Origin: Alphaproteobacteria bacterium
GTDB taxonomy: Bacteria; Pseudomonadota; Alphaproteobacteria; Rhizobiales; Xanthobacteraceae
Reading direction: 5' to 3'
NCBI GenBank assembly: GCA_016869215.1
Contig: VGEP01000027.1
Coordinates: 1-62,882 of the forward strand
Length of the DNA stretch: 62,882 nucleotides
The notes under the pieces were generated by a model. That model had not been told where the DNA came from. It made no database searches and saw only the letters and a program-made list of their open reading frames with translations. Made by a program: the position numbers and the translations under genes. Below, piece after piece: positions 1 through 62,882 of this stretch; positions within the stretch are counted from its first letter, which is position 1, and each line of letters starts with the position of its first letter.

Positions 1-699
1 CGCGTCGGCGACCCGCCACTCCAGCCGCGCCTTGGGGCCCGCGACCTCGCGCAGCGCGTCCTCGTGGTCGAACCAGAAGCCGCCGCCGTAGAGCCGCAGC
101 TCGTGCTTATCCGATGTCCACGGCAGCCGCACGCCGATCTCGGCGTCGAGGCCGTAGAGCGGCACTTCGAAGCCGCCGGTCATGACAATCTGCGGGCCGG
201 AAAGCTGCACCTCGGCGAGGCTGCCGCCCGGCGCGGGCGCCGACAGCGGCACATAGCCGTTGAGGCGGACGTCCCAGACCGGGTGCAGCGCTTCCAGGCC
301 GAACGCGGCCTGGCGGAACAGGCTGCCGGTCGTCGTGCGCCGCACGTCGTAGCCGGCCCAGGCGCCGAGGTTCCAGCCGTTGGGCAGCATGTGGCGGAAG
401 CCGAGCGCGAAGTTGCCTTCGGCGACGCTCTCCTCGAACAGCTTGCCGCGCAGGTCGGCGAACAAAAGGCTGGTGCGGCTCTGCCACAGCGGCAGCCAGA
501 GCGTCGACTCCGCCCGCGAACGCTCGCTCGACCAGACGCCGCCGGCCTCGATCCAGGGTCCCCAGGCGGAGGCGACGACCGCGGCCGGGGAAGGTGCCTT
601 GGCCGAAGCGCCGGCCGGCGCGGCCCCGAGCGCAGCAACAAGCGCCAGCGCCAGCGCGGCGGCATCACCCACACCCGGCGATTCAAACCGTCGCCCCAT
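1..699 (-). CDS. Inverse autotransporter beta-domain protein, C-terminally partial
   Basis: The frame stays open from an ATG at 697-699 to the window edge (233 codons), so the C-terminus is missing. Reading starts with an Ala/Leu-rich signal-like stretch (about residues 10-30). Alternating aromatic and polar strands follow, including WLPLWQSRTSLLFADLRGKL, FALGFRHMLPNGWNLGAWAG and VWDVRLNGYVPLS. This pattern is typical of the intimin/invasin-type inverse autotransporter beta-barrel, which sits in the outer membrane and exports a C-terminal passenger. A purine-rich GGGGGAC stretch lies just upstream of the ATG. Whether a passenger follows cannot be seen. It is divergent from the AraC regulator. 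The family call is from recognised sequence pattern; a surface or adhesin role is inference. Confidence 0.7.
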   Translation of the reverse strand, partial: MGRRFESPGVGDAAALALALVAALGAAPAGASAKAPSPAAVVASAWGPWIEAGGVWSSERSRAESTLWLPLWQSRTSLLFADLRGKLFEESVAEGNFALGFRHMLPNGWNLGAWAGYDVRRTTTGSLFRQAAFGLEALHPVWDVRLNGYVPLSAPAPGGSLAEVQLSGPQIVMTGGFEVPLYGLDAEIGVRLPWTSDKHELRLYGGGFWFDHEDALREVAGPKARLEWRVADA

Positions 700-912
700 G
701 CCGTCCCCCAGACATGCGACAAGCCGTCACCGGCAGCGCAGGCGCGGGCCGGTGTTATCTAATTATCCAAAGCGTCGGCGAGACACGGGGGCCGCTCAAG
801 TCTCGCGTTATATGCGCGATTGCGCAGGAAATCGCATAGTTTCGGGCGAACAGCTTTGTGCGACGGCGCCCCTGCAATTTCGAGCAGCCAACGGCCAGGA
901 GGGGACCCGGCA

Positions 913-1947
913 ATGGCGAAGCAGGCACCGCAGAGAGCCATCGAATGGATCCTGCGCGAGGGCACGGCCGAGCAGGCGGTGCCGGCGAGCGCCCGCATGA
1001 CGTTCGACGACGAGCACTGGTCGGCGTCGATCGAGCGCGTCGACATCGGCGAAGGGCTGCGGGTCTATCTCACCCGCGCGGAGGTTCGACGTGGGCTGAG
1101 CCTCGAGCCGGCCCAGATGGTCCCCGGTCCCTGGCTGTCCAGCAGCGTCGCCGTCAAGGGGCGCATCGCCGTGACGTTCGTCGACGACGCACGCTTCTCT
1201 TTAAGCCCCGCCCGCTCGATGATCTTCCGCCCCATGGACGGCCGGGCGCGGTTTGCGCCCGCACCGCGCCAGTTGCTGCGCATGTCGGGCTACATCATGA
1301 GCGCAGAGCGAATCGCAAGCCATTGCGACGGCGACGTCCCGGCCCGCCTTAAGCCGCTGCTACAGCCCGAGGTCGGCCGGACCCAGATCGTCGGCGTGCC
1401 CGTGACCGCGCTGCTCAAGCGCGTGGCGACTCGCATGCTGTCGGAGCAGATCACCGGCGTTCTCCGCCGCGCCTGGCTGGAAGGACTGGCGTTGCAGATG
1501 TTCGCGGTCCAGAGCGCGCTTGGCGCGCCGGCGCCGCGCCCGCTCGCCGCGGCCGAGCGCGCCCGGATCGAGGAGGCGCGCGAGCGGCTGCTCGCCGACA
1601 TGCGCAACCCGCCGACCGCAGCCGAGCTTGCCGCCGCGGTCGGCCTGGGCGAGACCCGCCTCGGCGCGGGTTTCAAGGAGATGTTCGGAGCGACTTTGTT
1701 CGAGACGCTGCGCAACGAGCGGCTGGAACACGCGCGCGCCGTGCTCGAAGCGCAGGCGCTGCCGATGAAGGTGGTGGCCGAACGCGTCGGCTACCGGCAC
1801 GTCACCAACTTCATCAACGCGTTTACGGCGCGCTACGGCACGCCCCCCGGAGTGTTCGCGCGCGGCCGGGCGGCGGCGAAGGAGCACCTGGCAAGCGCAA
1901 AGCGGCGCGGCAAATTCGGGCTACCTCCCCCTGAAAGGGGAAGGTGA
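913..1947 (+). CDS. AraC-family transcriptional regulator
   Basis: A 344-residue protein. The ATG at 913 is preferred over the longer frame because AGGAGGGGA lies about 8 nt upstream. The C-terminal part (about residues 232-318) carries two helix-turn-helix units typical of AraC/XylS proteins: an LAAAVGLGETRLGAGFKE-type helix pair, then a VAERVGYRHVTNFINAFTARYG recognition unit followed by GTPPG. The N-terminal 220 residues have no recognised ligand motif; they would be the sensory or dimerisation part. It is divergent from the inverse autotransporter gene, so control of that gene is possible but unproven. It lies where pal is usually found downstream of tolB. Confidence 0.85.
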   Translation: MAKQAPQRAIEWILREGTAEQAVPASARMTFDDEHWSASIERVDIGEGLRVYLTRAEVRRGLSLEPAQMVPGPWLSSSVAVKGRIAVTFVDDARFSLSPARSMIFRPMDGRARFAPAPRQLLRMSGYIMSAERIASHCDGDVPARLKPLLQPEVGRTQIVGVPVTALLKRVATRMLSEQITGVLRRAWLEGLALQMFAVQSALGAPAPRPLAAAERARIEEARERLLADMRNPPTAAELAAAVGLGETRLGAGFKEMFGATLFETLRNERLEHARAVLEAQALPMKVVAERVGYRHVTNFINAFTARYGTPPGVFARGRAAAKEHLASAKRRGKFGLPPPERGR

Positions 1948-1991
1948 CCGAGCCCGTAGCGGCGCTCGGTTCCAACTCGCCGGATCGCACC

Positions 1992-3347
1992 CTACGACAA
2001 CAGCGGCGACCAGGCCGGGTCCGAAGCGAACCCCGGCGTCTGCACCCGCTGCTCGTTCCGCCCGGTGATGTCCACCGTATAAAGCGAAGGCCCGGCGCTG
2101 CCGCTGGCCTCGCGGAAGAACATGATGATCCGTCCGTTGGGCGAGAACGTCGGGCCCTCGTTGTGGAAGCCTTCGGTCAGCATGCGCTCGCCGGAGCCGT
2201 CCGGCCGCATGGTGCCGATGCCGAACTGGCCGCGGCCGATCTTGGTGAAGGCGATGGCGTCGCCGCGCGGCGACCACACCGGCGTCGAGAACGAGCCTTC
2301 GCCGAAGCTGATGCGCTGCGCCGTTCCGCCGCTCGCGCTCATGACGTAGATCTGCTGCGAGCCGCCGCGGTCGCTCTCGAAGCAGATGCGCGTGCCGTCC
2401 GGCGAGTAGGACGGCGCGGTGTCGATCGCCGGCGTATCGGTGAGCCGCGTCGTCACCTTGGAGCGCAGGTCGAGCACGTAGAGATTGGCGTTGCGGCCCT
2501 GCTGCAGGCTCATGATCACGCGCTGGCCGTCGGGCGAGAACCGCGGCGCGAAGCTCATGCCGGGGAAGTTGCCGACCACCTCGCGCTGGCCGGTCTCGAT
2601 GTTGAGCAGGAACACGCGCGGCTCGCTCTGGCCGAACGACATGTAGGTGATTTCCTGGGTCGACGGCGAAAACCGCGGGGTGAGCACCAGATCGTCGCCG
2701 CGCGTCAGGTAGCGCACGTTGGCGCCATCCTGATCCATGATGGCCAGCCGCTTGATGCGGCGCTCTTTCGGGCCGGACTCGTCGACGAATACCACGCGGC
2801 TGTCGAAGTAGCCCTTCTCGCCGGTGAGCCGCTGGTAGATCGCGTCCGAGATGATGTGGGCGATGCGGCGCCAATTGTCCGGCACGGTGAAATACTGCTG
2901 GCCTGCGAGCTGCTGGCCCGCGAACACATCCCACAGCCGGAATTCCGCCTTCAGCCGTCCGTCCGACTGCCGCGTCATGCGGCCGGTCACCAGCGCCTGG
3001 GCGTTGATCGTGCGCCAGTCGGCGAAGCGCGGCACGGTATCGATGTTCGAAACGCGCTCGATGAAGGCCGCGGGATCGATCGGCACGAACAGGCCGCAGC
3101 GCCGCAGGTTTGCGGTGATGACCGAGCTCACGTTGCGCGCGACCTCGGAATCGCCGGGCGTGCCGCCGACGAAGTCCGGCAGCGCGATCGGCATCGGCTG
3201 CACGGTGCCCTGCGTCACGTCGAGCTGTACCACCGCGCGGGCGCTTTGCACCGGCAGCGCAAGCGCACCGGCGGCGGCTCCCGCTCCGATGAGCAGCCTG
3301 CGGCGGTCAAGGACGCCGTAAGGGGGGAGAATATCGGGGTCGCGCAT
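1992..3347 (-). CDS. tolB: Tol-Pal system protein TolB
   Basis: Periplasmic TolB, 451 residues, the usual length. It links the TolQRA inner-membrane motor to Pal for outer-membrane constriction at division. The export signal has an RRRLLIGAG core followed by an Ala-rich stretch ending in SARA, so it looks Tat-like rather than a plain Sec signal. After the N-terminal domain come six-bladed propeller repeats with TolB signatures ([73 protein letters not shown]). The start is the ATG at 3345-3347; the frame extends much further upstream only as a shadow of tolA and tolR. It lies 29 nt after tolA. The operon ends here: no pal or cpoB follows. Confidence 0.95.
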
Positions 3348-3376
3348 GGTGATTCTCGTTTGCCAAATCGGCGCGG

Positions 3377-4267
3377 TCAGCCGTTGTACATGTCGCGAGG
3401 ATCGAAGGTTATCTCGATTTCCTTCCAGGCCTCGTAGGTCGACGGCGACAGCATGTTGAACGGCTGCCCGCGGAACAGCGCGCGGATGGCGTTGTCGCGG
3501 GCGGTTTCGAATATGGTGCCGCGCCCGCTGGTCAGCACGATCGGCGGGCCGGCGAGGCGGCCGTCGCGGCCGAGCTTGATGCGGATACGCACCACCAGCT
3601 CCTGCGGATTCTGCACTCCGGCCGGCGGATTCCACAATTGCATCAGGCGCGCGCGCATCGCGTCGAGCTCGCTCTGCGAAATCTTCGACGCGCTGCCGCT
3701 GCTCGTGCCGAGCGACGGCATCGGCACAACCGCCTCGCCGGTTACGGCCTGGCGCTGCGGATCGCGCTTGTCGAGCAGCGCCGCGATCTGCATCGGGTCG
3801 AATTTCGGCTGCGGCTTCTGCTGTTGCTGCTTCTGCTGCTTCGCCTTGGCGCGCTCCTCGGCGCGCTTCTTCGCCTCTTCCTTCTTGAGGGTCTCGGCGA
3901 TCGGATCGGTCTTGGGCGGCGGCTTCTTCTCTGGCTTGGCCTCGGCCGGGCGGGGCTCCGGAAGCGGCGGCTCGGCGGCCGCGGTCTTGACCTCGCGCTT
4001 CTCGCTGATCTTGGCCGACGTGTCGTCGACCGTCCTCGGCTCGGCCACCTTCTCCACCAGTTGCTTGGATTCCTCCACCTTGGGCGCGTTCTTGACGCCT
4101 TTGGTCAGCTCGGAAAATTCCTTGGTGGAAATGATATCGACCGGCAACGAATCCGTCGGCCGCGCCTCGAGCGGACGCGCGTTGAAGGAGATCAGCCCCC
4201 ACAACAACAGGCCCGCATGCGCCAGCGCCGATATGGTCAAACCGGTTTTCATTTCCGGACGCTTCAC
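3377..4267 (-). CDS. tolA: TolA-like cell envelope protein
   Basis: Single-pass inner-membrane protein of 296 residues that transmits TolQR force to TolB/Pal. It has an N-terminal membrane helix (about residues 7-26). A long Lys/Glu/Pro/Gln-rich rod follows (about 50-180, with [20 protein letters not shown]). A TonB/TolA-like C-terminal domain (about 195-296) contains [20 protein letters not shown] and [14 protein letters not shown]. The ATG overlaps the tolR stop by 4 nt (ATGA), implying translational coupling; a second Met at codon 6 is a possible alternative start. Alphaproteobacterial TolA is often labelled only TonB C-terminal protein; the operon position decides the name. Confidence 0.9.
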
Positions 4268-4719
4268 GACCCCTGCTCAACCTCCGTCACCAGAGCGACC
4301 CTTCGGAAGCCCGCAGCGGAGAGCCGTCCCATCACCTTCATCACCGTACCATAATCCACCGCGCGGTCGCCGCGCACGTAGATGCGCTCGTCGTTGCCGC
4401 CGCGCGCTTCGGTAATCGCCTTCAGCCTGGGCACCAGTTCGTCGATGCTGATTTGGGAATCCTGAAGGAATACCTGACCCTTGGTGTTGACCGACACGGC
4501 CAACGGCTCCTTGTCGGCCTGATCGAGGCTCGCGGCCTGCGTCTGTGGAAGATCGATCGGCACGCCGACGGTGAGCAGCGGCGCCGACACCATGAAGATG
4601 ATCAGCAGCACCAGCATCACGTCGACCATCGGGGTGACGTTGATCTCGCTCATCACCGGGCTGCGCCTGTGCCGGCGTTTGCCGAACACTCCGGAATGTG
4701 CGCCGCCGCTGACACCCAT
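4264..4719 (-). CDS. tolR: TolR, ExbD/TolR-family stator subunit
   Basis: Biopolymer transport protein of 151 residues. After a basic cytoplasmic N-terminus comes [19 protein letters not shown], in which Asp33 is the conserved proton-carrying aspartate of ExbD/TolR proteins. A periplasmic domain of about 100 residues follows, ending in [18 protein letters not shown]. It assembles with TolQ to convert proton-motive force into motion of TolA. It lies 13 nt after tolQ and overlaps tolA by 4 nt. Confidence 0.96.
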
Positions 4720-4732
4720 GGCTATCCCCGCG

Positions 4733-5446
4733 TCAAGCGCGCTCGTCGATCTGCCGCGACAGAATCGCGGCGAACTCGTCGGCGAAGCCCTCCAGGCGCT
4801 GGGCCTGCTTGTTCACCTCGGACACGAACTTGTTGTAGAAAATCGTCGCCGGTATGGCCGCAATCAGGCCGATCGCGGTCGCAAACAGCGCCTCTGCAAT
4901 GCCGGGAGCGACCACCGCAAGCGATGTGTTCTTCGAGGCTGCGATCGACTGGAAGCTCGTCATGATGCCCCACACCGTACCGAACAGGCCGATGAACGGG
5001 CCGGCGGAACCGACGGTGGCGAGCACCAGCAGACGCCGCTCCAGGCGCTCGATCTCGCGCGCGATGGTAACGTCCATGACCTTTTCGATACGGGTCTGAA
5101 GGCCCGCGAAGGTACGGCTCTTGCTCTCGAAACTGCGTTTCCATTCGCGCATGGCGGCGACAAACAGCGCCGCCATCGAATGCACCGGCCGAGACGACAG
5201 CGAGCCGTAAAGTTCTTCAAGCGACTGGCCCGACCAGAACGCCTGCTCGAAGCGGTCCATCGCCTTGCGCGTGCGTCCGAACAGCATGAGCTTGTCGATG
5301 ACGATCGCCCACACCCACACCGAAGCGACCAGCAGGCCGAGCATCACCGACTTGACGACCCAGTGCGCCTGCCAGAACAGCGCGAACAGCGACAGGTCGG
5401 AGGATGTGAGTGGCAGCGCCGCCTGCGCCACGTCGCCAGGATTCAT
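4733..5446 (-). CDS. tolQ: TolQ, MotA/TolQ/ExbB proton channel subunit
   Basis: Polytopic inner-membrane protein of 237 residues. A first membrane helix lies at about residues 25-47 and a large cytoplasmic loop follows. The last two helices contain the TolQ signatures FIGLFGTVWGIMTSFQ and PGIAEALFATAIGLIAAIPA. It forms the TolQR motor used in outer-membrane constriction and envelope integrity. The gene is separated from ybgC by about 270 nt, an unusually wide gap that could hold its own promoter. Confidence 0.96.
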   Translation of the reverse strand: MNPGDVAQAALPLTSSDLSLFALFWQAHWVVKSVMLGLLVASVWVWAIVIDKLMLFGRTRKAMDRFEQAFWSGQSLEELYGSLSSRPVHSMAALFVAAMREWKRSFESKSRTFAGLQTRIEKVMDVTIAREIERLERRLLVLATVGSAGPFIGLFGTVWGIMTSFQSIAASKNTSLAVVAPGIAEALFATAIGLIAAIPATIFYNKFVSEVNKQAQRLEGFADEFAAILSRQIDERA

Positions 5447-5717
5447 CGCCTACGTCCCTCCGAGCCACCGCCTTGCGCCGACACCGGATGGCGCAAGCCC
5501 GCCCGATCGTCGCCGCCCGCAACCGGAACGTTGCCTCGCGGCCCCCAAAATGCCGATGCGCCGGCCCGCGATGCGGTCCGTACCGACGATCGGATTTCGC
5601 AAGTGCTTCAAGCCGTCCACCACCGGCCGGGGCCTGAAAATCCCGCGAAAATTGACCAAACTGAGGCACCGTACCGGTCAGCCGGTCCTAGCCAGCGTTA
5701 TTTGGGTTAAGGGACGG

Positions 5718-6209
5718 TTACTGCGCGCCGGTTTTCGCCGCGGACGGGCCCTCGCCGGCCTTCATCGCCTCCCACAGCGCCTTGGGAATCGGCCGCGCGC
5801 GGTCGCCGGAAATGAACGCCACCTGGACGTCGGCCTCCACCAACAATTCACCGCCGCGCCGCACCTCTTGATGCAAAACCACCGAAGCACCCTTTATTTC
5901 CTTCGGTGCGGTGACGATGTCGAGCACGTCGTCCATGCGGGCGGGCCTGCGGAACTGGATGGTCATGGCGCGGACGACAAACGCAAAGCCCGGCGCCTCG
6001 CGTTGCGCCTCCTCGAACAGCGCGCGCTGGTCGGCACCGAGCAGCCGCAGGTAGTTGCTGCGGCCGCGCTCCATGAACCGCAGATAGCTCGCGTGATAGA
6101 CGATGCCGGTGAAGTCGGTGTCCTCGTAATAGACCCGCACCGGCTGTCGGTGCCCGCCGGCGCGGATTTCGCCGTCGAGAGCGGCCGCGTTCGATTGTGT
6201 ATCCGGCAT
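5718..6209 (-). CDS. ybgC: YbgC, Tol-Pal-associated acyl-CoA thioesterase
   Basis: Hot-dog-fold thioesterase of 163 residues. The YbgC/4HBT motif VRVYYEDTDFTGIVYHASYL near residue 30 contains the catalytic aspartate (DTDFTG). The usual FMERGRSNYLR helix and a TIQFRRPARMDDVLDI strand follow. The ATG at 6207-6209 was chosen because the preceding in-frame region has no conserved sequence; the family normally begins shortly before this motif. It is the first gene of the ybgC-tolQRAB cluster. The enzyme hydrolyses short-chain or phospholipid-related acyl thioesters; its exact link to Tol-Pal is unclear in the literature. Confidence 0.92.
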   Translation of the reverse strand: MPDTQSNAAALDGEIRAGGHRQPVRVYYEDTDFTGIVYHASYLRFMERGRSNYLRLLGADQRALFEEAQREAPGFAFVVRAMTIQFRRPARMDDVLDIVTAPKEIKGASVVLHQEVRRGGELLVEADVQVAFISGDRARPIPKALWEAMKAGEGPSAAKTGAQ

Positions 6210-6349
6210 TCGATTCCCGTTCGGCACGCCGCGTTCCGTCGCGTTAGGTAGCATCATCGGGGGACCCGTCGCGAGGCTTTCCCGCAGCCGGACAACCGGT
6301 TGACACACATCAATGTTCCAGGGGATCAGGATTGCTTGATGGAAACACC

Positions 6350-7510
6350 ATGAGCGCCAGCTCCGAAACTGCCGGAACGCGCCTGCCAAGCCTGACCGGC
6401 ACGCTTTCGGAAGGGCGGCTTCGGCTCATCGCCTCGGGGCCGTGGATCTCGGTGCATGCCGAAACGCTGGAGCGGCAGGTCGAGGCGGTCGCCGCCGACA
6501 TCGCGAAAGCGGGCAAGACGACGATCGACATCGAGGCCGTCGACGAACTCGACACGCTCGGCGCCTGGCTGCTGGAGCGCACGATCCGGGCCGGCAGCGG
6601 CGCAGGCCGCGAGGCGGCGTTCGCGGAACTGCCCCAGCGCTATCGCGGATTGCTCGAAGAGGTCACGCAGGTCAACCGGCGCCCCGCGGCGGAGGTCCAA
6701 AAACCGAACGCCCTGATCGATGCGCTCGAGCGGATTGGCCGCGCCACGGCGCAATTCAGGGACAGCGCCCAAACCTTCCTCGAAATGCTCGGCGCACTGA
6801 GCGCCGCCGTGGTGCGTGTGCTGCTCAATCCGCGCCGGTTCCGGCTGACCTCGGCGGTCTATCAACTCTTCCGCGTCGGCTGGCAGGCGGTGCCGATCAT
6901 CGTTCTGATCACCTTCCTGATCGGCTGCATCATCTCGCAGCAGGGCTTCTTCCATTTCCGAAAATTCGGCGCCGACGCCTATGTCGTCGACATGCTCGGC
7001 ATCCTGTTCCTGCGCGAGATCGGCGTGCTGATCGTGGCGATCATGGTCGCCGGCCGCTCCGGCTCGTCCTACACGGCCGAACTCGGCTCGATGAAGATGC
7101 GCGAGGAGATCGACGCACTGCGCACCATGGGATTCGACCCGGTCGAGGTTCTGGTGCTGCCGCGCGTGATCGCGCTGGTCATCGCGCTGCCGCTTCTGAC
7201 CTTCATCGGCTCGATGGCGGCACTCTACGGCGGCGGGCTGGTGGCATGGTTTTACGGCGACATGAACCCGTCGATCTTCATCGCGCGCCTGCACGAGGCG
7301 GTGTCGGTCACCTCGTTCAAGGTCGGCATGATCAAGGCGCCGTTCATGGCGCTGGTCATCGGCGTCGTTGCGGCGAGCGAAGGGCTCAAGGTCAAGGGCA
7401 GCGCGGAGTCGCTCGGCCTGCAGACCACGACCTCGGTGGTGAAGTCGATCTTCCTCGTGATCGTGCTCGACGGGCTGTTCGCCATGTTCTTCGCTTCGAT
7501 CGGATGGTGA
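6350..7510 (+). CDS. MlaE-type ABC transporter permease with N-terminal STAS domain
   Basis: About 386 residues. The first ~120 form a STAS-like domain (TIDIEAVDELDTLGAWLLE), which in other systems is the separate protein MlaB. The rest is the MlaE/YrbE permease, with IGCIISQQGFFHFRKFGAD, the LFLREIGVLIVAIMVAGRSG coupling segment and AELGSMKMREEIDALRTMG. It forms the inner-membrane core of a retrograde phospholipid or lipid transporter. An in-frame TTG at 6332 follows AGGGGA at good spacing and could add six residues. A four-codon ATG...TGA minicistron overlaps the chosen ATG, so the start is uncertain by 18 nt. It is followed 3 nt later by the ATPase gene. Confidence 0.92.
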   Translation: MSASSETAGTRLPSLTGTLSEGRLRLIASGPWISVHAETLERQVEAVAADIAKAGKTTIDIEAVDELDTLGAWLLERTIRAGSGAGREAAFAELPQRYRGLLEEVTQVNRRPAAEVQKPNALIDALERIGRATAQFRDSAQTFLEMLGALSAAVVRVLLNPRRFRLTSAVYQLFRVGWQAVPIIVLITFLIGCIISQQGFFHFRKFGADAYVVDMLGILFLREIGVLIVAIMVAGRSGSSYTAELGSMKMREEIDALRTMGFDPVEVLVLPRVIALVIALPLLTFIGSMAALYGGGLVAWFYGDMNPSIFIARLHEAVSVTSFKVGMIKAPFMALVIGVVAASEGLKVKGSAESLGLQTTTSVVKSIFLVIVLDGLFAMFFASIGW

Positions 7511-7513
7511 GCG

Positions 7514-8293
7514 ATGGACGCCGGCACAGACAACGTTGCCATCCGCGTGCGCGGCCTCGTGGTCGGATTCGGCCGTCAGGTCGTGCTCGACCGCCTCGAC
7601 CTCGACGTACGGCGCGGCGAAATCCTCGGCTTCGTCGGCGCTTCCGGCAGCGGCAAGTCGGTGCTGATGCGCACGATCATCGGCCTCTTGCCCAAGCGGT
7701 CCGGCACCATCCAGGTCGCCGGGATGAACCGCGACACGGCGACACTCGAAGAAATCCGCGCCATCGGCCGCCACTGGGGCATCCTGTTCCAGCAAGGCGC
7801 GCTGTTCTCCTCGCTGACGGTGCGTCAGAACGTCCAGTTTCCGATGCGGGAGAACTTGGTCATCTCGCAACGGCTGATGGACGAGATGGCGATGGCGAAG
7901 CTCGAAATGGTCGGGCTCAGCCCCGACGACGCCGAGAAATTTCCCTCGCAGCTCTCCGGCGGGATGACCAAGCGCGTGGCGCTGGCGCGGGCGCTCGCGC
8001 TCGATCCGGAAATCCTGTTCCTCGACGAGCCGACGTCCGGGCTCGACCCGATCTCCGGCGGCGAATTCGACTCGCTGATCAAGACGCTTCAGCGCACGCT
8101 CGGCTTCACCGTCTTCATGGTCACCCACGATCTCGACAGCCTGCACACCGTCTGCGACCGCATCGCGGTGCTGGCCGACGGCAAGATCGTGGTGGTGGGA
8201 CCGATGTCCGCCGTGCTCGCATCCGAGCATCCCTGGGTCAAAGCCTATTTCCGCGGGAAACGAACCCGCGTTCATGCGGCCATGCCGAATTGA
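7514..8293 (+). CDS. MlaF-type ABC transporter ATP-binding protein
   Basis: ATPase of 259 residues with every ABC motif visible: Walker A GASGSGKS at residues 42-49, a Q-loop at LFQQGALF, the signature LSGGM near 145, Walker B EILFLDEPTSGLDP near 168, and the switch histidine in MVTHD. It energises the MlaE-type permease encoded 3 nt upstream and is followed 10 nt later by the MCE protein. MlaF versus another MCE-associated ATPase (Ttg2A/MkL) cannot be separated by sequence alone; the operon context settles the class. Confidence 0.94.
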   Translation: MDAGTDNVAIRVRGLVVGFGRQVVLDRLDLDVRRGEILGFVGASGSGKSVLMRTIIGLLPKRSGTIQVAGMNRDTATLEEIRAIGRHWGILFQQGALFSSLTVRQNVQFPMRENLVISQRLMDEMAMAKLEMVGLSPDDAEKFPSQLSGGMTKRVALARALALDPEILFLDEPTSGLDPISGGEFDSLIKTLQRTLGFTVFMVTHDLDSLHTVCDRIAVLADGKIVVVGPMSAVLASEHPWVKAYFRGKRTRVHAAMPN

Positions 8294-8303
8294 GGTTGCA
8301 CCG

Positions 8304-9431
8304 ATGGAAACCCGAGCCCCCTACGTCCTGATCGGCGCCTTCGTCCTCGCCGTCGCCGCAGCCGTGTTCGGTTTCGTGTATTGGCTCAGCAATGTCGGAG
8401 GACTCGGCGAACGCACCCCCTATCGCGTGCAGTTCGAGAACTCGGTGTCCGGCATGCTGGTCGGCGCGGCCGTGCTGTTCAACGGCATCCGCGTCGGCGA
8501 GGTGACGAGCCTGGACCTCGATCCGGAGCACCCGAGCCGCATCGTCGCCACCGTCGCGGTCGCGACCGGCACCCCGGTGCGCGCCGACACCAAGGCCGGA
8601 ATCGACTTCCAGGGCATCAGCGGCGTCGCGGTGGTCACGCTGAACGGCGGCGATCCCAAGGCGCCCCGGCTCGTCTCGACCGACGGCAAGCCGCCGGTGA
8701 TCGCGGCCGATCCGATGGCCTGGCAGACCATGACGCAGGCGGCGCGCACCGTGCTGCAGCGGCTCGACAACATTCTCGCGGAGAACCAGACCGCCTTCAA
8801 GACCGCGATCGCCAACATCAGCACCTTCGCCGAGGCGCTGGGCCGCAATTCGGCGCGCATCGACGGCATCGTCGTCGGGCTCGAGCGCATGACCGGCGGC
8901 GGCGCAGCCGCGGCGGCCGCGGCGGTCTACGACCTCACCGCGCCGCGCGAATTCCCCCCGCTCGGCAAGGCGCCGCCGAAGGCGCAGCTTGGCGTCGGCG
9001 ATCCGACTGCGGTGCTGATGCTGGACAGCCAGCGCATCGTGGTGCGGCCCGATGCGCCCAAGGACGCCAGCTTCGCCGACGCCAAGTGGAGCGACAACGT
9101 TCCCAAGCTCGTGCAGTCGAAGCTGATCCAGGCGATCGAGAACTCGAACTATTTCACCGCGGTAGGGCGGCAGTCGGATGGGCTGACCAATGACTTTCAG
9201 CTCGCGATCGACGTCCGTACGTTTCAGATCTCGACCAGGCCCTCGGTCCGAGCCGAGGTCGAGCTGTCGGCCAAGATCGTCGGCGACAACGGCCGCATCG
9301 TTGCGTCGCGCGTGTTCCGCAACACCGTGCCGACCGAGGTCACGGACGCGGCCGCCGCGGCCGCAGCCCTCGACCGCGCGTTCGGGCAGGCTGCGGCGGA
9401 ACTGGTCGCCTGGGCGGCGCAGGCGATCTGA
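8304..9431 (+). CDS. MCE/MlaD-family protein fused to an ABC-transport auxiliary (PqiC-like) domain
   Basis: A 375-residue protein. The ATG at 8304 has GAGG about 9 nt upstream and gives an N-terminal membrane anchor (about 8-30). The MCE domain spans roughly 38-115 (PYRVQFENSVSGMLVGAAVLFNG, GIDFQGISGVAVVTL). A helical stretch to about 200 follows. The C-terminal 160 residues (VRPDAPKDASFADAKWSDNV, FQLAIDVRTFQIS, VASRVFRNTVPTE) look like the ABC_trans_aux/PqiC lipoprotein domain, usually a separate gene. A lipid-carrying periplasmic component and its auxiliary subunit thus appear joined in one chain. Similar fusions occur in other Rhizobiales, to my knowledge. Confidence 0.85.
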   Translation: METRAPYVLIGAFVLAVAAAVFGFVYWLSNVGGLGERTPYRVQFENSVSGMLVGAAVLFNGIRVGEVTSLDLDPEHPSRIVATVAVATGTPVRADTKAGIDFQGISGVAVVTLNGGDPKAPRLVSTDGKPPVIAADPMAWQTMTQAARTVLQRLDNILAENQTAFKTAIANISTFAEALGRNSARIDGIVVGLERMTGGGAAAAAAAVYDLTAPREFPPLGKAPPKAQLGVGDPTAVLMLDSQRIVVRPDAPKDASFADAKWSDNVPKLVQSKLIQAIENSNYFTAVGRQSDGLTNDFQLAIDVRTFQISTRPSVRAEVELSAKIVGDNGRIVASRVFRNTVPTEVTDAAAAAAALDRAFGQAAAELVAWAAQAI

Positions 9432-9443
9432 GAAGCAGGCGCT

Positions 9444-9821
9444 TCAGCGCCACGGCACGTCCTTCTCCATCGCCGCCTCCCAGTTGCGGCCGTCGAAACG
9501 CTTGGGCTCGATCCCGAGCGTGTCGAAGTCGTCCAGGCAGCAGGCGTTGACGTCGATTTTGTCCGGATCGGAACGCGGAATGTAGAATGGGTGGATACCG
9601 CACACCTTGCAGAAGCGATGCTTGGCGACCCTGGTGTTGAATTCATAGGTCGCAAGGTCGTCCTTGCCGCTCAGCAGTTCGAACCGCTCGCGCGGCACAA
9701 TCAGATGCCAGATGCCCTTCTTGGTGCAAATCGAGCAGTTGCAGACGGTAACGCCGTCAAGTTCGGCGGTGACCCGGAACCGGATGCGCCCACAGTGACA
9801 TCCCCCTTCCATCGTTCGCAT
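9444..9821 (-). CDS. GFA-family (CENP-V/formaldehyde-activating type) zinc protein
   Basis: Small 125-residue protein with the cysteine pattern of GFA/CENP-V proteins: CHC at 8-10, CNCSIC at 27-32 and CKVC at 71-74, which bind two zinc ions. The family was named from glutathione-dependent formaldehyde-activating enzyme, but most members have no proven activity, so no reaction is assigned. It is convergent with the MCE gene and lies just downstream of the duplicated-domain gene on the same strand. Confidence 0.85.
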   Translation of the reverse strand: MRTMEGGCHCGRIRFRVTAELDGVTVCNCSICTKKGIWHLIVPRERFELLSGKDDLATYEFNTRVAKHRFCKVCGIHPFYIPRSDPDKIDVNACCLDDFDTLGIEPKRFDGRNWEAAMEKDVPWR

Positions 9822-9845
9822 CCGTCCTCCTCACACTGCCTCGCT

Positions 9846-10715
9846 TTACCAGCGCTTGCCTTGCACGATCGCGTCCAGGCGCGCCCTCACGTCGTCCGAT
9901 TTGCTCGAATACCACACGCCGCCGAGCAGATCGCGAAACTTTTCATTGGCGGCCGCCTCGCGCTCGACGCGCTCGATGGTGTCGTCCTCGATGGTGTCCT
10001 GCAGCAGCCCCGCCGCCAGCACCGCCAGTAGCATCGGGTTGGTCTCGATCTTGAGGATTTCCAGCACCAGATCGAGGGCAAGCTCCCGCTCTTCGCTCTT
10101 CAGTTCGAGCTCCAAACTCGACAGGTTGTGCCAGTTGTTGTCACGGTCTTTGTCGGGCTTCGATTGCTGCTCGACCCAAACCCGCGCCAGTTGCGACATC
10201 GTCAGCTCGTCGAAGTCGATCTCGTGCTCTGGATTGTCGCGGGCCTCTTTGTCTGCGTCCCAGGTCTCCTTGTCGGCGAGCTTCTCCAGCCGGGCCTTGA
10301 CGGCCAAGTCGGAGCACCACCAGGCGGACCCGCCGAGCAGCCACCGGAGGCCTGCATTCCCGCGCGCCTCGGACTCGATGCGGTCGATCATGTCGGCACC
10401 GTGGCCGTAAACGAGCGTCGTCATCAGCCGGTTGTTGAGCTGCATGCGCACCGACTTGTCGGTCTCGGACGTCAGCACCGCGAGAACCAGATCGAAGGCG
10501 CGCTCGGGCGCTTCGTGCGGCAGGTCATCGAAATACCGCGTGGCCGCCCAGCTGCCCTCGGTCACGTCGCGCGGTCCGATCCGCTCCAGCGCGCACCACA
10601 GCGATGCAAGCTCCGCCATCGGCATGGCGTCGAAGACCCGCTTCGCCTCCTCCGGCGTTCCGGGTCCCGGGATCGCCTTGGTCGCGAGCGATTTTGCTTC
10701 TTCGATTAAGTCCAC
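9846..10715 (-). CDS. Tandem-repeat protein resembling DUF6869, function unknown
   Basis: Cytosolic protein of 289 residues, helical and acidic. A GTG start at 10713-10715 is preferred because GGGAGG lies 8 nt upstream; a longer ATG frame to 10805 has no such site. It contains two copies of one unit of about 120 residues. Copy 1 runs from MAELASLWCALERIG to DLAVKARLEKLAD; copy 2 from MSQLARVWVEQQ to SDDVRARLDAIVQ. Shared elements are A-L-W/V-W near the start, FDLVLAVL / LDLVLEIL, MIDRIESEA / TIERVEREA, and a closing LLGG-x-W followed by VxARL. It resembles DUF6869 proteins, a call from memory. No catalytic motif is evident. Confidence 0.6.
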   Translation of the reverse strand: MDLIEEAKSLATKAIPGPGTPEEAKRVFDAMPMAELASLWCALERIGPRDVTEGSWAATRYFDDLPHEAPERAFDLVLAVLTSETDKSVRMQLNNRLMTTLVYGHGADMIDRIESEARGNAGLRWLLGGSAWWCSDLAVKARLEKLADKETWDADKEARDNPEHEIDFDELTMSQLARVWVEQQSKPDKDRDNNWHNLSSLELELKSEERELALDLVLEILKIETNPMLLAVLAAGLLQDTIEDDTIERVEREAAANEKFRDLLGGVWYSSKSDDVRARLDAIVQGKRW

Positions 10716-10821
10716 GGCACGGTCCTCCCGCAGCCGGACGCGTTGCCTGCGTCGCCCGGCGGTTCGATTGTATTGTTGGTATCGCGAGAGGCGCGGCGGG
10801 TTCACGAGACCCAGCGATTGC

Positions 10822-10866
10822 GCATGATCTCGTCCGAAAACCGGGACCCACTTTTCGGGATCATGC
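10822..10866. repeat. GCATGATC-type intergenic palindrome, copy A
   Basis: A 45-bp element beginning GCATGATC and ending GATCATGC, with an interior TCCGAAAACCGG...CCCACTTTTCGGGA. It is an imperfect inverted repeat lying immediately downstream of the ruvB stop. The same family occurs at 37325-37373 and, degraded, near 14409-14453. Such palindromes are scattered in Bradyrhizobiaceae genomes. At RNA level it could fold into a 3-prime hairpin protecting or ending the ruv transcript. Confidence 0.7.
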
Positions 10867-10873
10867 TCTGGCG

Positions 10874-11920
10874 TCAGTCGTCATCCTGCGCGAACAGGCC
10901 GAACTGGGACGGGTCGCGCGTGGGCTCCGCCAGCCCCAGGTGCCGGAAGGCCGCGGCGGTGATCAGCCGCCCGCGCGGCGTGCGCTGGAGCAAGCCGCGC
11001 TGGATCAGGAACGGTTCGATGATTTCCTCGATGGCGTCGCGCGGCTCCGACAGGGCGGCGGCTAGCGTCTCGACGCCGACCGGCCCGCCGCCGTAGTGCT
11101 CGGCAATGGTCGTCAGGTAACGCCGGTCCATGGCGTCGAGGCCCGCGGCGTCGACTTCGAGCTCCAAGAGCGCGCGGTCGGCGAGCTTGCGGTCGACCGT
11201 GTCGGCCTTGTCGACATGGGCGAAGTCGCGCACGCGGCGCAGAAGCCTGCCGGCAATGCGCGGCGTCCCGCGCGAGCGCCGCGCGATCTCGTTGGCACCG
11301 TCCGGCGACATGCCGATGCCGAGCACGCGCGCGCCGCGGTTGACGATCAGCTCCAGCTCCGGCTCGGTGTAGAAATTGAGCCGTACCGGAATGCCAAAGC
11401 GGTCGCGCAGCGGATTGGTGAGGAGCCCCGCGCGCGTCGTTGCGCCGACCAGCGTGAACTTGGCGAGGTCGATCTTGACCGAGCGCGCCGCCGGCCCCTC
11501 GCCGATGATGAGGTCGAGCTGGAAGTCCTCCATCGCGGGATAAAGCACCTCCTCCACCGCCGGATTGAGCCGGTGGATTTCGTCGATAAAGAGCACGTCG
11601 CGCTCTTCCAGATTGGTGAGCAGCGCCGCGAGGTCGCCGGCCTTGGCGATGATCGGCCCCGACGTGGCGCGGAAGTTGACGCCCAGTTCGCGCGCGACGA
11701 TCTGCGCCAGCGTGGTCTTGCCGAGGCCCGGAGGACCGACGAACAGCACGTGGTCGAGCGCTTCCTTGCGTGCGCGCGCGGCCTCGATGAACACCGACAG
11801 GTTGGCGCGCGCCTGCTGCTGGCCGACGAACTCGGAAAGCCGCTGCGGGCGCAGCGAGGCTTCCGCGGTGTCCTCCTCGCGGCGTTCGGCGGTGACGAGG
11901 CGTCGGGGCGTGGTGGCCAA
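10874..11920 (-). CDS. ruvB: Holliday junction branch migration helicase RuvB
   Basis: AAA+ ATPase of 348 residues that drives branch migration on RuvA-bound four-way junctions. Visible motifs are Walker [11 protein letters not shown] (61-70), Walker B VLFIDEIH (109-116), sensor 1 GATTRAG, and the C-terminal winged helix ending near [16 protein letters not shown]. It is the last gene of the ruvC-ruvA-cdd-ruvB unit and begins 3 nt after the cdd stop. In many relatives ybgC-tol follows ruvB; here other genes intervene. Confidence 0.97.
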
Positions 11921-11923
11921 GCG

Positions 11924-12349
11924 TCAGGCTCCTCGGTCGCGATTGTACTTGTTCGGGAGCAATTCGCTAATCGCGGCGACCTCCGGGCCACCCGACCCCG
12001 GCACGATGACGCGCGCGTCGCGATCGTAATCCCAGATCAGTTCGCGGCAGGCGCCGCAGGGCGACACCACCGAGATAGCGCGGCCCTGCTCTTCTGGCGC
12101 GGGGTGGCGAACCGCGACCACGGTGTCGATGCCGGTCTCGCCCGTAACCGTAATCGCCTGGCCGAGCGCCACCGCCTCGGCGCAGACCGCCATGCGGCCG
12201 AGATAGGCGTCGAGGCTGACCCCGGTGAAAATCTTGCCCGAGCGGGTGCGCAGCGCCGCGCCCACTTCCTGCCAGTCGAATCGGTAGCGGCGGCGGATCG
12301 CTTCGCGCGCGGCTTCGATCAGTTCGCGGTCGGCTTGGGCCAGGCTCAC
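11924..12349 (-). CDS. cdd: Cytidine deaminase
   Basis: Zinc deaminase of 141 residues of the small homotetrameric cytidine deaminase class. The zinc and proton-shuttle motifs are CAE at 56-58 and PCGAC at 97-101 (zinc ligands Cys56, Cys98, Cys101; Glu58 catalytic). It converts cytidine or deoxycytidine to uridine forms in pyrimidine salvage. A GTG start at 12347-12349 is chosen because it overlaps the ruvA stop (GTGA), coupling translation to ruvA. A blasticidin-S-deaminase-like specificity cannot be excluded. Its place between ruvA and ruvB is not the textbook arrangement. Confidence 0.88.
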
Positions 12350-12963
12350 TTGCTCAACTCCTTGAGCCCCTGCCGGATCAATTGCGCCGTCCCCGCGCTC
12401 TCGCCGGCGTCGCGCTTTGCAGCGGCGACCGCGGCCGCGGCCTGCGGCTGACCGTAGCCGAGATTGACCAGCGCCGAGACGGCGTCGAGGACGGGCTGCG
12501 GCGCGCGCTTCTCGGAGAGGTCGCCCGACAGTTTCACCACCGCCGGGTCGAGCGAGGTGTGTGCGGGGGCCTTGTCCTTCAACTCGGTGACAATGCGTTC
12601 CGCGACCTTCGGCCCGACGCCGGGCGCGCGCTTGATCGTGGCCTTGTCGCCGAGCGCAATGGCGGTTGCAAGATCGCCGGGTTTGAACGCGCCCAGCACC
12701 GACAGCGCGACCTTGGCGCCGACGCCCTGCACCGTCTGCAACAGCCGGAACCACTCGCGCTCGGCGTCGGTCATAAAGCCGAACAGCCTGATCTGATCTT
12801 CGCGTACATGGGTCTCGATCGACAGCGCGACGCCTTCTCCCGGCGCCGGCAGCGCCTGCAAGGTGCGCGCCGAGCAATGCACGAGATAGCCGACGCCCTG
12901 CACGTCGAGGACAATGAAGTCCTCGCCGTAGGAATCGATAATGCCCTTGAGCTTCCCGATCAT
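12346..12963 (-). CDS. ruvA: Holliday junction DNA helicase subunit RuvA
   Basis: DNA-binding protein of 205 residues. An N-terminal OB fold begins [20 protein letters not shown]. Helix-hairpin-helix units appear at [18 protein letters not shown] and [21 protein letters not shown] flexible Ala-rich linker joins a C-terminal domain ([18 protein letters not shown]...) that contacts RuvB. It overlaps ruvC by 4 nt and cdd by 4 nt. The frame continues upstream only as a shadow of ruvC. Confidence 0.96.
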
Positions 12964-13466
12964 CGCGCCGCCACCTTCAGCGCCAAGCTCTGCCGGTGAT
13001 GCGCGTGGCAGATCGCGATGGCGAGCGCGTCGGCGGCGTCGTGACTCGGCGGATCGGCCTTCGGCAACAGCACGCGCAGCATGGCGCGGATCTGGTCCTT
13101 CTCGGCGTGGCCCGCGCCCACGATGGTCTTCTTGATCAGGTTCGGGGCGTATTCCGACACCGCGATTCCGGCACGCGCGGGAATGAGCAGCGCCACCCCG
13201 CGCGCCTGGCCGAGCTTGAGCGTGGCGCTCGCGTCCTTGTTCACGAACGTCGCCTCGACCGCCGCTTCGTCGGGCTGGAACTCCTCGATCACGCGCGCAA
13301 GCCCATCGTGAATCTGCACCAGCCGCTCGGCGAGGCCCGCCTTGTCCACGGTCGCAACCGAGCCGCAGCCGACGTGGATCAGGCGGTTTCCCTCCACGCC
13401 GATCACGCCCCAGCCGGTGCGGCGGAGGCCCGGATCGATGCCCAGGATGCGAATCGCGCGGCCCAT
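12960..13466 (-). CDS. ruvC: Crossover junction endodeoxyribonuclease RuvC
   Basis: Resolvase of 168 residues with an RNase H-like fold. The catalytic acids are visible: Asp11 ([13 protein letters not shown]), Glu71 ([12 protein letters not shown]), and Asp143/Asp146 ([14 protein letters not shown]). The ATG at 13464-13466 gives the usual family N-terminus [13 protein letters not shown]; an upstream extension is unconserved. It heads the ruvC-ruvA-cdd-ruvB unit and overlaps ruvA by 4 nt. Confidence 0.96.
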
Positions 13467-13584
13467 GGTGCCTTGTTGATAGACCCACCCGGGGCGCGCG
13501 CAAAGCAGCCGCATGGCAGGTCCCCGCTCTCCCCAATCGCGCCCGCCGGGCGCGGCTGGTACAGAGGATGCGCCGGACCATCCC

Positions 13585-14373
13585 GTGATCGACCTTCCCG
13601 ACAGCGCGACCTTCGCCGAGGCCATCGCCGACCGCCGCCTGATCGCAGCCGCGGCGATTTCGGCGCTGGCCGGGCTGGTGCGCGGTTTTTCCGGTTTCGG
13701 CGGGGCGATGATCTACATGCCGCTGGTCGCGGCGATCTACGACCCGCGTATCGCCGCAGTGACGATTCTCGCGGTCGACTTCCTGTGCTCGACGCCGTTC
13801 GCGCTGCCCGAGGTCCGGCGCTGCAACTGGCGCGAAGTGTGGCCGATCTCGATTGCGATGGCGATCGGCGTGCCGTTCGGAACCTGGCTGCTGCTGACGC
13901 TCGACCCGATCGTGCTGCGCTGGGGCATCGCCATCGTCGTGCTGAGCCTGCTGCCGCCGCTCGCGGTCGGCTGGCGTTTTCACGGCGAGCCGCGCATACC
14001 GGTCACGGTCGGCGTCGGCCTGTTCGCGGGCGTAAGCGCAGGCGCGGTGCAGATCGCAGGGCCTCCCGTGATCCTCTACTGGCTAAGCCGTGTCGGTCAG
14101 GCGGGCAGCGCCGTCTCGGTGCGCGCCAACATCATGGTGTTCTTCATCCTCTGCGGAGTCGTGCTGGTCGCGGTCTATGCGTGGCAAGGGCTGTTCACCG
14201 CGCAGACGCTTGCGCTGTCGCTGCTCCTCGGCATGCCCTACATTGCCGGCGTCGCCAGCGGCTCGTTCTTCTTCCGGAGCGCGTCGGACCGGCTATACCG
14301 CGGCATCGCCTACGCGATCATCGCGCTCGCGGCGCTGTTGAGCATTCCGCTGTTCGATCCGATCCTGCGATGA
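13585..14373 (+). CDS. TauE/SafE-family membrane transporter (anion exporter type)
   Basis: Polytopic membrane protein of about 262 residues. It starts with the family hallmark [20 protein letters not shown] and has a second repeat near [20 protein letters not shown]. The family exports sulfite, sulfoacetate or other organosulfur anions, but substrates differ and none can be read here. The GTG at 13585 gives a normal-length N-terminus; an in-frame ATG at 13513 would add 24 unconserved residues without a ribosome site. It is divergent from ruvC. Two more members of this family lie at 53.4-55.0 kb. Confidence 0.82.
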
Positions 14374-14408
14374 CCGGCCCGAAATTGCCGGCGGACATCG
14401 GCATTCGA

Positions 14409-14453
14409 GCATGGCCTATTTCGAAATCCGATAGCTCATTTCCAGGATCATGC
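14409..14453. repeat. Decayed GCATGATC-type palindrome, copy B
   Basis: A 45-bp stretch starting GCATGGCC and ending GGATCATGC, between the TauE gene and the FAD monooxygenase gene. It has the same length as the intact element at 10822-10866 and shares both termini and a TTCGAAATCC / CATTTCCAGGATCATGC interior, but its arms no longer match well. I read it as a degraded family copy; the call rests on terminal similarity and length only. Confidence 0.4.
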
Positions 14454-14469
14454 CCTAGCATCGCAGGCC

Positions 14470-15711
14470 ATGCCGGGAGACGCGCCATCCCGCCGCCGCG
14501 GGCGGCGGGCGATCATCGTCGGCGGCTCGATGTCGGGCCTGTTCACCGCCGCATTCCTGCGCCGTATCGGCTGGGACTGCGACGTCTACGAGCGCTCGGG
14601 TGTGGAACTGGTCGGGCGCGGCGCCGGAATTACCACTCACCCGGAGCTGCTGCACGCGCTTGACGCGAGCGGCGCGGGCACGCGCGACCTCGGCATCGAG
14701 GTCCCCAAGCGCTTTGCCATCGACCGGCAGGGCCGCGTCACCGCCGAGCGGCCGCTGCGGCAAATCCTTACCTCCTGGGACCGGCTGCAGCGGCTCTTAC
14801 GCGCCACCATCGACCCCGCGCATTATCACCTCGGCTGGGCGTTCGAGCGCGTCGAGCAGGACGGCGGCGGCGTGCGCGTGCATTTCAACGGCGGCCGCGT
14901 CGAGGAGGCCGACATCCTCGTGGGCGGCGACGGCATCCGCTCGTCGGTGCGCAGCCAGGTCGCGCCGGAACTGCAGCCGATCTACGCCGGCTACTACATC
15001 TGGCGCGGCTCGCCGAACGAGGCCGATCTCGCGCCGAAGACGCTGAAGGAAATCTTCCCGTACTTCGTGTTCTACCTGCCGCCGCGGCAGGAGGTCATCA
15101 CCTATCCCATTTCGGGCTTCAACGACGATCTGCGGCCCGGCCACCGCCGCTACAATTTCATCTGGTATCGCGTCGCCGACGCCGCAACGCTCAAGGAGAT
15201 GAACGTCGACGAGCGCGGCGTGCAGCACGAGCATTCGGTGCCGCCGCCGCTGATCCGCAAGGACCTGATCGCGCAGATGTATGCCGACGCGCGCGACATC
15301 ATGCCGGATGTGATGCTCGACTGCGTGATGACCATGAAGCAGCCGTTCATCACGCCGATCTACGACGTCCTCGCGCCGCGCATCGTGTTCGGCCGCGTCG
15401 CCATGGTTGGCGACGCCGCGGCCAATCCGCGCCCGCACATGGGCTTCGGCGTCGCCAAGGCCGGCAACGACGCCGAGGCGCTGGCGAAGGCGCTCGACAG
15501 CCACAACGACATCGACAAGGCGCTCGAAGCCTACAACGCCGAGCGCCAGCCGGTCGGCAACACCATCGTGATGCACTCGCGCAAGCTCGGCACCCACATG
15601 GGCGTCGACCTCAAGACCGACGAGGACCGCCGCATGCACGAACTGCTGCAAACCGACGAGGCGATGCTGGACTGGATCGCGGTGCCGAATTTCCTGGATG
15701 CGTACAAATGA
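14470..15711 (+). CDS. FAD-dependent aromatic-type monooxygenase
   Basis: Flavoprotein hydroxylase of 413 residues. The N-terminal Rossmann motif is IIVGGSMSGLFTAAFLRRIG (residues 15-34) with an acidic residue at the end of strand 2 (VYER). A DG motif appears at VGGDGIRSSVR and the second FAD motif at VAMVGDAAANPRPHMGFG, followed by a long helix. The order matches class A PHBH-type monooxygenases. It most resembles the 2,6-dihydroxypyridine or salicylate hydroxylase subgroup as I recall it, but the substrate is unknown and no ring-cleavage gene is adjacent. The start is the ATG at 14470. Confidence 0.83.
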   Translation: MPGDAPSRRRGRRAIIVGGSMSGLFTAAFLRRIGWDCDVYERSGVELVGRGAGITTHPELLHALDASGAGTRDLGIEVPKRFAIDRQGRVTAERPLRQILTSWDRLQRLLRATIDPAHYHLGWAFERVEQDGGGVRVHFNGGRVEEADILVGGDGIRSSVRSQVAPELQPIYAGYYIWRGSPNEADLAPKTLKEIFPYFVFYLPPRQEVITYPISGFNDDLRPGHRRYNFIWYRVADAATLKEMNVDERGVQHEHSVPPPLIRKDLIAQMYADARDIMPDVMLDCVMTMKQPFITPIYDVLAPRIVFGRVAMVGDAAANPRPHMGFGVAKAGNDAEALAKALDSHNDIDKALEAYNAERQPVGNTIVMHSRKLGTHMGVDLKTDEDRRMHELLQTDEAMLDWIAVPNFLDAYK

Positions 15712-15732
15712 GCGACTTGCCGGAGCCCGCGA

Positions 15733-16479
15733 TCACGCGCTCATCCTGGCAAGCGCCGCGTCCGACATTTCGAAATTGGCGTAGACGTTCTGCACGTCGT
15801 CGTGCTCGTTGAGCGTTTCGAGAAGGCCCAGCAGCTTCTCGCCCTGCTCGTCGTCGACCGCGACCGTGTTCTTCGGCTTCCAGACCAGCGCGGCCTTGCG
15901 CGGCTCGCCGAACTTGGCCTCCAGCGCCTTGGCCACGTCGCGCAGCGAATCCGTCGTGGTGTAGATTTCGTGGCCACCCTCGTTCGACGCCACGTCCTCG
16001 GCGCCGGCCTCGATCGCGGCCTCGAACATTGCATCCGCGCTGGCTTTGGCGGCGTCGTACTCCACCACACCGACGCGGTCGAACATGAACGACACCGCGC
16101 CGGTCTCGGCGAGATTGCCGCCAGCCTTGGTGAAGGTCGCGCGTACGTCGCCCGCGGTGCGGTTCCTATTGTCGGTCAAGACCTCGACGATCACCGCGAC
16201 CCCGCCCGGTCCGTAGCCTTCGTAGCGGATCTCGTCGTAGCTCTCCGCGTCGCTGCCCTGCGACTTCTTGATCGCGCGCTCGATGCCGTCCTTGGGCATG
16301 TTCTCGGCGCGCGCCGCGATGATCGCGGCCCGCAACCGCGCGTTCATCGTCGGGTCCGGCAGGCCGAGCTTGGCGGCGGTGGTGATTTCGCGGGCGAGCT
16401 TGGAGAACAGCTTGGAGCGCGCCTTATCCTGGCGCCCCTTGCGGTGCATGATGTTCTTGAATTGCGAATGGCCGGCCAT
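15733..16479 (-). CDS. YebC/PmpR-family protein
   Basis: Protein of 248 residues beginning [20 protein letters not shown], the invariant family start. [17 protein letters not shown] and the acidic C-terminal domains follow (VYANFEMSD near the end). Family members act as transcriptional regulators or, in recent work on YebC, as factors relieving ribosome stalling; which applies here is not visible. In many Rhizobiales it lies next to ruvC; here two plus-strand genes intervene. Confidence 0.95.
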
Positions 16480-16535
16480 GCGTTCCGTTTCTCGTCGGAT
16501 TTCGCCGCTGATATAGGACGCCGCCGCGCGGACGA

Positions 16536-17357
16536 TCAACCCCAGAACGCCGGCCGCGCCTCTTCCAGCCTGCCGCCGAGCCGGACCGCGCCGACGCGCG
16601 ACGCAAGGCCCGTGGTGTCGTCGGTCTCGACCGCGAGCCCGCACAGCGTCGCCGGGCCCATGGACGCCTCGAACTTGCCCTGCGGAATCTTTCGCAGAAA
16701 GCGCGTCAGCGGCTCCTCGCGGTTCATGCCGATCACCGACTCGTAGTCGCCGGTCATGCCCACGTCCGAGACGAAGGCGGTGCCGCGCGGCAGGATGCGG
16801 TGGTCCGCCGTCGGCGCGTGCGTGTGGGTGCCGACCACGAGGCTTACGCGGCCGTCGGCGAAATAGCCCATCGCCTGCTTCTCGCTGGTCGCCTCCGCGT
16901 GCACGTCGATGACGATCGCATCCGCACCGGAGCGCAGCGCGCAAGCCGTCAGCTCGCGGTCCACCGCGGCGAACGGATCGTCCAGCGGGTCCATGAAGAT
17001 GCGGCCCATGGGATTCATCACCAGCACGCGAGCGCCGTTCTTGGCCTCCACCATCGCCGCGCCGCGGCCCGGCGTGCCGGGTGGGAAGTTCAGCGGCCGG
17101 ATCAGCCGCGGCGCGCGCTCGATGAACACCAGCGCCTCGCGCTGGTCCCAGGCGTGATTGCCGAGCGTGATGGCGTCGGCGCCGGCGTCGAGCAGATCCT
17201 GATAGATCGCCTCGGTGATGCCGAAGCCGCCGGCGGCGTTCTCGCCGTTGACCGCGACAAAGTCGAGCTTCCAGTCGGCGATCAGGCCGGGCAGCCGCTC
17301 CAGCACCACGGAGCGCCCGCTGCGCCCGACCAAGTCGCCAATGAACAGGATTCGCAT
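16536..17357 (-). CDS. YmdB/TIGR00282-type metallophosphoesterase
   Basis: Protein of 273 residues of the YmdB family, binuclear-metal phosphodiesterases active on 2-prime,3-prime-cyclic nucleotides. The metal ligands are recognisable: Asp8 in [12 protein letters not shown], Asn-Glu in [11 protein letters not shown], Asn-His in [21 protein letters not shown] and [12 protein letters not shown]. It is separated from the cyclo-ligase stop by one base, so the two genes are cotranscribed. Confidence 0.92.
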
Positions 17358-17358
17358 T

Positions 17359-17946
17359 TCACCTTCTGCCGCAGTCGATGGTCTCGCGCTCGGTTAGCAC
17401 AAGATCGAGGCGGGCGTCGCGGGGCGTGTAGGGTACGACCGGAACCTGCTGGGCGGCATAGGCGAGCCCCACGGCGACCGCGGGCTTGAGCAGGCGCAGG
17501 CGGTTGATGGTCAGGTCGTAGTAGCCCGCACCATAACCGATGCGGTGGCCCTTGCGGTCGAAGGCGGCGAGCGGCACCAGCAGCACGTCGGGCCACACTT
17601 CGGGCGCGTCGTTGTGCGGCTCGCGGATGCCCCAGACGCCCGATGCGAGCGGATCGCCGAATTTGTAGGCGCGCATAATCAGCGGCTTGCCGCGCGCCAC
17701 GACGACCGGCAGTGCGAGTTGTGCGCCCGCGGCCTCGAACTTGCGCATCAGCGGCAGCGGGCTGATCTCGCTCTTCATCGGCGCGTAGCCGGACACCGTC
17801 ATGCCGCGCACGATCCTGAACGGCAGCGCGCGGTTGACGAGCGATTCGGCGGCGGCCTGGCGCTGATCGGGCGGGATGGCTTCGCGCTTTTGGAGCGCAT
17901 CGCGGCGCAATTCGGCCTTGAACTCGTCAACCGGAATAGTGGCCAT
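17359..17946 (-). CDS. fau: 5-formyltetrahydrofolate cyclo-ligase
   Basis: Folate enzyme of 195 residues (YgfA type) converting 5-formyl-THF to 5,10-methenyl-THF with ATP. Diagnostic elements are the N-terminal KAELRRDALQKREAI, the WGIREP loop, and the phosphate-binding GHRIGYGAGYYDL. The ATG at 17944-17946 is used; the frame reads into the 6S RNA region upstream, which is not expected to be coding. The arrangement 6S RNA-fau on one strand is widespread in Proteobacteria. Confidence 0.93.
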   Translation of the reverse strand: MATIPVDEFKAELRRDALQKREAIPPDQRQAAAESLVNRALPFRIVRGMTVSGYAPMKSEISPLPLMRKFEAAGAQLALPVVVARGKPLIMRAYKFGDPLASGVWGIREPHNDAPEVWPDVLLVPLAAFDRKGHRIGYGAGYYDLTINRLRLLKPAVAVGLAYAAQQVPVVPYTPRDARLDLVLTERETIDCGRR

Positions 17947-18004
17947 GACCGAACCGAAAGCGGTGTGCGAAGAAGGCGGAGCGGTTTCGAAAAGTCCCTT
18001 GGAA

Positions 18005-18165
18005 GCCAAAGTGCGGAGCCGCAGTGGCCGTCGGAGCTATGATCCCGGGAACCTACAGAAGTAGGTGGGCGCCATATGTCCGGATCCACGGACCCGGTCA
18101 GGGACAGCTCCCGTAGGGATCGTAAGGCCCCGGGGAAGTGACTCCAGACGCACCCCGCAGCCCCG
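18005..18165 (-). ncRNA. ssrS: 6S RNA
   Basis: The untranslated stretch upstream of fau and downstream of zapA is the classical 6S location. On the minus strand the ends pair (TGCGGGG at 18159-18153 with CTCCGCA at 18018-18012). The interior holds GGCCTTACGATCCCTACGGG, GTCCCTGACCGGGTC and ACCTACTTCTGTAGGT followed by CCCGGGATCA, the pattern I recall for alphaproteobacterial 6S RNA. It would fold into a long hairpin with a central bulge that mimics an open promoter and sequesters sigma70 RNA polymerase. The ends are estimated from the terminal pairing. Confidence 0.85.
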
Positions 18166-18215
18166 CGAGGGGGAATGTAGTGAGTCAGAGCGCAACGCGC
18201 CACTGGGACTTTGAA

Positions 18216-18668
18216 TTAACCGTCCGACGCGGCAAGACTTGGCTTGTTGTCTTCTTCCGTTTCGTCCGCGGCATAGGCAGCGAAGAAGGCGGCGGCATCT
18301 TCAACCGGCAAGTCCCTGTCGGACATAATCGCAATGACTTCGCTCATGCGGTCGACACGAAACGTGCGCAATTCTTCGCGAAATGGGCAGTAACCGCGGA
18401 TATAGATGCGTTCTCCGACTCGTCCGCATTGCTGGCACAAGATCGATCTGCGAGTCGTTTCGCCGTCGCGCGAGTAGTAGCGAAAGTCGATCACCAGGCC
18501 TTCGATCGATGCGGGATCGTCCTGCCCGAATTTAAGCAGGACGACATCGTCGATGTAGTCGTCGTAGACCTCGATCGGATCGCGGATCGCGAGCCTCCAG
18601 ACGAAACCGCGGCTGGCGGCGTTCCGTCTTCTGACGTGCGAGGCTTTCCTGCGGGTTTTCCGAGGCAA
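18216..18668 (-). CDS. WYL-domain protein without DNA-binding domain
   Basis: Protein of 150 residues with a TTG start about 5 nt after GGGGA. Residues 35-135 match a WYL-type SH3-like barrel: VLLKFGQDDPASIEGLVIDF, then YIRGYCPFREELRTFRVDRM, the place where WYL proteins carry YLxGYC and ELRTFRxDRI. No helix-turn-helix is present, so it is not a classic WYL regulator. It sits between zapA and 6S RNA on the same strand. A nucleic-acid or ligand-sensing role is suggested by the family only. Confidence 0.72.
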   Translation of the reverse strand: MPRKTRRKASHVRRRNAASRGFVWRLAIRDPIEVYDDYIDDVVLLKFGQDDPASIEGLVIDFRYYSRDGETTRRSILCQQCGRVGERIYIRGYCPFREELRTFRVDRMSEVIAIMSDRDLPVEDAAAFFAAYAADETEEDNKPSLAASDG

Positions 18669-18688
18669 CTCCGTCCCCTCGCCTGCGA

Positions 18689-19072
18689 CTACCCCTGCGC
18701 CACGCCGCCGCCGGACACCTGGTTGAGCTTCTTCGCCAACCCCTCGATCCGCTCGGCCATGGCGTTGAACGCCGCGGCGATGGCGGCTTCCTTCGACTGC
18801 GCGTTGTCGGCCGAGGACGACTGCGTGCCCTTAAGCCCCGCGAGTTCGGCTTCGAGCTTCACTACCTTCTTGCCGATCTCGGACAGTTCGTCTGCGATCA
18901 GCAGCGCCGCCATCACCGTCAGCCGCGCGTCGCCGATCTCGCCGAACTGGGTGCGCAGCCCGGAGATGCGTTCGTCCAGCGCCTTGGCGAGCAACTGCAG
19001 ATGCGCCTCCTCGCCGTCCGCGCAGGCCATGCGGAACTGGCGGCCGTTGATGGTGACGTTCACCTGCGCCAC
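18689..19072 (-). CDS. zapA: Cell division protein ZapA
   Basis: FtsZ-ring stabiliser of 127 residues. It begins VTINGRQFRMACADGEEAHL (the ZapA N-terminal strand and turn), then LAKALDERISGLRTQFGEIG and a helix reading LTVMAALLIADELSEIGKKV that leads into a coiled coil. The start is GTG at 19070-19072 with GAGG five to six nt upstream. It follows the DUF4164 gene, which also encodes a small coiled coil; the two are probably expressed together. Confidence 0.92.
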   Translation of the reverse strand: MAQVNVTINGRQFRMACADGEEAHLQLLAKALDERISGLRTQFGEIGDARLTVMAALLIADELSEIGKKVVKLEAELAGLKGTQSSSADNAQSKEAAIAAAFNAMAERIEGLAKKLNQVSGGGVAQG

Positions 19073-19099
19073 GCGGTCCTCGCTTCCCGTTGCACGCCG

Positions 19100-19381
19100 T
19101 CAACGCTCGCGCGATTCCAGCACCGCGCGCACGTTTTCCATCGCCGCGTCGATTCGCTTGACAACTTCGCGGTTCGCCCCTTCCAGCCGCCGCGCGCGGG
19201 CGGTCTGGGTGTCGAGATCGGCCGCGAGCTTGGCGCGGTCGGCATCGAGGGCGTGGACCTGCTCGGTGAGAATGGCGCGGCTCTTCTCGATCTCGATCCG
19301 GCGGTCGACCGCGGCTTCCATCAGATCGAGCGCACGGCTCAGGCGCTCGGTCGCGGCTTCGATCACGGTCTGCCCGGCCAT
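19100..19381 (-). CDS. DUF4164 small coiled-coil protein
   Basis: Protein of 93 residues, almost entirely heptad-like (ATERLSRALDLMEAAVDRRI, LTEQVHALDADRAKLAADLD), typical of DUF4164 proteins found beside zapA in Rhizobiales. The ATG at 19379-19381 follows GGAGG with 8 nt spacing. Its position immediately upstream of zapA suggests a division-related partner role, which is inference. No enzymatic motif is visible. Confidence 0.8.
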   Translation of the reverse strand: MAGQTVIEAATERLSRALDLMEAAVDRRIEIEKSRAILTEQVHALDADRAKLAADLDTQTARARRLEGANREVVKRIDAAMENVRAVLESRER

Positions 19382-19592
19382 CGCATGATCCTCCGTCCGC
19401 GCCGGCCAGGGCACAGGCCTTCACGCGCCCCGGCCGCATGGCGCCAGCAGGCGCCGGAAAACGGCTGATTCCACAAGCAATTGGAACGGAAACCTTACGT
19501 GCCGCAGCACTTCTGCGTCAACGCCGCGACGGTGCGTTATCCCGGCCTTTTCGCGGCCCTGTGCATGGCGGGCCGACGCATGCGCCGTCACA

Positions 19593-19621
19593 TTGACTCC
19601 AAGGCCATGCGCCGTGCTATC
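19593..19621 (+). promoter_or_regulatory. Candidate sigma70-type promoter of the tkt operon
   Basis: TTGACT at 19593-19598 and GCTATC at 19616-19621 are separated by 17 nt and resemble the alphaproteobacterial CTTGAC-N17-CTATAT promoter. Transcription would start near 19628, about 20 nt before the ATG at 19649, which argues against the longer in-frame start at 19481. Assigned by eye. Confidence 0.4.
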
Positions 19622-19648
19622 CCACGCCCCATCCGGACAGGCTCCCCC

Positions 19649-21712
19649 ATGACCGCATCAGCTTCGAACGCCGCCGCCGCGCCCTCGTCGCGGCCGGGCG
19701 AGCGTGAAACCGTGAGTTCGACCATGAATCGCGCCCAACACGACCGCATGGCGAACGCAATCCGCGCGCTCTCGATGGACGCGGTCGAGCAGGCCAAATC
19801 CGGCCATCCCGGCCTGCCGATGGGCGCGGCCGACATCGCGACCGTGCTGTTCACGCAGTTCCTGAAATTCGATCCCGCCGATCCGCAATGGCCCGACCGC
19901 GACCGCTTCGTGCTGTCGGCGGGCCACGGCTCGATGCTGATCTACTCGGCGCTGCATCTGCTCGGCTACGAGGCGATGACGCTCGACCAGATCAAGCGCT
20001 TCCGCCAGCTCGGCTCGATCACCGCGGGCCACCCGGAATACGGCCACACGCCGGGCGTCGAAACCACCACCGGCCCGCTGGGCCAGGGTCTCGGCACCGC
20101 CGTCGGCATGGCGATCGCCGAGCGGCATCTCGCGGCCGAGTTCGGCGGCGAGGCGGTCGATCACTTCACCTACGTGCTCGCTTCCGACGGCGACCTGATG
20201 GAGGGCATCAGCCAGGAGGCCATCGCGTTCGCGGGACATCTGAAGCTCAACAGGTTGGTTGTGCTGTTCGACGACAACGGCATTTCCATCGACGGGCCGC
20301 TGTCGCTCGCCGACTCGGTCGACCAGGTGAAGCGCTTCGAGGCCTGCGGCTGGAACGCCAGCCGCATCGACGGCCACGATCCGGACGCGATTGCGACCGC
20401 CATCTCCAAGGCCAAGACGTCCGACAAGCCGACGATGATCGCCTGCAAGACCGTCATCGGCTATGGCGCGCCGACCAAGGCCGGCAAGTCCTCGTCGCAC
20501 GGCTCGCCGCTCGGCGCCGACGAGATCAAGGGCGCGCGCGAGAAGCTGAACTGGTCGGAGCCCGCGTTCGCGGTGCCTGCCGACGCACTCACCGCCTGGC
20601 GTGCCGCGGGCCAGCGCAGCAAGGCCATGCGCAAGGAATGGGACAAGCGCATCGCAGCGCTGCCCGCCGACAAGCGCGCCGACTTCGAGCGCCGCATGCG
20701 CGGCGATCTGCCCGGCACGCTCAACGCAGCGGTCCGCGCGGTGAAGGAGGCACTCTCGGCTGCGCCGAAGGAGATCGCCACCCGTACCGCGTCCGAGTTC
20801 GCGCTGGAGAGCATTGTCCCGGCGGTGCCGGAGATGGTCGGCGGCTCGGCGGATCTCACCGGCTCCAACAACACCCGCACCAAGTCGATGAAGCCGATGA
20901 CGGCGTCGGACTATGCCGGCCGCTTCATCCATTACGGCGTGCGCGAGCACGGCATGGCCGCTGCCATGAACGGCATGGCGCTGCACCGCGGTGTGATCCC
21001 GTTCTCCGGCACATTCCTGGTGTTCTCCGACTATTGCCGTCCCTCGATCCGGCTCGCCGCGCTGATGGGCGTGCGCGCGATCCATGTGATGACGCACGAC
21101 TCCATCGGCCTCGGCGAGGACGGCCCGACGCACCAGCCGGTCGAGCATCTGGCGGCGCTGCGCGCGATCCCGAACCTCAATGTGTTCCGGCCCTGCGACG
21201 CGGTCGAGACCGTGGAGTGCTGGCAGCTCGCGCTTGAGGCGCGGAAGACGCCGAGCGTGCTGGCGCTGACGCGCCAGAACCTGCCGCAGCTTCGCCTGGG
21301 CCACGACGAGAAGAACCGCTGCGCCGCCGGCGCCTACGAGATCGTGCCGGCGGACGGCGTTGCGACGGTGTCGCTGTTCGCCTCCGGCTCCGAAGTTGCG
21401 ATTGCGGTCGAGGCGCGCAAGTTCCTGCGCGAGAAGGGCGTGCATGCCCGCGTCGTCTCGGTGCCGTGCTTCGAACTGTTTCTCGCTACATCCGAGGAGA
21501 CACGCCGCGCCGTCATCGGTGACGCGCCGGCGAAGGTCGCGGTCGAGGCCGCGGTGCGCCAGGGCTGGGACGCCATTATCGGTTCCGACGGCGCGTTCGT
21601 CGGCATGCGTGATTTCGGCGCCAGCGCGCCCTATAAGGAACTCTACAAGCACTTCGGGATTACCGCCGAAAAGGTGGCCGAAGCGGCGCTGAAGAAGCTG
21701 GGCAAGAGCTAA
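19649..21712 (+). CDS. tkt: Transketolase
   Basis: Thiamine-diphosphate enzyme of about 687 residues moving two-carbon units in the pentose phosphate and Calvin pathways. Key motifs are [35 protein letters not shown], the cofactor motif [13 protein letters not shown]...[25 protein letters not shown], and the C-terminal domain. The start at 19649 fits the candidate promoter; an ATG at 19724 is also possible, and conserved sequence begins just after it. It is the first gene of tkt-gap-pgk-fba, all on one strand with short gaps. Confidence 0.95.
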
Positions 21713-21738
21713 GAGATACGATTGAAGGGAGTTGCGTG

Positions 21739-22746
21739 ATGTCAGTCCGGGTTGCCATCAACGGTTTCGGCCGCATCGGCCGCAATGTGCTGCGTGCCAT
21801 CGCCGAGAGCGGCCGCAAGGATATCGAGGTGGTCGGGATCAACGACCTCGGCCCGGTCGAGACCAACGCACACCTGCTGCGGTTCGACACCGTGCACGGC
21901 CGCTTCCCCGGCGAGGTCACCGTGAAGGGCGACACGATCAGCGTCGGCAACGGCGCGATCAAGGTGACCGCCGAGCGCGATCCCGCCAAGCTGCCGTGGA
22001 AGGACCTCGGCGTGGACGTGGCGCTGGAGTGCACCGGCATCTTCACCTCGAAGGACAAGGCCTCGCTGCACCTGACCGCGGGCGCGAAGCGCGTGCTGGT
22101 GTCGGCCCCAGCCGACGGCGTCGACCTCACCGTGGTCTACGGCGTCAACCACGACAAGCTGACCAAGGACCACAAGGTCGTCTCCAACGCCTCGTGCACG
22201 ACCAACTGCCTCGCCCCGGTCGCCAAGGTGCTCAACGACACGGTCGGCATCGACAAGGGCTTTATGACGACGATCCACGCCTACACCGGGGACCAGCCCA
22301 CACTCGACACTCTGCACAAGGACCTCTACCGCGCGCGCGCGGCGGCGCTGAACATGATCCCGACCTCGACCGGCGCTGCGAAAGCCGTCGGCCTCGTGCT
22401 GCCGGAGCTGAACGGCAAGCTCGACGGCGTCGCGATCCGCGTGCCGACGCCGAACGTGTCCGTGGTCGACTTCAAGTTCGTGTCCAAGAAGCCGACCAGC
22501 AAGGACGAGATCAACGGCGCGATCAGGCGCGCCGCCGACCAGCAGCTCAAGGGCATCCTCGGCTATACCGACGCGCCCAACGTCTCGATGGACTTTAACC
22601 ACGACCCGCACAGTTCCGTGTTCCACATGGACCAGACCAAGGTCATGGACGGCACGCTGGTGCGGGTGATGTCCTGGTACGACAACGAATGGGGCTTCTC
22701 CAACCGCATGGCTGACACGGCCGTTGCGATGGGCAAACTGGTCTGA
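21739..22746 (+). CDS. gap: Glyceraldehyde-3-phosphate dehydrogenase, type I
   Basis: Enzyme of 335 residues. NAD-binding NGFGRIGRN is at residues 8-16, the catalytic cysteine is Cys153 in [12 protein letters not shown], and His180 lies in [10 protein letters not shown]. The substrate-binding C-terminal motif is [12 protein letters not shown]. The ATG at 21739 follows GAAGGGAG with 7-nt spacing; the GTG three bases earlier is less likely. It lies 26 nt after tkt and 19 nt before pgk. It interconverts glyceraldehyde-3-phosphate and 1,3-bisphosphoglycerate. Confidence 0.97.
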
Positions 22747-22765
22747 CCGACGCTCTGGGCCGACA

Positions 22766-23959
22766 ATGAGTGCGTTCCGCACGCTTGACGATGTGGACGT
22801 CAAGGGCAAGCGCGTGCTGCTGCGCGTCGACCTCAACGTTCCGATGGAGAGCGGCAGGGTCACAGACGCAACGCGCATCGAGCGGATCGCACCGACCATC
22901 GCCGAGATCGCCGGCAAGGGTGGCAAGGTCGTCATCCTCGCGCACTTCGGCCGGCCCAAGGGCCCCGACCCGAAGGACTCGCTCAAGCCTGTCGCCGAAG
23001 AAACCGCGCGCATCCTCAAGCGCCCGGTCGCCTTCGCCACGGAGTGCATCGGCCCCGTGGCCGAGACCGCGGTCGCGGAGATGAAGAACGGCGACGTGCT
23101 GTGCCTGGAGAACACGCGCTTCCACAAGGGCGAGGAGAAGAACGATCCGGCGTTCGTCGAGGCGCTGGCGAAACTCGGCGACCTCTGGGTCAACGATGCC
23201 TTCTCCGCGGCACACCGCGCACACGCCTCGACGGAAGGGCTCGGCCGCAAGCTCCCCGCCTACGCCGGCCGCACCATGCAGGCCGAGCTTGAGGCGCTGT
23301 CCAAGGCGCTGGAGGCGCCGCAGCGGCCAGTTGCAGCCATCGTCGGCGGCGCCAAGGTCTCGACCAAGCTGGAGCTGCTCGGAAATCTCGTCGCCAAGGT
23401 CAATGTGCTGATGATCGGCGGCGGCATGGCCAACACATTCCTGCTCGCTCAGGGCAAGAACGTGGGCAAATCGCTCGCCGAAAGGGACCTGGCCGGTACC
23501 GCGCGCGAAATCCTCGCCAAGGCCAAGGTGGCGAACTGCGAGGTGGTACTGCCGGTTGACGCCATAGTGGCGCAGAAGTTCGAGGCGAACGCGCCATCGC
23601 GCAGCGTGTCCGTGGACGCCGTCGGACCGGACGACATGATCCTCGATATCGGCCCGCGCAGCATCGAACACGCCGTGTCCGTCCTGGCGCGGATCAAGAC
23701 CCTGGTCTGGAACGGGCCGTTCGGGGCGTTCGAGATGGAGCCCTTCGACACCGGCACGATCGAGGTCGCGGAAGCTGCGGCCGAGCGGACCGCGGCGGGG
23801 CATCTGGTTTCGGTCGCCGGCGGCGGCGACACCGTGGCGGCGCTGAACGCCGCAGGCGCTGCGGACCGTTTTACCTACGTGTCCACAGCCGGCGGTGCAT
23901 TCCTGGAGTGGATGGAGGGCAAGGCCTTGCCCGGCGTCGAGGTGTTAAGGGTAAAATGA
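22766..23959 (+). CDS. pgk: Phosphoglycerate kinase
   Basis: Enzyme of 397 residues of normal length. Substrate-binding [19 protein letters not shown] is near the N-terminus, LAHFGRPKG follows, then [39 protein letters not shown], and the C-terminal [12 protein letters not shown] nucleotide motif. It is third in tkt-gap-pgk-fba. The gap to fba holds a strong palindrome. Confidence 0.97.
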
Positions 23960-23972
23960 CCGCGAAGCGGTT

Positions 23973-24019
23973 ATCCCGGGCGCGGCGCAGCGTGGAACGG
24001 TGCGCCGCAGACCCGGGAT
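23973..24019. repeat. Strong palindrome between pgk and fba
   Basis: ATCCCGGG plus CGCGGCGCA (23973-23989) faces TGCGCCGCA plus CCCGGGAT (24001-24019), with one mismatch, one bulged base and a loop of about 11 nt. The GATCCCGGG-type ends resemble intergenic palindromes frequent in Bradyrhizobiaceae. In the mRNA it would form a very stable hairpin ending about 30 nt before the fba start, so it could stabilise the upstream tkt-gap-pgk message or lower aldolase expression. There is no T-run. Confidence 0.6.
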
Positions 24020-24048
24020 CGCCGCAACGATTTCAAAGGGAGAGCGCG

Positions 24049-25071
24049 ATGAATCTCGCCGAACTCAACAAGGTGGCGCTGGCCATGACCGCGCCCGGCA
24101 AGGGCATCCTGGCGGCCGACGAATCCACCGGCACGATCAAGAAGCGGTTCGACGCCATCAACGTCGAATGCACCGAGGACAATCGCCGCGACTACCGCGA
24201 GATGCTGTTCCGCGCCGCTGAGGGCATGCGGCACATTTCCGGCGTCATCCTCTATGACGAGACCATCTGGCAGAAGGCCAAGGATGGCACGCCGCTGGTC
24301 GAGATCATCAAGAAGGCCGGCTCAATCCCCGGCATCAAGGTCGACGAAGGCACGAAGCCGCTGCCGAACTGCCCGGGCGAACTGATCACCGCGGGCCTCG
24401 ACAAGCTGCCCGACCGGCTGCCTAAGTACTACGAACAGGGCGCGCGCTTCGCGAAGTGGCGCGCGGTGATCGACATCGGCGCTGGCATTCCGAGCTACGC
24501 CGCGATCTCGACCAATGCCCATGCACTGGCGCGCTACGCCGCGCTCTGCCAGGCGGCGCAGATCGTTCCGATTGTGGAACCGGAAGTCCTGATGGACGGC
24601 GACCACGACATCGACCGCTGCTACGAGGTCACCGAGTTCGTGCTGAAGGAGACGTTCCAGCAGCTCTACTATCAGAAGGTCGCGCTGGAAGGCATGGTGC
24701 TGAAGCCGAACATGGCGATCTCCGGCAAGAAGAGCGCAAAGAAGGCATCGGTCGAAGAGGTCGCGGAAAAGACCGTGAAAATGCTCAAGGCCTGCGTGCC
24801 GGGCGCGGTCCCGGGCATCGCGTTCCTGTCCGGCGGCCAATCCGACGAGGAGGCGACCGCGCACCTCGACGCCATGAACAAGATCGGCAACCTGCCCTGG
24901 AGTCTCACGTTCTCTTACGGCCGCGCGCTCCAGCACGCGCCGCAGAAGGCGTGGTCGGGCAAGTCCGAGAATGTCGCGGCGGCGCAGCGCGTGTTCGCGC
25001 ACCGCGCGGCGATGAACGGCCTCGCTTCCAGGGGCCAGTGGAAGCAGGACCTGGAGAAGAAGGCGGCGTAA
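24049..25071 (+). CDS. Fructose-bisphosphate aldolase, class I
   Basis: Schiff-base aldolase of 340 residues, of the animal/plant-like class I family rather than the metal-dependent class II. The N-terminal half contains GKGILAADESTGTIKKRF. The Schiff-base lysine is Lys219 in GMVLKPNMAISGK. SGGQSDEEATAHLDAMN and LTFSYGRALQ follow. The ATG at 24049 follows AAAGGGAG. The stop codon sits in the loop of a perfect 8-bp hairpin (25061-25068 with 25073-25080) lacking a T-run, which may end or stabilise the message. It cleaves or forms fructose-1,6-bisphosphate. Confidence 0.96.
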   Translation: MNLAELNKVALAMTAPGKGILAADESTGTIKKRFDAINVECTEDNRRDYREMLFRAAEGMRHISGVILYDETIWQKAKDGTPLVEIIKKAGSIPGIKVDEGTKPLPNCPGELITAGLDKLPDRLPKYYEQGARFAKWRAVIDIGAGIPSYAAISTNAHALARYAALCQAAQIVPIVEPEVLMDGDHDIDRCYEVTEFVLKETFQQLYYQKVALEGMVLKPNMAISGKKSAKKASVEEVAEKTVKMLKACVPGAVPGIAFLSGGQSDEEATAHLDAMNKIGNLPWSLTFSYGRALQHAPQKAWSGKSENVAAAQRVFAHRAAMNGLASRGQWKQDLEKKAA

Positions 25072-25143
25072 GCGCCGCCTTGCCGCAGGCCTCGCCGAAA
25101 GCCTAGGCTCCCGGACTGCCGTTGATGCAGACCGGGGACGGAC

Positions 25144-26130
25144 ATGAATTCCATCGCAGTCAGAATTGCCGGCACGGCCGCGTATGCCGTCCTGCTCGCG
25201 GCCGTGCACGCGCATGCGCAGGACTATCCGTCCAAGCAGATCACGATCATGCCGCTGCTCGCGGCCGGCACCGGCCTCGACATTGCGGTGCGGCTCTACG
25301 CCGAGCAATTGTCGAAGTCGTTCGGCAAGACCGTGGTGGTAGAGAACAAGCCCGGCAGCGCGGGCCTCGTGGGCATTTCCGCACTCAAGGCTGCGCCGGC
25401 CGATGGCTATACGCTGGCCGTGACGACGAGCGCGGTCATGGCGATCCGCCCGACCCTGATGAAGAGCGTGCCCTACGATTCGCAGAAAGACTTCGTGCCG
25501 ATCGCGATTTACGTGAAATCGCCGTTCATTCTGGTGGTCGATCCAAAGCTGCCGATCCAGTCGGTCCCGGACCTGATCAAGTACGTCAAGGAGCGCCCGG
25601 GAAAACTCAGCTATTCGTCGTCGGGCGTCGGCGGCGCTCCACACCTGTCGATGGAATACATGAAGCAGCGTTTCGGGCTCGACCTCGCGCACGTACCCTA
25701 CCGCAACAGCCCGCAGTCGATCGCCGACGTCGCGGCGGGCCACGTGGCGATGGCATTCGCCGAAGCCGGCGCCTCGCTGCCGCTGATCCGCGACGGCAAG
25801 CTGCGCGCGCTCGCGGTCACGGCGTCGGAACGGCTGCCGCGGGTGCCCGACCTGCCGCCGCTCGGCGAGGCGGTGGGCGCCAAGGACTTCGAGGCGGTGT
25901 CCTGGCACGCGCTGATCGCGCGGTCGGAAACGCCGGCGTCGGTCGTCGCAAAGCTCCATGGCGAGATGAAGCGGATCATGGAGGCGCCCGAAATGCGCAA
26001 ACGGATTGCCGACATCGGGCTTCTGCCGATCGGCGTCGCCTCGGTCGAAGAGCAGCGCCGCTATATCCGCGCCGAAGGCGAGAAATGGGGCTCGCTGGTC
26101 ACCAAGCTCGGCCTGCAAGGCTCCCAATAA
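25144..26130 (+). CDS. Bug/TctC-family periplasmic solute-binding protein
   Basis: Protein of 328 residues. A Sec signal (residues 1-25, ending HAHAQ) precedes the mature start DYPSKQITIMPLLAAGTGLD. Family landmarks are VVVENKPGSAGLVG, VPYRNSPQSIADVAAGHVAM and the GKLRALAVTASERLPRVPD segment. These receptors bind carboxylates for tripartite tricarboxylate transporters. No TctA/TctB membrane genes are near, so it is an orphan receptor, which is common in this group. The ligand is unknown. Confidence 0.9.
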   Translation: MNSIAVRIAGTAAYAVLLAAVHAHAQDYPSKQITIMPLLAAGTGLDIAVRLYAEQLSKSFGKTVVVENKPGSAGLVGISALKAAPADGYTLAVTTSAVMAIRPTLMKSVPYDSQKDFVPIAIYVKSPFILVVDPKLPIQSVPDLIKYVKERPGKLSYSSSGVGGAPHLSMEYMKQRFGLDLAHVPYRNSPQSIADVAAGHVAMAFAEAGASLPLIRDGKLRALAVTASERLPRVPDLPPLGEAVGAKDFEAVSWHALIARSETPASVVAKLHGEMKRIMEAPEMRKRIADIGLLPIGVASVEEQRRYIRAEGEKWGSLVTKLGLQGSQ

Positions 26131-26218
26131 CGGCACGCTGCACGGGCGCCCCGCGGCATTGACTCCGCGCGGCGAAATTGCCCCCATTCCGCCCTATTGG
26201 AACCGCATCCGAGCGTCC

Positions 26219-26890
26219 ATGCCCGGCTCATCAACCCAGCGGCAACCGAACGACGCCACGAGCCAAGCCCCCCGGCTTTACCTCACAACCCCGGCTGTCG
26301 GGGGCCCGGCGGAGTTTGCGCCCGCGCTGGCGGAGGCCGTTAAGGCCGCCGAAGTTGCCGCGGTGCTGCTGCGGCTCGCGGACGCCGACGAGCGCACCCT
26401 GATCAACCGGATCAAGGTGCTGGCCCCCGTCGTGCAGAATGCCGGCGCGGCGCTGGTGCTCGACGGACGCCCGGAACTCGCCGCCCGCGCCGGGGCCGAT
26501 GGCGCACACCTGAACGGGATTGCGGCGTTTACGGATGCGGTAGACGGTCTCAAGCCCGCGCGCATCGCCGGCTGCGGCGGACTACCCACCCGTCACGACG
26601 CGATGCTGGCAGGCGAGCGCGGCGCCGACTACGCGATGTTCGGCGAGCCGGACGCCTCGGGCCGGCGCCCGTCGTTCGAGGCCATTGTGGAGCGCGTCGC
26701 CTGGTGGGCCAACTTGTTCGAGGTGCCCTGCGTCGCCTATGCCGCGAACCAGGACGAGATTGCGGCGCTCGCCGAGGCGGGTGCCGACTTCGTCGCGGTG
26801 GGCGACTGGATCTGGAGCGATCCCCGCGGCCCTGCGGCGGCCGTTGCAGCGGCGGCCGCTGCACTCAAGACGCCGGAGCCGGCGGCATGA
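26219..26890 (+). CDS. ThiE-like TIM-barrel protein with degraded active site
   Basis: Protein of 223 residues with a thiamine-phosphate-synthase-like pattern: LVLDGRPELAARAGADGAHL aligns with the ThiE VNDDVELAL...ADGIHIGQ strand, and GERGADYAMFGE with GADYVGLGP. ThiE catalytic features seem absent. The QxREK motif is LLRLAD; the ND pair is DG; the pyrophosphate-binding serine segment is GCGGLPT; the lysine after the GLGP strand is missing. It is therefore likely not a working thiamine phosphate synthase. It is translationally coupled (ATGA) to the Sel1-repeat gene downstream. The start is ATG at 26219, the first residue of the barrel-containing frame. Confidence 0.65.
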   Translation: MPGSSTQRQPNDATSQAPRLYLTTPAVGGPAEFAPALAEAVKAAEVAAVLLRLADADERTLINRIKVLAPVVQNAGAALVLDGRPELAARAGADGAHLNGIAAFTDAVDGLKPARIAGCGGLPTRHDAMLAGERGADYAMFGEPDASGRRPSFEAIVERVAWWANLFEVPCVAYAANQDEIAALAEAGADFVAVGDWIWSDPRGPAAAVAAAAAALKTPEPAA

Positions 26891-27918
26891 TTCCGGCGCT
26901 GACGCGATGCACGTTGATTGCGATTGCGGCGCTCGCCTTTGCGGATGCGCCCGCGCAGGCCCAGCGCAAGCCTGCGGTCGGCAGCACCTCGCCGCAGACC
27001 TCGTTTCCAGCCACGCAACAGTCGCCGGCCGGCGACGTGGACATCGCCTATGGCGCGTTCCAGCGTGGGCTTTACGTCACCGCGTTCCGGGAGGCGACAC
27101 GCCGCGTCGAGGAAAAGTCGGACCCGAAGGCGATGACGCTGCTCGGCGAGCTCTACGCCGACGGCCTCGGCGTACCGAACGACGACAAGAAGGCGGCGGA
27201 GTGGTACCGGCTCGCTGCCGAGCGCGGCGACCGCGAGGCGATGTTCGCGCTTGCCATGTTCCGCATCACGGGCCGCGGCGGTCCGCACGACCGCAACGAC
27301 GCGGCGCGGCTGCTGACCGCGGCGGCAAAGCTCGGCCACGCCATCGCCGCCTACAACCTCGGCCTGCTCTATATCGAAGGCCACCTGTTTCCGCAGGATT
27401 TCGCGCGCGCGGCCGAACTGTTCCGCTCCGCCGCGCAGGCGGGCAGCCCGCAGGCGCAATATGCGCTCGCAACGCTGCATAAGGACGGCCGCGGCGTCGC
27501 GAAGGACGCGCAGGAAGCCGCACGCCTGCTCGGTGCGGCAGCGCTCGCCGGCTACACCGACGCCGAGGTCGAATACGCCATCGCCCTGTTCAACGGCGCG
27601 GGTGTGGCCAAGAACGAGAAGCTTGCGGGCACCTACATGCTCAAGGCCGCGCGCAAGAACAACCCGGCGGCGCAGAGCCGGCTTGCGTTCATGTATGCGA
27701 CCGGACGGGGTATCAAGACCGATCCCGTGCAGGCGGCGCGCTGGCATCTGATCGCCAAGGCCGGCGGCAACAATGAGCAGTTCCTGGAAGAATTCGTCCG
27801 CAAGATGAAGCCCACGGATCGCGCCATGGCGGAGGACATTGCCAAACCATGGATTGCGCGCATGAAGCCGCTCGGGCCCACGCCCTTCCCGGACCCCTAC
27901 GATCCGGCCAAACGTTGA
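26887..27918 (+). CDS. Exported Sel1-repeat protein
   Basis: Protein of 343 residues with a Sec signal (residues 1-28, ending DAPAQAQ). About six Sel1-like TPR repeats follow from residue 55, for instance AMTLLGELYADGLGVPNDDK, AAEWYRLAAERGDREAMFAL, AAYNLGLLYIEGHLFPQDFA and AQYALATLHKDGRGVAKDAQ. Such solenoids mediate protein contacts in the periplasm. The ATG overlaps the ThiE-like stop, so the two are made together. The partner is unknown. Confidence 0.85.
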   Translation: MIPALTRCTLIAIAALAFADAPAQAQRKPAVGSTSPQTSFPATQQSPAGDVDIAYGAFQRGLYVTAFREATRRVEEKSDPKAMTLLGELYADGLGVPNDDKKAAEWYRLAAERGDREAMFALAMFRITGRGGPHDRNDAARLLTAAAKLGHAIAAYNLGLLYIEGHLFPQDFARAAELFRSAAQAGSPQAQYALATLHKDGRGVAKDAQEAARLLGAAALAGYTDAEVEYAIALFNGAGVAKNEKLAGTYMLKAARKNNPAAQSRLAFMYATGRGIKTDPVQAARWHLIAKAGGNNEQFLEEFVRKMKPTDRAMAEDIAKPWIARMKPLGPTPFPDPYDPAKR

Positions 27919-27983
27919 CCGCAAAGCCTTGACGGCGGTTCCGGCATCGGGGCATCTGCACCCGCGAAACCGCAGGATCGATA

Positions 27984-28778
27984 ATGCAACGTTCGGCCGT
28001 GCTCAACGTGATGATCGGCGCCGCACGCAAGGCCGCTCGCGGTTTGAAACGCGATTTCGGCGAGATTGAGCAGCTTCAGGTTTCGCTCAAAGGGCCGGCG
28101 AACTTCGTCACCGCCGCCGACCGGCGCGCCGAAGACATCCTTTATGCCGAGCTCAGCAAGGCCCGGCCCGGCTATGGCTTCCTCGGCGAGGAAGGCGGCA
28201 GCCGCGAAGGCGCCGACAAGTCGCACCGCTGGATCGTCGACCCGCTCGACGGCACCACCAATTTCCTGCACGGCATCCCGCAGTTCTGTATCTCCATCGG
28301 CCTGGAGCGCGACGGGACCATGGTCGCGGGCCTGATCTACAATCCCATCACCGACGACCTGTTCCTGGCCGAGCGCGGCAAGGGCGCCTTCTTCAACGAC
28401 AAGCGCATCCGAGTCGCCGGCCGCAAGACCTTGGCCGACGCGGTGATCGCCTGCGGCCTGCCGCACCGCGGCCGGGGCGACCTGGCGCTGGGGCTGCGCG
28501 AGATCGGCGCGGTGCAGGACAAGGTCGCGGGGCTGCGCCGGTTCGGCGCCGCCGCCCTCGATCTGGCCTATGTCGCCGCCGGGCGAACCGACGGTTACTG
28601 GGAACGCAACATCAAGCCGTGGGACATTGCGGCCGGCCTGCTGATGGTTCGCGAGGCCGGCGGGTTCGTCACCGACCTCGAGGGCCACGATGCCATGTTC
28701 GCCAAGGGCGACGTGGTGGCCGGCAACGAGGCCATTCACCGGGATTTGCTGGCCGCGCTCAAGACCGCGAAGGCCTGA
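27984..28778 (+). CDS. Inositol monophosphatase family protein
   Basis: Mg-dependent phosphatase of 264 residues. Metal site 1 is Glu69-Glu70 (LGEEGG) with Asp86, Pro, Asp89-Gly in WIVDPLDGTTNF; the second motif is KPWDIAAGLLMVREAGGFV. It probably acts on inositol-1-phosphate or a related sugar phosphate (SuhB-type). It lies about 65 nt after the Sel1 gene. The ATG at 27984 is the natural family start. Confidence 0.92.
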   Translation: MQRSAVLNVMIGAARKAARGLKRDFGEIEQLQVSLKGPANFVTAADRRAEDILYAELSKARPGYGFLGEEGGSREGADKSHRWIVDPLDGTTNFLHGIPQFCISIGLERDGTMVAGLIYNPITDDLFLAERGKGAFFNDKRIRVAGRKTLADAVIACGLPHRGRGDLALGLREIGAVQDKVAGLRRFGAAALDLAYVAAGRTDGYWERNIKPWDIAAGLLMVREAGGFVTDLEGHDAMFAKGDVVAGNEAIHRDLLAALKTAKA

Positions 28779-28897
28779 CGCGCCGCAGCCGCATGCACGG
28801 CTCGATTGCGCCATCGTCCGCCGCACAATAACCCACGTTGCATTCGCGCCGACCGTGCCATAATGAGGCTCGTGCTTCGGCGACGAGAAGGCCGGCC

Positions 28898-29881
28898 ATG
28901 GCGAAAGACGCAGATCCCTTCAAGGTTTCTTCGCCTCGCATCTTTCTGGTGCGAATGCTGGTGTTCCTGATCCTCTGCGTGCTGATCGCTATCGTGCTCA
29001 GCCCGCAAATCTGGACCGCCTTCAAGGCGAACCCGCCGCTCAACGCGCTGATCATCGGCGTTCTGCTGATCGGCATCCTGCTGTCGTTCCGCCAGGTGAT
29101 CCGGCTGTTCCCGGAGGTCGCCTGGGTGAACGGCTTCCGCCTCGCCGACCCCGGCATCGCGGTCGAGCGGCAGCCGGTGCTGCTGGCCCCGATGGCCGCG
29201 ATCCTGGGCGACCGCGTCGGCCGCATGACCATGTCGTCGCAGACCATGCGCAGCATCCTCGACTCGATCGCGATCCGGCTCGACGAGGCGCGCGAGATGT
29301 CGCGTTACATGACCGGCCTGCTGGTGTTCCTCGGCCTGCTCGGCACGTTCTGGGGCCTGATCGAGACCGTCAGTTCGGTCGGCGGCGTGATCAGGGGCCT
29401 CAACGTCGGCACGGAGGCGAGCGCGGTGTTCGACTCGCTGCGCGAAGGGCTCGCGGCGCCGCTCGCCGGCATGGGGATCGCGTTCTCGTCGTCGCTGTTC
29501 GGGCTCGCGGGCTCGCTGGTGCTGGGCTTCCTCGACCTGCAGATGAGCCAGGCGCAGAACCGCTTCCACACCGACCTCGAGGACTGGCTTGCGACCACCG
29601 TGCGCGACATCGGCGACGAACTGTTGACCGGAGCGGCCGGGCACACCGGCGGCGAAATGGGAGCCGCGATCGAACGGCTGCGCGAGGCGATCTCCGAATC
29701 GGGATCGAGCAAGGCTGCGACCACGGCGATGGCGAACCTCGCCGAGGCGATCCAGGGCCTCGTTCATCACATGCGCACCGAACAGCAGATGATCCGCGAC
29801 TGGGTCGATTCGCAGGCCGAGCAGCACCGGGAGATCAGGCGGCTGCTGGAGTACCTGGCGCACGAGCGCGTGCAGAAGTAG
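28898..29881 (+). CDS. MotA/TolQ/ExbB-like proton-channel protein, stator subunit A
   Basis: Membrane protein of 327 residues. Two membrane helices occur near the N-terminus (about 17-37 and 48-66). A third holds MTGLLVFLGLLGTFWGLIET, the MotA/TolQ channel motif. Another follows around PLAGMGIAFSSSLFGLAGSL. The C-terminal ~100 residues are cytoplasmic, helical and coiled-coil-prone (IERLREAISESG, QAEQHREIRRLLEYL). It is paired with an OmpA/MotB-like partner 69 nt downstream. No flagellar gene is near. The pair is found in many Alphaproteobacteria as a stator-like unit of unknown task (from memory). Confidence 0.82.
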   Translation: MAKDADPFKVSSPRIFLVRMLVFLILCVLIAIVLSPQIWTAFKANPPLNALIIGVLLIGILLSFRQVIRLFPEVAWVNGFRLADPGIAVERQPVLLAPMAAILGDRVGRMTMSSQTMRSILDSIAIRLDEAREMSRYMTGLLVFLGLLGTFWGLIETVSSVGGVIRGLNVGTEASAVFDSLREGLAAPLAGMGIAFSSSLFGLAGSLVLGFLDLQMSQAQNRFHTDLEDWLATTVRDIGDELLTGAAGHTGGEMGAAIERLREAISESGSSKAATTAMANLAEAIQGLVHHMRTEQQMIRDWVDSQAEQHREIRRLLEYLAHERVQK

Positions 29882-29950
29882 GCGGACGGGAATTCGGCCC
29901 CAATCGGGGCCGATCCTGACCGCACGTTTGGAAGACCGAGCGAAACAACC

Positions 29951-30973
29951 ATGGCCCTTGCCCGCGGACGCCGCGAACGCGGCGTGGATTACTGGCCCGG
30001 CTTCGTCGACGCGCTGTCGACGCTGATTCTGAGCATCATCTTCATCCTGTCGGTGTTCGCGGTGATCCAGTTCTTCCTGTCGCAGGAGGTCACCGGCAAG
30101 GACACGGCGCTGTCGCGGCTGTCGGCGCAGATAGCGCAACTGCGCGAGATGCTGTCACTCGAACAGGCGAGCAAGATTTCGCTCGACGAGCAGATCGCGC
30201 AACTGCGCGCGAGCCTGATGGCGGCCGAAGGCGAGCGCGACCGCTACCGCGGACTCTACGAGGACCTCGGCAGCGGCACCGCGACCGCACAGGGCAAGGT
30301 CACGGAGCTGTCCGAGCAGCTCGACGCCGAAAAGCGCATCTCGCTGCGCGCGCTGGCGCAGGTCGAGGTGCTCAACCAGCAGATCGCGGCGCTGCGCCGC
30401 CAGCTCGCCGCCATCGAACAGGCGCTCGAAGTGTCCGAGAAGCGCGACCGCGAGGCGCAGGCCCGCATCGCCGACCTCGGCCAGCGGCTCAACCTTGCGC
30501 TGGCGCAGCGCGTGCAGGAGCTGTCGCGCTTCCGCTCCGATTTCTTCGGCCGCCTGCGCACCATCCTCGGCAACCGGCCCGACATCCGCATCGTCGGCGA
30601 CCGCTTCGTGCTGCAGTCGGAGGTGTTCTTCGATACCGGCCAGTCGGTGCTCAAGCCCGAAGGCCGCACCGAGCTCGACAAGATTGCGGCCGCGCTGCTC
30701 GAACTCAACAAGCAGATTCCGCAGGACATCGCCTGGGTGCTGCGCGTCGACGGCCACACCGACGTGCGGCCGATCACCGGCGGCGGCCGTACCAACTGGG
30801 ACCTGTCGGCGGCGCGCGCCATCGCAGTGGTGCAATATCTCATCGCGCGAGGCATGGCGCCGCAGCGGCTCGTCGCCGCGGGCTTCGGCGAATTCCAGCC
30901 GATCGATCCGGGCACCGGCGATGAGGCCTACGCCCGCAACCGCCGCATCGAGTTCAAGCTGACCGAGCGGTGA
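29951..30973 (+). CDS. MotB/OmpA-like peptidoglycan-binding stator subunit
   Basis: Protein of 340 residues. Its short N-terminus leads to one membrane helix, VDYWPGFVDALSTLILSIIF, in which Asp20 sits where MotB, ZorB and ExbD have the proton-carrying aspartate. A long coiled coil (about residues 45-200) spans the periplasm. The C-terminal OmpA domain (about 215-340) includes VFFDTGQSVLKPEGRTELD, DGHTDVRPI, NWDLSAARAIAVVQYL and NRRIEFKL, the peptidoglycan-binding signature. Partner A is upstream; the GNAT gene overlaps by 4 nt (GTGA). Confidence 0.88.
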   Translation: MALARGRRERGVDYWPGFVDALSTLILSIIFILSVFAVIQFFLSQEVTGKDTALSRLSAQIAQLREMLSLEQASKISLDEQIAQLRASLMAAEGERDRYRGLYEDLGSGTATAQGKVTELSEQLDAEKRISLRALAQVEVLNQQIAALRRQLAAIEQALEVSEKRDREAQARIADLGQRLNLALAQRVQELSRFRSDFFGRLRTILGNRPDIRIVGDRFVLQSEVFFDTGQSVLKPEGRTELDKIAAALLELNKQIPQDIAWVLRVDGHTDVRPITGGGRTNWDLSAARAIAVVQYLIARGMAPQRLVAAGFGEFQPIDPGTGDEAYARNRRIEFKLTER

Positions 30974-31425
30974 GCGAACAATCCCTCAAGCTTCGGCCCT
31001 ACGCCGCCGCCGACGAGGACGCGGCGGTAGAACTTTGGCGGCGGACCTGGCAGGCGGCCTATCCGCAGATCGACTTTGCGGCGCGTCTTCCCTGGTGGCG
31101 CGCGCGATGGCGCGACGAGCTGGTGCCGCAAGCGCGGATCGTGGTCGCGGAGACGGACGGCGTGCTGGAAGGCTTCGTGACCGTCGAGCCGGGCACCGGC
31201 TATCTCGACCAGATCGTGGTGGCGCCGGAGTTCTGGGGCAGCAACATCGCAACGATGCTGCTCGACGAAGCCAAGCGGCTGTCGCCCGCACGCGTCGAAC
31301 TGCTGGTCAACAAGGACAACACCCGCGCCATCCGCTTCTACGAGAAGCACGGCTTCATTCACGCCGGCGACGACGTGAACCCGGTATCGGGCCGGCGGGT
31401 GTACCGGATGCGCTGGCGGCCTTAG
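30970..31425 (+). CDS. GNAT-family N-acetyltransferase
   Basis: Acetyltransferase of 151 residues. The acetyl-CoA fold shows VVAETDGVLEGFVTVEPG, the strand-loop LDQIVVAPEFWGSNIATMLL (a variant of the Q/RxxGxG/A pyrophosphate loop) and the late VNKDNTRAIRFYEKHGFIHA motif. The GTG start at 30970 overlaps the stator-subunit stop, so translation is coupled. The substrate is unknown; envelope, protein or small-molecule acetylation cannot be distinguished. Confidence 0.85.
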   Translation: MSEQSLKLRPYAAADEDAAVELWRRTWQAAYPQIDFAARLPWWRARWRDELVPQARIVVAETDGVLEGFVTVEPGTGYLDQIVVAPEFWGSNIATMLLDEAKRLSPARVELLVNKDNTRAIRFYEKHGFIHAGDDVNPVSGRRVYRMRWRP

Positions 31426-31470
31426 AGCAGACGCCTCATGCCAATGGTTTTGGTGGCGACTTGCCGCGTC

Positions 31471-31570
31471 GTCATGGTCGGGCTTGTCCCGGCCATCTCG
31501 CTAAGGGACGCGGTACCCTCCTAAACGGGATCACCGGGACACGGCGCTTTCGCGCCGGCCCGGTAATGAC
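31471..31570. repeat. Intergenic inverted-repeat element with GTCAT...ATGAC ends
   Basis: The 100-bp spacer between the GNAT gene and trcR starts GTCATGGTCGGGCTTGTCCC and ends with GGCCCGGTAATGAC. The outer arms are inverted copies and internal hairpins are present (CGGGCTTGTCCCG; GGCGCTTTCGCGCC). This matches, from memory, a dispersed intergenic element of Bradyrhizobiaceae. It lies between convergent genes and could act as a two-way transcript end. Confidence 0.6.
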
Positions 31571-31596
31571 AGTGAACGGCAGTTCGTGCCGCGCCG

Positions 31597-32316
31597 CTAT
31601 TCAGCCTTGTCTTCCTGCTTGCCGCCGAGCTGTTTCAACTTCGCGAACACCGCAGCGGTATCGAGGTCGTCCTTGGCCTTGGTTACGGCGGCGGACGGCG
31701 CCGCCACTTCCTCGACAGGCGGCGGCGCAGTGGTGACCGCTGCAGGCAGCAGCGTCGCGCCGGGCTCGGCGGGCGCGGGCTTCTCCTTCGACGCGCGCTG
31801 GACCTCGAAGTCGAGGTCGATCTGCGAGCAGAGGCCGAGCGTCACCGGGTCGAGCGGACTGAGGGTTGCGGCGTTCCAATGGGTGCGGTCGCGGATGCCC
31901 TGGATGGTCGATTTGGTGGTGCCGACCAGCCGCATGATCTGGGCGTCCTTGAGCTCCGGATGATTGCGGATCAGCCACAGGATCGCGTTCGGGCGGTCCT
32001 GGCGGCGCGACACCGGGGTGTAGCGCGGCCCCTTGCGCTTGCTCGTCGGCTTGGCCTCCGGAAGGCTGACCTTGGGCTTGGACAGCTGGAGCTTGTGGTC
32101 GGGGTCGGAGACGGCCTTCTCGATCTCCTCGCGGGTCAGTTGCCCGGTCTGGATCGGGTCCAGGCCCTTGATGCCCTGGGCGGCATCGCCATCGGCGATC
32201 GCCTTCACCTCCAGCGGATGCAGCTTGCAGAACTCCGCGACCTGGTCGAACGACAGCGCGGTGTTCTCCACCAGCCAGACGGCGGTCGCCTTCGGCATCA
32301 GCGGCGCTTCCTGCAT
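31597..32316 (-). CDS. TrcR/DUF1013 cell cycle transcriptional regulator
   Basis: Protein of 239 residues. The N-terminal unit is MPKATAVWLVENTALSFDQVAEFCKLH, and a second helix-turn-helix-like unit reads ILWLIRNHPELKDAQIMRLV followed by GTTKSTIQGIRDRTHWN. A Pro/Ala-rich linker and a short helical tail complete it. DUF1013 is restricted to Alphaproteobacteria; the Caulobacter protein is known as TrcR, an RNA-polymerase-associated regulator tied to the cell cycle. The ATG at 32314-32316 has an excellent AGGAGGAG site upstream. Confidence 0.9.
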   Translation of the reverse strand: MQEAPLMPKATAVWLVENTALSFDQVAEFCKLHPLEVKAIADGDAAQGIKGLDPIQTGQLTREEIEKAVSDPDHKLQLSKPKVSLPEAKPTSKRKGPRYTPVSRRQDRPNAILWLIRNHPELKDAQIMRLVGTTKSTIQGIRDRTHWNAATLSPLDPVTLGLCSQIDLDFEVQRASKEKPAPAEPGATLLPAAVTTAPPPVEEVAAPSAAVTKAKDDLDTAAVFAKLKQLGGKQEDKAE

Positions 32317-32440
32317 GGATAAATCTCCTCCTGCGCCCCGCCCGCCCTTCCGGACGAGGCCTTTGTCATCGACGGATGACTGGAAAGTGGCCGGAATATA
32401 GGCACTTACCCCCCGGACACGCAATGGTTTGGGCGTCCGC

Positions 32441-32469
32441 TTGACAGGCCATGGTCCGGACCATCATTT
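32441..32469 (+). promoter_or_regulatory. Candidate promoter directly at the ispH start
   Basis: TTGACA (32441-32446), 17 nt, then TCATTT (32464-32469). The predicted transcription start would fall at or next to the ATG at 32477, and no Shine-Dalgarno sequence precedes that ATG, so the ispH message may be leaderless. Found by eye. Confidence 0.4.
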
Positions 32470-32476
32470 CTCGGCC

Positions 32477-33475
32477 ATGACCTCGGAAAATCCCTCTGAA
32501 ATCGCGGCGCAATCCGGCAAACCAGGACTGAAGGTTCTGCTCTGCTCGCCGCGCGGCTTCTGCGCCGGTGTGGTGCGGGCCATCGATTCGGTGGAACAGG
32601 CGCTCAAGCGCTACGGCGCCCCGGTCTATGTCCGCCACGAAATCGTCCACAATCGCTATGTGGTCGAAAGCCTGAAGGCCAAAGGTGCGGTATTCGTCGA
32701 GGAACTCGACGAAATCCCCGACACCGATGCGCCGGTGATCTTTTCCGCGCATGGCGTGCCGAAATCGATTCCCGCCGAATCGCAGCGCCGGAATTTCTTC
32801 GCACTCGACGCCACCTGTCCGCTGGTGACCAAGGTCCACCGCGAGGCCGAAATTCATCACAAGCGCGGCCGCGAAATCCTGCTGATCGGCCATGCCGGCC
32901 ACCCGGAAGTGGTCGGCACGCTCGGGCAACTGCCGGACGGGGCGATCCAGCTCATTCAGACCGCCGAAGAAGCGCAGACGTTCACGCCGCGCGACCTCAA
33001 CAATCTCGCCTACGTCACGCAGACCACCCTGTCGCTCGACGACACCGCCGAGATCGTCGACATTCTGAAGCAGCGGTTCCCGAACATCGTCGCGCCTCAC
33101 AAGGAAGACATCTGCTACGCGACCACCAACCGCCAGGAGGCGGTGAAGCGCGTGGCGCCGCGGGTCGACGCGCTGGTGGTCGTGGGCGCGCCGAATTCGT
33201 CCAATTCGCGGCGGCTGCAGGAGGTCGCCGAGCGTGCCGGCTGCCGCTATTCGGTGCTGGTGCAGCGCGCCTCCGAGATCGACTGGTCGAAGTTCGAAGG
33301 CATCGGGACGCTGGGCGTCACCGCCGGCGCCTCCGCGCCGGAAGTGCTGGTCGAGGAAATCCTCGATGCCTTCGCGGAGCGCTTCGCCCTTAGCGTCGAG
33401 ACGGTCTCCGGGGCCGATGAGTCCGGCATGTTCTTCCCGCTGCCGCGGCAATTGCGCGAGCGCGCGACCGCCTAA
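32477..33475 (+). CDS. ispH: 4-hydroxy-3-methylbut-2-enyl diphosphate reductase
   Basis: Last enzyme of the MEP isoprenoid pathway, 332 residues. The three [4Fe-4S] cysteines are present: Cys29 ([12 protein letters not shown]), Cys114 ([10 protein letters not shown]) and Cys213 ([11 protein letters not shown]). The catalytic glutamate region and the [17 protein letters not shown] substrate motif are also visible. It makes IPP and DMAPP from HMBPP. The ATG at 32477 starts MTSENPSEI; the upstream in-frame region is unconserved. ispH, thrB and rnhA lie in series, an order common in Rhizobiales. Confidence 0.97.
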
Positions 33476-33519
33476 GAGGCACTTGACGGACCCCGCCGAC
33501 GCAGTGCCGTAGTAGGCCC

Positions 33520-34500
33520 ATGGCCGTCTACACCGACATCTCCAGCGAAGACCTGAGCCAGTTTCTTGCTGGCTACGATCTGGGCGAGCTCTTGTCCTAC
33601 AAGGGCATCGCCGAGGGCGTGGAGAACTCCAATTTCCTGGTCCACACCGGCCGTGGCCATTTCATTTTGACGCTGTACGAGAAGCGCGTCGCCGAGGGCG
33701 ACGTGCCGTTTTTCCTTGCGCTGATGGAGCACCTTGCCGCACGCGGCATCACCTGCCCGCAGCCGGTGAAGACCCGCGAGGGCCGTGCGCTCGGACGGCT
33801 GTGCGGACGGCCCGCCGCGATCGTGACATTCCTCGACGGCATGTGGATGCGGCGGCCGGACGCGAAGCACTGCACCGCGGTCGGCGAGGCGCTGGCGCGG
33901 ATGCACCTCGCGGGCGCCGACTTCAGGCAGAAGCGGAGCAACGCGCTTTCGGTCGAAGGCTGGCGCGCACTGTTCGAGCAGGCCGCAGCGCGCGCCGACA
34001 GCGTGCAGCATGGCCTGAGCGACGCCATCGCCGAAGAGCTTGCGCTGCTGGAGAACTCCTGGCCGGGCAACCTGCCGCAAGGCGTCATCCACGCCGACCT
34101 GTTTCCCGACAACGTGTTTTTCCTGGGCGACAAACTCTCCGGCCTCATCGACTTCTATTTCGCCTGCACCGACACGCTGGCCTACGACATCGCGATCTGC
34201 CTCAACGCCTGGTGCTTCGAGCCCGACCATTCCTACAACGTCACCAAGGGCCGCAACTTGCTCGCTGCTTATGCCGCAACGCGGCCGCTGTCGGCGGCGG
34301 AGCTCGATGCGCTGCCGCTGCTCGCGCGCGGAGCCGCGATGCGCTTCCTGCTGACGCGGCTGGTCGACTGGCTCAACGTGCCGGAGGGCGCTCTGGTGCG
34401 GCCGAAGAATCCGCTCGAATATTTCCGCAAGCTCCGCTTCCACCAGAAGGCGCAAAGCGTGCGCGACTACGGGCTCGACGCCGAGAGGGCGCGCGCGTGA
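33520..34500 (+). CDS. thrB: Homoserine kinase, ThrB aminoglycoside-phosphotransferase type
   Basis: Protein of 326 residues of the APH-like homoserine kinase family used by Alphaproteobacteria, unrelated to the GHMP-type ThrB. The N-terminal [20 protein letters not shown] leads to a Gly-rich [19 protein letters not shown] strand. Catalytic [19 protein letters not shown] and metal-binding [11 protein letters not shown] are conserved. It phosphorylates homoserine on the way to threonine. Its TGA overlaps the rnhA GTG, so the two are translationally coupled. Confidence 0.95.
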
Positions 34501-34952
34501 CGCAAGGCCCGCACGTCATCGTGCATACCGACGGCGCGTGCTCCGGCAATCCCGGCCCCGGCGGTTGGGGCGCGATCCTGAGCTTCGGCCAGCACGAGAA
34601 GGAGTTGAAGGGCGGCGAGGCGCACACCACCAACAACCGCATGGAGCTGATGGCGGCCATCGCCGCGCTCGAAGCGCTGAACAAGCCCTGCACGGTGGAG
34701 CTTCACACCGACAGCAAATACGTCCACGACGGCATTTCTAAGTGGATTCACGGCTGGAAGCGCAACGGCTGGAAGACCGCCGACAAGAAGTCGGTGAAGA
34801 ACGTCGATCTCTGGCAGCGGCTCGACGCGGCGATCCAGCGCCACACCGTGCACTGGCGGTGGGTCAAGGGCCACGCCGGCCACGAGCTGAACGAGCGCGC
34901 CGATCGCCTCGCGGTCGAGGCGATCGCGGACGTCCGGGCGCAGGGGAAGTAG
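34497..34952 (+). CDS. rnhA: Ribonuclease HI
   Basis: RNase H of 151 residues that degrades RNA in RNA-DNA hybrids. The catalytic acids are Asp12 (HTDGACSGN), Glu50 ([10 protein letters not shown]), Asp72 (HTDSKYV) and a final Asp near 136 (NERADRLA); the GHAGHELNE histidine loop is present. The GTG start at 34497 is fixed by the 4-nt overlap with thrB and gives the normal family N-terminus. Confidence 0.97.
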
Positions 34953-35044
34953 CGGCTCTCACTCCTGCCGAACCGCCGTCGACCCGTTCACGCGCGCGTC
35001 TTCGACGCATCATGGCGGCGGGTGCCGGAATGACAGCGGTGAGG

Positions 35045-35527
35045 CTACAAGCTCTTGATCAGATTATCCGCGCCGGAGATGTCGGCCTTGCCGGGCGCAT
35101 CCTCGACGTTGAGCGTCTTGACCACGCCGTCGTCGACCACCATGGCATAGCGCTGCGAGCGCACGCCGAGGCCGCGCTCGGTGAGGTCGGCGGTCAGCCC
35201 CACGGCCTTCGCCCAGTTGGCGCTGCCGTCGGCCAAGAATTCGATGGCGTCGCCACCGGAGGCCTTCTTCCAGGCGTCCATGACGAATACGTCGTTGACG
35301 CCGGTCACCGCGATGGTGGCGACGCCCTTGGCCTTGATGGCGGCGGCGTTGGTCACGAATCCTGGCAGGTGGTTCTTGTGGCAGGTCGGCGTGAACGCGC
35401 CGGGCACCGCGAACAGCACCACCTTCTTGCCCTTGAACAATTCGTCCGTGGTCTTCGGCTTCGGCCCTTCCGCCGTCATCACCGTGAACGTGCCGTTCGG
35501 CACGCGGTCACCGACCTTGATCGCCAT
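35045..35527 (-). CDS. Peroxiredoxin (Prx5 / hybrid-glutaredoxin type)
   Basis: Thiol peroxidase of 160 residues with the peroxidatic Cys49 in VPGAFTPTCHKNHLPGF, the Prx5 signature. No resolving cysteine is apparent, so it is probably a one-Cys enzyme recycled by glutathione or thioredoxin. It removes hydrogen and organic peroxides. GAGGATGG precedes the ATG. It is convergent with rnhA. Confidence 0.93.
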   Translation of the reverse strand: MAIKVGDRVPNGTFTVMTAEGPKPKTTDELFKGKKVVLFAVPGAFTPTCHKNHLPGFVTNAAAIKAKGVATIAVTGVNDVFVMDAWKKASGGDAIEFLADGSANWAKAVGLTADLTERGLGVRSQRYAMVVDDGVVKTLNVEDAPGKADISGADNLIKSL

Positions 35528-35632
35528 GGCGTTCCATCCTCTCGCATGGTTGGGGGAATGTTTGTGGGCGCACGTTAGAACATGGCCCCGGAAAGTGGAA
35601 CCCGGATTTAGGGTCGCTCCGCCAGTGGGCAG

Positions 35633-36511
35633 CTAGTCGAGCCGGAACGGAACCTCGATCGCCTGCTCTCCGGCAATCGCCGTCAGGCGCAGGATCGCGC
35701 CGGCGGCGGCGGCGCCAGGCGGCAGCCCGTCGAGATCGAACGCAAAGCGCTGCATGCCGGGCCCTGCCCCCGCGACCGGCTCCGGCACCGGCAGCGCCCA
35801 TTGTGGCGTGGGCCCCTCGGCCAGCAGCGCCACGTTGCTGCCCGACGGCGCGGCGACGTCCACGATCATGCGCGGCTTCGACGCGCCGGCCTCGCGGCGC
35901 ACCGACCGGATCGCGAGCGCACCCGGATCGCCGACTGCGCCGGCTTTCGGCACCAGCGCCTCCGCGCGGGCGATTGCGTCGCCATGCGTTCGCGATCCGA
36001 CGAGCAGCTTGAGTTCCGCCTTGGCCTTGGCCGGCACGCAGACCTTCTCGCAGACTGCGTAGTCCAGATTGAGTCGCAGCGTCGCCGCACGCGATGCATC
36101 CTTCGGCACCACGCGCAGCGGCAGGATGACCTCGCCGTCATAACCGATGGAATGGCCGCCCGCACCGTCGGGGAAACGTTTGGGCGCCGGGTAAAACACC
36201 TCCACCGCGGCAACATTGACGGAGGCGGAAAAGTCGAATGCGGGCGGCACTCCGGAATCGCCGGGGTAGCGCCAATAGGTCTTCCAGCCGCGGTTGAGCC
36301 TGATCTGCAGGCCCGCGCTCAAGACGCGCTTGCCGGCCTGCGTCCGCTCGCCGCCGCCTACCAAGCGCGCCGCCGAGCTGACGTCGCGATCCCACGCGGA
36401 TTCGTCACTTGCCGATGCGGACTGCGGCAGGATAACCGTAACGGCCGCCACAATTGCGGCTGGCACAAACGGTGGCCAAATGCGGGCAGAAAGATGAGAC
36501 CTTCTACTCAT
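35633..36511 (-). CDS. Periplasmic DsbD-N-terminal-like protein
   Basis: Protein of 292 residues. After a Sec signal (about residues 1-35, ending SASA) comes a domain like the N-terminal thiol-relay domain of DsbD/ScsB: LNRGWKTYWRYPGDSGVPPA, GYDGEVILPLRVVPKDAS, and the cysteine pair YAVCEKVCVPA, which would accept electrons from a membrane thiol reductase. The C-terminal 90 residues form a second beta-rich domain. No DsbD membrane domain follows, so it is a stand-alone module. It is divergent from yqgE. Confidence 0.8.
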   Translation of the reverse strand: MSRRSHLSARIWPPFVPAAIVAAVTVILPQSASASDESAWDRDVSSAARLVGGGERTQAGKRVLSAGLQIRLNRGWKTYWRYPGDSGVPPAFDFSASVNVAAVEVFYPAPKRFPDGAGGHSIGYDGEVILPLRVVPKDASRAATLRLNLDYAVCEKVCVPAKAKAELKLLVGSRTHGDAIARAEALVPKAGAVGDPGALAIRSVRREAGASKPRMIVDVAAPSGSNVALLAEGPTPQWALPVPEPVAGAGPGMQRFAFDLDGLPPGAAAAGAILRLTAIAGEQAIEVPFRLD

Positions 36512-36628
36512 AATGGTTCCGATCTAATCGAGACCATGCACACAAGCCATTGAAAAGGACGTGAACGCCCAAAGCAGCGGCGGAAGTTTCGTTTCCAATC
36601 GACCCGGCTTGGGGGTAACCTTCACGCA

Positions 36629-37258
36629 ATGAAAGCGCCACGCAAGAGCTTAGCCAAGAATTCCGTCAAGGCCTCCGCACAGGGCTTTTTGGACGGCCAG
36701 ATGCTGATCGCCACGCCCACCATGCAGGACGAGCGATTCGCCCGCTCGGTCATCTACATGTGCGCGCATTCCTCCGAAGGCGCCATGGGCATCGTGGTAA
36801 ACCAGCCGGCCGCGAACGTTAGTTTCGCCGACCTGCTGGTCAAGCTCGACGTGATCCCTTCGGCGGAGCGCATCAGCCTGCCGCGCAGCGCCGGCGGCGT
36901 CACCGTGCTGAAGGGCGGACCGGTGGAGACCGAGCGCGGCTTCGTGCTGCACAGTGCCGACTTCTTTATCGAGAATTCCACGTTGCCGATCGACAACGGC
37001 GTGTGCCTGACCGCAACGCTCGACATCCTCAAGGCGATCGCCCGCGGCGACGGGCCGATCAGCGCGATCCTGGCGCTGGGTTATGCCGGATGGGCGCCGG
37101 GGCAGCTGGAAAACGAGCTGCAGCACAACGGCTGGCTGCACTGCCCCGCCGACCCGGAACTGATCTTCGGCGACGACATCGAGGCGAAATACCAGCGCGC
37201 GATGACGAAGATCGGCATCCGGCCGGGGATGCTGTCAAGCGAAGTCGGACACGCCTGA
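36629..37258 (+). CDS. YqgE/AlgH-family protein
   Basis: Protein of 209 residues with DUF179 hallmarks: [56 protein letters not shown], and [20 protein letters not shown]. The biochemical role is not established; it is a broadly conserved cytosolic protein. The first ~20 basic residues precede the usual family start; since they contain no internal ATG, the ATG at 36629 is retained. Confidence 0.9.
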
Positions 37259-37324
37259 CGCGCGGGCGGCGCGGGGGTCTGATTCGGCTGCGCTCAATAA
37301 GACGCTTCGCCTATCTTTTTATTT

Positions 37325-37373
37325 GGGCATGATCTGGTCCGAAAACCGGTTCCCACATATCGAGATCATGCCC
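37325..37373. repeat. GCATGATC-type intergenic palindrome, copy C
   Basis: GGGCATGATC at one end and GATCATGCCC at the other, with a TCCGAAAACCGG...TCCCAC interior closely matching copy A at 10822-10866. It touches the last base of the GGDEF/EAL gene's stop codon and separates it from convergent yqgE. A two-way transcript-end role is plausible. Confidence 0.7.
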
Positions 37374-40249
37374 TATCCCCGCGCCAGTTCGAGCTGCTCG
37401 TTCTGCAAGAGCTTGCGCGCTGCCTCGGGCGTCATCGGCTCGCCGAACACATAACCTTGCGCGTATTCGCAGCCGAGCTGGTAAAGCTCGACCGCATCGG
37501 AGTCGGTCTCCGCACCCTCCGCCACCACATCCATGCCGAGATCGTGCGCCAGCGAGATGATCGAGCGCAGGAGCACCGGCCGCGTGCCCTTGTTGTTGGT
37601 GCGCACGAACGACTGGTCGATCTTGATGGTGTCGAACGGGAACCGCTGCAGGTAGGACAACGACGAATGGCCGGTGCCGAAATCGTCGAGCGCCAGCCCT
37701 GCACCCAATTCGCGGATGCGCGTGAGCAACTGCGCGGCGTGCTCGGGATTCTCCATCACCAGCGACTCGGTCAATTCGAGCTTGAGCGAGCCGCGCGCCA
37801 GGCCCGCGCGCGACAGCACCGTGCGCAGGTCGTGGATCAAATCGTGGCGCAGAAGCTGGCGCGACGATACGTTGACGCTCGCGAACACCGGCGTGCGCAT
37901 GCGGATGTTGCGCTGCCACGCGCTGAGCTGGCGCGAGGTGCGCTCCAGCACGAACAGGCCGAGGTCGACGATCAGGCCGATTTCCTCGGCAATGCTGATG
38001 AACTCCGACGGCGACATCCGTCCCATCTTCGGATGGTCCCAACGCGCCAGCGCCTCGAAGCCCGCGACCGAGCGGTCCTCCAGCCGCACGATCGGCTGGT
38101 ACAGCACGGTGATCTCCTCGCGCTCCAGCGCGCGCCGCAGCTCGGACTCCAGCGTCAGCCGGTCGGTCTTGCGCGCCCGCATGGGCGGCTTGAACACCTC
38201 GATGCGGTCGCCGCCGATGCGCTTGGCGTGATACATCGCAAGCTCAGCGTCTTTTAAAACCTCCTCGGTGCGGTTGGGCTGGCCGTCGCCCAGCGCAAGC
38301 CCGATCGAGGCGGTCAGGAAGATTTCGCGGTCGTTGAACGCAATCGGCGAGCGAAGCGTGCGCCGAATGGTTTCGGCGAATGCGATCAGCCGCGTGGGGT
38401 CCTTCTCCGACAGCAGGATCATCGCAAACTGATCGCCGGCCAGCCGTGCCAGCGTGTCCTGCGGCTTGAGCAGCCGCGCCAGCCGCCGCGCCAGCGTGAG
38501 CAGGATCGAGTCGCCGACCGCGATCCCGACCGAGTCGTTGACCTGCTTGAAGCGGTCGAGGTCGATCACCACCACGGTGGCGCGGATCGACGGATCGGCC
38601 TTGGCGAAGGCCATGACCGACTCCAGCCGGTCGAGGAACAATTGCCGGTTCGGCAGGCCGGTCAGGTTGTCGTGTACGGCGTCGTGCAGGAGCCGTTCCT
38701 CGGCGTTCTTGAATTCCGTGACGTCGGTCAGCGTGCCAACAAGACGCACCACCTCGCCATCGGAGCCGACCACCGGCCGAGCCCGCAGCGAGAACCAGAG
38801 GTAATGGCCGTCCGGCGTGCGAAGCCGGAAATCCTGTACCAGCCGCCCGCGGCGCTGCTCCAGCACGCTGTCGAGCGCCGCACGAAACCGGTCGCGGTCG
38901 AGCGCATGCAGCACTTCGAGCCAGCGCGCGGCGGGGCCTTCCAGCGAGCCGCGCTTGAGCCCGATCAGGTGCTCGGTCTCGGGGCTGGTGAAGACGCGAT
39001 CCGCGGACACGTCCCAGTCCCAGATCATGTCGCCCGCGCCGGTAAGCGCCAGCGCCCGGCGCTCGACGTCGGTGACGATGCTGTTGGTGATGCCGCCGGC
39101 GAAGGCGTGCTGCATCACCGTGAACCCGATCAGCATGACGATCAGCACCAAGCCGCCGAGCAGCGCAGGGGCGACGATATCGTTGGTCACCCAGCCCGTA
39201 ACCGTCAGCACCATGGCGACCGCCCAAACGGTCATCAGGAACCAGGTCGGGATCAGCAGCACGGCGCGGTCGAACCCGTGAGTCGACAGATAGACCACAA
39301 GGCCGAAGCCCAGGAACGCGATCAGCACCAGCGACAGCCGCGCGATGCCGGACGCGATCGACGCATCGATCAGCGCAATGGCCACGAGTGCGGTCAGCCC
39401 CGCGAGCCAGCCGATGGTGATGTGCATGTAGCGCACGTGCCAGCGGCCAAGGTTGAGATAGGCGAACAGGAACACCAGCAGCGTGCCGGCGAGAATTGCC
39501 TCGCCCGAGGCGCGCCAGATACGCTCGGCGCCCGAACTCATGTCGAACACCTTGCCCCAGAATCCGAAGTCGATGCCGATATAGACCAGCACGGCCCAGC
39601 CGAGCGCCGCCGCCGCCGGAAACATCACGCTGCCCTTGACCACAAACAGGATGGTCAGGAACAGCGCCAGCAAGCCGGCGATGCCGATGACGATGCCGTG
39701 GTAGAGCGTGAAGCTGTTGATCTTGTCCTTGTAGGCGTCGGGTTCCCACAGATAGAGCTGCGGCAGCTTGTCGGTGCGAAGCTCCATGATGTATGTGACC
39801 ACCGTGCCGGGATCGAGAACGACCCGGTAGACGTCGGCGATGGCGCTGTACTGCTCCTCCGGCCGTTCGCCCGAGCTCGGCGTGATGGTGACCACGCGCG
39901 ACAGTCCGAGATCGGGCAGGAACAATCCGGAGCCGACCATCCGGTAGTGCGGCACGACGATCAGCCGGTCGAGTTGCTCGTCGCCGGAGTTGGCGAGCGC
40001 GAACACCGCCCAGTTGGTCGAGCCCTCGCGGGCCGGCTGCTGCATGCGGCGTACGATGCCATCGGGGCCCGCCGCCGCCTGCACGGTCAGGCGGTCGGTA
40101 TCGGACTTGTGCATTTCGACGACGCCGGTGAGATCGATCGCGGTAAGATCGCTGCGGACGCTCACCGCCTCGACCGCATGGCCGGGGGCGGCGCCAAGGA
40201 TCGCGGCGATCAAGAAAACCGCCAGGGGCGCGGTGCGCAGCCAGCCCAA
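37373..40249 (-). CDS. Membrane-bound PAS-GGDEF-EAL protein, GGDEF site degenerate
   Basis: Protein of about 958 residues. Preferred start is TTG at 40247-40249 with GGAGG 7 nt upstream, giving the clean signal MGWLRTAPLAVFLIAAILGA; the GTG at 40295-40297 has no ribosome site. A periplasmic 7TMR-DISM-like domain precedes seven or eight membrane helices (about 170-410). A PAS domain (WDWDVSADRVFTSPETEHLIG), a GGDEF domain with AGDQF instead of GGDEF (38426-38440), and an intact EAL domain (FEALARWDHP, LTESLVMEN, LALDDFGTGHSSLSYL) follow. It is probably a c-di-GMP phosphodiesterase whose GGDEF part is regulatory. Confidence 0.88.
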   Translation of the reverse strand: MGWLRTAPLAVFLIAAILGAAPGHAVEAVSVRSDLTAIDLTGVVEMHKSDTDRLTVQAAAGPDGIVRRMQQPAREGSTNWAVFALANSGDEQLDRLIVVPHYRMVGSGLFLPDLGLSRVVTITPSSGERPEEQYSAIADVYRVVLDPGTVVTYIMELRTDKLPQLYLWEPDAYKDKINSFTLYHGIVIGIAGLLALFLTILFVVKGSVMFPAAAALGWAVLVYIGIDFGFWGKVFDMSSGAERIWRASGEAILAGTLLVFLFAYLNLGRWHVRYMHITIGWLAGLTALVAIALIDASIASGIARLSLVLIAFLGFGLVVYLSTHGFDRAVLLIPTWFLMTVWAVAMVLTVTGWVTNDIVAPALLGGLVLIVMLIGFTVMQHAFAGGITNSIVTDVERRALALTGAGDMIWDWDVSADRVFTSPETEHLIGLKRGSLEGPAARWLEVLHALDRDRFRAALDSVLEQRRGRLVQDFRLRTPDGHYLWFSLRARPVVGSDGEVVRLVGTLTDVTEFKNAEERLLHDAVHDNLTGLPNRQLFLDRLESVMAFAKADPSIRATVVVIDLDRFKQVNDSVGIAVGDSILLTLARRLARLLKPQDTLARLAGDQFAMILLSEKDPTRLIAFAETIRRTLRSPIAFNDREIFLTASIGLALGDGQPNRTEEVLKDAELAMYHAKRIGGDRIEVFKPPMRARKTDRLTLESELRRALEREEITVLYQPIVRLEDRSVAGFEALARWDHPKMGRMSPSEFISIAEEIGLIVDLGLFVLERTSRQLSAWQRNIRMRTPVFASVNVSSRQLLRHDLIHDLRTVLSRAGLARGSLKLELTESLVMENPEHAAQLLTRIRELGAGLALDDFGTGHSSLSYLQRFPFDTIKIDQSFVRTNNKGTRPVLLRSIISLAHDLGMDVVAEGAETDSDAVELYQLGCEYAQGYVFGEPMTPEAARKLLQNEQLELARG

Positions 40250-40497
40250 AGCACAACCTCCGCTGCTGTCTCGTGACCCAGGCACCGTCCAGACCACGAG
40301 TTAAGCCCTTAGCATTGCGCCAAAATCGGGGCTGGCATCGCCCCAGGCGGGAGGCCTCTCCCGCAACGTGTCCCCACGCAAGATGAGTAGCTTTGCGGGG
40401 ACCCAAGAGCAAGGAATTCCACGGCCTTCCCGCGCTGCAGCATGGCCGCGGCACCCTGTCTGGCGTCTCCACGCCCCGGCTTGCGCAGCATTAGGCG

Positions 40498-41493
40498 TCA
40501 CAGCGTCAGGACGATCTTGCCGATGTGCTGGCTCGTTTCCATGCGCGCATGGGCGGCGGAGGCCCGGTCCAGCGGAAAGGTCGAGTCGATCACCGGGCGG
40601 ATCTTGCCGGCTGCGACCAGCGGCCAGACCTTCTCCTCGATGCCGCGCGCGAATGCCGCCTTCTCCGCGACCGTGCGCGGACGCAAGGTCGAGCCGGTGT
40701 GAAGCAGCCGCTTCTGCATCAGCCGCGCGAAATTGACGGTGGCCTTCGGGCCCCCGAAGAACGACACCTGCACGATCTGGCCTTCGTCGGCCGCGGCGTC
40801 GTAGTTGCGGTCGATATAATCGCCGCCGACGATGTCGACGATCAGATTCGCGCCCTTGCCGCCGGTCGCCTGCTTGGTGGCCGCGACAAAGTCCTCGGTC
40901 TTATAATTCACGGCGACGTCGGCGCCGAGCTTCTTTGCCGCCGCGCACTTCTCGTCCGAACCCGCGGTCGCGATGACACGGGCGCCGAAGGCCTTGGCCA
41001 GCATGATCGCGGTGGTGCCGATGCCCGACGTGCCGCCATGCACCAGCACCCAGTCGCCGGCCTTGAACGAGGCGCGCACGAACATGTTCTGCCAGCAAGT
41101 GAAGAACGTCTCGGGGATCGCCGCGGCCTCGACCATCGACAGCGTCGCGGGCACCGGCAGCGCGTGGCTCTCGTAGGCCAGGCAATATTGCGCATAGCCG
41201 CCACCGACCACGAGCGCGCAGACCTTGTCGCCGAGCTTGAAACGCTTGGCGTCGGGACCGACCGCTGCGACCTCGCCCGCGATTTCCAGGCCCGGAATGT
41301 CGGTCGCGCCCTTGGGCGGCGGATAGGTTCCCTGGCGCTGGCGCACGTCCGGAAAATTCACGCCCGCAGCCACCACCTTCACCAGGATTTCCCCCGGTCC
41401 CGGCGCCGGAACCAAGCGCTCCTCGGGCACCAGCATCTCGGGCCCGCCTGGGGCGCGGATGGCGATTACGGTCATGCGTGCAGGCAGCGTCAT
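40498..41493 (-). CDS. NAD(P)H-quinone oxidoreductase, zeta-crystallin type
   Basis: Medium-chain reductase of 331 residues without catalytic zinc ligands. Features are VAAGVNFPDVRQRQGTYPPP, the GLEIAGEVAAVG turn, the nucleotide motif VLVHGGTSGIGTTAIMLAKA (a variant of AxxGxxG) and a DIVGGDYIDRNYDAAADEG segment. It probably reduces quinones or enoyl substrates with NADPH. The ATG at 41493 follows GAGGA. It is divergent from the DUF1192 gene. Confidence 0.9.
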   Translation of the reverse strand: MTLPARMTVIAIRAPGGPEMLVPEERLVPAPGPGEILVKVVAAGVNFPDVRQRQGTYPPPKGATDIPGLEIAGEVAAVGPDAKRFKLGDKVCALVVGGGYAQYCLAYESHALPVPATLSMVEAAAIPETFFTCWQNMFVRASFKAGDWVLVHGGTSGIGTTAIMLAKAFGARVIATAGSDEKCAAAKKLGADVAVNYKTEDFVAATKQATGGKGANLIVDIVGGDYIDRNYDAAADEGQIVQVSFFGGPKATVNFARLMQKRLLHTGSTLRPRTVAEKAAFARGIEEKVWPLVAAGKIRPVIDSTFPLDRASAAHARMETSQHIGKIVLTL

Positions 41494-41597
41494 GTCGGTC
41501 CTCGATTGTCCGGGATGGCGGGTTGTTTAATCGGCCCGGCCCGGTGTGACAACCGCATCCGGCGGGGCTATTTTTCGCACCTGCATGGAGACCGGCG

Positions 41598-41792
41598 ATG
41601 CCAGCCATCGACGACGACGACCGGCCGAAAAAGAAAATCGTCCATGAGATCGGGCAGGACCTGACGCTGCTGTCGGTCGGCGAACTGACCGAACGCGTCG
41701 CAATTCTCAAGGACGAGATCGCGCGCCTGGAAGCCAACATGGCGAGCAAGCAGGCGTCGAAGTCGGCGGCGGATTTGTTTTTCAAGAAGTGA
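41598..41792 (+). CDS. DUF1192 family small protein
   Basis: Acidic then coiled-coil protein of 64 residues (DDDDRPKKKI, then LTLLSVGELTERVAILKDEI). The family is alphaproteobacterial and uncharacterised. GGAG lies 7 nt before the ATG. It lies upstream of the candidate small RNA and rcdA on the same strand. Confidence 0.85.
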   Translation: MPAIDDDDRPKKKIVHEIGQDLTLLSVGELTERVAILKDEIARLEANMASKQASKSAADLFFKK

Positions 41793-41903
41793 CCGAGCGC
41801 ACGTTCCGCCTTTGCGCTCACGCGCCTCGGCGGACGCTCGCACCCCGGAACGGCGCCGGATTTGTTCACCCGGCATTAACCATAATTTTTCGGAACCAGG
41901 GAT

Positions 41904-41918
41904 TTAACGGTTAATTAA
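41904..41918 (+). promoter_or_regulatory. CtrA-type binding site TTAA-N7-TTAA
   Basis: TTAACGGTTAATTAA has two TTAA half-sites separated by exactly 7 nt, the full consensus of the cell-cycle regulator CtrA. A further TTAA lies at 41876-41879. It is in an AT-rich island inside a very GC-rich region. Transcription from such sites normally starts about 30 nt further on, near 41945. Targets could be the candidate small RNA or rcdA. Confidence 0.65.
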
Positions 41919-41943
41919 GCTTTCCCCTTCATTACTACCACCT

Positions 41944-42036
41944 GTCCATCTTCATGGACATTGAGTGGCTCCTGTCCACTCTGTTTGACGCCTCCCGTTA
42001 TCAACTTCGAGCCGCCGGCAACGGCGGCTCTTTTTT
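41944..42036 (+). ncRNA. Candidate small RNA ending in an intrinsic terminator
   Basis: The 368-nt interval 41793-42160 between DUF1192 and rcdA has no convincing gene. About 35 nt after the CtrA box begins a 93-nt stretch starting with a perfect hairpin (GTCCAT-CTTC-ATGGAC, 41944-41959). It continues with single-stranded CTCCTGTCC and CCTCCCG segments complementary to Shine-Dalgarno sequences, and ends in a strong terminator at 42009-42036. A frame of 65 codons from 41954 reads through the terminator and is unlikely to be real. The 5-prime end is inferred from the promoter; the remaining stretch to 42160 holds no other signal I could see. Confidence 0.5.
42009..42036 (+). terminator. Rho-independent terminator upstream of rcdA
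   Basis: GAGCCGCCG (42009-42017), loop GCAA, CGGCGGCTC (42022-42030), then six T. The 9-bp perfect GC-rich stem with a tetraloop and T-run is oriented for the plus strand. It lies about 125 nt before rcdA and about 220 nt after DUF1192, so it more likely ends an independent short transcript. Confidence 0.9.
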
Positions 42037-42160
42037 ATGTTTCGTTTCGGGGCACTTTCTGAACGGACGGTTACCATTTTGTAAACTTCGTGACGCCAAC
42101 GCTGGACAGTCCCCTCCGGGCCCGGTCTTATCGACGGATTGGTTGGGGTGAGCGTGCGAA

Positions 42161-42688
42161 ATGAATGAGCGTCCCGCGGACGAAGCGGCGCCTGTGTCCT
42201 TCGGCGAAAAGCTGGCGAGTTCCCAGGCCTTTGCGGCCCTGTTCCGCGACGGCATGGCGCTGGTGGAGGAAACCGCGGCCTATCTCGATGGGCCCGGCCG
42301 CCAGGAATCCAAGAAACTCGAACGCCGTGCGGCATTGTCATATGCGACCGAGAGCATGCGGCTGACCACGCGGCTGATGCAGCTTGCGTCCTGGCTGCTG
42401 CTGCATCGCGCGGTGAAGGAGGGGGAGATGTCGCTCTCCCAGGCCAACAAGGAAAAGTCCAAGGTCAAGCTCGCCGCAGGCGAGCCGGGCGATCCCGAAA
42501 CCATCAAGCTCCTGCCCGAGAAACTGCGCGTGCTGATCGACCGCTCCAAGCGGCTCAACGACCAGGTCCGGCGGCTCGACGCCAACATCTACGCGCCGCC
42601 GCTCGCGCCCGACCGCCCGACCGTCGGCAATCCGGTCGAGCGCCAGATGGGCCTCTTGAAGGCCGCGTTCGAGAGCGACGTTCGCTGA
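42161..42688 (+). CDS. rcdA: RcdA/DUF1465 adaptor of CtrA degradation
   Basis: Protein of 175 residues matching DUF1465: SFGEKLASSQAFAALFRDGM, a three-helix core with LPEKLRVLIDRSKRLNDQVR, and the conserved tail VGNPVERQMGLLKAAF. In Caulobacter the homologue RcdA helps deliver CtrA and other substrates to ClpXP with CpdR and PopA. The start ATG at 42161 lies downstream of a terminator and a CtrA-type box, suggesting feedback regulation. Confident in family; the function is transferred. Confidence 0.87.
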   Translation: MNERPADEAAPVSFGEKLASSQAFAALFRDGMALVEETAAYLDGPGRQESKKLERRAALSYATESMRLTTRLMQLASWLLLHRAVKEGEMSLSQANKEKSKVKLAAGEPGDPETIKLLPEKLRVLIDRSKRLNDQVRRLDANIYAPPLAPDRPTVGNPVERQMGLLKAAFESDVR

Positions 42689-42703
42689 CGCAACCGCGTC
42701 TCC

Positions 42704-42735
42704 CAAAACAAAAACGCCCGCTTGCGCGGGCGTTT
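42704..42735 (-). terminator. Terminator between convergent rcdA and rpmE
   Basis: AAACGCCCGC (42712-42721), loop TTGC, GCGGGCGTTT (42726-42735). On the minus strand the stem is followed by a T-rich run (TTTTTGTTTT), a classical terminator for rpmE; in the plus direction only TTTC follows. It probably serves rpmE mainly and rcdA weakly. Confidence 0.85.
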
Positions 42736-42756
42736 CGATTTCTGGCGCCGAAACGG

Positions 42757-42990
42757 CTACTTCTTGCCGCCAATGCCGAGGTTGGCGAACTTCTTCTGGA
42801 AGCGCGACACGCGGCCGCCCCGGTCCATCAGCTGTTGCTGGCCGCCGGTCCAGGCCGGGTGCGATTTCGGGTCGATGTCGAGGTGCAGCACATCGCCCTT
42901 CTTGCCCCAGGTGGTGCGCGTGGTGAACTCGGTGCCGTCGGTCATCTTGACCGTGATGGTGTGATAGTCCGGATGGGTGTCGGGCTTCAT
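42757..42990 (-). CDS. rpmE: 50S ribosomal protein L31
   Basis: Protein of 77 residues ([51 protein letters not shown]). It has no cysteine, so it is a zinc-free L31 form. It is divergent from the MsbA-like exporter gene, leaving about 200 nt for two promoters. Confidence 0.96.
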
Positions 42991-43192
42991 CGCTGTCTCT
43001 CAAAGCTCCGCCGCGGCGGGCCGCTCGGCTGGAATGTCGCTGGAATTGCGCGGTTCTATACAGGATGGGAGACACCCGGACAAGCGCCTGTTGCATTGCC
43101 TTGAGGCGGCGGTCCGGGGCATTGTCCGGCCGCGGACGGCGGCGCGGACCCGGCCGGCAAACGCCGGGCATCCCCGGAACTGGGCAGATTCC

Positions 43193-45013
43193 ATGAACGA
43201 CACGGCCGGCCATCGGGGCCTCGATCCTCCCGCGCCGGCGGCAGACGGACCCCCGGCAGCCGCGGGTCGCAAGGCCAAATTGCGGCCGCTCAGGCTGCTC
43301 GTCCCCTATGCGCTGCGCTACCGCACCCGCGCCGCATTCGCGCTCGCGGCCCTGCTCACCGCCTCGATCGCGACGCTGGTGGTTCCGGTCGCCGTGCGGC
43401 GGATGATCGACTTCGGATTCACGGCCGAGAACGTCGGCCTGATCGACCAGTATTTCGGCGTTCTGATCATGGTGGTGGCCGTGCTCGCGGTGGCAAGCGC
43501 GCTGCGCTACTACCTCGTCACGACGCTCGGCGAGCGCGTCGTCGCGGACCTGCGCAGCGCCGTATTCGGCCATCTGACGTCGCTGTCGGCGCCGTTCTTC
43601 GACACCGCCAAGACCGGCGAACTGATTTCGCGCCTCACCGCGGACACCACGCAGATGAAGTCCGCGGTCGGCGCGTCGGTGTCGATCGCGCTGCGCAATC
43701 TCGTGCTGTTCGCAGGCTCCGCGACCATGATGGTGGTCACGAGCCCAAAGCTTTCGGCTTTTGTGCTTGCCGCCATCCCCGTGATCGTTTTGCCGTTGGT
43801 CGGGTTCGGGCGTTCGGTCCGCCGCCGCACCCGCACGGCGCAGGACACGCTCGCCGACGCCTCCGCCTATGCCGCCGAACTGATCGGCGCGGTGCGCACG
43901 CTGCAGGCCTTCACCAACGAACGGCTGGCGGGCACGCGTTTTGCCGAGGCGGTGGAGCGCGCCTGCCTTGCGGCGATCCGCTCGACGCAGGCGCGCGCGG
44001 TGCTCACCGCGGTCATCATTTTCCTCGCCTCGGCGAGCGTCGTCGTCATCCTCTGGGTCGGCGCGCAGGACGTGCTGTCGGGCGCGATCACGCCGGGGCG
44101 TCTCAGCCAGTTCGTACTGTTCGCCGTGTTCGCGGCGAGCGGGCTTGGCCAGTTGAGCGAGGTTTGGGGCGAGCTGTCGCAGGCGGCGGGTTCCGCCGAG
44201 CGGCTCGCCGAGTTGCTCGCGATCGAGCCTGCGATCCGCGCGCCCGCCAGTCCGGTCGCCCTGGCCGCAAAGCCGCGCGCCGAGGTTGCGTTCGAGCGCG
44301 TGCGTTTCGCCTATCCGGCGCGGCCGGACACCGACGTACTCCATGACGTCAGTTTCCGCGTCAGGCCCGGCGAGAGGGTCGCGATCGTCGGCCCCTCTGG
44401 CGCGGGCAAGAGCACGATCTTCCACCTGATCCTGCGGTTCTACGATCCGGCATCCGGGGCGGTGACATTCGACGGCGTGCGCCTGCCCGACGCCGACCCG
44501 GCGGAGTTGCGGCGGCATATCGCGCTGGTGCCGCAGGACGTTGCGATCTTCGCCATGAGCGTGCGCGACAACATCCGGTTCGGCCGGCCGGACGCCTCCG
44601 ATGCGGAGATCGAGCGCGCGGCCGAGGTCGCGGCGGCGGCCGAATTCATCCGCGCGCTGCCGCAAGGCTACGATACGCCGGTCGGCGAACGCGGCGTGAC
44701 GCTGTCGGGCGGACAGCGTCAGTGCATCGCGATCGCACGCGCCGTGCTGCGCGAAGCACCACTGCTGCTGCTCGATGAGGCGACCTCCTCGCTCGACGCC
44801 GAGAGCGAGACGCTGGTGCAGACCGCGCTGAACCGACTGATGGCCGGCCGCACGACGCTGGTGATCGCGCATCGGCTCGCCACCGTCTTGTCCTGCGACC
44901 GTATCCTGGTGCTGGACCGGGGCGCCGTCGTCGAAGAAGGCGCCCACGACGCACTGGTCGCGCGCGGCGGGCTCTATGCCCGCCTCGCCAAGCTGCAGTT
45001 CGAGTTGACCTGA
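43193..45013 (+). CDS. MsbA-like ABC exporter (half-transporter)
   Basis: Protein of 606 residues with an N-terminal six-helix transmembrane domain (about 40-330) and a C-terminal nucleotide-binding domain. Motifs are Walker A VGPSGAGKST, the Q-loop VPQDVAIF, the signature VTLSGGQRQ, Walker B LLLLDEATSSLD, and the switch VIAHRL. It belongs to the lipid or multidrug exporter branch near MsbA. The ATG at 43193 begins MNDTAGH; a longer frame covers the rpmE promoter region. The cargo is unknown. Confidence 0.92.
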   Translation: MNDTAGHRGLDPPAPAADGPPAAAGRKAKLRPLRLLVPYALRYRTRAAFALAALLTASIATLVVPVAVRRMIDFGFTAENVGLIDQYFGVLIMVVAVLAVASALRYYLVTTLGERVVADLRSAVFGHLTSLSAPFFDTAKTGELISRLTADTTQMKSAVGASVSIALRNLVLFAGSATMMVVTSPKLSAFVLAAIPVIVLPLVGFGRSVRRRTRTAQDTLADASAYAAELIGAVRTLQAFTNERLAGTRFAEAVERACLAAIRSTQARAVLTAVIIFLASASVVVILWVGAQDVLSGAITPGRLSQFVLFAVFAASGLGQLSEVWGELSQAAGSAERLAELLAIEPAIRAPASPVALAAKPRAEVAFERVRFAYPARPDTDVLHDVSFRVRPGERVAIVGPSGAGKSTIFHLILRFYDPASGAVTFDGVRLPDADPAELRRHIALVPQDVAIFAMSVRDNIRFGRPDASDAEIERAAEVAAAAEFIRALPQGYDTPVGERGVTLSGGQRQCIAIARAVLREAPLLLLDEATSSLDAESETLVQTALNRLMAGRTTLVIAHRLATVLSCDRILVLDRGAVVEEGAHDALVARGGLYARLAKLQFELT

Positions 45014-45059
45014 GCGATCGTCCTGCTGCGGCGGACCGTGGCGCCGCGCCGCGCGGGGA

Positions 45060-45542
45060 TCAGCAACCGTGGTTCGCGCCGTTCCGGTTGAACAGCCGGC
45101 CGGTCAGCAGTGCATAAACGTGACTGAGTTCCGAGAGCGCCGCGTCGAGCGTCTTGCGCTTTCGCTCCAGCCGGTCGACCAGCGCCATGCACTGCTCCTG
45201 GCCCTGCTTGAAGGCCGAGGACGTTGCGTCCTCCTCGGTGGCGGCGATGATACCGGTCAGATCGTTAAGCGGAACGCCAGCGCGGCGGCATTTGACGATG
45301 AACGCAATCCGCTCGCAGTCGGCCCAGCCGTAGACCCTCTGGCCGTCCATGACATGACCCCGCCGGATCAGGCCGCGGAACTCGAAATAGCGCAGCATCA
45401 GCCGGGATACCCCGAACATCCGCGCCACGTTGCCGATGGAGAGCACCGTCTCGCGGGACGGGGCCGACCGCCCGCTCTCGGTGTCGTCGAGCCAAATAAC
45501 CTCCTGCCCCTGGGGCGAAGGTTCGCAAGCAGGTTTAGACAT
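45060..45542 (-). CDS. MerR-family transcriptional regulator
   Basis: Regulator of 160 residues. The winged helix begins VLSIGNVARMFGVSRLMLRY and continues with FRGLIRRGHVMDGQRVYGWA and CERIAFIVKCRRAGVPLNDL, then a C-terminal coiled coil (CMALVDRLERKRKTLDAALS). There is no evident effector domain or metal-binding Cys cluster. The ATG at 45542 follows GAGG. The upstream 270 nt, shared in part with the TPR regulator's 3-prime side, contains an AT-rich stretch near 45755-45800. Confidence 0.88.
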   Translation of the reverse strand: MSKPACEPSPQGQEVIWLDDTESGRSAPSRETVLSIGNVARMFGVSRLMLRYFEFRGLIRRGHVMDGQRVYGWADCERIAFIVKCRRAGVPLNDLTGIIAATEEDATSSAFKQGQEQCMALVDRLERKRKTLDAALSELSHVYALLTGRLFNRNGANHGC

Positions 45543-45816
45543 CGTCGCCTCGTTGCCGCGGCGCGCACCGGTCGAAAAGAGAGATGTTGCTCTTCCCGCA
45601 GCGGATCGCGCGCCATGATCGATCTATGGGCACGCTTCCGAAGGGGCAAAACGCCTGAGCGTTCGGCCTGTAAGCGGGCGGCCCGATTCGGGCCAGCGGG
45701 CGGAACATGGCGACTGCGGCCGCCAACCGCAAGCAAATTTCAGTTAGCTGCGGCGCACATCCGGAAAATATATTGGAAATACAATAGTATATGAGTTTGT
45801 AAATTGCGGCCGGAAA

Positions 45817-47550
45817 TCAGGACTTTGCCATCGCACCGAGTTCCGCGAGTTCGCGGAGCAGCCGGTCGGATACGTCGTTCGCCGGGATAAATCTTAACAA
45901 CTGCTGACGCGCGTCGTCCCGCCAGGCCGGATAGAGCGCATGCAGGCGTTCCAGTTCGCGCCGCGCGGCCGCGCGGTCGCCCTGCGCCCCAACCGCCAGC
46001 GCCCGGGCGACATAACCCAGGGGAAAGGGCGGCACGGTGATCTGGCTCGCCTCCGAGGCTGCGCCCGCAACGTCGCCGGTCAGATAGTGCCCCAGGAAAA
46101 CGTAGAAATGATACCAGCTCGGACGGATGGCCCCGATGTCGCCGACCTGCTGCATGTATGCCATGCCACGCTCGACTTGACCGACCAGAATCAGCCGGCC
46201 GCCATAGTCGCTGACGATGATCCGGTCGAAGGGATTGAGTGCGAGAGCCCTTTCCCCGGCAGCGAACGCCGCATCCAGATCGCGGCGGCCGAACAGCACC
46301 GCAAACAGCATCTGATAGGCCCGAGCGCTTTCCGGGTTGAGTTCGATTGCCCGGCGCGCAACGCGCAGGCCGCGATCAAGCGCGGGCGCATCGCCGGCCT
46401 TGGCTCCAAAGCCAAGTTGAAATTCCCGGTAATAAAGTGCGGCAAGGTAAGCGAAGCCGTCGGCGAAATCCGGATGTCTGGCGATCAACTGCTCCAGGCA
46501 GTCGCGGGCGCCCACATGCTGCCTGGGATCGAAAGACCGGAACGACTCGGAGGCTTCCACGACGCAGCGGTAACGCGGGTCGCCGGCGTTGCTCGACAGA
46601 TGCTTCGTGCGCTGATGCGCCCTGATGACGCCGAACGGCTGAAACAGGCGGGAGGCGATTTCGGCGGCGATGCGCTTCTCCACTGCGCCCGTTTCTTGGC
46701 GATCGGCGGAAAATTGATAGTCGCCCGACCACACCGTGAGGCCATCGCCAGCATCCACGAGCCGAAGCTGCACGCTCCTCGGCCTACCCGGAATGCCGTC
46801 GATAGTGCTGAACAGCCCGTAATCGATCGTCCCGGCCGCCGCCGCCGCGGGGTTTTCGAACAAGAGATTTGTCGTGCCGAAGCGCGGGAACGCGGCTTTC
46901 ATGGCGTCGAACATTGAGGCGATCAGCCGGACATTATCGAGCCCGCTCGACAGAACTTGCGGGACGTAAACATGGACGACCGGCATTCCGTCGCCTGGAC
47001 GGGGCGTCCCATTCATCGGCGCGTAGGCTTCGGGGCGCGCCCGCGCCTGGTCATTGTCGCCATGTGTGAGAAAAGCCGCGGCAAGCGCCGCAACCACGAT
47101 CAGCGCCGCCCCCAGGCCCAGCGCCACCGGACTGGGGAGCCGGGGAACGGCGCCGGGGATGGCCCGCTGCAGGACGCCCTCGGGTTCGAACTCTCGCCTT
47201 CTGAATGTCGGCACGTACGAGCCACGGGGCAGATCGACGATCACCGGGTCGGCGGCGCCGGGCCCGCTGTAGTAACGCTCGATCGCGCGCCGCAGCCGCG
47301 TCGCCTCGACACGCACGATCGGATCGAGTTGCGGGTCGAACTTGGCGTCGCGGCGCAGCACCTCCACGCCGATGGTATAGGCCTTGATGCGGTCGGCCTT
47401 GCAGTGCAGCACCGCCTCGACGACGAACCGCAGAAACGAGCCGAGCTGCGGCGAGCGCGAAAACACGTCGCTTACCGTGATGCGGTCGATTTCCGCCCGG
47501 ATTTCGTCATGCGTCGGCGCATCGCCGACGGCTTTCTGCGTCGTGGTCAT
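45817..47550 (-). CDS. Membrane-anchored regulator-like protein with TPR repeats
   Basis: Protein of about 577 residues. A cytoplasmic N-terminal domain (about 1-105) carries DRIKAYTIGVEVLRRDAKFD and DPIVRVEATRLRRAIERYY, the module often annotated in Rhizobiales as part of adenylate-cyclase-like TPR proteins; no cyclase catalytic site is present. One membrane helix follows (about 142-164, VALGLGAALIVVAALAAAFL). The periplasmic part has a FlgO/TolB-like domain and then TPR units (IELNPESARAYQMLFAVLFG, LALNPFDRIIVSDYGGRLIL). A ToxR/CadC-like transmembrane signalling role is possible. The ATG at 47550 was chosen; the 27 extra codons upstream look unconserved. Confidence 0.68.
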   Translation of the reverse strand: MTTTQKAVGDAPTHDEIRAEIDRITVSDVFSRSPQLGSFLRFVVEAVLHCKADRIKAYTIGVEVLRRDAKFDPQLDPIVRVEATRLRRAIERYYSGPGAADPVIVDLPRGSYVPTFRRREFEPEGVLQRAIPGAVPRLPSPVALGLGAALIVVAALAAAFLTHGDNDQARARPEAYAPMNGTPRPGDGMPVVHVYVPQVLSSGLDNVRLIASMFDAMKAAFPRFGTTNLLFENPAAAAAGTIDYGLFSTIDGIPGRPRSVQLRLVDAGDGLTVWSGDYQFSADRQETGAVEKRIAAEIASRLFQPFGVIRAHQRTKHLSSNAGDPRYRCVVEASESFRSFDPRQHVGARDCLEQLIARHPDFADGFAYLAALYYREFQLGFGAKAGDAPALDRGLRVARRAIELNPESARAYQMLFAVLFGRRDLDAAFAAGERALALNPFDRIIVSDYGGRLILVGQVERGMAYMQQVGDIGAIRPSWYHFYVFLGHYLTGDVAGAASEASQITVPPFPLGYVARALAVGAQGDRAAARRELERLHALYPAWRDDARQQLLRFIPANDVSDRLLRELAELGAMAKS

Positions 47551-47812
47551 GCCGGCTATCGCTGCATTTCGTACGAAACTGCGCGCGGGTGCCGGCCGAC
47601 ATACGGGCCGAGCGCCGCCGATATAAGACAAACCAAGCGGCTCGCGCCGACCTCAGGTAGCGCCTGCTCTCGCGCCGTTCAAGACATTTCGCAAGATATT
47701 GAAGGGGCGGACGTATTGCCCCAGCAAAAAAATACGCCACTCGCGCCGCACGGCGCGAACTTGTCGCCGCCCGGCGCGCCTTCCGCGCCGGGCGCAATTG
47801 CACTGCACCGGC

Positions 47813-48274
47813 CTACTTGCGGCGGAGCATGGCGTCGACTGCGTAGCGTCCGGCGCCAGTCAGGAACAACAGAACGTTGCCGCCCATCATCGAAATGTTC
47901 TTCCAAAAGTGGCTGCTTTGATTGCCCTGCTGCGCTTCCGGGAAGTTCCAGTAGCGATGCGAACTGAATGTCGCGATGATGAGGAACAGGAACATCACCA
48001 GCGCGGTATAGCGGGTGGCGAACCCGACCAGCAGCAGGATTCCGCCGACGAACTCGACCGGCGGGGCGATATAGCCCAGGAACTCCGGCAGGTCGCGACG
48101 CGGCATGGTCTTCACGAACCCCGGAACATCCATCAGCTTGCGCCATCCGCTGGACACGAAAATCCACCCGAACATCACGCGCCCTGCCAACAGCAGGAAA
48201 TCGCGCCACGCGTTCGCCATCCCGTCGGTGCAGGTCAGCCACGACGGCTGCGAACCGGTGTCTTGCATGGACAT
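47813..48274 (-). CDS. DoxX family membrane protein
   Basis: Protein of 153 residues with four predicted membrane helices and DoxX features: LLLAGRVMFGWIFVSSGWRK, YIAPPVEFVGGILLLVGFAT, RYTALVMFLFLIIATFSSHR, and a final helix NISMMGGNVLLFLTGAGRY. DoxX proteins take part in oxidative-stress or electron-transfer functions in various bacteria; the role here is unknown. GGGGGA precedes the ATG at 48272-48274. Confidence 0.88.
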   Translation of the reverse strand: MSMQDTGSQPSWLTCTDGMANAWRDFLLLAGRVMFGWIFVSSGWRKLMDVPGFVKTMPRRDLPEFLGYIAPPVEFVGGILLLVGFATRYTALVMFLFLIIATFSSHRYWNFPEAQQGNQSSHFWKNISMMGGNVLLFLTGAGRYAVDAMLRRK

Positions 48275-48393
48275 GAGCTTTCCCCCTTGATTTTTCGACG
48301 CTGCTTGTCGCCCGGCGTCGACGGAAGTTTAGCGCAATCCTCCAGCGGCCAAAACGACCCTCGGGCTCTGTGCAATGCCGCGGCGCAACAACG

Positions 48394-48430
48394 CAAAAAA
48401 CAAACGCCGGCCCAACGAGGTGGGCCGGCG
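48394..48430 (-). terminator. Terminator after the TctC receptor gene
   Basis: CGCCGGCCCA (48405-48414) pairs perfectly with TGGGCCGGCG (48421-48430) around a 6-nt loop. On the minus strand it is followed by TTTGTTTTTTG. It lies 41 nt after the receptor stop codon at 48471. Confidence 0.88.
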
Positions 48431-48470
48431 CATTACGTCGGTGTGGGCAGAGCCAATGCGCCGCCGCCTG

Positions 48471-49496
48471 CTATTCTTGGCCGATTGCCTTCTTCACGCG
48501 GCCGACGAGTTCCGGCGACGCCGACACGATCTTGCCGATCATCGCGTGCAGTTCCTGGTGGCCAGTGGGCTCGATGGCGAGCTTTCGCTTCTCGCAATCG
48601 GCAAGGAACTCCTTGTCCTTCATCAGCGCTTCGAACGCCTTGCGCAGCGCCGCCACGCGGTCGGCCGGAACCTCGGGCCCGAGCGCGATCGCGCGCGAGA
48701 CCGGCGTCCCGGATATGACGAACTCCGCCACGTCACGCTTGTCCGGCGCGGTGACCTCGATCAGCGTGGGCACGTCTTTCAGATACGGCTTGCGCTTCAG
48801 CGTGAACTGCACGAGCAGGTTGACCTTCTTCTCGGTGATCCACTGCGGCCGCGAATTGCTGAGATTCTCCCACGACGGCGTCCAGCCGTGAATCTCGCTG
48901 CGCTCCATGGCGAGGTTGTTGTCGTTGCCGCTGCGCAGGCCGGTAATGATCTTGTATTTGCCCCCGATCGCATCCTTCAGCAGCGACGCCCAGTGATAGG
49001 TAAGGTGGTTTCTGGCGAACGACCCAATGACGATGTCGTCGCGCTTCTTGAGGTCATCGAGCGTCTTGGCGGGGGCGGTGTGCCAAAGCGCCATCATCTG
49101 CGAGATCGCGTCGTAGGCGCCGAGCCACTGGAACTTGGCCGACTGAAAGCGCACGCCGGTCGGCGTAAGCTTCTCCGCCAGCACGATGGCGTGAGACAGC
49201 AGCATCTTGGTGCCGTCCTGCGCCGCGGACCCGTAAATGTGGTTGGCCGCGATCACGCCGCCGGCGCCGGGCATGTGCTCGACGATGATGTTCGGATTGC
49301 CGGGAATGTGCCTGCTCAGGTGATGAGCGATGGTGCGGCCATAGGGATCGAAGCTGCCGCCCGGCCCAGTGCCCATGACGATCGACAGTGTCTTGCCCTT
49401 GTAGAAGTCGGCGACCGGGTCGGCTGACGCGGGCGTAACGGCCATCACCGCGGCGGCGACCAGTGCCGAGACGGTCGGAGCCTGCATCCTTGGCAT
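48471..49496 (-). CDS. TctC-type tricarboxylate transporter substrate-binding protein
   Basis: Protein of 341 residues with a Sec signal (about 1-25, ending TPASA) and GKTLSIVMGTGPGGSFDPYG, HIPGNPNIIVEHMPGAGGVI as family landmarks. It is close in pattern to the receptor at 58383 and more distant from the one at 25144. No membrane subunits are nearby. The ATG at 49494-49496 follows GGGGAG; the frame upstream is not conserved. It is divergent from the Rieske oxygenase, so a shared ligand and regulatory region are plausible. Confidence 0.88.
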   Translation of the reverse strand: MPRMQAPTVSALVAAAVMAVTPASADPVADFYKGKTLSIVMGTGPGGSFDPYGRTIAHHLSRHIPGNPNIIVEHMPGAGGVIAANHIYGSAAQDGTKMLLSHAIVLAEKLTPTGVRFQSAKFQWLGAYDAISQMMALWHTAPAKTLDDLKKRDDIVIGSFARNHLTYHWASLLKDAIGGKYKIITGLRSGNDNNLAMERSEIHGWTPSWENLSNSRPQWITEKKVNLLVQFTLKRKPYLKDVPTLIEVTAPDKRDVAEFVISGTPVSRAIALGPEVPADRVAALRKAFEALMKDKEFLADCEKRKLAIEPTGHQELHAMIGKIVSASPELVGRVKKAIGQE

Positions 49497-49766
49497 TGTC
49501 TTCTCCCCTGTTTTGGTTCGGCCTTCGCGGCTTGCTTCTCGCAAGGCTTCCACAACCGCAGAGGGCGTTCAAGGCGCGTGACGACGCAGCCGGCCGGCCC
49601 CGAGGCCGCAACGTAGGTCGCGCGGGACGGTACCGGCGGAACCAAGCTGCCTGCCGTTTCGCCGCTTGCCGGCACTGCAGGCGCTGGCCTATCGTTTTCG
49701 CCTGTCGCCTGCGCGCGCACGCGCCGCCATCGGGCATCCAATATCCGGCACCCAACGGAGACGGGC

Positions 49767-50789
49767 ATGCGATTTCCCAGAAACGGCTGGTACACCGCGA
49801 TCTGGTCGAAGGAGCTCGCCGACCAGCCGATCGCGCGCACGATCCTCGGCGAAAAGCTGGTCCTGTTCCGCGGCGCGAACGGGCGCGCCGGCGCGCTCGC
49901 CGACCGCTGCTGCCATCGCGCCGCGCCGCTGTCGCTCGGCCAGGTCGCGGGCGACCGACTGCGCTGCGGCTACCACGGCCTCGAGTTCGATACCGACGGC
50001 CGATGCGTGGCGATCCCCGGCCAGGCCGACGTGCCTGCGGGTGCGCAGGTGCGCGCCTATCCGGCGGTCGAGCGCTGGAACGCAGTGTGGGTCTGGATGG
50101 GCGATCCGGCGCTGGCCGATCCGGGCAAGATCGTCGAACTGCCCTGGCTCGACAGCAAGGAATGGACCGCGACGCCGAGCTACCTGCACCTTCAGGTCAA
50201 CGCCCAGCTCCTGATCGACAACCTGCTCGACTACACCCACGTCTCCTACCTGCACGCCGCCACCATCGCCGGCGATCCGCGCGAGGCCACGACCCCGACC
50301 AAGACCGAGCGCATCAACGACGGCGTGCGGGTCGGTCGCTGGATGATCGACTTCAAGCCTCCGCCGCTGTTCGCCAAGGCCGGCGGGTTCACCGGCAACG
50401 TCGACCGCTGGCAGCATGCGACCTGGAAGTCGCCGTCGACCGTGTACATGGACGTCGGCGCCGCCAAGACCGGAACCGGCGCGCCCGAAGGCGACCGCAG
50501 CCAGGGCATCTCGATCTGGTCGACGCATCTTGTCACGCCGGAGACCGACGCGAGCTGTCACTACCATTTCGGCTTCGCGCGCAATTTCGCGCTCGACGAC
50601 GCGGAGATGTCGCAGCTCCTGTTCAACGGCGCGCGCAACACCTTCCTGGAAGACAAGGCGATGCTGGAGGCGCAGCAGCACAACCTCGAAGCCGGCGACC
50701 TCGACGGACTGATGCACATCGGCGCCGACGCGGCGCAACTCCAGGCGCGGCGGATGCTGGCCGACCTGGTGCGGGCGGAGGCGGACTGA
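49767..50789 (+). CDS. Rieske-type aromatic ring-hydroxylating oxygenase, VanA-like
   Basis: Oxygenase of 340 residues. The Rieske [2Fe-2S] motif CCHRAAPLSLG...CGYHGLEFD (Cys-x-His, Cys-x2-His, about 47-75) is intact. The mononuclear-iron motif is DNLLDYTHVSYLH (Asp-x2-His-x4-His). The length and N-terminus (MRFPRNGWYTAIWSKELADQ) match vanillate O-demethylase-like or toluenesulfonate-type oxygenases. It needs a separate reductase, not present here. The substrate is unknown; an aromatic acid is a reasonable guess given the divergent carboxylate receptor. Confidence 0.88.
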   Translation: MRFPRNGWYTAIWSKELADQPIARTILGEKLVLFRGANGRAGALADRCCHRAAPLSLGQVAGDRLRCGYHGLEFDTDGRCVAIPGQADVPAGAQVRAYPAVERWNAVWVWMGDPALADPGKIVELPWLDSKEWTATPSYLHLQVNAQLLIDNLLDYTHVSYLHAATIAGDPREATTPTKTERINDGVRVGRWMIDFKPPPLFAKAGGFTGNVDRWQHATWKSPSTVYMDVGAAKTGTGAPEGDRSQGISIWSTHLVTPETDASCHYHFGFARNFALDDAEMSQLLFNGARNTFLEDKAMLEAQQHNLEAGDLDGLMHIGADAAQLQARRMLADLVRAEAD

Positions 50790-50945
50790 AAGCCGGCGCC
50801 GGTAATCTCTGAGCGCGGGTCCCGACATCGAATTCTCCCCACCGGCCGTTGATTTGCGTCAAGGCGGCGGCGCGGGCAAACATCGATAAGGACGGTTCCG
50901 CGGCCCGGCGGACGGCGCGCGGCCCCGACCAGAATGGAGGCTTCC

Positions 50946-51257
50946 ATGATTCGAAATCTCATGGCCGCGACGCTGATTGCAGCGGCGACGCTGATGCCCG
51001 TTCAACCCGCTTCGGCCCAGGACGCGCTTGGCGGCGCACTGCTCGGCGGCGCGGCCGGCGCCATCATTGGCGGCGCAGTGACCGGCCGTGGCGAAGGCGC
51101 CGCGATCGGCGCGATCATCGGCGCGACGACGGGCGCTATCATCGCCTCGGAAGGCCGCCGCATCAGGCGCAGTTCGTATTACGATTGGCGCGACGGTTGT
51201 TACCTCAGGCGCAGCGACGGCCGCTGGGTGCGGGTGCATCCGCGTAATTGCTACTAG
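50946..51257 (+). CDS. Exported glycine-zipper protein
   Basis: Protein of 103 residues. The ATG at 50946 follows GGAGG. A signal peptide (ending PASAQ) is followed by a glycine zipper (ALGGALLGGAAGAIIGGAVT and GAAIGAIIGATTGAIIAS), which forms membrane-inserting helix hairpins. A short basic-aromatic tail contains YYDWRDGCYLRRSDGRWVR with two cysteines. Similar small proteins are common in Rhizobiales and uncharacterised. Confidence 0.8.
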   Translation: MIRNLMAATLIAAATLMPVQPASAQDALGGALLGGAAGAIIGGAVTGRGEGAAIGAIIGATTGAIIASEGRRIRRSSYYDWRDGCYLRRSDGRWVRVHPRNCY

Positions 51258-51284
51258 GACAGGCTAAAAGGAGACGGCGCGGCG

Positions 51285-53207
51285 CTACCCCCCCACGCCC
51301 TTCCCCTTCAGCGCCCCGCCGATCTCGTCGAGGATCGCTGGGTCGTCGATGGTCGCGGGCATGGTCCAGGGGTCGCCGTCGGCGATCTTCTTGATCGTAC
51401 CGCGGAGAATTTTACCCGAGCGCGTCTTGGGCAGGCGCGCCACCGTGATCGCGAGCTTGAACGCCGCGACCGGGCCGATCTTATCGCGCACGAGCTGGAC
51501 GCACTCGCGCTCGATTTCCTCGTGCGGGCGGTTGACGCCGGCCTTGAGCACGATGAAGCCGCAGGGCACCTCGCCTTTCAGATCGTCCTTGATGCCGAGC
51601 ACCGCGCATTCGGCGACGTCCTTGTGCGCGGCCAGCACCTCCTCCATGCCGCCGGTGGAGAGCCGATGCCCTGCGACGTTGATGATGTCGTCGGTGCGGC
51701 CCATCACGTAGACGTAGCCGTCCTCGTCGACGTAGCCCGCGTCCGCGGTCTTGTAATGGCCGGGGAACTCGGAGAGATAGCTTTCCTTCATGCGATCGTC
51801 GGCCTGCCAGAGTGTCGGCAGGCACGACGGCGGCAGCGGAAGCTTCACCACGATCGAGCCCATGGTTCCGCGCGGTAGTTCCTTGCAGCTTTCGTCGACG
51901 ATGCGCAGGTCGTAGCCCGGCATCGCCACCGTCGGCGAGCCGTGCTTGACCGGTAGCATGCCGAGCCCCACCGGGTTGCCGGCGATGGCCCAGCCGGTCT
52001 CGGTCTGCCACCAGTGGTCGATGACGGGTTTCTTCAACAGGTTTTCGGCCCAGACGATGGTGTCGGGATCGGCGCGCTCGCCAGCCAGGAATAGCGTGCG
52101 GAATTTCGACAGGTCGTGCTGCGCGAAGAATTTCCCCTGTGGGTCTTCCTTCTTGATGGCTCGGAACGCGGTCGGCGCGGTGAACATGGCGGCGCAGCCG
52201 TACTCGGAGATCACGCGCCAGAATGCGCCGGCGTCGGGCGTGCCGACCGGCTTGCCCTCGTAGAGGATCGAGGTGCAGCCGTGAAACAGCGGCGCATAAA
52301 CGATGTAGCTGTGGCCGACCACCCAGCCGATGTCGGAGGCAGCCCACCACACCTCGCCGGGGCTCACGCCGTAGTGGTTCTGCATGGTCCACTTCAGCGC
52401 AACCATATGGCCGCCGTTGTCGCGCACCACGCCCTTCGGGATTCCGGTCGTGCCCGAGGTATAGAGGATGTAGAGCGGATCGGTCGCTTGCAGCGCCACC
52501 GGCTCGAGCACGTTGTGGGCCCAGACCACCGCGTGCTCCCAGGTCTTGTGCCAGTCATGGTCGCGGCCGGGCGTCAGTTCCGCCGTGCATTGCGGCCGCT
52601 GCAGGATCAGGCAGGCGTCGGGCTTGTGCCGGGCGAGACCGATCGCCTCGTCGAGTAGCGGCTTGTAAGGGATAACGCGGGCGACCTCGATGCCGCAGCT
52701 TGCCGACAGGATCACCTTGGGCTTGGCGTCGTCAATGCGGGTGGCCAGTTCCTTCGGCGCGAAACCGCCGAACACCACCGAATGCACAGCGCCGATGCGC
52801 GCGCAGGCGAGCATCGCCACCACCGCCTCAGGCACCATCGGCATGTAGAGGATGACGCGGTCGCCTTTCCGGACGCCGAAATTGTGATGCAGGATGCCGG
52901 CGAGAATCTCGGTCTTGGTCTGAAGCGCGGCGTAGGTGATGGTCTCTTTCGTACCGGTGACCGGCGAGTCGTAGATCAGCGCGGCCTGCGTGCCGCGCCC
53001 GGCTTCGACGTGGCGATCGATCGCGTTGTAGCAGGTGTTGCAGACGCCGTCGGGAAACCAGCGGCCGTAGACGCCGGCGTTCGGGTCGAACGCGGTCTTG
53101 GGCTTCTCGATCCAGTCGATGCCGGCGGCCGCTTCCATCCAGAAGCCCGCTGGATCGCGCTGCCAGCGCGCATAGGTTTCGTGATAGCGGCTTGTTTTCG
53201 CGTCCAT
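51285..53207 (-). CDS. prpE: Propionyl-CoA synthetase (PrpE-like)
   Basis: Acyl-CoA synthetase of 640 residues. The N-terminus SRYHETYARWQRDPAGFWME is typical of PrpE/ACSS3-type enzymes. AMP-forming motifs are YTSGTTGIPKG, the adenine-binding WWQTETGWAI, MGRTDDIINVAGHRLSTGGM, and the catalytic lysine near the end (LPKTRSGKILRG). It activates propionate (or acetate) as CoA esters. The ATG at 53207 follows GGGAGAAG. Propionate versus acetate preference is by family resemblance. Confidence 0.9.
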   Translation of the reverse strand: MDAKTSRYHETYARWQRDPAGFWMEAAAGIDWIEKPKTAFDPNAGVYGRWFPDGVCNTCYNAIDRHVEAGRGTQAALIYDSPVTGTKETITYAALQTKTEILAGILHHNFGVRKGDRVILYMPMVPEAVVAMLACARIGAVHSVVFGGFAPKELATRIDDAKPKVILSASCGIEVARVIPYKPLLDEAIGLARHKPDACLILQRPQCTAELTPGRDHDWHKTWEHAVVWAHNVLEPVALQATDPLYILYTSGTTGIPKGVVRDNGGHMVALKWTMQNHYGVSPGEVWWAASDIGWVVGHSYIVYAPLFHGCTSILYEGKPVGTPDAGAFWRVISEYGCAAMFTAPTAFRAIKKEDPQGKFFAQHDLSKFRTLFLAGERADPDTIVWAENLLKKPVIDHWWQTETGWAIAGNPVGLGMLPVKHGSPTVAMPGYDLRIVDESCKELPRGTMGSIVVKLPLPPSCLPTLWQADDRMKESYLSEFPGHYKTADAGYVDEDGYVYVMGRTDDIINVAGHRLSTGGMEEVLAAHKDVAECAVLGIKDDLKGEVPCGFIVLKAGVNRPHEEIERECVQLVRDKIGPVAAFKLAITVARLPKTRSGKILRGTIKKIADGDPWTMPATIDDPAILDEIGGALKGKGVGG

Positions 53208-53352
53208 GGCGCTTCTCCCGTAATGATTGTCGCGCCCGCAGCACGTCTAAGGCAAGCGGCTAGATCATCGGTCGCATCTCGGAATCGATCTGGCGCAAGC
53301 TTGCCTTCTCCGCTCTAAATGCGCGCCCTGCCCTCGCGCTGCCGGGTCGCTC

Positions 53353-54117
53353 GTGCAACTGCTCTCCGATCCTGCCTTCATGGCCGTGTCCCTGCTCGGC
53401 GTCTGCCTGCTCGGCGTGTCGAAGGGCGGCTTCCTCGGCCTCGGCGTGATGGCGCTGCCGCTGATGTCGCTCTACGTGCCGCCGCTGCAGGCCGCGGCCA
53501 TCATCCTGCCGACTGCGCTCGCCCAGGACGCGGTCACGCTGTGGGCCTATCGGCGCGACTGGAGCGCCTGGAATCTGAAAATCATGCTGCCCAGCATGGT
53601 CTTGGGCATGGGCGTGGCCTGGCTGCTCGCGGCCTCGCTCACCTCCGCGCACATCCGGCTCGCCGTCGGGCTGATCGCGGCGCTGTTCGTGCTGCGGTAC
53701 TGGCTCGGCGCGCGCCTTGAACGCTTCATGCCGAAGCCCAACGTGGCCAGCGGCGCGATCATCGGCGCGGTCGGCGGCGTCACAACCATGCTCGCCAACG
53801 CCGGCGGGCCGGCGTGGCAGATCCACCTCATGCCGCAGAGGCTCGACAAGCTCACCTTCATCGGCACGATCACGATCCTGTTCGCGGCCAGCAACCTGAT
53901 TAAGATTCCGGGCTTCGCCACGCTCGGTTTCTTGACGCAGGAGAACATGCTGGTCGGGCTCGCGCTGGTGCCGATCGCGGTCGTGGCGAACTACGCCGGC
54001 ATCTGGCTGATCCGGCGGGTGTCCAACGACGCGTTTTTCCGCATCGCCTATGTGCTGATGATGGTCGTGGCAGTCGAGTTGATCCGAAGCTCGCTCGTGG
54101 AGTTGTGGCAAGGATAG
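53353..54117 (+). CDS. TauE/SafE-family transporter, tandem copy 1
   Basis: Membrane protein of 254 residues starting at GTG 53353. It has about eight membrane helices and the motif GVSKGGFLGLGVMALPLMSL, with the second half starting at GAIIGAVGGVTTMLANAGGP. The next gene has the same length and clear identity (SKGGF, PPLxAAA, QDA...WxYRxxW, WNLK, WLLAA). Substrate not readable. It is divergent from prpE with about 145 nt between. Confidence 0.87.
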   Translation: MQLLSDPAFMAVSLLGVCLLGVSKGGFLGLGVMALPLMSLYVPPLQAAAIILPTALAQDAVTLWAYRRDWSAWNLKIMLPSMVLGMGVAWLLAASLTSAHIRLAVGLIAALFVLRYWLGARLERFMPKPNVASGAIIGAVGGVTTMLANAGGPAWQIHLMPQRLDKLTFIGTITILFAASNLIKIPGFATLGFLTQENMLVGLALVPIAVVANYAGIWLIRRVSNDAFFRIAYVLMMVVAVELIRSSLVELWQG

Positions 54118-54206
54118 GCCGCGCCGATACGACAGAGCGCAATCGGGCGTCATGCAATAATTCGGGTGGCGCGCAGCTTGCTTCTCCGCTTTAGCTATCT
54201 GTCGAC

Positions 54207-54250
54207 GCGTTTTCTTCACGCGAACCGGTATCCACTTCGCTTGAAAACGC
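54207..54250. repeat. Intergenic palindrome with GCGTTTTC...GAAAACGC ends
   Basis: A 44-bp element with ends GCGTTTTC and GAAAACGC and interior CACGCGAACCGGTATCCACTTCGC, between the two TauE/SafE genes, 17 nt before the second start. The element type is familiar from Bradyrhizobiaceae intergenic repeats. Its closeness to the second ATG could affect translation. Confidence 0.65.
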
Positions 54251-54266
54251 TACAGGTGCGCCGGCC

Positions 54267-55031
54267 ATGACCATCATCACCGACCCGCTGTTCTACGTTT
54301 TCGCCGTGCCGGCGGTGGTGTTTCTCGGCCTGTCGAAGGGCGGCTTCTCCGGCGTCGGCATGGTGTCGACGCCGATGCTGGCGCTGATCATGCCGCCGCT
54401 CGAGGCCGCGGCGCTGCTGCTGCCGATCCTGCTGGTGCAGGACGCGTTCTCGGTCTGGGTCTATCGCAAGGTCTGGGACCCCTGGAATCTGAAGGTGCTG
54501 ATTCCAGGAGCCGTCGTCGGTGTCGGCGCGGCCTGGCTGCTCGCGGCCTACGTTTCGGAGGATTTCGTGCGGCTGCTGGTCGGGCTGATCGCGCTGGGCT
54601 TCGTCGCCTACGCCATCATCCGGCGCAACCGTCCGGTGCCCAAGGATCGGCCGCCGGCTGCCAGCGGCGTGGTCTGGGGGGCGCTGTCGGGCTTCACCAC
54701 CACGCTCATTCAAATTGGTGCGCCGCCGTATTACGCGTTCGTGCTGCCGCAGCGGCTGGAGAAGATGCTGTTCGTCGGCACCACGGTGATGTTCTTTGCC
54801 GCCGCCAACGCGATGAAGGTCGCGCCCTATTTCGCGCTCGGCCAGTTCACGACCACGGGCTTGTGGACGTCGCTGGCGCTGTTTCCGCTCGCCATCGCGT
54901 CCAATTACCTCGGCATCTATCTCGTGCGCGTCACGCCCGAGGCGATCTTCTACAAGATCACCAACTGGCTGGTGTTCCTGATCGGGCTGGAACTAACCCG
55001 GCAGGGCGTCATGGGGCTGATCTACGGGTAG
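54267..55031 (+). CDS. TauE/SafE-family transporter, tandem copy 2
   Basis: Membrane protein of 254 residues, tandem paralogue of the preceding gene: GLSKGGFSGVGMVSTPMLAL near the start and WGALSGFTTTLIQIGAPPYY in the second half. The gene pair is separated by a palindromic repeat. Anion export or uptake by family; specificity unknown. Confidence 0.87.
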   Translation: MTIITDPLFYVFAVPAVVFLGLSKGGFSGVGMVSTPMLALIMPPLEAAALLLPILLVQDAFSVWVYRKVWDPWNLKVLIPGAVVGVGAAWLLAAYVSEDFVRLLVGLIALGFVAYAIIRRNRPVPKDRPPAASGVVWGALSGFTTTLIQIGAPPYYAFVLPQRLEKMLFVGTTVMFFAAANAMKVAPYFALGQFTTTGLWTSLALFPLAIASNYLGIYLVRVTPEAIFYKITNWLVFLIGLELTRQGVMGLIYG

Positions 55032-55113
55032 CGGCCCTGTTGAACCCGGACCCGGCGCCGTTCGACTAAGGGCCGAATGGGGCGCGCAGCCCCGATTCCA
55101 TTGGGGCTCGCCT

Positions 55114-56073
55114 ATGCTCACCATCAAATCCCTGCTGACGCTGGCCGCGCTCGCCGCTCAGGTTCAACAGACCGACATTCGGCAGGACGTCGATGACTGC
55201 AGATCCGACAATTTCGCCCTGCGGATCGTTGCCTGCACCCGTCTCGCCGAGAACGTGCGTCTCCTGCCGGAACAGCGCGCGTTTGTCCTGAGCGAGCGCG
55301 GTTTCGCCCGCGAGATGATGCACGACGCCGAAGGCGCACTCGCGGACTACGATGCCGCGCTCAAAATTGCGCCGCGCTCGTCCTATGCCTACTTCTCACG
55401 CGGCAAGCTTTATCAGCGGAACGGAGAACTGGAGCGGTCGGTCGCGGATTTCGACGAGGCCATCCGGATCGATCCGGACAGTCCGGTCGTCCTCAGCGAA
55501 CGCGGCCGAAGCCGGCACATGATGGGTGAAAGCCGGCGCGCGCTCGCGGACCTCGACCGCGCGATAGAACTCAGGCTGGGCGTCGCCTACATTCATCGCT
55601 ACCGCGGCGACGTGCATCGGACCTCGCAAGACAACGACCGCGCCATCGCCGACTACAACGAAGCCATTCGCATCGAGCCGGGCGAGCCCAGCGCCTACGC
55701 CGCCCGCGCGGTTGCCCATCAGCAGAAGGGCGACCACGACCGCGCGATTGCCGACTTGAGCGAGCATCTGCGACTCAACCCGCAATCCGACTGGGGCTAC
55801 AGCCTGCGCGCCGCCTCGCACCGCGCCAAAGGCAACCTCGACCTCGCCATCGCCGACTACAGCGACGTCATCCGCCTCAAGCCCGACACGTTCCCGGTCT
55901 TCCTCGACCGCGGCCTCGCCTATCGCGAAAAGGGCGAGCGTGAGCACGCGATAGCCGACCTGCGCGAGGCGATGAAACGCTATCCGGGCTATCAGGTCAA
56001 AGCATTGCGCGAATTGCAGGCGCTCGGCGCCGAGACCGAGAAGAAGCCGGGCGTCCTCGACCTGCTCAGATAG
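55114..56073 (+). CDS. TPR-repeat protein
   Basis: Protein of 319 residues. A short hydrophobic N-terminus (MLTIKSLLTLAALAAQVQQ) may be a weak signal. A CRSDNFALRIVACTRLAE segment with two cysteines follows. About seven TPRs then run to the end: FVLSERGFAREMMHDAEGAL, SYAYFSRGKLYQRNGELERS, DNDRAIADYNEAIRIEPGEP, LDLAIADYSDVIRLKPDTFP. It is a protein-interaction scaffold, probably periplasmic. A perfect AGCCCC/GGGGCT hairpin (55089-55109) lies just before the start. Confidence 0.85.
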   Translation: MLTIKSLLTLAALAAQVQQTDIRQDVDDCRSDNFALRIVACTRLAENVRLLPEQRAFVLSERGFAREMMHDAEGALADYDAALKIAPRSSYAYFSRGKLYQRNGELERSVADFDEAIRIDPDSPVVLSERGRSRHMMGESRRALADLDRAIELRLGVAYIHRYRGDVHRTSQDNDRAIADYNEAIRIEPGEPSAYAARAVAHQQKGDHDRAIADLSEHLRLNPQSDWGYSLRAASHRAKGNLDLAIADYSDVIRLKPDTFPVFLDRGLAYREKGEREHAIADLREAMKRYPGYQVKALRELQALGAETEKKPGVLDLLR

Positions 56074-56137
56074 GCGGCCGCGGTCTGCGGGCCGCAGCAC
56101 TGGCGGGCTATTGCGCGGATGCTAGACTTGCCGCGCC

Positions 56138-57766
56138 ATGACCGACACTCCCTACGACACCGGCCTCGACAAGAACCCCGCGAATTTCCAGCCGCTCACG
56201 CCGCTCACGCTGCTCGAACGCGCGGCGTCGGTGTTTCCCGATCGCACCGCCATTGTGCACGGCCCGCTGCGCCGGACCTACGCCGAGTTCTACGCGCGCT
56301 GCCGCAGGCTCGGCTCGGCGCTGGCGAAGCGCGGCATCGGGCTCGGCGACACGGTATCGGCCGTGCTCGCCAACACGCCGGCAATGCTGGAATGCCACTA
56401 CGGCGTGCCGATGGCCGGCGCGGTGCTCAACACCATCAACACCAGGCTCGACGCCGCGGTGATCGCGTTCCAGTTCGACCACGCCGAGACCAAGGTGCTG
56501 ATCGTCGACCGGGAGTTTTCAAGGGTCGTGAAGGAGGCGCTTGCGCTCTGCAAGGCCAAGCCGCTGGTGATCGACTACCACGATCCGGAATTTTCCGGCG
56601 CGGGTGAGCGGCTCGGCGGGATCGAGTACGAGGATTTCGTTGCCGGCGGCGATCCCGCTTTCGCGTGGAAAATGCCGGACGACGAGTGGGACGCCATCGC
56701 GCTCAACTATACCTCCGGCACCACCGGCGACCCCAAGGGCGTGGTCTATCACCACCGCGGCGCGTATCTCCTCGCCATCGGCAACGTGCTCACCGGCGCG
56801 ATGGGACGGCACCCAGTCTATCTCTGGACGCTGCCGATGTTCCACTGCAACGGCTGGTGTTTCCCCTGGACGCTGTCGGTGGTCGCGGGCACCCACGTCT
56901 GCCTGCGCCAGGTGCGCGCGCGGGCCATGTACGACGCCATCGCGCAGCACAAGGTCACGCACCTTTGCGGGGCGCCGATCGTGATGTCGACGCTGCTGAA
57001 CGCGCCGGCCGAGGAGAAAAAGCCGCTGCCGCACACGGTCGAGTTCTTCACCGCGGCAGCCCCGCCGCCGGAGGCCGTGCTCGCCGCGATGAAGGCCGCG
57101 GGATTCAACGTCACCCATGTCTATGGCCTGACCGAAACCTACGGCCCCGCCACCACCAACGAATGGCACCGCGAATGGGACGCGCTGCCGCCGAACGAAC
57201 AGGCAGCGAAGAAGGCGCGCCAAGGCGTGCGCTACGTCCCGCTCGAAGCGCTCGATGTGCTCGACCCCGAGACCATGAAGCCCGTACCGCGCGACGGCGA
57301 GACCTTGGGCGAGGTCATGTTCCGCGGCAACGTGGTGATGAAGGGGTATCTCAAGAACAAGGCTTCGACCGAGAAGGCGTTCGAAGGCGGCTGGTTCCAC
57401 TCCGGCGATCTCGGCGTGATGCATCCGGACGGCTACGTGCAGCTCAAGGACCGTTCCAAGGACATCATCATCTCCGGCGGCGAGAACATTTCATCGATTG
57501 AAGTGGAGGACGCGCTCTACAAGCACCCCGCGGTGCAGGCTGCCGCCGTGGTGGCGAAGCCCGACGACAAATGGGGCGAGACGCCGTGCGCATTCGTGGA
57601 GTTGAAGCCGGGCGCGAAGGCAACGCCGGAGGAGCTGGTGGCGTGGTGCCGGACAAATCTCGCCGGCTACAAGGTGCCGCGGTTTGTGGTGTTCGCGGAA
57701 CTGCCGAAGACAAGCACGGGGAAGATTCAGAAGTTCAAGCTAAGGGAAATGGCGAAGGGGGTGTGA
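56138..57766 (+). CDS. Acyl-CoA synthetase (AMP-forming)
   Basis: Enzyme of 542 residues of the medium/long-chain or 3-methylthiopropionyl-type acyl-CoA ligase branch. Motifs are LNYTSGTTGDPKGVVYHHRG, VYGLTETYGPATTNEW, KDRSKDIIISGGENISSIEV, and the catalytic lysine in PKTSTGKIQKFKLRE. It makes acyl-CoA from a carboxylate, ATP and CoA. The substrate chain is not readable. ATG at 56138. Confidence 0.9.
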   Translation: MTDTPYDTGLDKNPANFQPLTPLTLLERAASVFPDRTAIVHGPLRRTYAEFYARCRRLGSALAKRGIGLGDTVSAVLANTPAMLECHYGVPMAGAVLNTINTRLDAAVIAFQFDHAETKVLIVDREFSRVVKEALALCKAKPLVIDYHDPEFSGAGERLGGIEYEDFVAGGDPAFAWKMPDDEWDAIALNYTSGTTGDPKGVVYHHRGAYLLAIGNVLTGAMGRHPVYLWTLPMFHCNGWCFPWTLSVVAGTHVCLRQVRARAMYDAIAQHKVTHLCGAPIVMSTLLNAPAEEKKPLPHTVEFFTAAAPPPEAVLAAMKAAGFNVTHVYGLTETYGPATTNEWHREWDALPPNEQAAKKARQGVRYVPLEALDVLDPETMKPVPRDGETLGEVMFRGNVVMKGYLKNKASTEKAFEGGWFHSGDLGVMHPDGYVQLKDRSKDIIISGGENISSIEVEDALYKHPAVQAAAVVAKPDDKWGETPCAFVELKPGAKATPEELVAWCRTNLAGYKVPRFVVFAELPKTSTGKIQKFKLREMAKGV

Positions 57767-57848
57767 GACGCCGCAGCGCGGTGCTGTCCAAAATACAAAG
57801 GGCGATCCCGAAGAACAGCCCGCTGCTCATCCCTTGATATCTTGCGCC

Positions 57849-58208
57849 TCAGCGCGAATTGAACTGATAGCTCGGATCGAACATCCGGTCGTAATGCTGG
57901 CGATCCATGCGCGAGCGGTTTTCCAGCCCGAACGGCGAATTAAAGGGCGACGTGTTTCGATCGACGCCGAAATACAGTCCGCTCCGGGACGATCCGCCGT
58001 CGCGCGTGTCCGGCAAGGCATTGGAGTTCGGCGAGCGGAACTGCCGCGCCTGCTCCTCCAGATTGAACTTCGGCGCCCAGTTGGTATCGCCGCCTTCGAC
58101 GGTGAATGCGGACGCCGGTTGCGCCAGCAGCACGCCAGCGGCGAGCACCGCGACGCATAGCCGGGCGGCGCGGAGCGAACGGAGGATCGGGCTGGACTCG
58201 TTTTGCAT
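57849..58208 (-). CDS. Secreted hypothetical protein
   Basis: Protein of 119 residues with a clear signal peptide (RLCVAVLAAGVLLAQPASAF). The mature part is polar, Asn/Arg/Ser-rich and low in predicted structure (WAPKFNLEEQARQFRSPNS, GVDRNTSPFNSPFGLENRSR), ending YQFNSR. I do not recognise the family. It is convergent with the acyl-CoA ligase and divergent from the TctC-type receptor. Confidence 0.6.
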   Translation of the reverse strand: MQNESSPILRSLRAARLCVAVLAAGVLLAQPASAFTVEGGDTNWAPKFNLEEQARQFRSPNSNALPDTRDGGSSRSGLYFGVDRNTSPFNSPFGLENRSRMDRQHYDRMFDPSYQFNSR

Positions 58209-58382
58209 TGCAGCGGCAGCCTAGAAGCCGGCTGGACCGCGGTCAATCGGGCAGCGGACGCCATCCCCGCCCCCGCCTCGAATTGCGGCAATCGGCTACC
58301 GCGCCGCTCCTCCGGACCCGATTGTCCGCCATCCGCGCCTGCCCTAACCTCGCGGCCAAAGCCGAAAACCGGGGAGGATGCC

Positions 58383-59429
58383 ATGTTGGCCAAGGAACCG
58401 ACCAATAGGGTCCCAATGGGGCCCGTCGTCGCCGCCGCGCTCGCGGCCATGGCGCTGACACATTCGTCGCCCGCCGCCGCGCAGGGCTTTTCCGGCAAAA
58501 CCATCGAACTGATCGTCGGCGGCGGCGCGGGCGGCGGCTACGACATCTACGCGCGCACCGTGGCGCGGCACCTCGGGCGCCACATCGCGGGGAACCCGAC
58601 CATCGTAGTCAAGAACATGCCCGGCGCGAGCAGCAACAAGGCCGCGCAATACATTTCGGCGGTCGCGCCGAAAGACGGCACTTCCATCGGCGCCATCATG
58701 CCGGGCGCGATCATGGGCCCGCTGCTCGACGACAAGACCAAGCCGATGTTCGACCCGACCAAGGTCCAGTACATCGGGACCGCCAACAGCGGGACGCGTG
58801 TCTGCGTGACGCTCAAGGGCACCAAGATTTCCAGGTTCGAGGACACCCGCACGGTGCCGGCGAAGTTCGGCGGCTCGGGTCCGAACGACTCGACCTACGA
58901 ATACGGCTACCTGCACAAGCGCACCGCCGGCGCGATCTACGACGTGGTCGCGGGCTATCGCGGCACGCCCGACATGGCGCTCGCCATAGAACGCGGCGAG
59001 CTCGACGGCGTCTGCGGCTGGGACTGGTCGAGCTTCAAGTCGCAACGGCCCGACTGGCTGCGCGACAACAAGGCCAACGTGCTGCTCCAGGTCTCGCTCG
59101 AACCGCACCCTGAGCTGACCAAGATGGGCGTGCCGCATGTGATGAAGTTCGTCGCCAATCCCGACGACCGCAAGGCGGTGGAGCTTGTGATCAGCCAGAG
59201 CGTGTTCCAGCGTTCCTATATCGCGCCGCCGGAGACGCCGCCGGCACAATTGACGGTCCTGCGCCGTGCCTTCGACATGACCATGGACGATCCGCAGTTC
59301 CGGGCCGACGCCGAGAAATCGCGCGTCGACATCGAGCCGCTGTCGGGCGAGAAGGTGCAGGAGCTGGTGGAGAAGCTCTACAAGTCGCCGAAGGACATCG
59401 TGGAACGCGCGCGGAAGTCGATCCGCTAG
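58383..59429 (+). CDS. TctC-type solute-binding protein
   Basis: Protein of 348 residues with an export signal (ALAAMALTHSSPAAAQG) and GKTIELIVGGGAGGGYDIYA, HIAGNPTIVVKNMPGASSNK as family features. The ATG at 58383 follows GGGGAGG. No transporter membrane genes are adjacent. Its pattern is close to the receptor at 48471 (shared HLxRHIxGNPxI and MPGA). Ligand unknown. Confidence 0.88.
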   Translation: MLAKEPTNRVPMGPVVAAALAAMALTHSSPAAAQGFSGKTIELIVGGGAGGGYDIYARTVARHLGRHIAGNPTIVVKNMPGASSNKAAQYISAVAPKDGTSIGAIMPGAIMGPLLDDKTKPMFDPTKVQYIGTANSGTRVCVTLKGTKISRFEDTRTVPAKFGGSGPNDSTYEYGYLHKRTAGAIYDVVAGYRGTPDMALAIERGELDGVCGWDWSSFKSQRPDWLRDNKANVLLQVSLEPHPELTKMGVPHVMKFVANPDDRKAVELVISQSVFQRSYIAPPETPPAQLTVLRRAFDMTMDDPQFRADAEKSRVDIEPLSGEKVQELVEKLYKSPKDIVERARKSIR

Positions 59430-59863
59430 CGCTGCCGAGTCACGACGCGCGCGCCTTCGATTGCGAGCGGCGAAAGAGCAACGCCGCCCGCGCGGTCGAT
59501 CGGTTCGATTTCCACTTCGGCGGTCCGGCCCGCGAGGCCGAGGCGGCGCACGGCATCCGAGATGTTGAACTGAAAGCGCTGCGGACCGCTTGCCGCCGAC
59601 GGCATGAGCGTGAGCCGGCCGACTTCCATGGCCGCGCCCGCACTGCCCAGCAGACGCACGACGGCGCCCGGATGACCGCCGGCCGGCAGAGCGGCAAGGC
59701 GTATGCCGACCTCCAGCGTCAGCGTCGCCGCATTGGGCAGCGGCACTTGCACGGTGGCGCGAACCGGCGCCGCGCGGTCCTGCGCCCGCCCGGCAACGCC
59801 GAGAACAACCAGCAGCGCCAGCGCAAACAGTGCGGCAAATGTCAGGGCACGAGTCACAACCAT
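59426..59863 (-). CDS. Small exported companion of tyrosinase, PPO C-terminal-domain-like
   Basis: Protein of 145 residues. A signal helix (MVVTRALTFAALFALALLVV) is followed by a beta-rich domain: VRATVQVPLPNAATLTLEVG, FQFNISDAVRRLGLAGRTAE, VEIEPIDRAGG...LAIEGARVV. The last part resembles the C-terminal KFDV-type domain of plant polyphenol oxidases (a strand, a helix LGLAGxxxEV, two strands). The gene starts 17 nt after the tyrosinase stop on the same strand and its end overlaps the convergent receptor by 4 nt. A caddie or chaperone role for the copper enzyme is a hypothesis; the resemblance was judged by eye. Confidence 0.6.
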   Translation of the reverse strand: MVVTRALTFAALFALALLVVLGVAGRAQDRAAPVRATVQVPLPNAATLTLEVGIRLAALPAGGHPGAVVRLLGSAGAAMEVGRLTLMPSAASGPQRFQFNISDAVRRLGLAGRTAEVEIEPIDRAGGVALSPLAIEGARVVTRQR

Positions 59864-59880
59864 GGCAAGGAGACCGGCGC

Positions 59881-61392
59881 TCAGATAACCACAATCTCGA
59901 CGCGGCTCAGCCGGACGTCGGCTGCGTTCGGCGCGTTGCTCCTGCATGTCGGCAAAAGCTGCACAGTCAGCCGGTCGCCGCGCATCGCACGCGAGCCGTT
60001 CATGCGAGACAGCGCGGGCGTGAGGTCGATGCAGACGGTCGAACCGCGGGAATTGCCGTGGTGCGCATTTGCGCCGTTGCCGCCGAAGAATCCGAAGCTC
60101 GTCACATAGCCGGGATCGCCCGGCCGCATCCGCGCCGACGCTTCGCCGCCGCAGTACACGCGGACCCGCGTCGTGATGTCGGGCGGCGGCTCGATCCCGC
60201 AAAGCATCGCGAACACGTAGCGGCGGCCTGCGGGCGTCCGGCCGGGCCGCCCGGCCATCGCCATCGGTCCGCCGATCTCGCCGAGCGCGGCGCCGAGCGG
60301 AACGGAAACCGCCATGGGCCGGTCGCGTGAGGCGACATGGCGCGTCTGCGCGGATGCAACGCGGATCGACGCGCCGGAGGCGAGCGGAATTTCGCCGCGC
60401 CCGCCTGAGCCCGCGCAGGCCAGCAGGCTCTGCCCGAATTCGCGAAACGCGCGCAGCCGCGCCGCTGCCCGGTCGCCACGCGGGATCGCCACATCGGCCG
60501 CGAACGGCCCGTCGTCGTCGTAGCGGTAGCCGAGCGGAGGCGTCGCGCCGAGGTTTCCGGCCGCGACATTCCAGGGCGAACCGTCCGGAGCATAGAAATT
60601 GTTCTCGAACACGAATTCGCGCCACATCGGGTCCGGGCTGTTGGCGTTGCCGCGCCGGTTCCATTCCGTCCAAAGGCGGTCGACGTTGGCGTGATGCAGG
60701 AAGAACAAGGGATCGCGGGCCGACAGCGGCGTGTCCGCCATGTCGCCGCCGAGCGCGATGTGGACGCCGTCGTGCGGATTGAATTCAAGCTCGGTCTTGG
60801 CGCCTTCGACCTGCTGCCAGCGCGGATCGATGCCGTTCTGTCCGAACGGCCGCGTGCTGCCGAATGCCTCGAAGTCCGGGCTCTGCATGATGCGCGAGAT
60901 CACAGGCAGGCCGACCATGTCGTCCTCGAACTGCGCGTTGCGCGGCATGCCGGGCCGGGAATGGTTGAGCGGGTTGGTGCGGCGGTCGCCGGCCGCAAAC
61001 GCCGCCGGCACGCCGCGTTGCAGCGTCCAGTCCCAGTACGGCAATGCGAAGTCGGGCCTGCCCGAAAGCTCGCGGCAGATCGCCTCCAGCGCCACGAGAT
61101 AGGCGCGGTGCCAGGGCAGGAAATACCAGTTGCCGTGCGGACAGTGCTGGCGATGGATGTCGGCAAAGCGAAGCCAGTTGCGCGGGTCGGAGCGCGGCAG
61201 CGCCTTCATCGCCGCGACCGCGCGGCGGTAGGCGACAAGATCAGGATCGTTGGCCGCCATGGCGCGGAGCGAACGGCGCACCCCGACTGCGTCCTGCGCA
61301 TGCGGCCGCGCCAAACCGAGCACCGCGAGCGAAGCGCCGCCCGCGGCCAGAAACGCGCGCCTGCTCAGCGCAGATGCCCCAATTCCCCGCAT
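59881..61392 (-). CDS. Tyrosinase family copper oxidase, Tat-exported
   Basis: Protein of 503 residues with a twin-arginine signal (LSRRAFLAAGGASLAVLGLA). The CuA site is HRQHCPHGNWYFLPWHRAYL, with the histidine triad and a Cys. The CuB site is NPHDGVHIALGG (His-x3-His) plus DPLFFLHHANVDRLW. Residues about 350-503 form a beta-rich C-terminal domain ending RLSRVEIVVI. It would oxidise phenols or catechols, with folded copper protein exported to the periplasm. The ATG at 61390-61392 was chosen as it directly starts the Tat signal. It is followed by the small companion gene. Confidence 0.9.
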   Translation of the reverse strand: MRGIGASALSRRAFLAAGGASLAVLGLARPHAQDAVGVRRSLRAMAANDPDLVAYRRAVAAMKALPRSDPRNWLRFADIHRQHCPHGNWYFLPWHRAYLVALEAICRELSGRPDFALPYWDWTLQRGVPAAFAAGDRRTNPLNHSRPGMPRNAQFEDDMVGLPVISRIMQSPDFEAFGSTRPFGQNGIDPRWQQVEGAKTELEFNPHDGVHIALGGDMADTPLSARDPLFFLHHANVDRLWTEWNRRGNANSPDPMWREFVFENNFYAPDGSPWNVAAGNLGATPPLGYRYDDDGPFAADVAIPRGDRAAARLRAFREFGQSLLACAGSGGRGEIPLASGASIRVASAQTRHVASRDRPMAVSVPLGAALGEIGGPMAMAGRPGRTPAGRRYVFAMLCGIEPPPDITTRVRVYCGGEASARMRPGDPGYVTSFGFFGGNGANAHHGNSRGSTVCIDLTPALSRMNGSRAMRGDRLTVQLLPTCRSNAPNAADVRLSRVEIVVI

Positions 61393-61610
61393 GGCGTAGG
61401 CGTAGCGAACGCCTTCCGGCAAACCAATCCCGGCGCCGCGATTGTTGCGCGGCGTGGTTAGTACGGTTGGTTAGCGTGCCCGGTTAACGGCGCAGTTCAT
61501 CCTGTCTCGCGGGCCGTTTGGATCGATCGCTCGCCGCTGGCCGGGCGGTCCGTTCGGCGGCGGCGGCGCAACACCGGACGGTGTCCAGGGTGCCGGATCC
61601 CAGACCGATG

Positions 61611-61650
61611 AAACAACACCGCCGGCCACCCCTACAGGGTGCCGGCGGCG
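61611..61650 (-). terminator. Possible terminator after the DUF465 gene
   Basis: GCCGGC-CACCC and GGGTGCCGGC (with one bulged C, loop CTACA) form a strong hairpin; the minus-strand continuation is TGTTGTTTCA, a weak T-run. It lies about 40 nt after the 61687 stop. The T-run is imperfect, so this is tentative. Confidence 0.5.
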
Positions 61651-61686
61651 GAAACTGAACAGAAATACGCTTGGATTGTCGGTGGG

Positions 61687-61872
61687 CTAGTGCAGGCTGA
61701 CCTCGGGCCCTTGACGCAGGCGCTCGATTTCGTCCTTCACCAGCAACTTACGGCGCTTCAACTCGGCGATTTTGAGATCGTCGGACGACGGGTGGCTTAT
61801 AGCGTCGGCGATCTCCTGCTCAAGCGCCTGATGGCGCCGCTCCAATTCCGACAGATGGGCGTGAATGGTCAT
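61687..61872 (-). CDS. YdcH/DUF465 family protein
   Basis: Small helical protein of 61 residues (LSELERRHQALEQEIADAIS, LKIAELKRRKLLVKDEIERL), the DUF465 helix hairpin. Function unknown. A second family member lies at 62123 on the other strand, so this is a divergent pair with about 250 nt between. Confidence 0.85.
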   Translation of the reverse strand: MTIHAHLSELERRHQALEQEIADAISHPSSDDLKIAELKRRKLLVKDEIERLRQGPEVSLH

Positions 61873-62122
61873 ATGGGATGGCTCCTAAGGACAGTTCAGA
61901 CAACACCCCTGACTCGTTCAGTTTGACACGCACCCCCCGGCAAGTCGATTGCGACTTCATTTTGCGGCGCGGGAAATCCCCATTATTTGATTTTTCACCA
62001 TCCGGGCCCGCCTTGAATCGGCCTTGAGAAAATGACGATAATATCTATCTCAATTGGTGCGCTGAGAGGCGGGCTTAGCCATCGGCGGCTGCCGCCTCGT
62101 TGTACTGCAAACGGCGAAAGTC

Positions 62123-62425
62123 ATGCGTTATCAGGATTTTGTATTGGTTCCTGGATTTGCGCCCGCCGGGGGGAGTTCCGCCAAGACCGCCGATGAGGCG
62201 TTCCAGGCAGCGGCAGCGATGAAGCAAGAGGATGACAGCGAGCTTCGAACGCAGTTGGCCCGGCTGCGGCAGGAGCACCGCGATTTGGACGCCGCGATCG
62301 AGGCGCTCCATAACGCCCCCGGTTCCGACCTGTTGCAGGTCCAGCGGCTCAAGAAGCGCAAGCTTGTCCTGCGCGACCGGATCATCCAGATCGAGGACCA
62401 GCTCACGCCCGACATCATCGCCTGA
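62123..62425 (+). CDS. YdcH/DUF465 family protein with N-terminal extension
   Basis: Protein of 100 residues. The C-terminal 67 (from Met33, [20 protein letters not shown] ... [20 protein letters not shown]) is the DUF465 helical hairpin; the first 32 residues are low-complexity and could be an upstream extension, since an ATG at 62219 is also available. Function unknown. Divergent from the paralogue at 61687. Confidence 0.75.
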
Positions 62426-62618
62426 GCCGGGTACGCCCGCAGGATGGAACCGGCCCGGAGCTATGCACAGGTCGGCGCCGGCGGTGAGCTTGGCGGCGGG
62501 GTTCGCCCGCAATGATGGACTTTTGGTCGTCGATCTGCTACCGACCCCCGACTCGGCGAGCCTTTTGAGGCTCCCATCCCGTCCGGCATCCAGATTTGGA
62601 CTTCAGAAGGAACGACGC

Positions 62619-62882
62619 GTGCAGGTTCTCGTCCGTGACAACAACGTCGACCAAGCCCTCAAGGCGCTCAAGAAGAAGATGCAGCGCGAGGGCATTTTCC
62701 GCGAGATGAAGCTTCGCGGTCATTACGAAAAACCCTCCGAAAAGCGGGCCAGAGAAAAGGCCGAGGCGGTGCGTCGCGCCCGCAAGCTCGCCCGCAAGCG
62801 CGCCCAGCGCGAAGGCCTGATCCCGATGAAGCCGAAGCCGGCGTTCGGCGGCCCCGGCGGCGGACGCGGCGGCCCCGGCCGT
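62619..62882 (+). CDS. rpsU: 30S ribosomal protein S21, partial at right edge
   Basis: The frame from GTG 62619 runs to the window end (88 codons, no stop). It reads [40 protein letters not shown], then an Arg/Lys-rich stretch and a Gly/Pro-rich tail ([13 protein letters not shown]), which is longer than the E. coli S21 and normal for Rhizobiales. AGAAGGA lies 7 nt before the GTG. S21 is needed for translation initiation. Confidence 0.95.

Follow-up and report, generated by a model that had tools for sequence, protein, structure and literature searches.

Here, we describe a small RNA (sRNA) of the family BjrC1505 that is encoded upstream of rcdA in a 62,882-base stretch of alphaproteobacterial DNA (the window, meaning the whole stretch analysed), and whose gene appears to include a binding site (box) for CtrA among its conserved parts. 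The gene is probably a free-standing one with its own promoter and terminator, from which CtrA would activate a trans-acting RNA that masks Shine-Dalgarno sequences. The RNA kind is known, and the CtrA link seems to be the new part: it is absent from the literature searched, whose scope leaves outside the defining paper, most subscription papers and supplements, which may note it. An sRNA with wide conservation and no known function gains a likely regulator; should CtrA indeed drive it, the order's cell-cycle circuit would include a conserved RNA output of a kind that surveys of protein-coding genes would miss.

Results

The Rfam model RF02356 (BjrC1505) matches the window at 41892-42037 with 105 bits and an E-value of 2.8e-19 (Rfam cut-off 50), over the full length of the model (positions 1-140), and the match takes in both the sRNA and its promoter. 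Because RF02356 matches the window as well as relatives, the RNA family is one already known, and the window stretch is a member of it. The same full-length match rules out an undescribed RNA; it was overlooked in the preliminary description of this locus, as was the position of CTCCTGT as the loop of a second hairpin. BjrC1505 is present as a single copy in the window's genome, and across the order, with E 1e-3 as the limit, RF02356 had a match in 331 of 397 genomes (288 above the cut-off). A class-wide draw of 289 genomes, a few of them from the same order, gave matches in 30 (14 above the cut-off), the window's own genome among the 30, and the model matched 0 of 14 control genomes; Caulobacter vibrioides is named as a control genome in one of the searches. 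The family reportedly originates with Madhugiri and others (2012), who are said to have detected BjrC1505 as an expressed RNA in B. japonicum. That 2012 work is cited in the accessible part of PMC4842269, and in the literature searched one paper names BjrC1505 or RF02356, as a table entry. Neither the CtrA box nor the proximity of rcdA appears in the family's name line or in the accessible passages.

All features of the locus lie on the + strand. The upstream neighbour is a DUF1192 gene (41598-41792; PF06698, 81 bits) and the conserved downstream neighbour is rcdA (42161-42688; NF051867 equivalog, 208 bits, cut-off 170), which encodes the protease adaptor RcdA; the genes nearest to the sRNA are PIG3, DUF1192, rcdA and L31. 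The CtrA box TTAACGGTTAATTAA (41904-41918), a TTAA-N7-TTAA match, lies over the expected -35 region and is followed, 26-31 nt past the box start, by a -10-like element, CATTAC (41930-41935), at the position of a conserved TATNAC/T block in a profile of 95 relatives. Judging by this -10 position, transcription would start near 41940-41943, and the RF02356 match and the fold predict a transcript of 94 nt (41943-42036). It is predicted to open with hairpin 1 (TGTCCAT-CTTC-ATGGACA, 41943-41960, 7 bp, CTTC loop), followed by hairpin 2 (GAGTGG-CTCCTGT-CCACTC, 41963-41981; four pairs from RNAalifold, and the fold), whose CTCCTGT loop is of anti-Shine-Dalgarno type. The most conserved block in an alignment of 60 relatives comes next (41983-41999; consensus GTTTGACGCCTCCCTGTT, window copy GTTTGACGCCTCCCGTT), with the CCTCCC segment GCCTCCCG at 41990-41997, and the unit ends in an intrinsic terminator, GAGCCGCCG-GCAA-CGGCGGCTC plus six T (42009-42036; 9 bp, GCAA loop), evident from sequence and fold. 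The preliminary description had picked out the CtrA consensus site, the CTTC-loop hairpin at the start of the stretch, the CCTCCC segment and the 9-bp GCAA-loop terminator with six T, and each is present as it described. A 65-codon ORF at 41954-42151 crosses the sRNA terminator, and we take it as presumably non-coding. The sole other above-cut-off Rfam match in the window is a 6S RNA (RF00013) at 18012-18166 on the - strand (81 bits).

Folding of the 94 nt gave -40.6 kcal/mol (z -6.25), with 0 of 200 shuffles as good. RNAalifold, run on an alignment of 60 of 85 relatives that had themselves been picked from 211 as less than 85% alike, supported four pairs of hairpin 2 and eight pairs of the terminator, with compensatory changes in 9 of the 12 predicted pairs, the terminator stem among them. 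Hairpin 1 was not predicted by RNAalifold on this 60-sequence alignment, in which MAFFT aligned the region poorly; a direct stem test found at least 6 bp possible in 75 of the 85 relatives versus 26% of shuffles. A G+C-rich terminator stem with a T-run ends the unit in all 60 aligned relatives, entry to the alignment having required a run of at least four T and no stem. Pairing with ribosome-binding sites is favoured because the consensus fold leaves the most conserved block unpaired, and this block is complementary to the Shine-Dalgarno-like AACAGGGAG(GC). The window copy shares structure, terminator and conserved core with BjrC1505 (RF02356) and differs in lacking one T of the near-invariant core, the only such copy among the 115 of 121 loci whose motif could be read by script; this may be a genuine difference or a fault of the assembly. 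With the T missing, the predicted fold at 41990-41999 has a small 5-bp stem with CCUCC in its loop.

The box at 41904-41918 is exact, and no other perfect TTAA-N7-TTAA occurs in the window, for which base composition predicts 0.04; two sites elsewhere in the window have one mismatch. As the box falls within the Rfam model, relatives for the box test were picked by the RNA core alone (GTTTGACGCCTCCCTGTT; at least 118 loci). Among the loci listed, a box in which no more than one of the eight positions is mismatched lies up to 110 nt upstream in 110 of 112 usable core-picked loci (55 perfect, 55 with one mismatch, and 2 with two), comprising 97 of 98 loci in the main set and 13 of 14 added loci (8 perfect), where the exception, L232, has two mismatches. 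The count leaves out L207 and L208, in which the core lies within unrelated coding sequence, and L127, L153, L202 and L229, in which the upstream sequence is too short. Controls cover the 98 loci of the main set and not the 14 added: shuffles gave a perfect box in 0.7% and one mismatch in 9.6%, and real upstream windows (n=280) gave one mismatch in 1.1% and a perfect box in none. In the set picked by RF02356, which is biased to the box that the model covers, 115 of 121 loci have a box with at most one mismatch; this set shares some genomes with the core-picked set, and some of the 121 fall below the family cut-off. Being conserved across relatives, the CtrA-type promoter goes far beyond a chance match.

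By the RcdA profile, rcdA lies directly downstream on the same strand in 199 of 222 loci (184 by script and 15 with a frame that starts upstream of the RNA end); in two others the gene lies about 1.1 kb off, in another it is found elsewhere, and for 20 the profile gave no match, six of these with less than 500 nt of downstream sequence. The 222 loci count some genomes twice. Among 15 further loci, 13 have rcdA downstream; of the other two, L231 gave no match and the second has too little sequence. The other neighbours were found by tblastn in 85 (DUF1192), 88 (PIG3) and 82 (L31) of 121 loci. Such constancy of rcdA would suit an element that serves rcdA as a 5' leader or attenuator under CtrA control, with hairpins that tune read-through. 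A box no more than one mismatch from the consensus stands between the terminator and rcdA in 15 of the 68 loci whose rcdA start was located by script, versus 2% of shuffles, and this too would suit such an element. This reading is nevertheless unlikely, given the terminator that closes the unit throughout the aligned relatives and the persistence of both sRNA and box in loci without adjacent rcdA. A box with at most one mismatch occurs in 16 of 16 such loci (14 in which at least 500 nt of downstream sequence contain no rcdA, and 2 in which rcdA lies about 1.1 kb off), and L231 has one as well; it is also present in L136, where 161 nt of downstream sequence are too few to show whether rcdA is absent. 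In the 16 loci and L136 together, the box sits -66 to -85 from the core. Five loci were omitted for too little sequence (L040, L113, L145, L166 and L177), and tblastn found rcdA in L040. Since the box persists without adjacent rcdA, the first box goes with the sRNA, and the sequences indicate that in some lineages rcdA has a second box of its own, which suggests a separate rcdA promoter there and also speaks against a leader. As a separate observation, L105-L107 keep core, terminator and perfect box with no rcdA in 2,000 nt downstream, and the next sizeable gene in L106 and L107 resembles, from its N-terminus by eye, an O-acetylhomoserine sulfhydrylase-type enzyme.

The second box is perfect in Sinorhizobium, Shinella and L338. 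L338, a weak RF02356 match (40 bits), led to S. meliloti Ak57 (CP090106.1) and a Shinella record, and in both of these a perfect box, the hairpins, CUCCCUGUUUU and a GAGCCGC terminator lie upstream of rcdA. Because these S. meliloti and Shinella copies reach only 27 and 32 bits against RF02356, below the cut-off, we infer their family membership from position and layout; even the S. meliloti copy, diverged as it is, retains CUCCCUGUU. The second perfect box, TTAACCCTTTCTTAA, lies between terminator and rcdA (L346 1620-1634, L347 976-990, L338 2185-2199). In the accessible text of their S. meliloti study, Pini and others report CtrA binding at rcdA by ChIP-seq and, by qPCR upon CtrA depletion, unchanged rcdA (PMC4433202), the latter a further point against an rcdA leader. 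The sRNA offers one possible explanation of CtrA bound at rcdA with no rcdA response; since a second perfect box is also present, the ChIP peak may belong to either box. A CtrA motif upstream of an rcdA start site in S. meliloti was described by Schlueter and others (PMC3616915), and an agrobacterial study predicted one upstream of rcdA (PMC10469942), with no mention of an sRNA there in the accessible parts of the two papers. The S. meliloti record is labelled plasmid pSymB, and at 3.7 Mb it looks, by size and genes, like the chromosome.

In a profile anchored on the box, GTTWAC-N5-ATTAAGCTTT (95 of 97 loci with the box in a fixed window, among the loci listed), the -10-like block is conserved 26-31 nt past the box start and the first hairpin begins about 39 nt past it. 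The spacing from box to -10 is near-fixed in most relatives and, as judged by the consensus, sets the box over the -35, which is the position of the box in CtrA-activated promoters. The window's genome encodes a ctrA (G000:C50:30985-31665) that is 84% identical to an approximate Caulobacter CtrA query sequence. A CtrA box as a conserved part of the BjrC1505 gene is well supported by these comparisons, and its conservation in relatives suggests, short of proof, that the sRNA is switched on with the cell cycle. The sign of regulation is not readable from sequence alone, so the box might bind CtrA with no effect on the sRNA, or CtrA might repress the promoter; with the box held over the -35 by that spacing, we consider either quite improbable, and activation of the sRNA promoter by CtrA likely. 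The proposal in the preliminary description of a small RNA in its own right beside rcdA, with a terminator and a CtrA-type promoter, is borne out by this conservation and by the RF02356 match. That the sRNA is a mere 3' UTR of the DUF1192 gene is unlikely, because it has conserved promoter-like elements of its own and persists in loci that gave no tblastn match for DUF1192, whose 64-residue protein is easily overlooked.

The preliminary description had also supposed a local CtrA feedback unit, which the sRNA could form by pairing with ctrA, gcrA or rcdA mRNA in the manner of CcnA and GspR. Its place beside rcdA would fit, as would the known action of CcnA, EcpR1 and GspR on cell-cycle mRNAs (accessible parts of PMC8959179 and PMC7143759). 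Duplex energies were computed between the conserved pairing segment and leaders spanning -150 to +60 only, with accessibility ignored (29 of 30 genomes for ctrA and gcrA, 29 for rcdA, and 22-23 for the neighbour genes). The ctrA, gcrA and rcdA leaders gave mean z of -0.31, -0.21 and -0.29, slightly negative where the neighbours are positive (L31 +0.53, PIG3 +0.45, DUF1192 +0.37), and some individual genomes deviate strongly, such as G012, whose ctrA leader has z -4.2. Median p, however, was 0.43, 0.43 and 0.41, so that the energies lie near those of shuffles in the 29 genomes tested for each. With no special pairing with the three leaders, a terminator before rcdA, and sRNA and box persisting without adjacent rcdA, the feedback unit gains no support and is very unlikely.

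Searches for other targets of the sRNA gave an excess of candidate sites and no recurring gene. Sites of the mRNA-like form AACAGGGAGGC-N-ATG number 23 in 32 genomes versus 6 and 12 rows with two letter-permuted controls, two permutations being a thin control for this excess. The sRNA gene accounts for one of the 23, and a single repeated site, followed by a frame of just 16 codons, accounts for three more, so that 19 are left. A shorter pattern gave 61 rows versus 44 for its control in nine genomes, a small excess that stems mainly from three of the nine. Proteins downstream of the exact core complement showed no similarity to one another at E 1e-5 (at least 30 residues), barring the one repeated 16-codon-frame site. 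The shorter complement yielded distant similarities only (25-50% identity). They comprise three pairs inside a single genome and four that link G364 with G216, and in no pair are the two clearly one gene; apart from these, one site was listed twice. Target prediction with the pyrimidine segment, another proposal of the preliminary description, thus returned no conserved target gene. Enrichment of transporter genes after target sites was also considered and rejected, solute-binding proteins following about 9-10 of 53 target sites versus 5 of 26 control sites, no excess, in counts read by eye from N-termini (the 26 from 30 loci of the 44 control sites). Because the target tests are negative or weak, anti-Shine-Dalgarno action is something that we infer.

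Discussion

The reading that we prefer, a free-standing BjrC1505 sRNA under CtrA control, can be set out as follows. The CtrA box would stand in for the -35 of the sRNA's own promoter, and phosphorylated CtrA would switch the sRNA on during the CtrA phase of the cycle. Transcription would yield an sRNA of about 94 nt that terminates at its own terminator before rcdA. Its single-stranded CUCCCUGUU (CUCCCGUU in the window copy) and its CUCCUGU loop would then most likely pair with the Shine-Dalgarno sequences of several mRNAs and lower their translation. We see an even chance that, more broadly, the CtrA regulon has in BjrC1505 an RNA arm conserved throughout the order, with CtrA driving an anti-Shine-Dalgarno sRNA by which the translation of many genes is shifted once in every cell cycle, and that the CtrA peak at the S. 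meliloti 'rcdA promoter' belongs at least partly to the sRNA. If CtrA drives the sRNA, the binding of CtrA at S. meliloti rcdA with no effect, as described in the accessible text of PMC4433202, becomes directly testable.

Alphaproteobacterial sRNAs that act on cell-cycle mRNAs include EcpR1 (SmelC291) and GspR (SmelC775) of S. meliloti. According to the accessible parts of PMC4414408 and PMC7143759, EcpR1 differs from the window sRNA in its position downstream of divK-pleD and in its loop motif (UCCGCCGCAUCU), and it is induced by ppGpp; GspR is likely restricted to Sinorhizobium, unlike BjrC1505. CcnA of Caulobacter is 182 nt long and located at the replication origin (accessible part of PMC8959179); the window sRNA has a predicted length of about 94 nt and rcdA as a neighbour. 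A similar layout, by eye, is that of MmgR / suhB (RF00519), with a CUCC-loop hairpin, CCUCCC and a GCCGC-type terminator. Membership in that family was rejected: the window sRNA scores 24 bits against the RF00519 cut-off of 41, and the genome has its own MmgR/suhB elsewhere (G000:C12:92524-92599, - strand), with no CtrA box (best 3 mismatches). Ten MmgR loci likewise have no CtrA box (best 2-3 mismatches), unlike BjrC1505. Within BjrC1505, one locus (L342, genome G604) carries two sRNA cores in tandem, near 82 and 282 and about 200 nt apart; the first is too close to the contig end for its upstream region to be judged, and the second has a perfect TTAA-N7-TTAA upstream.
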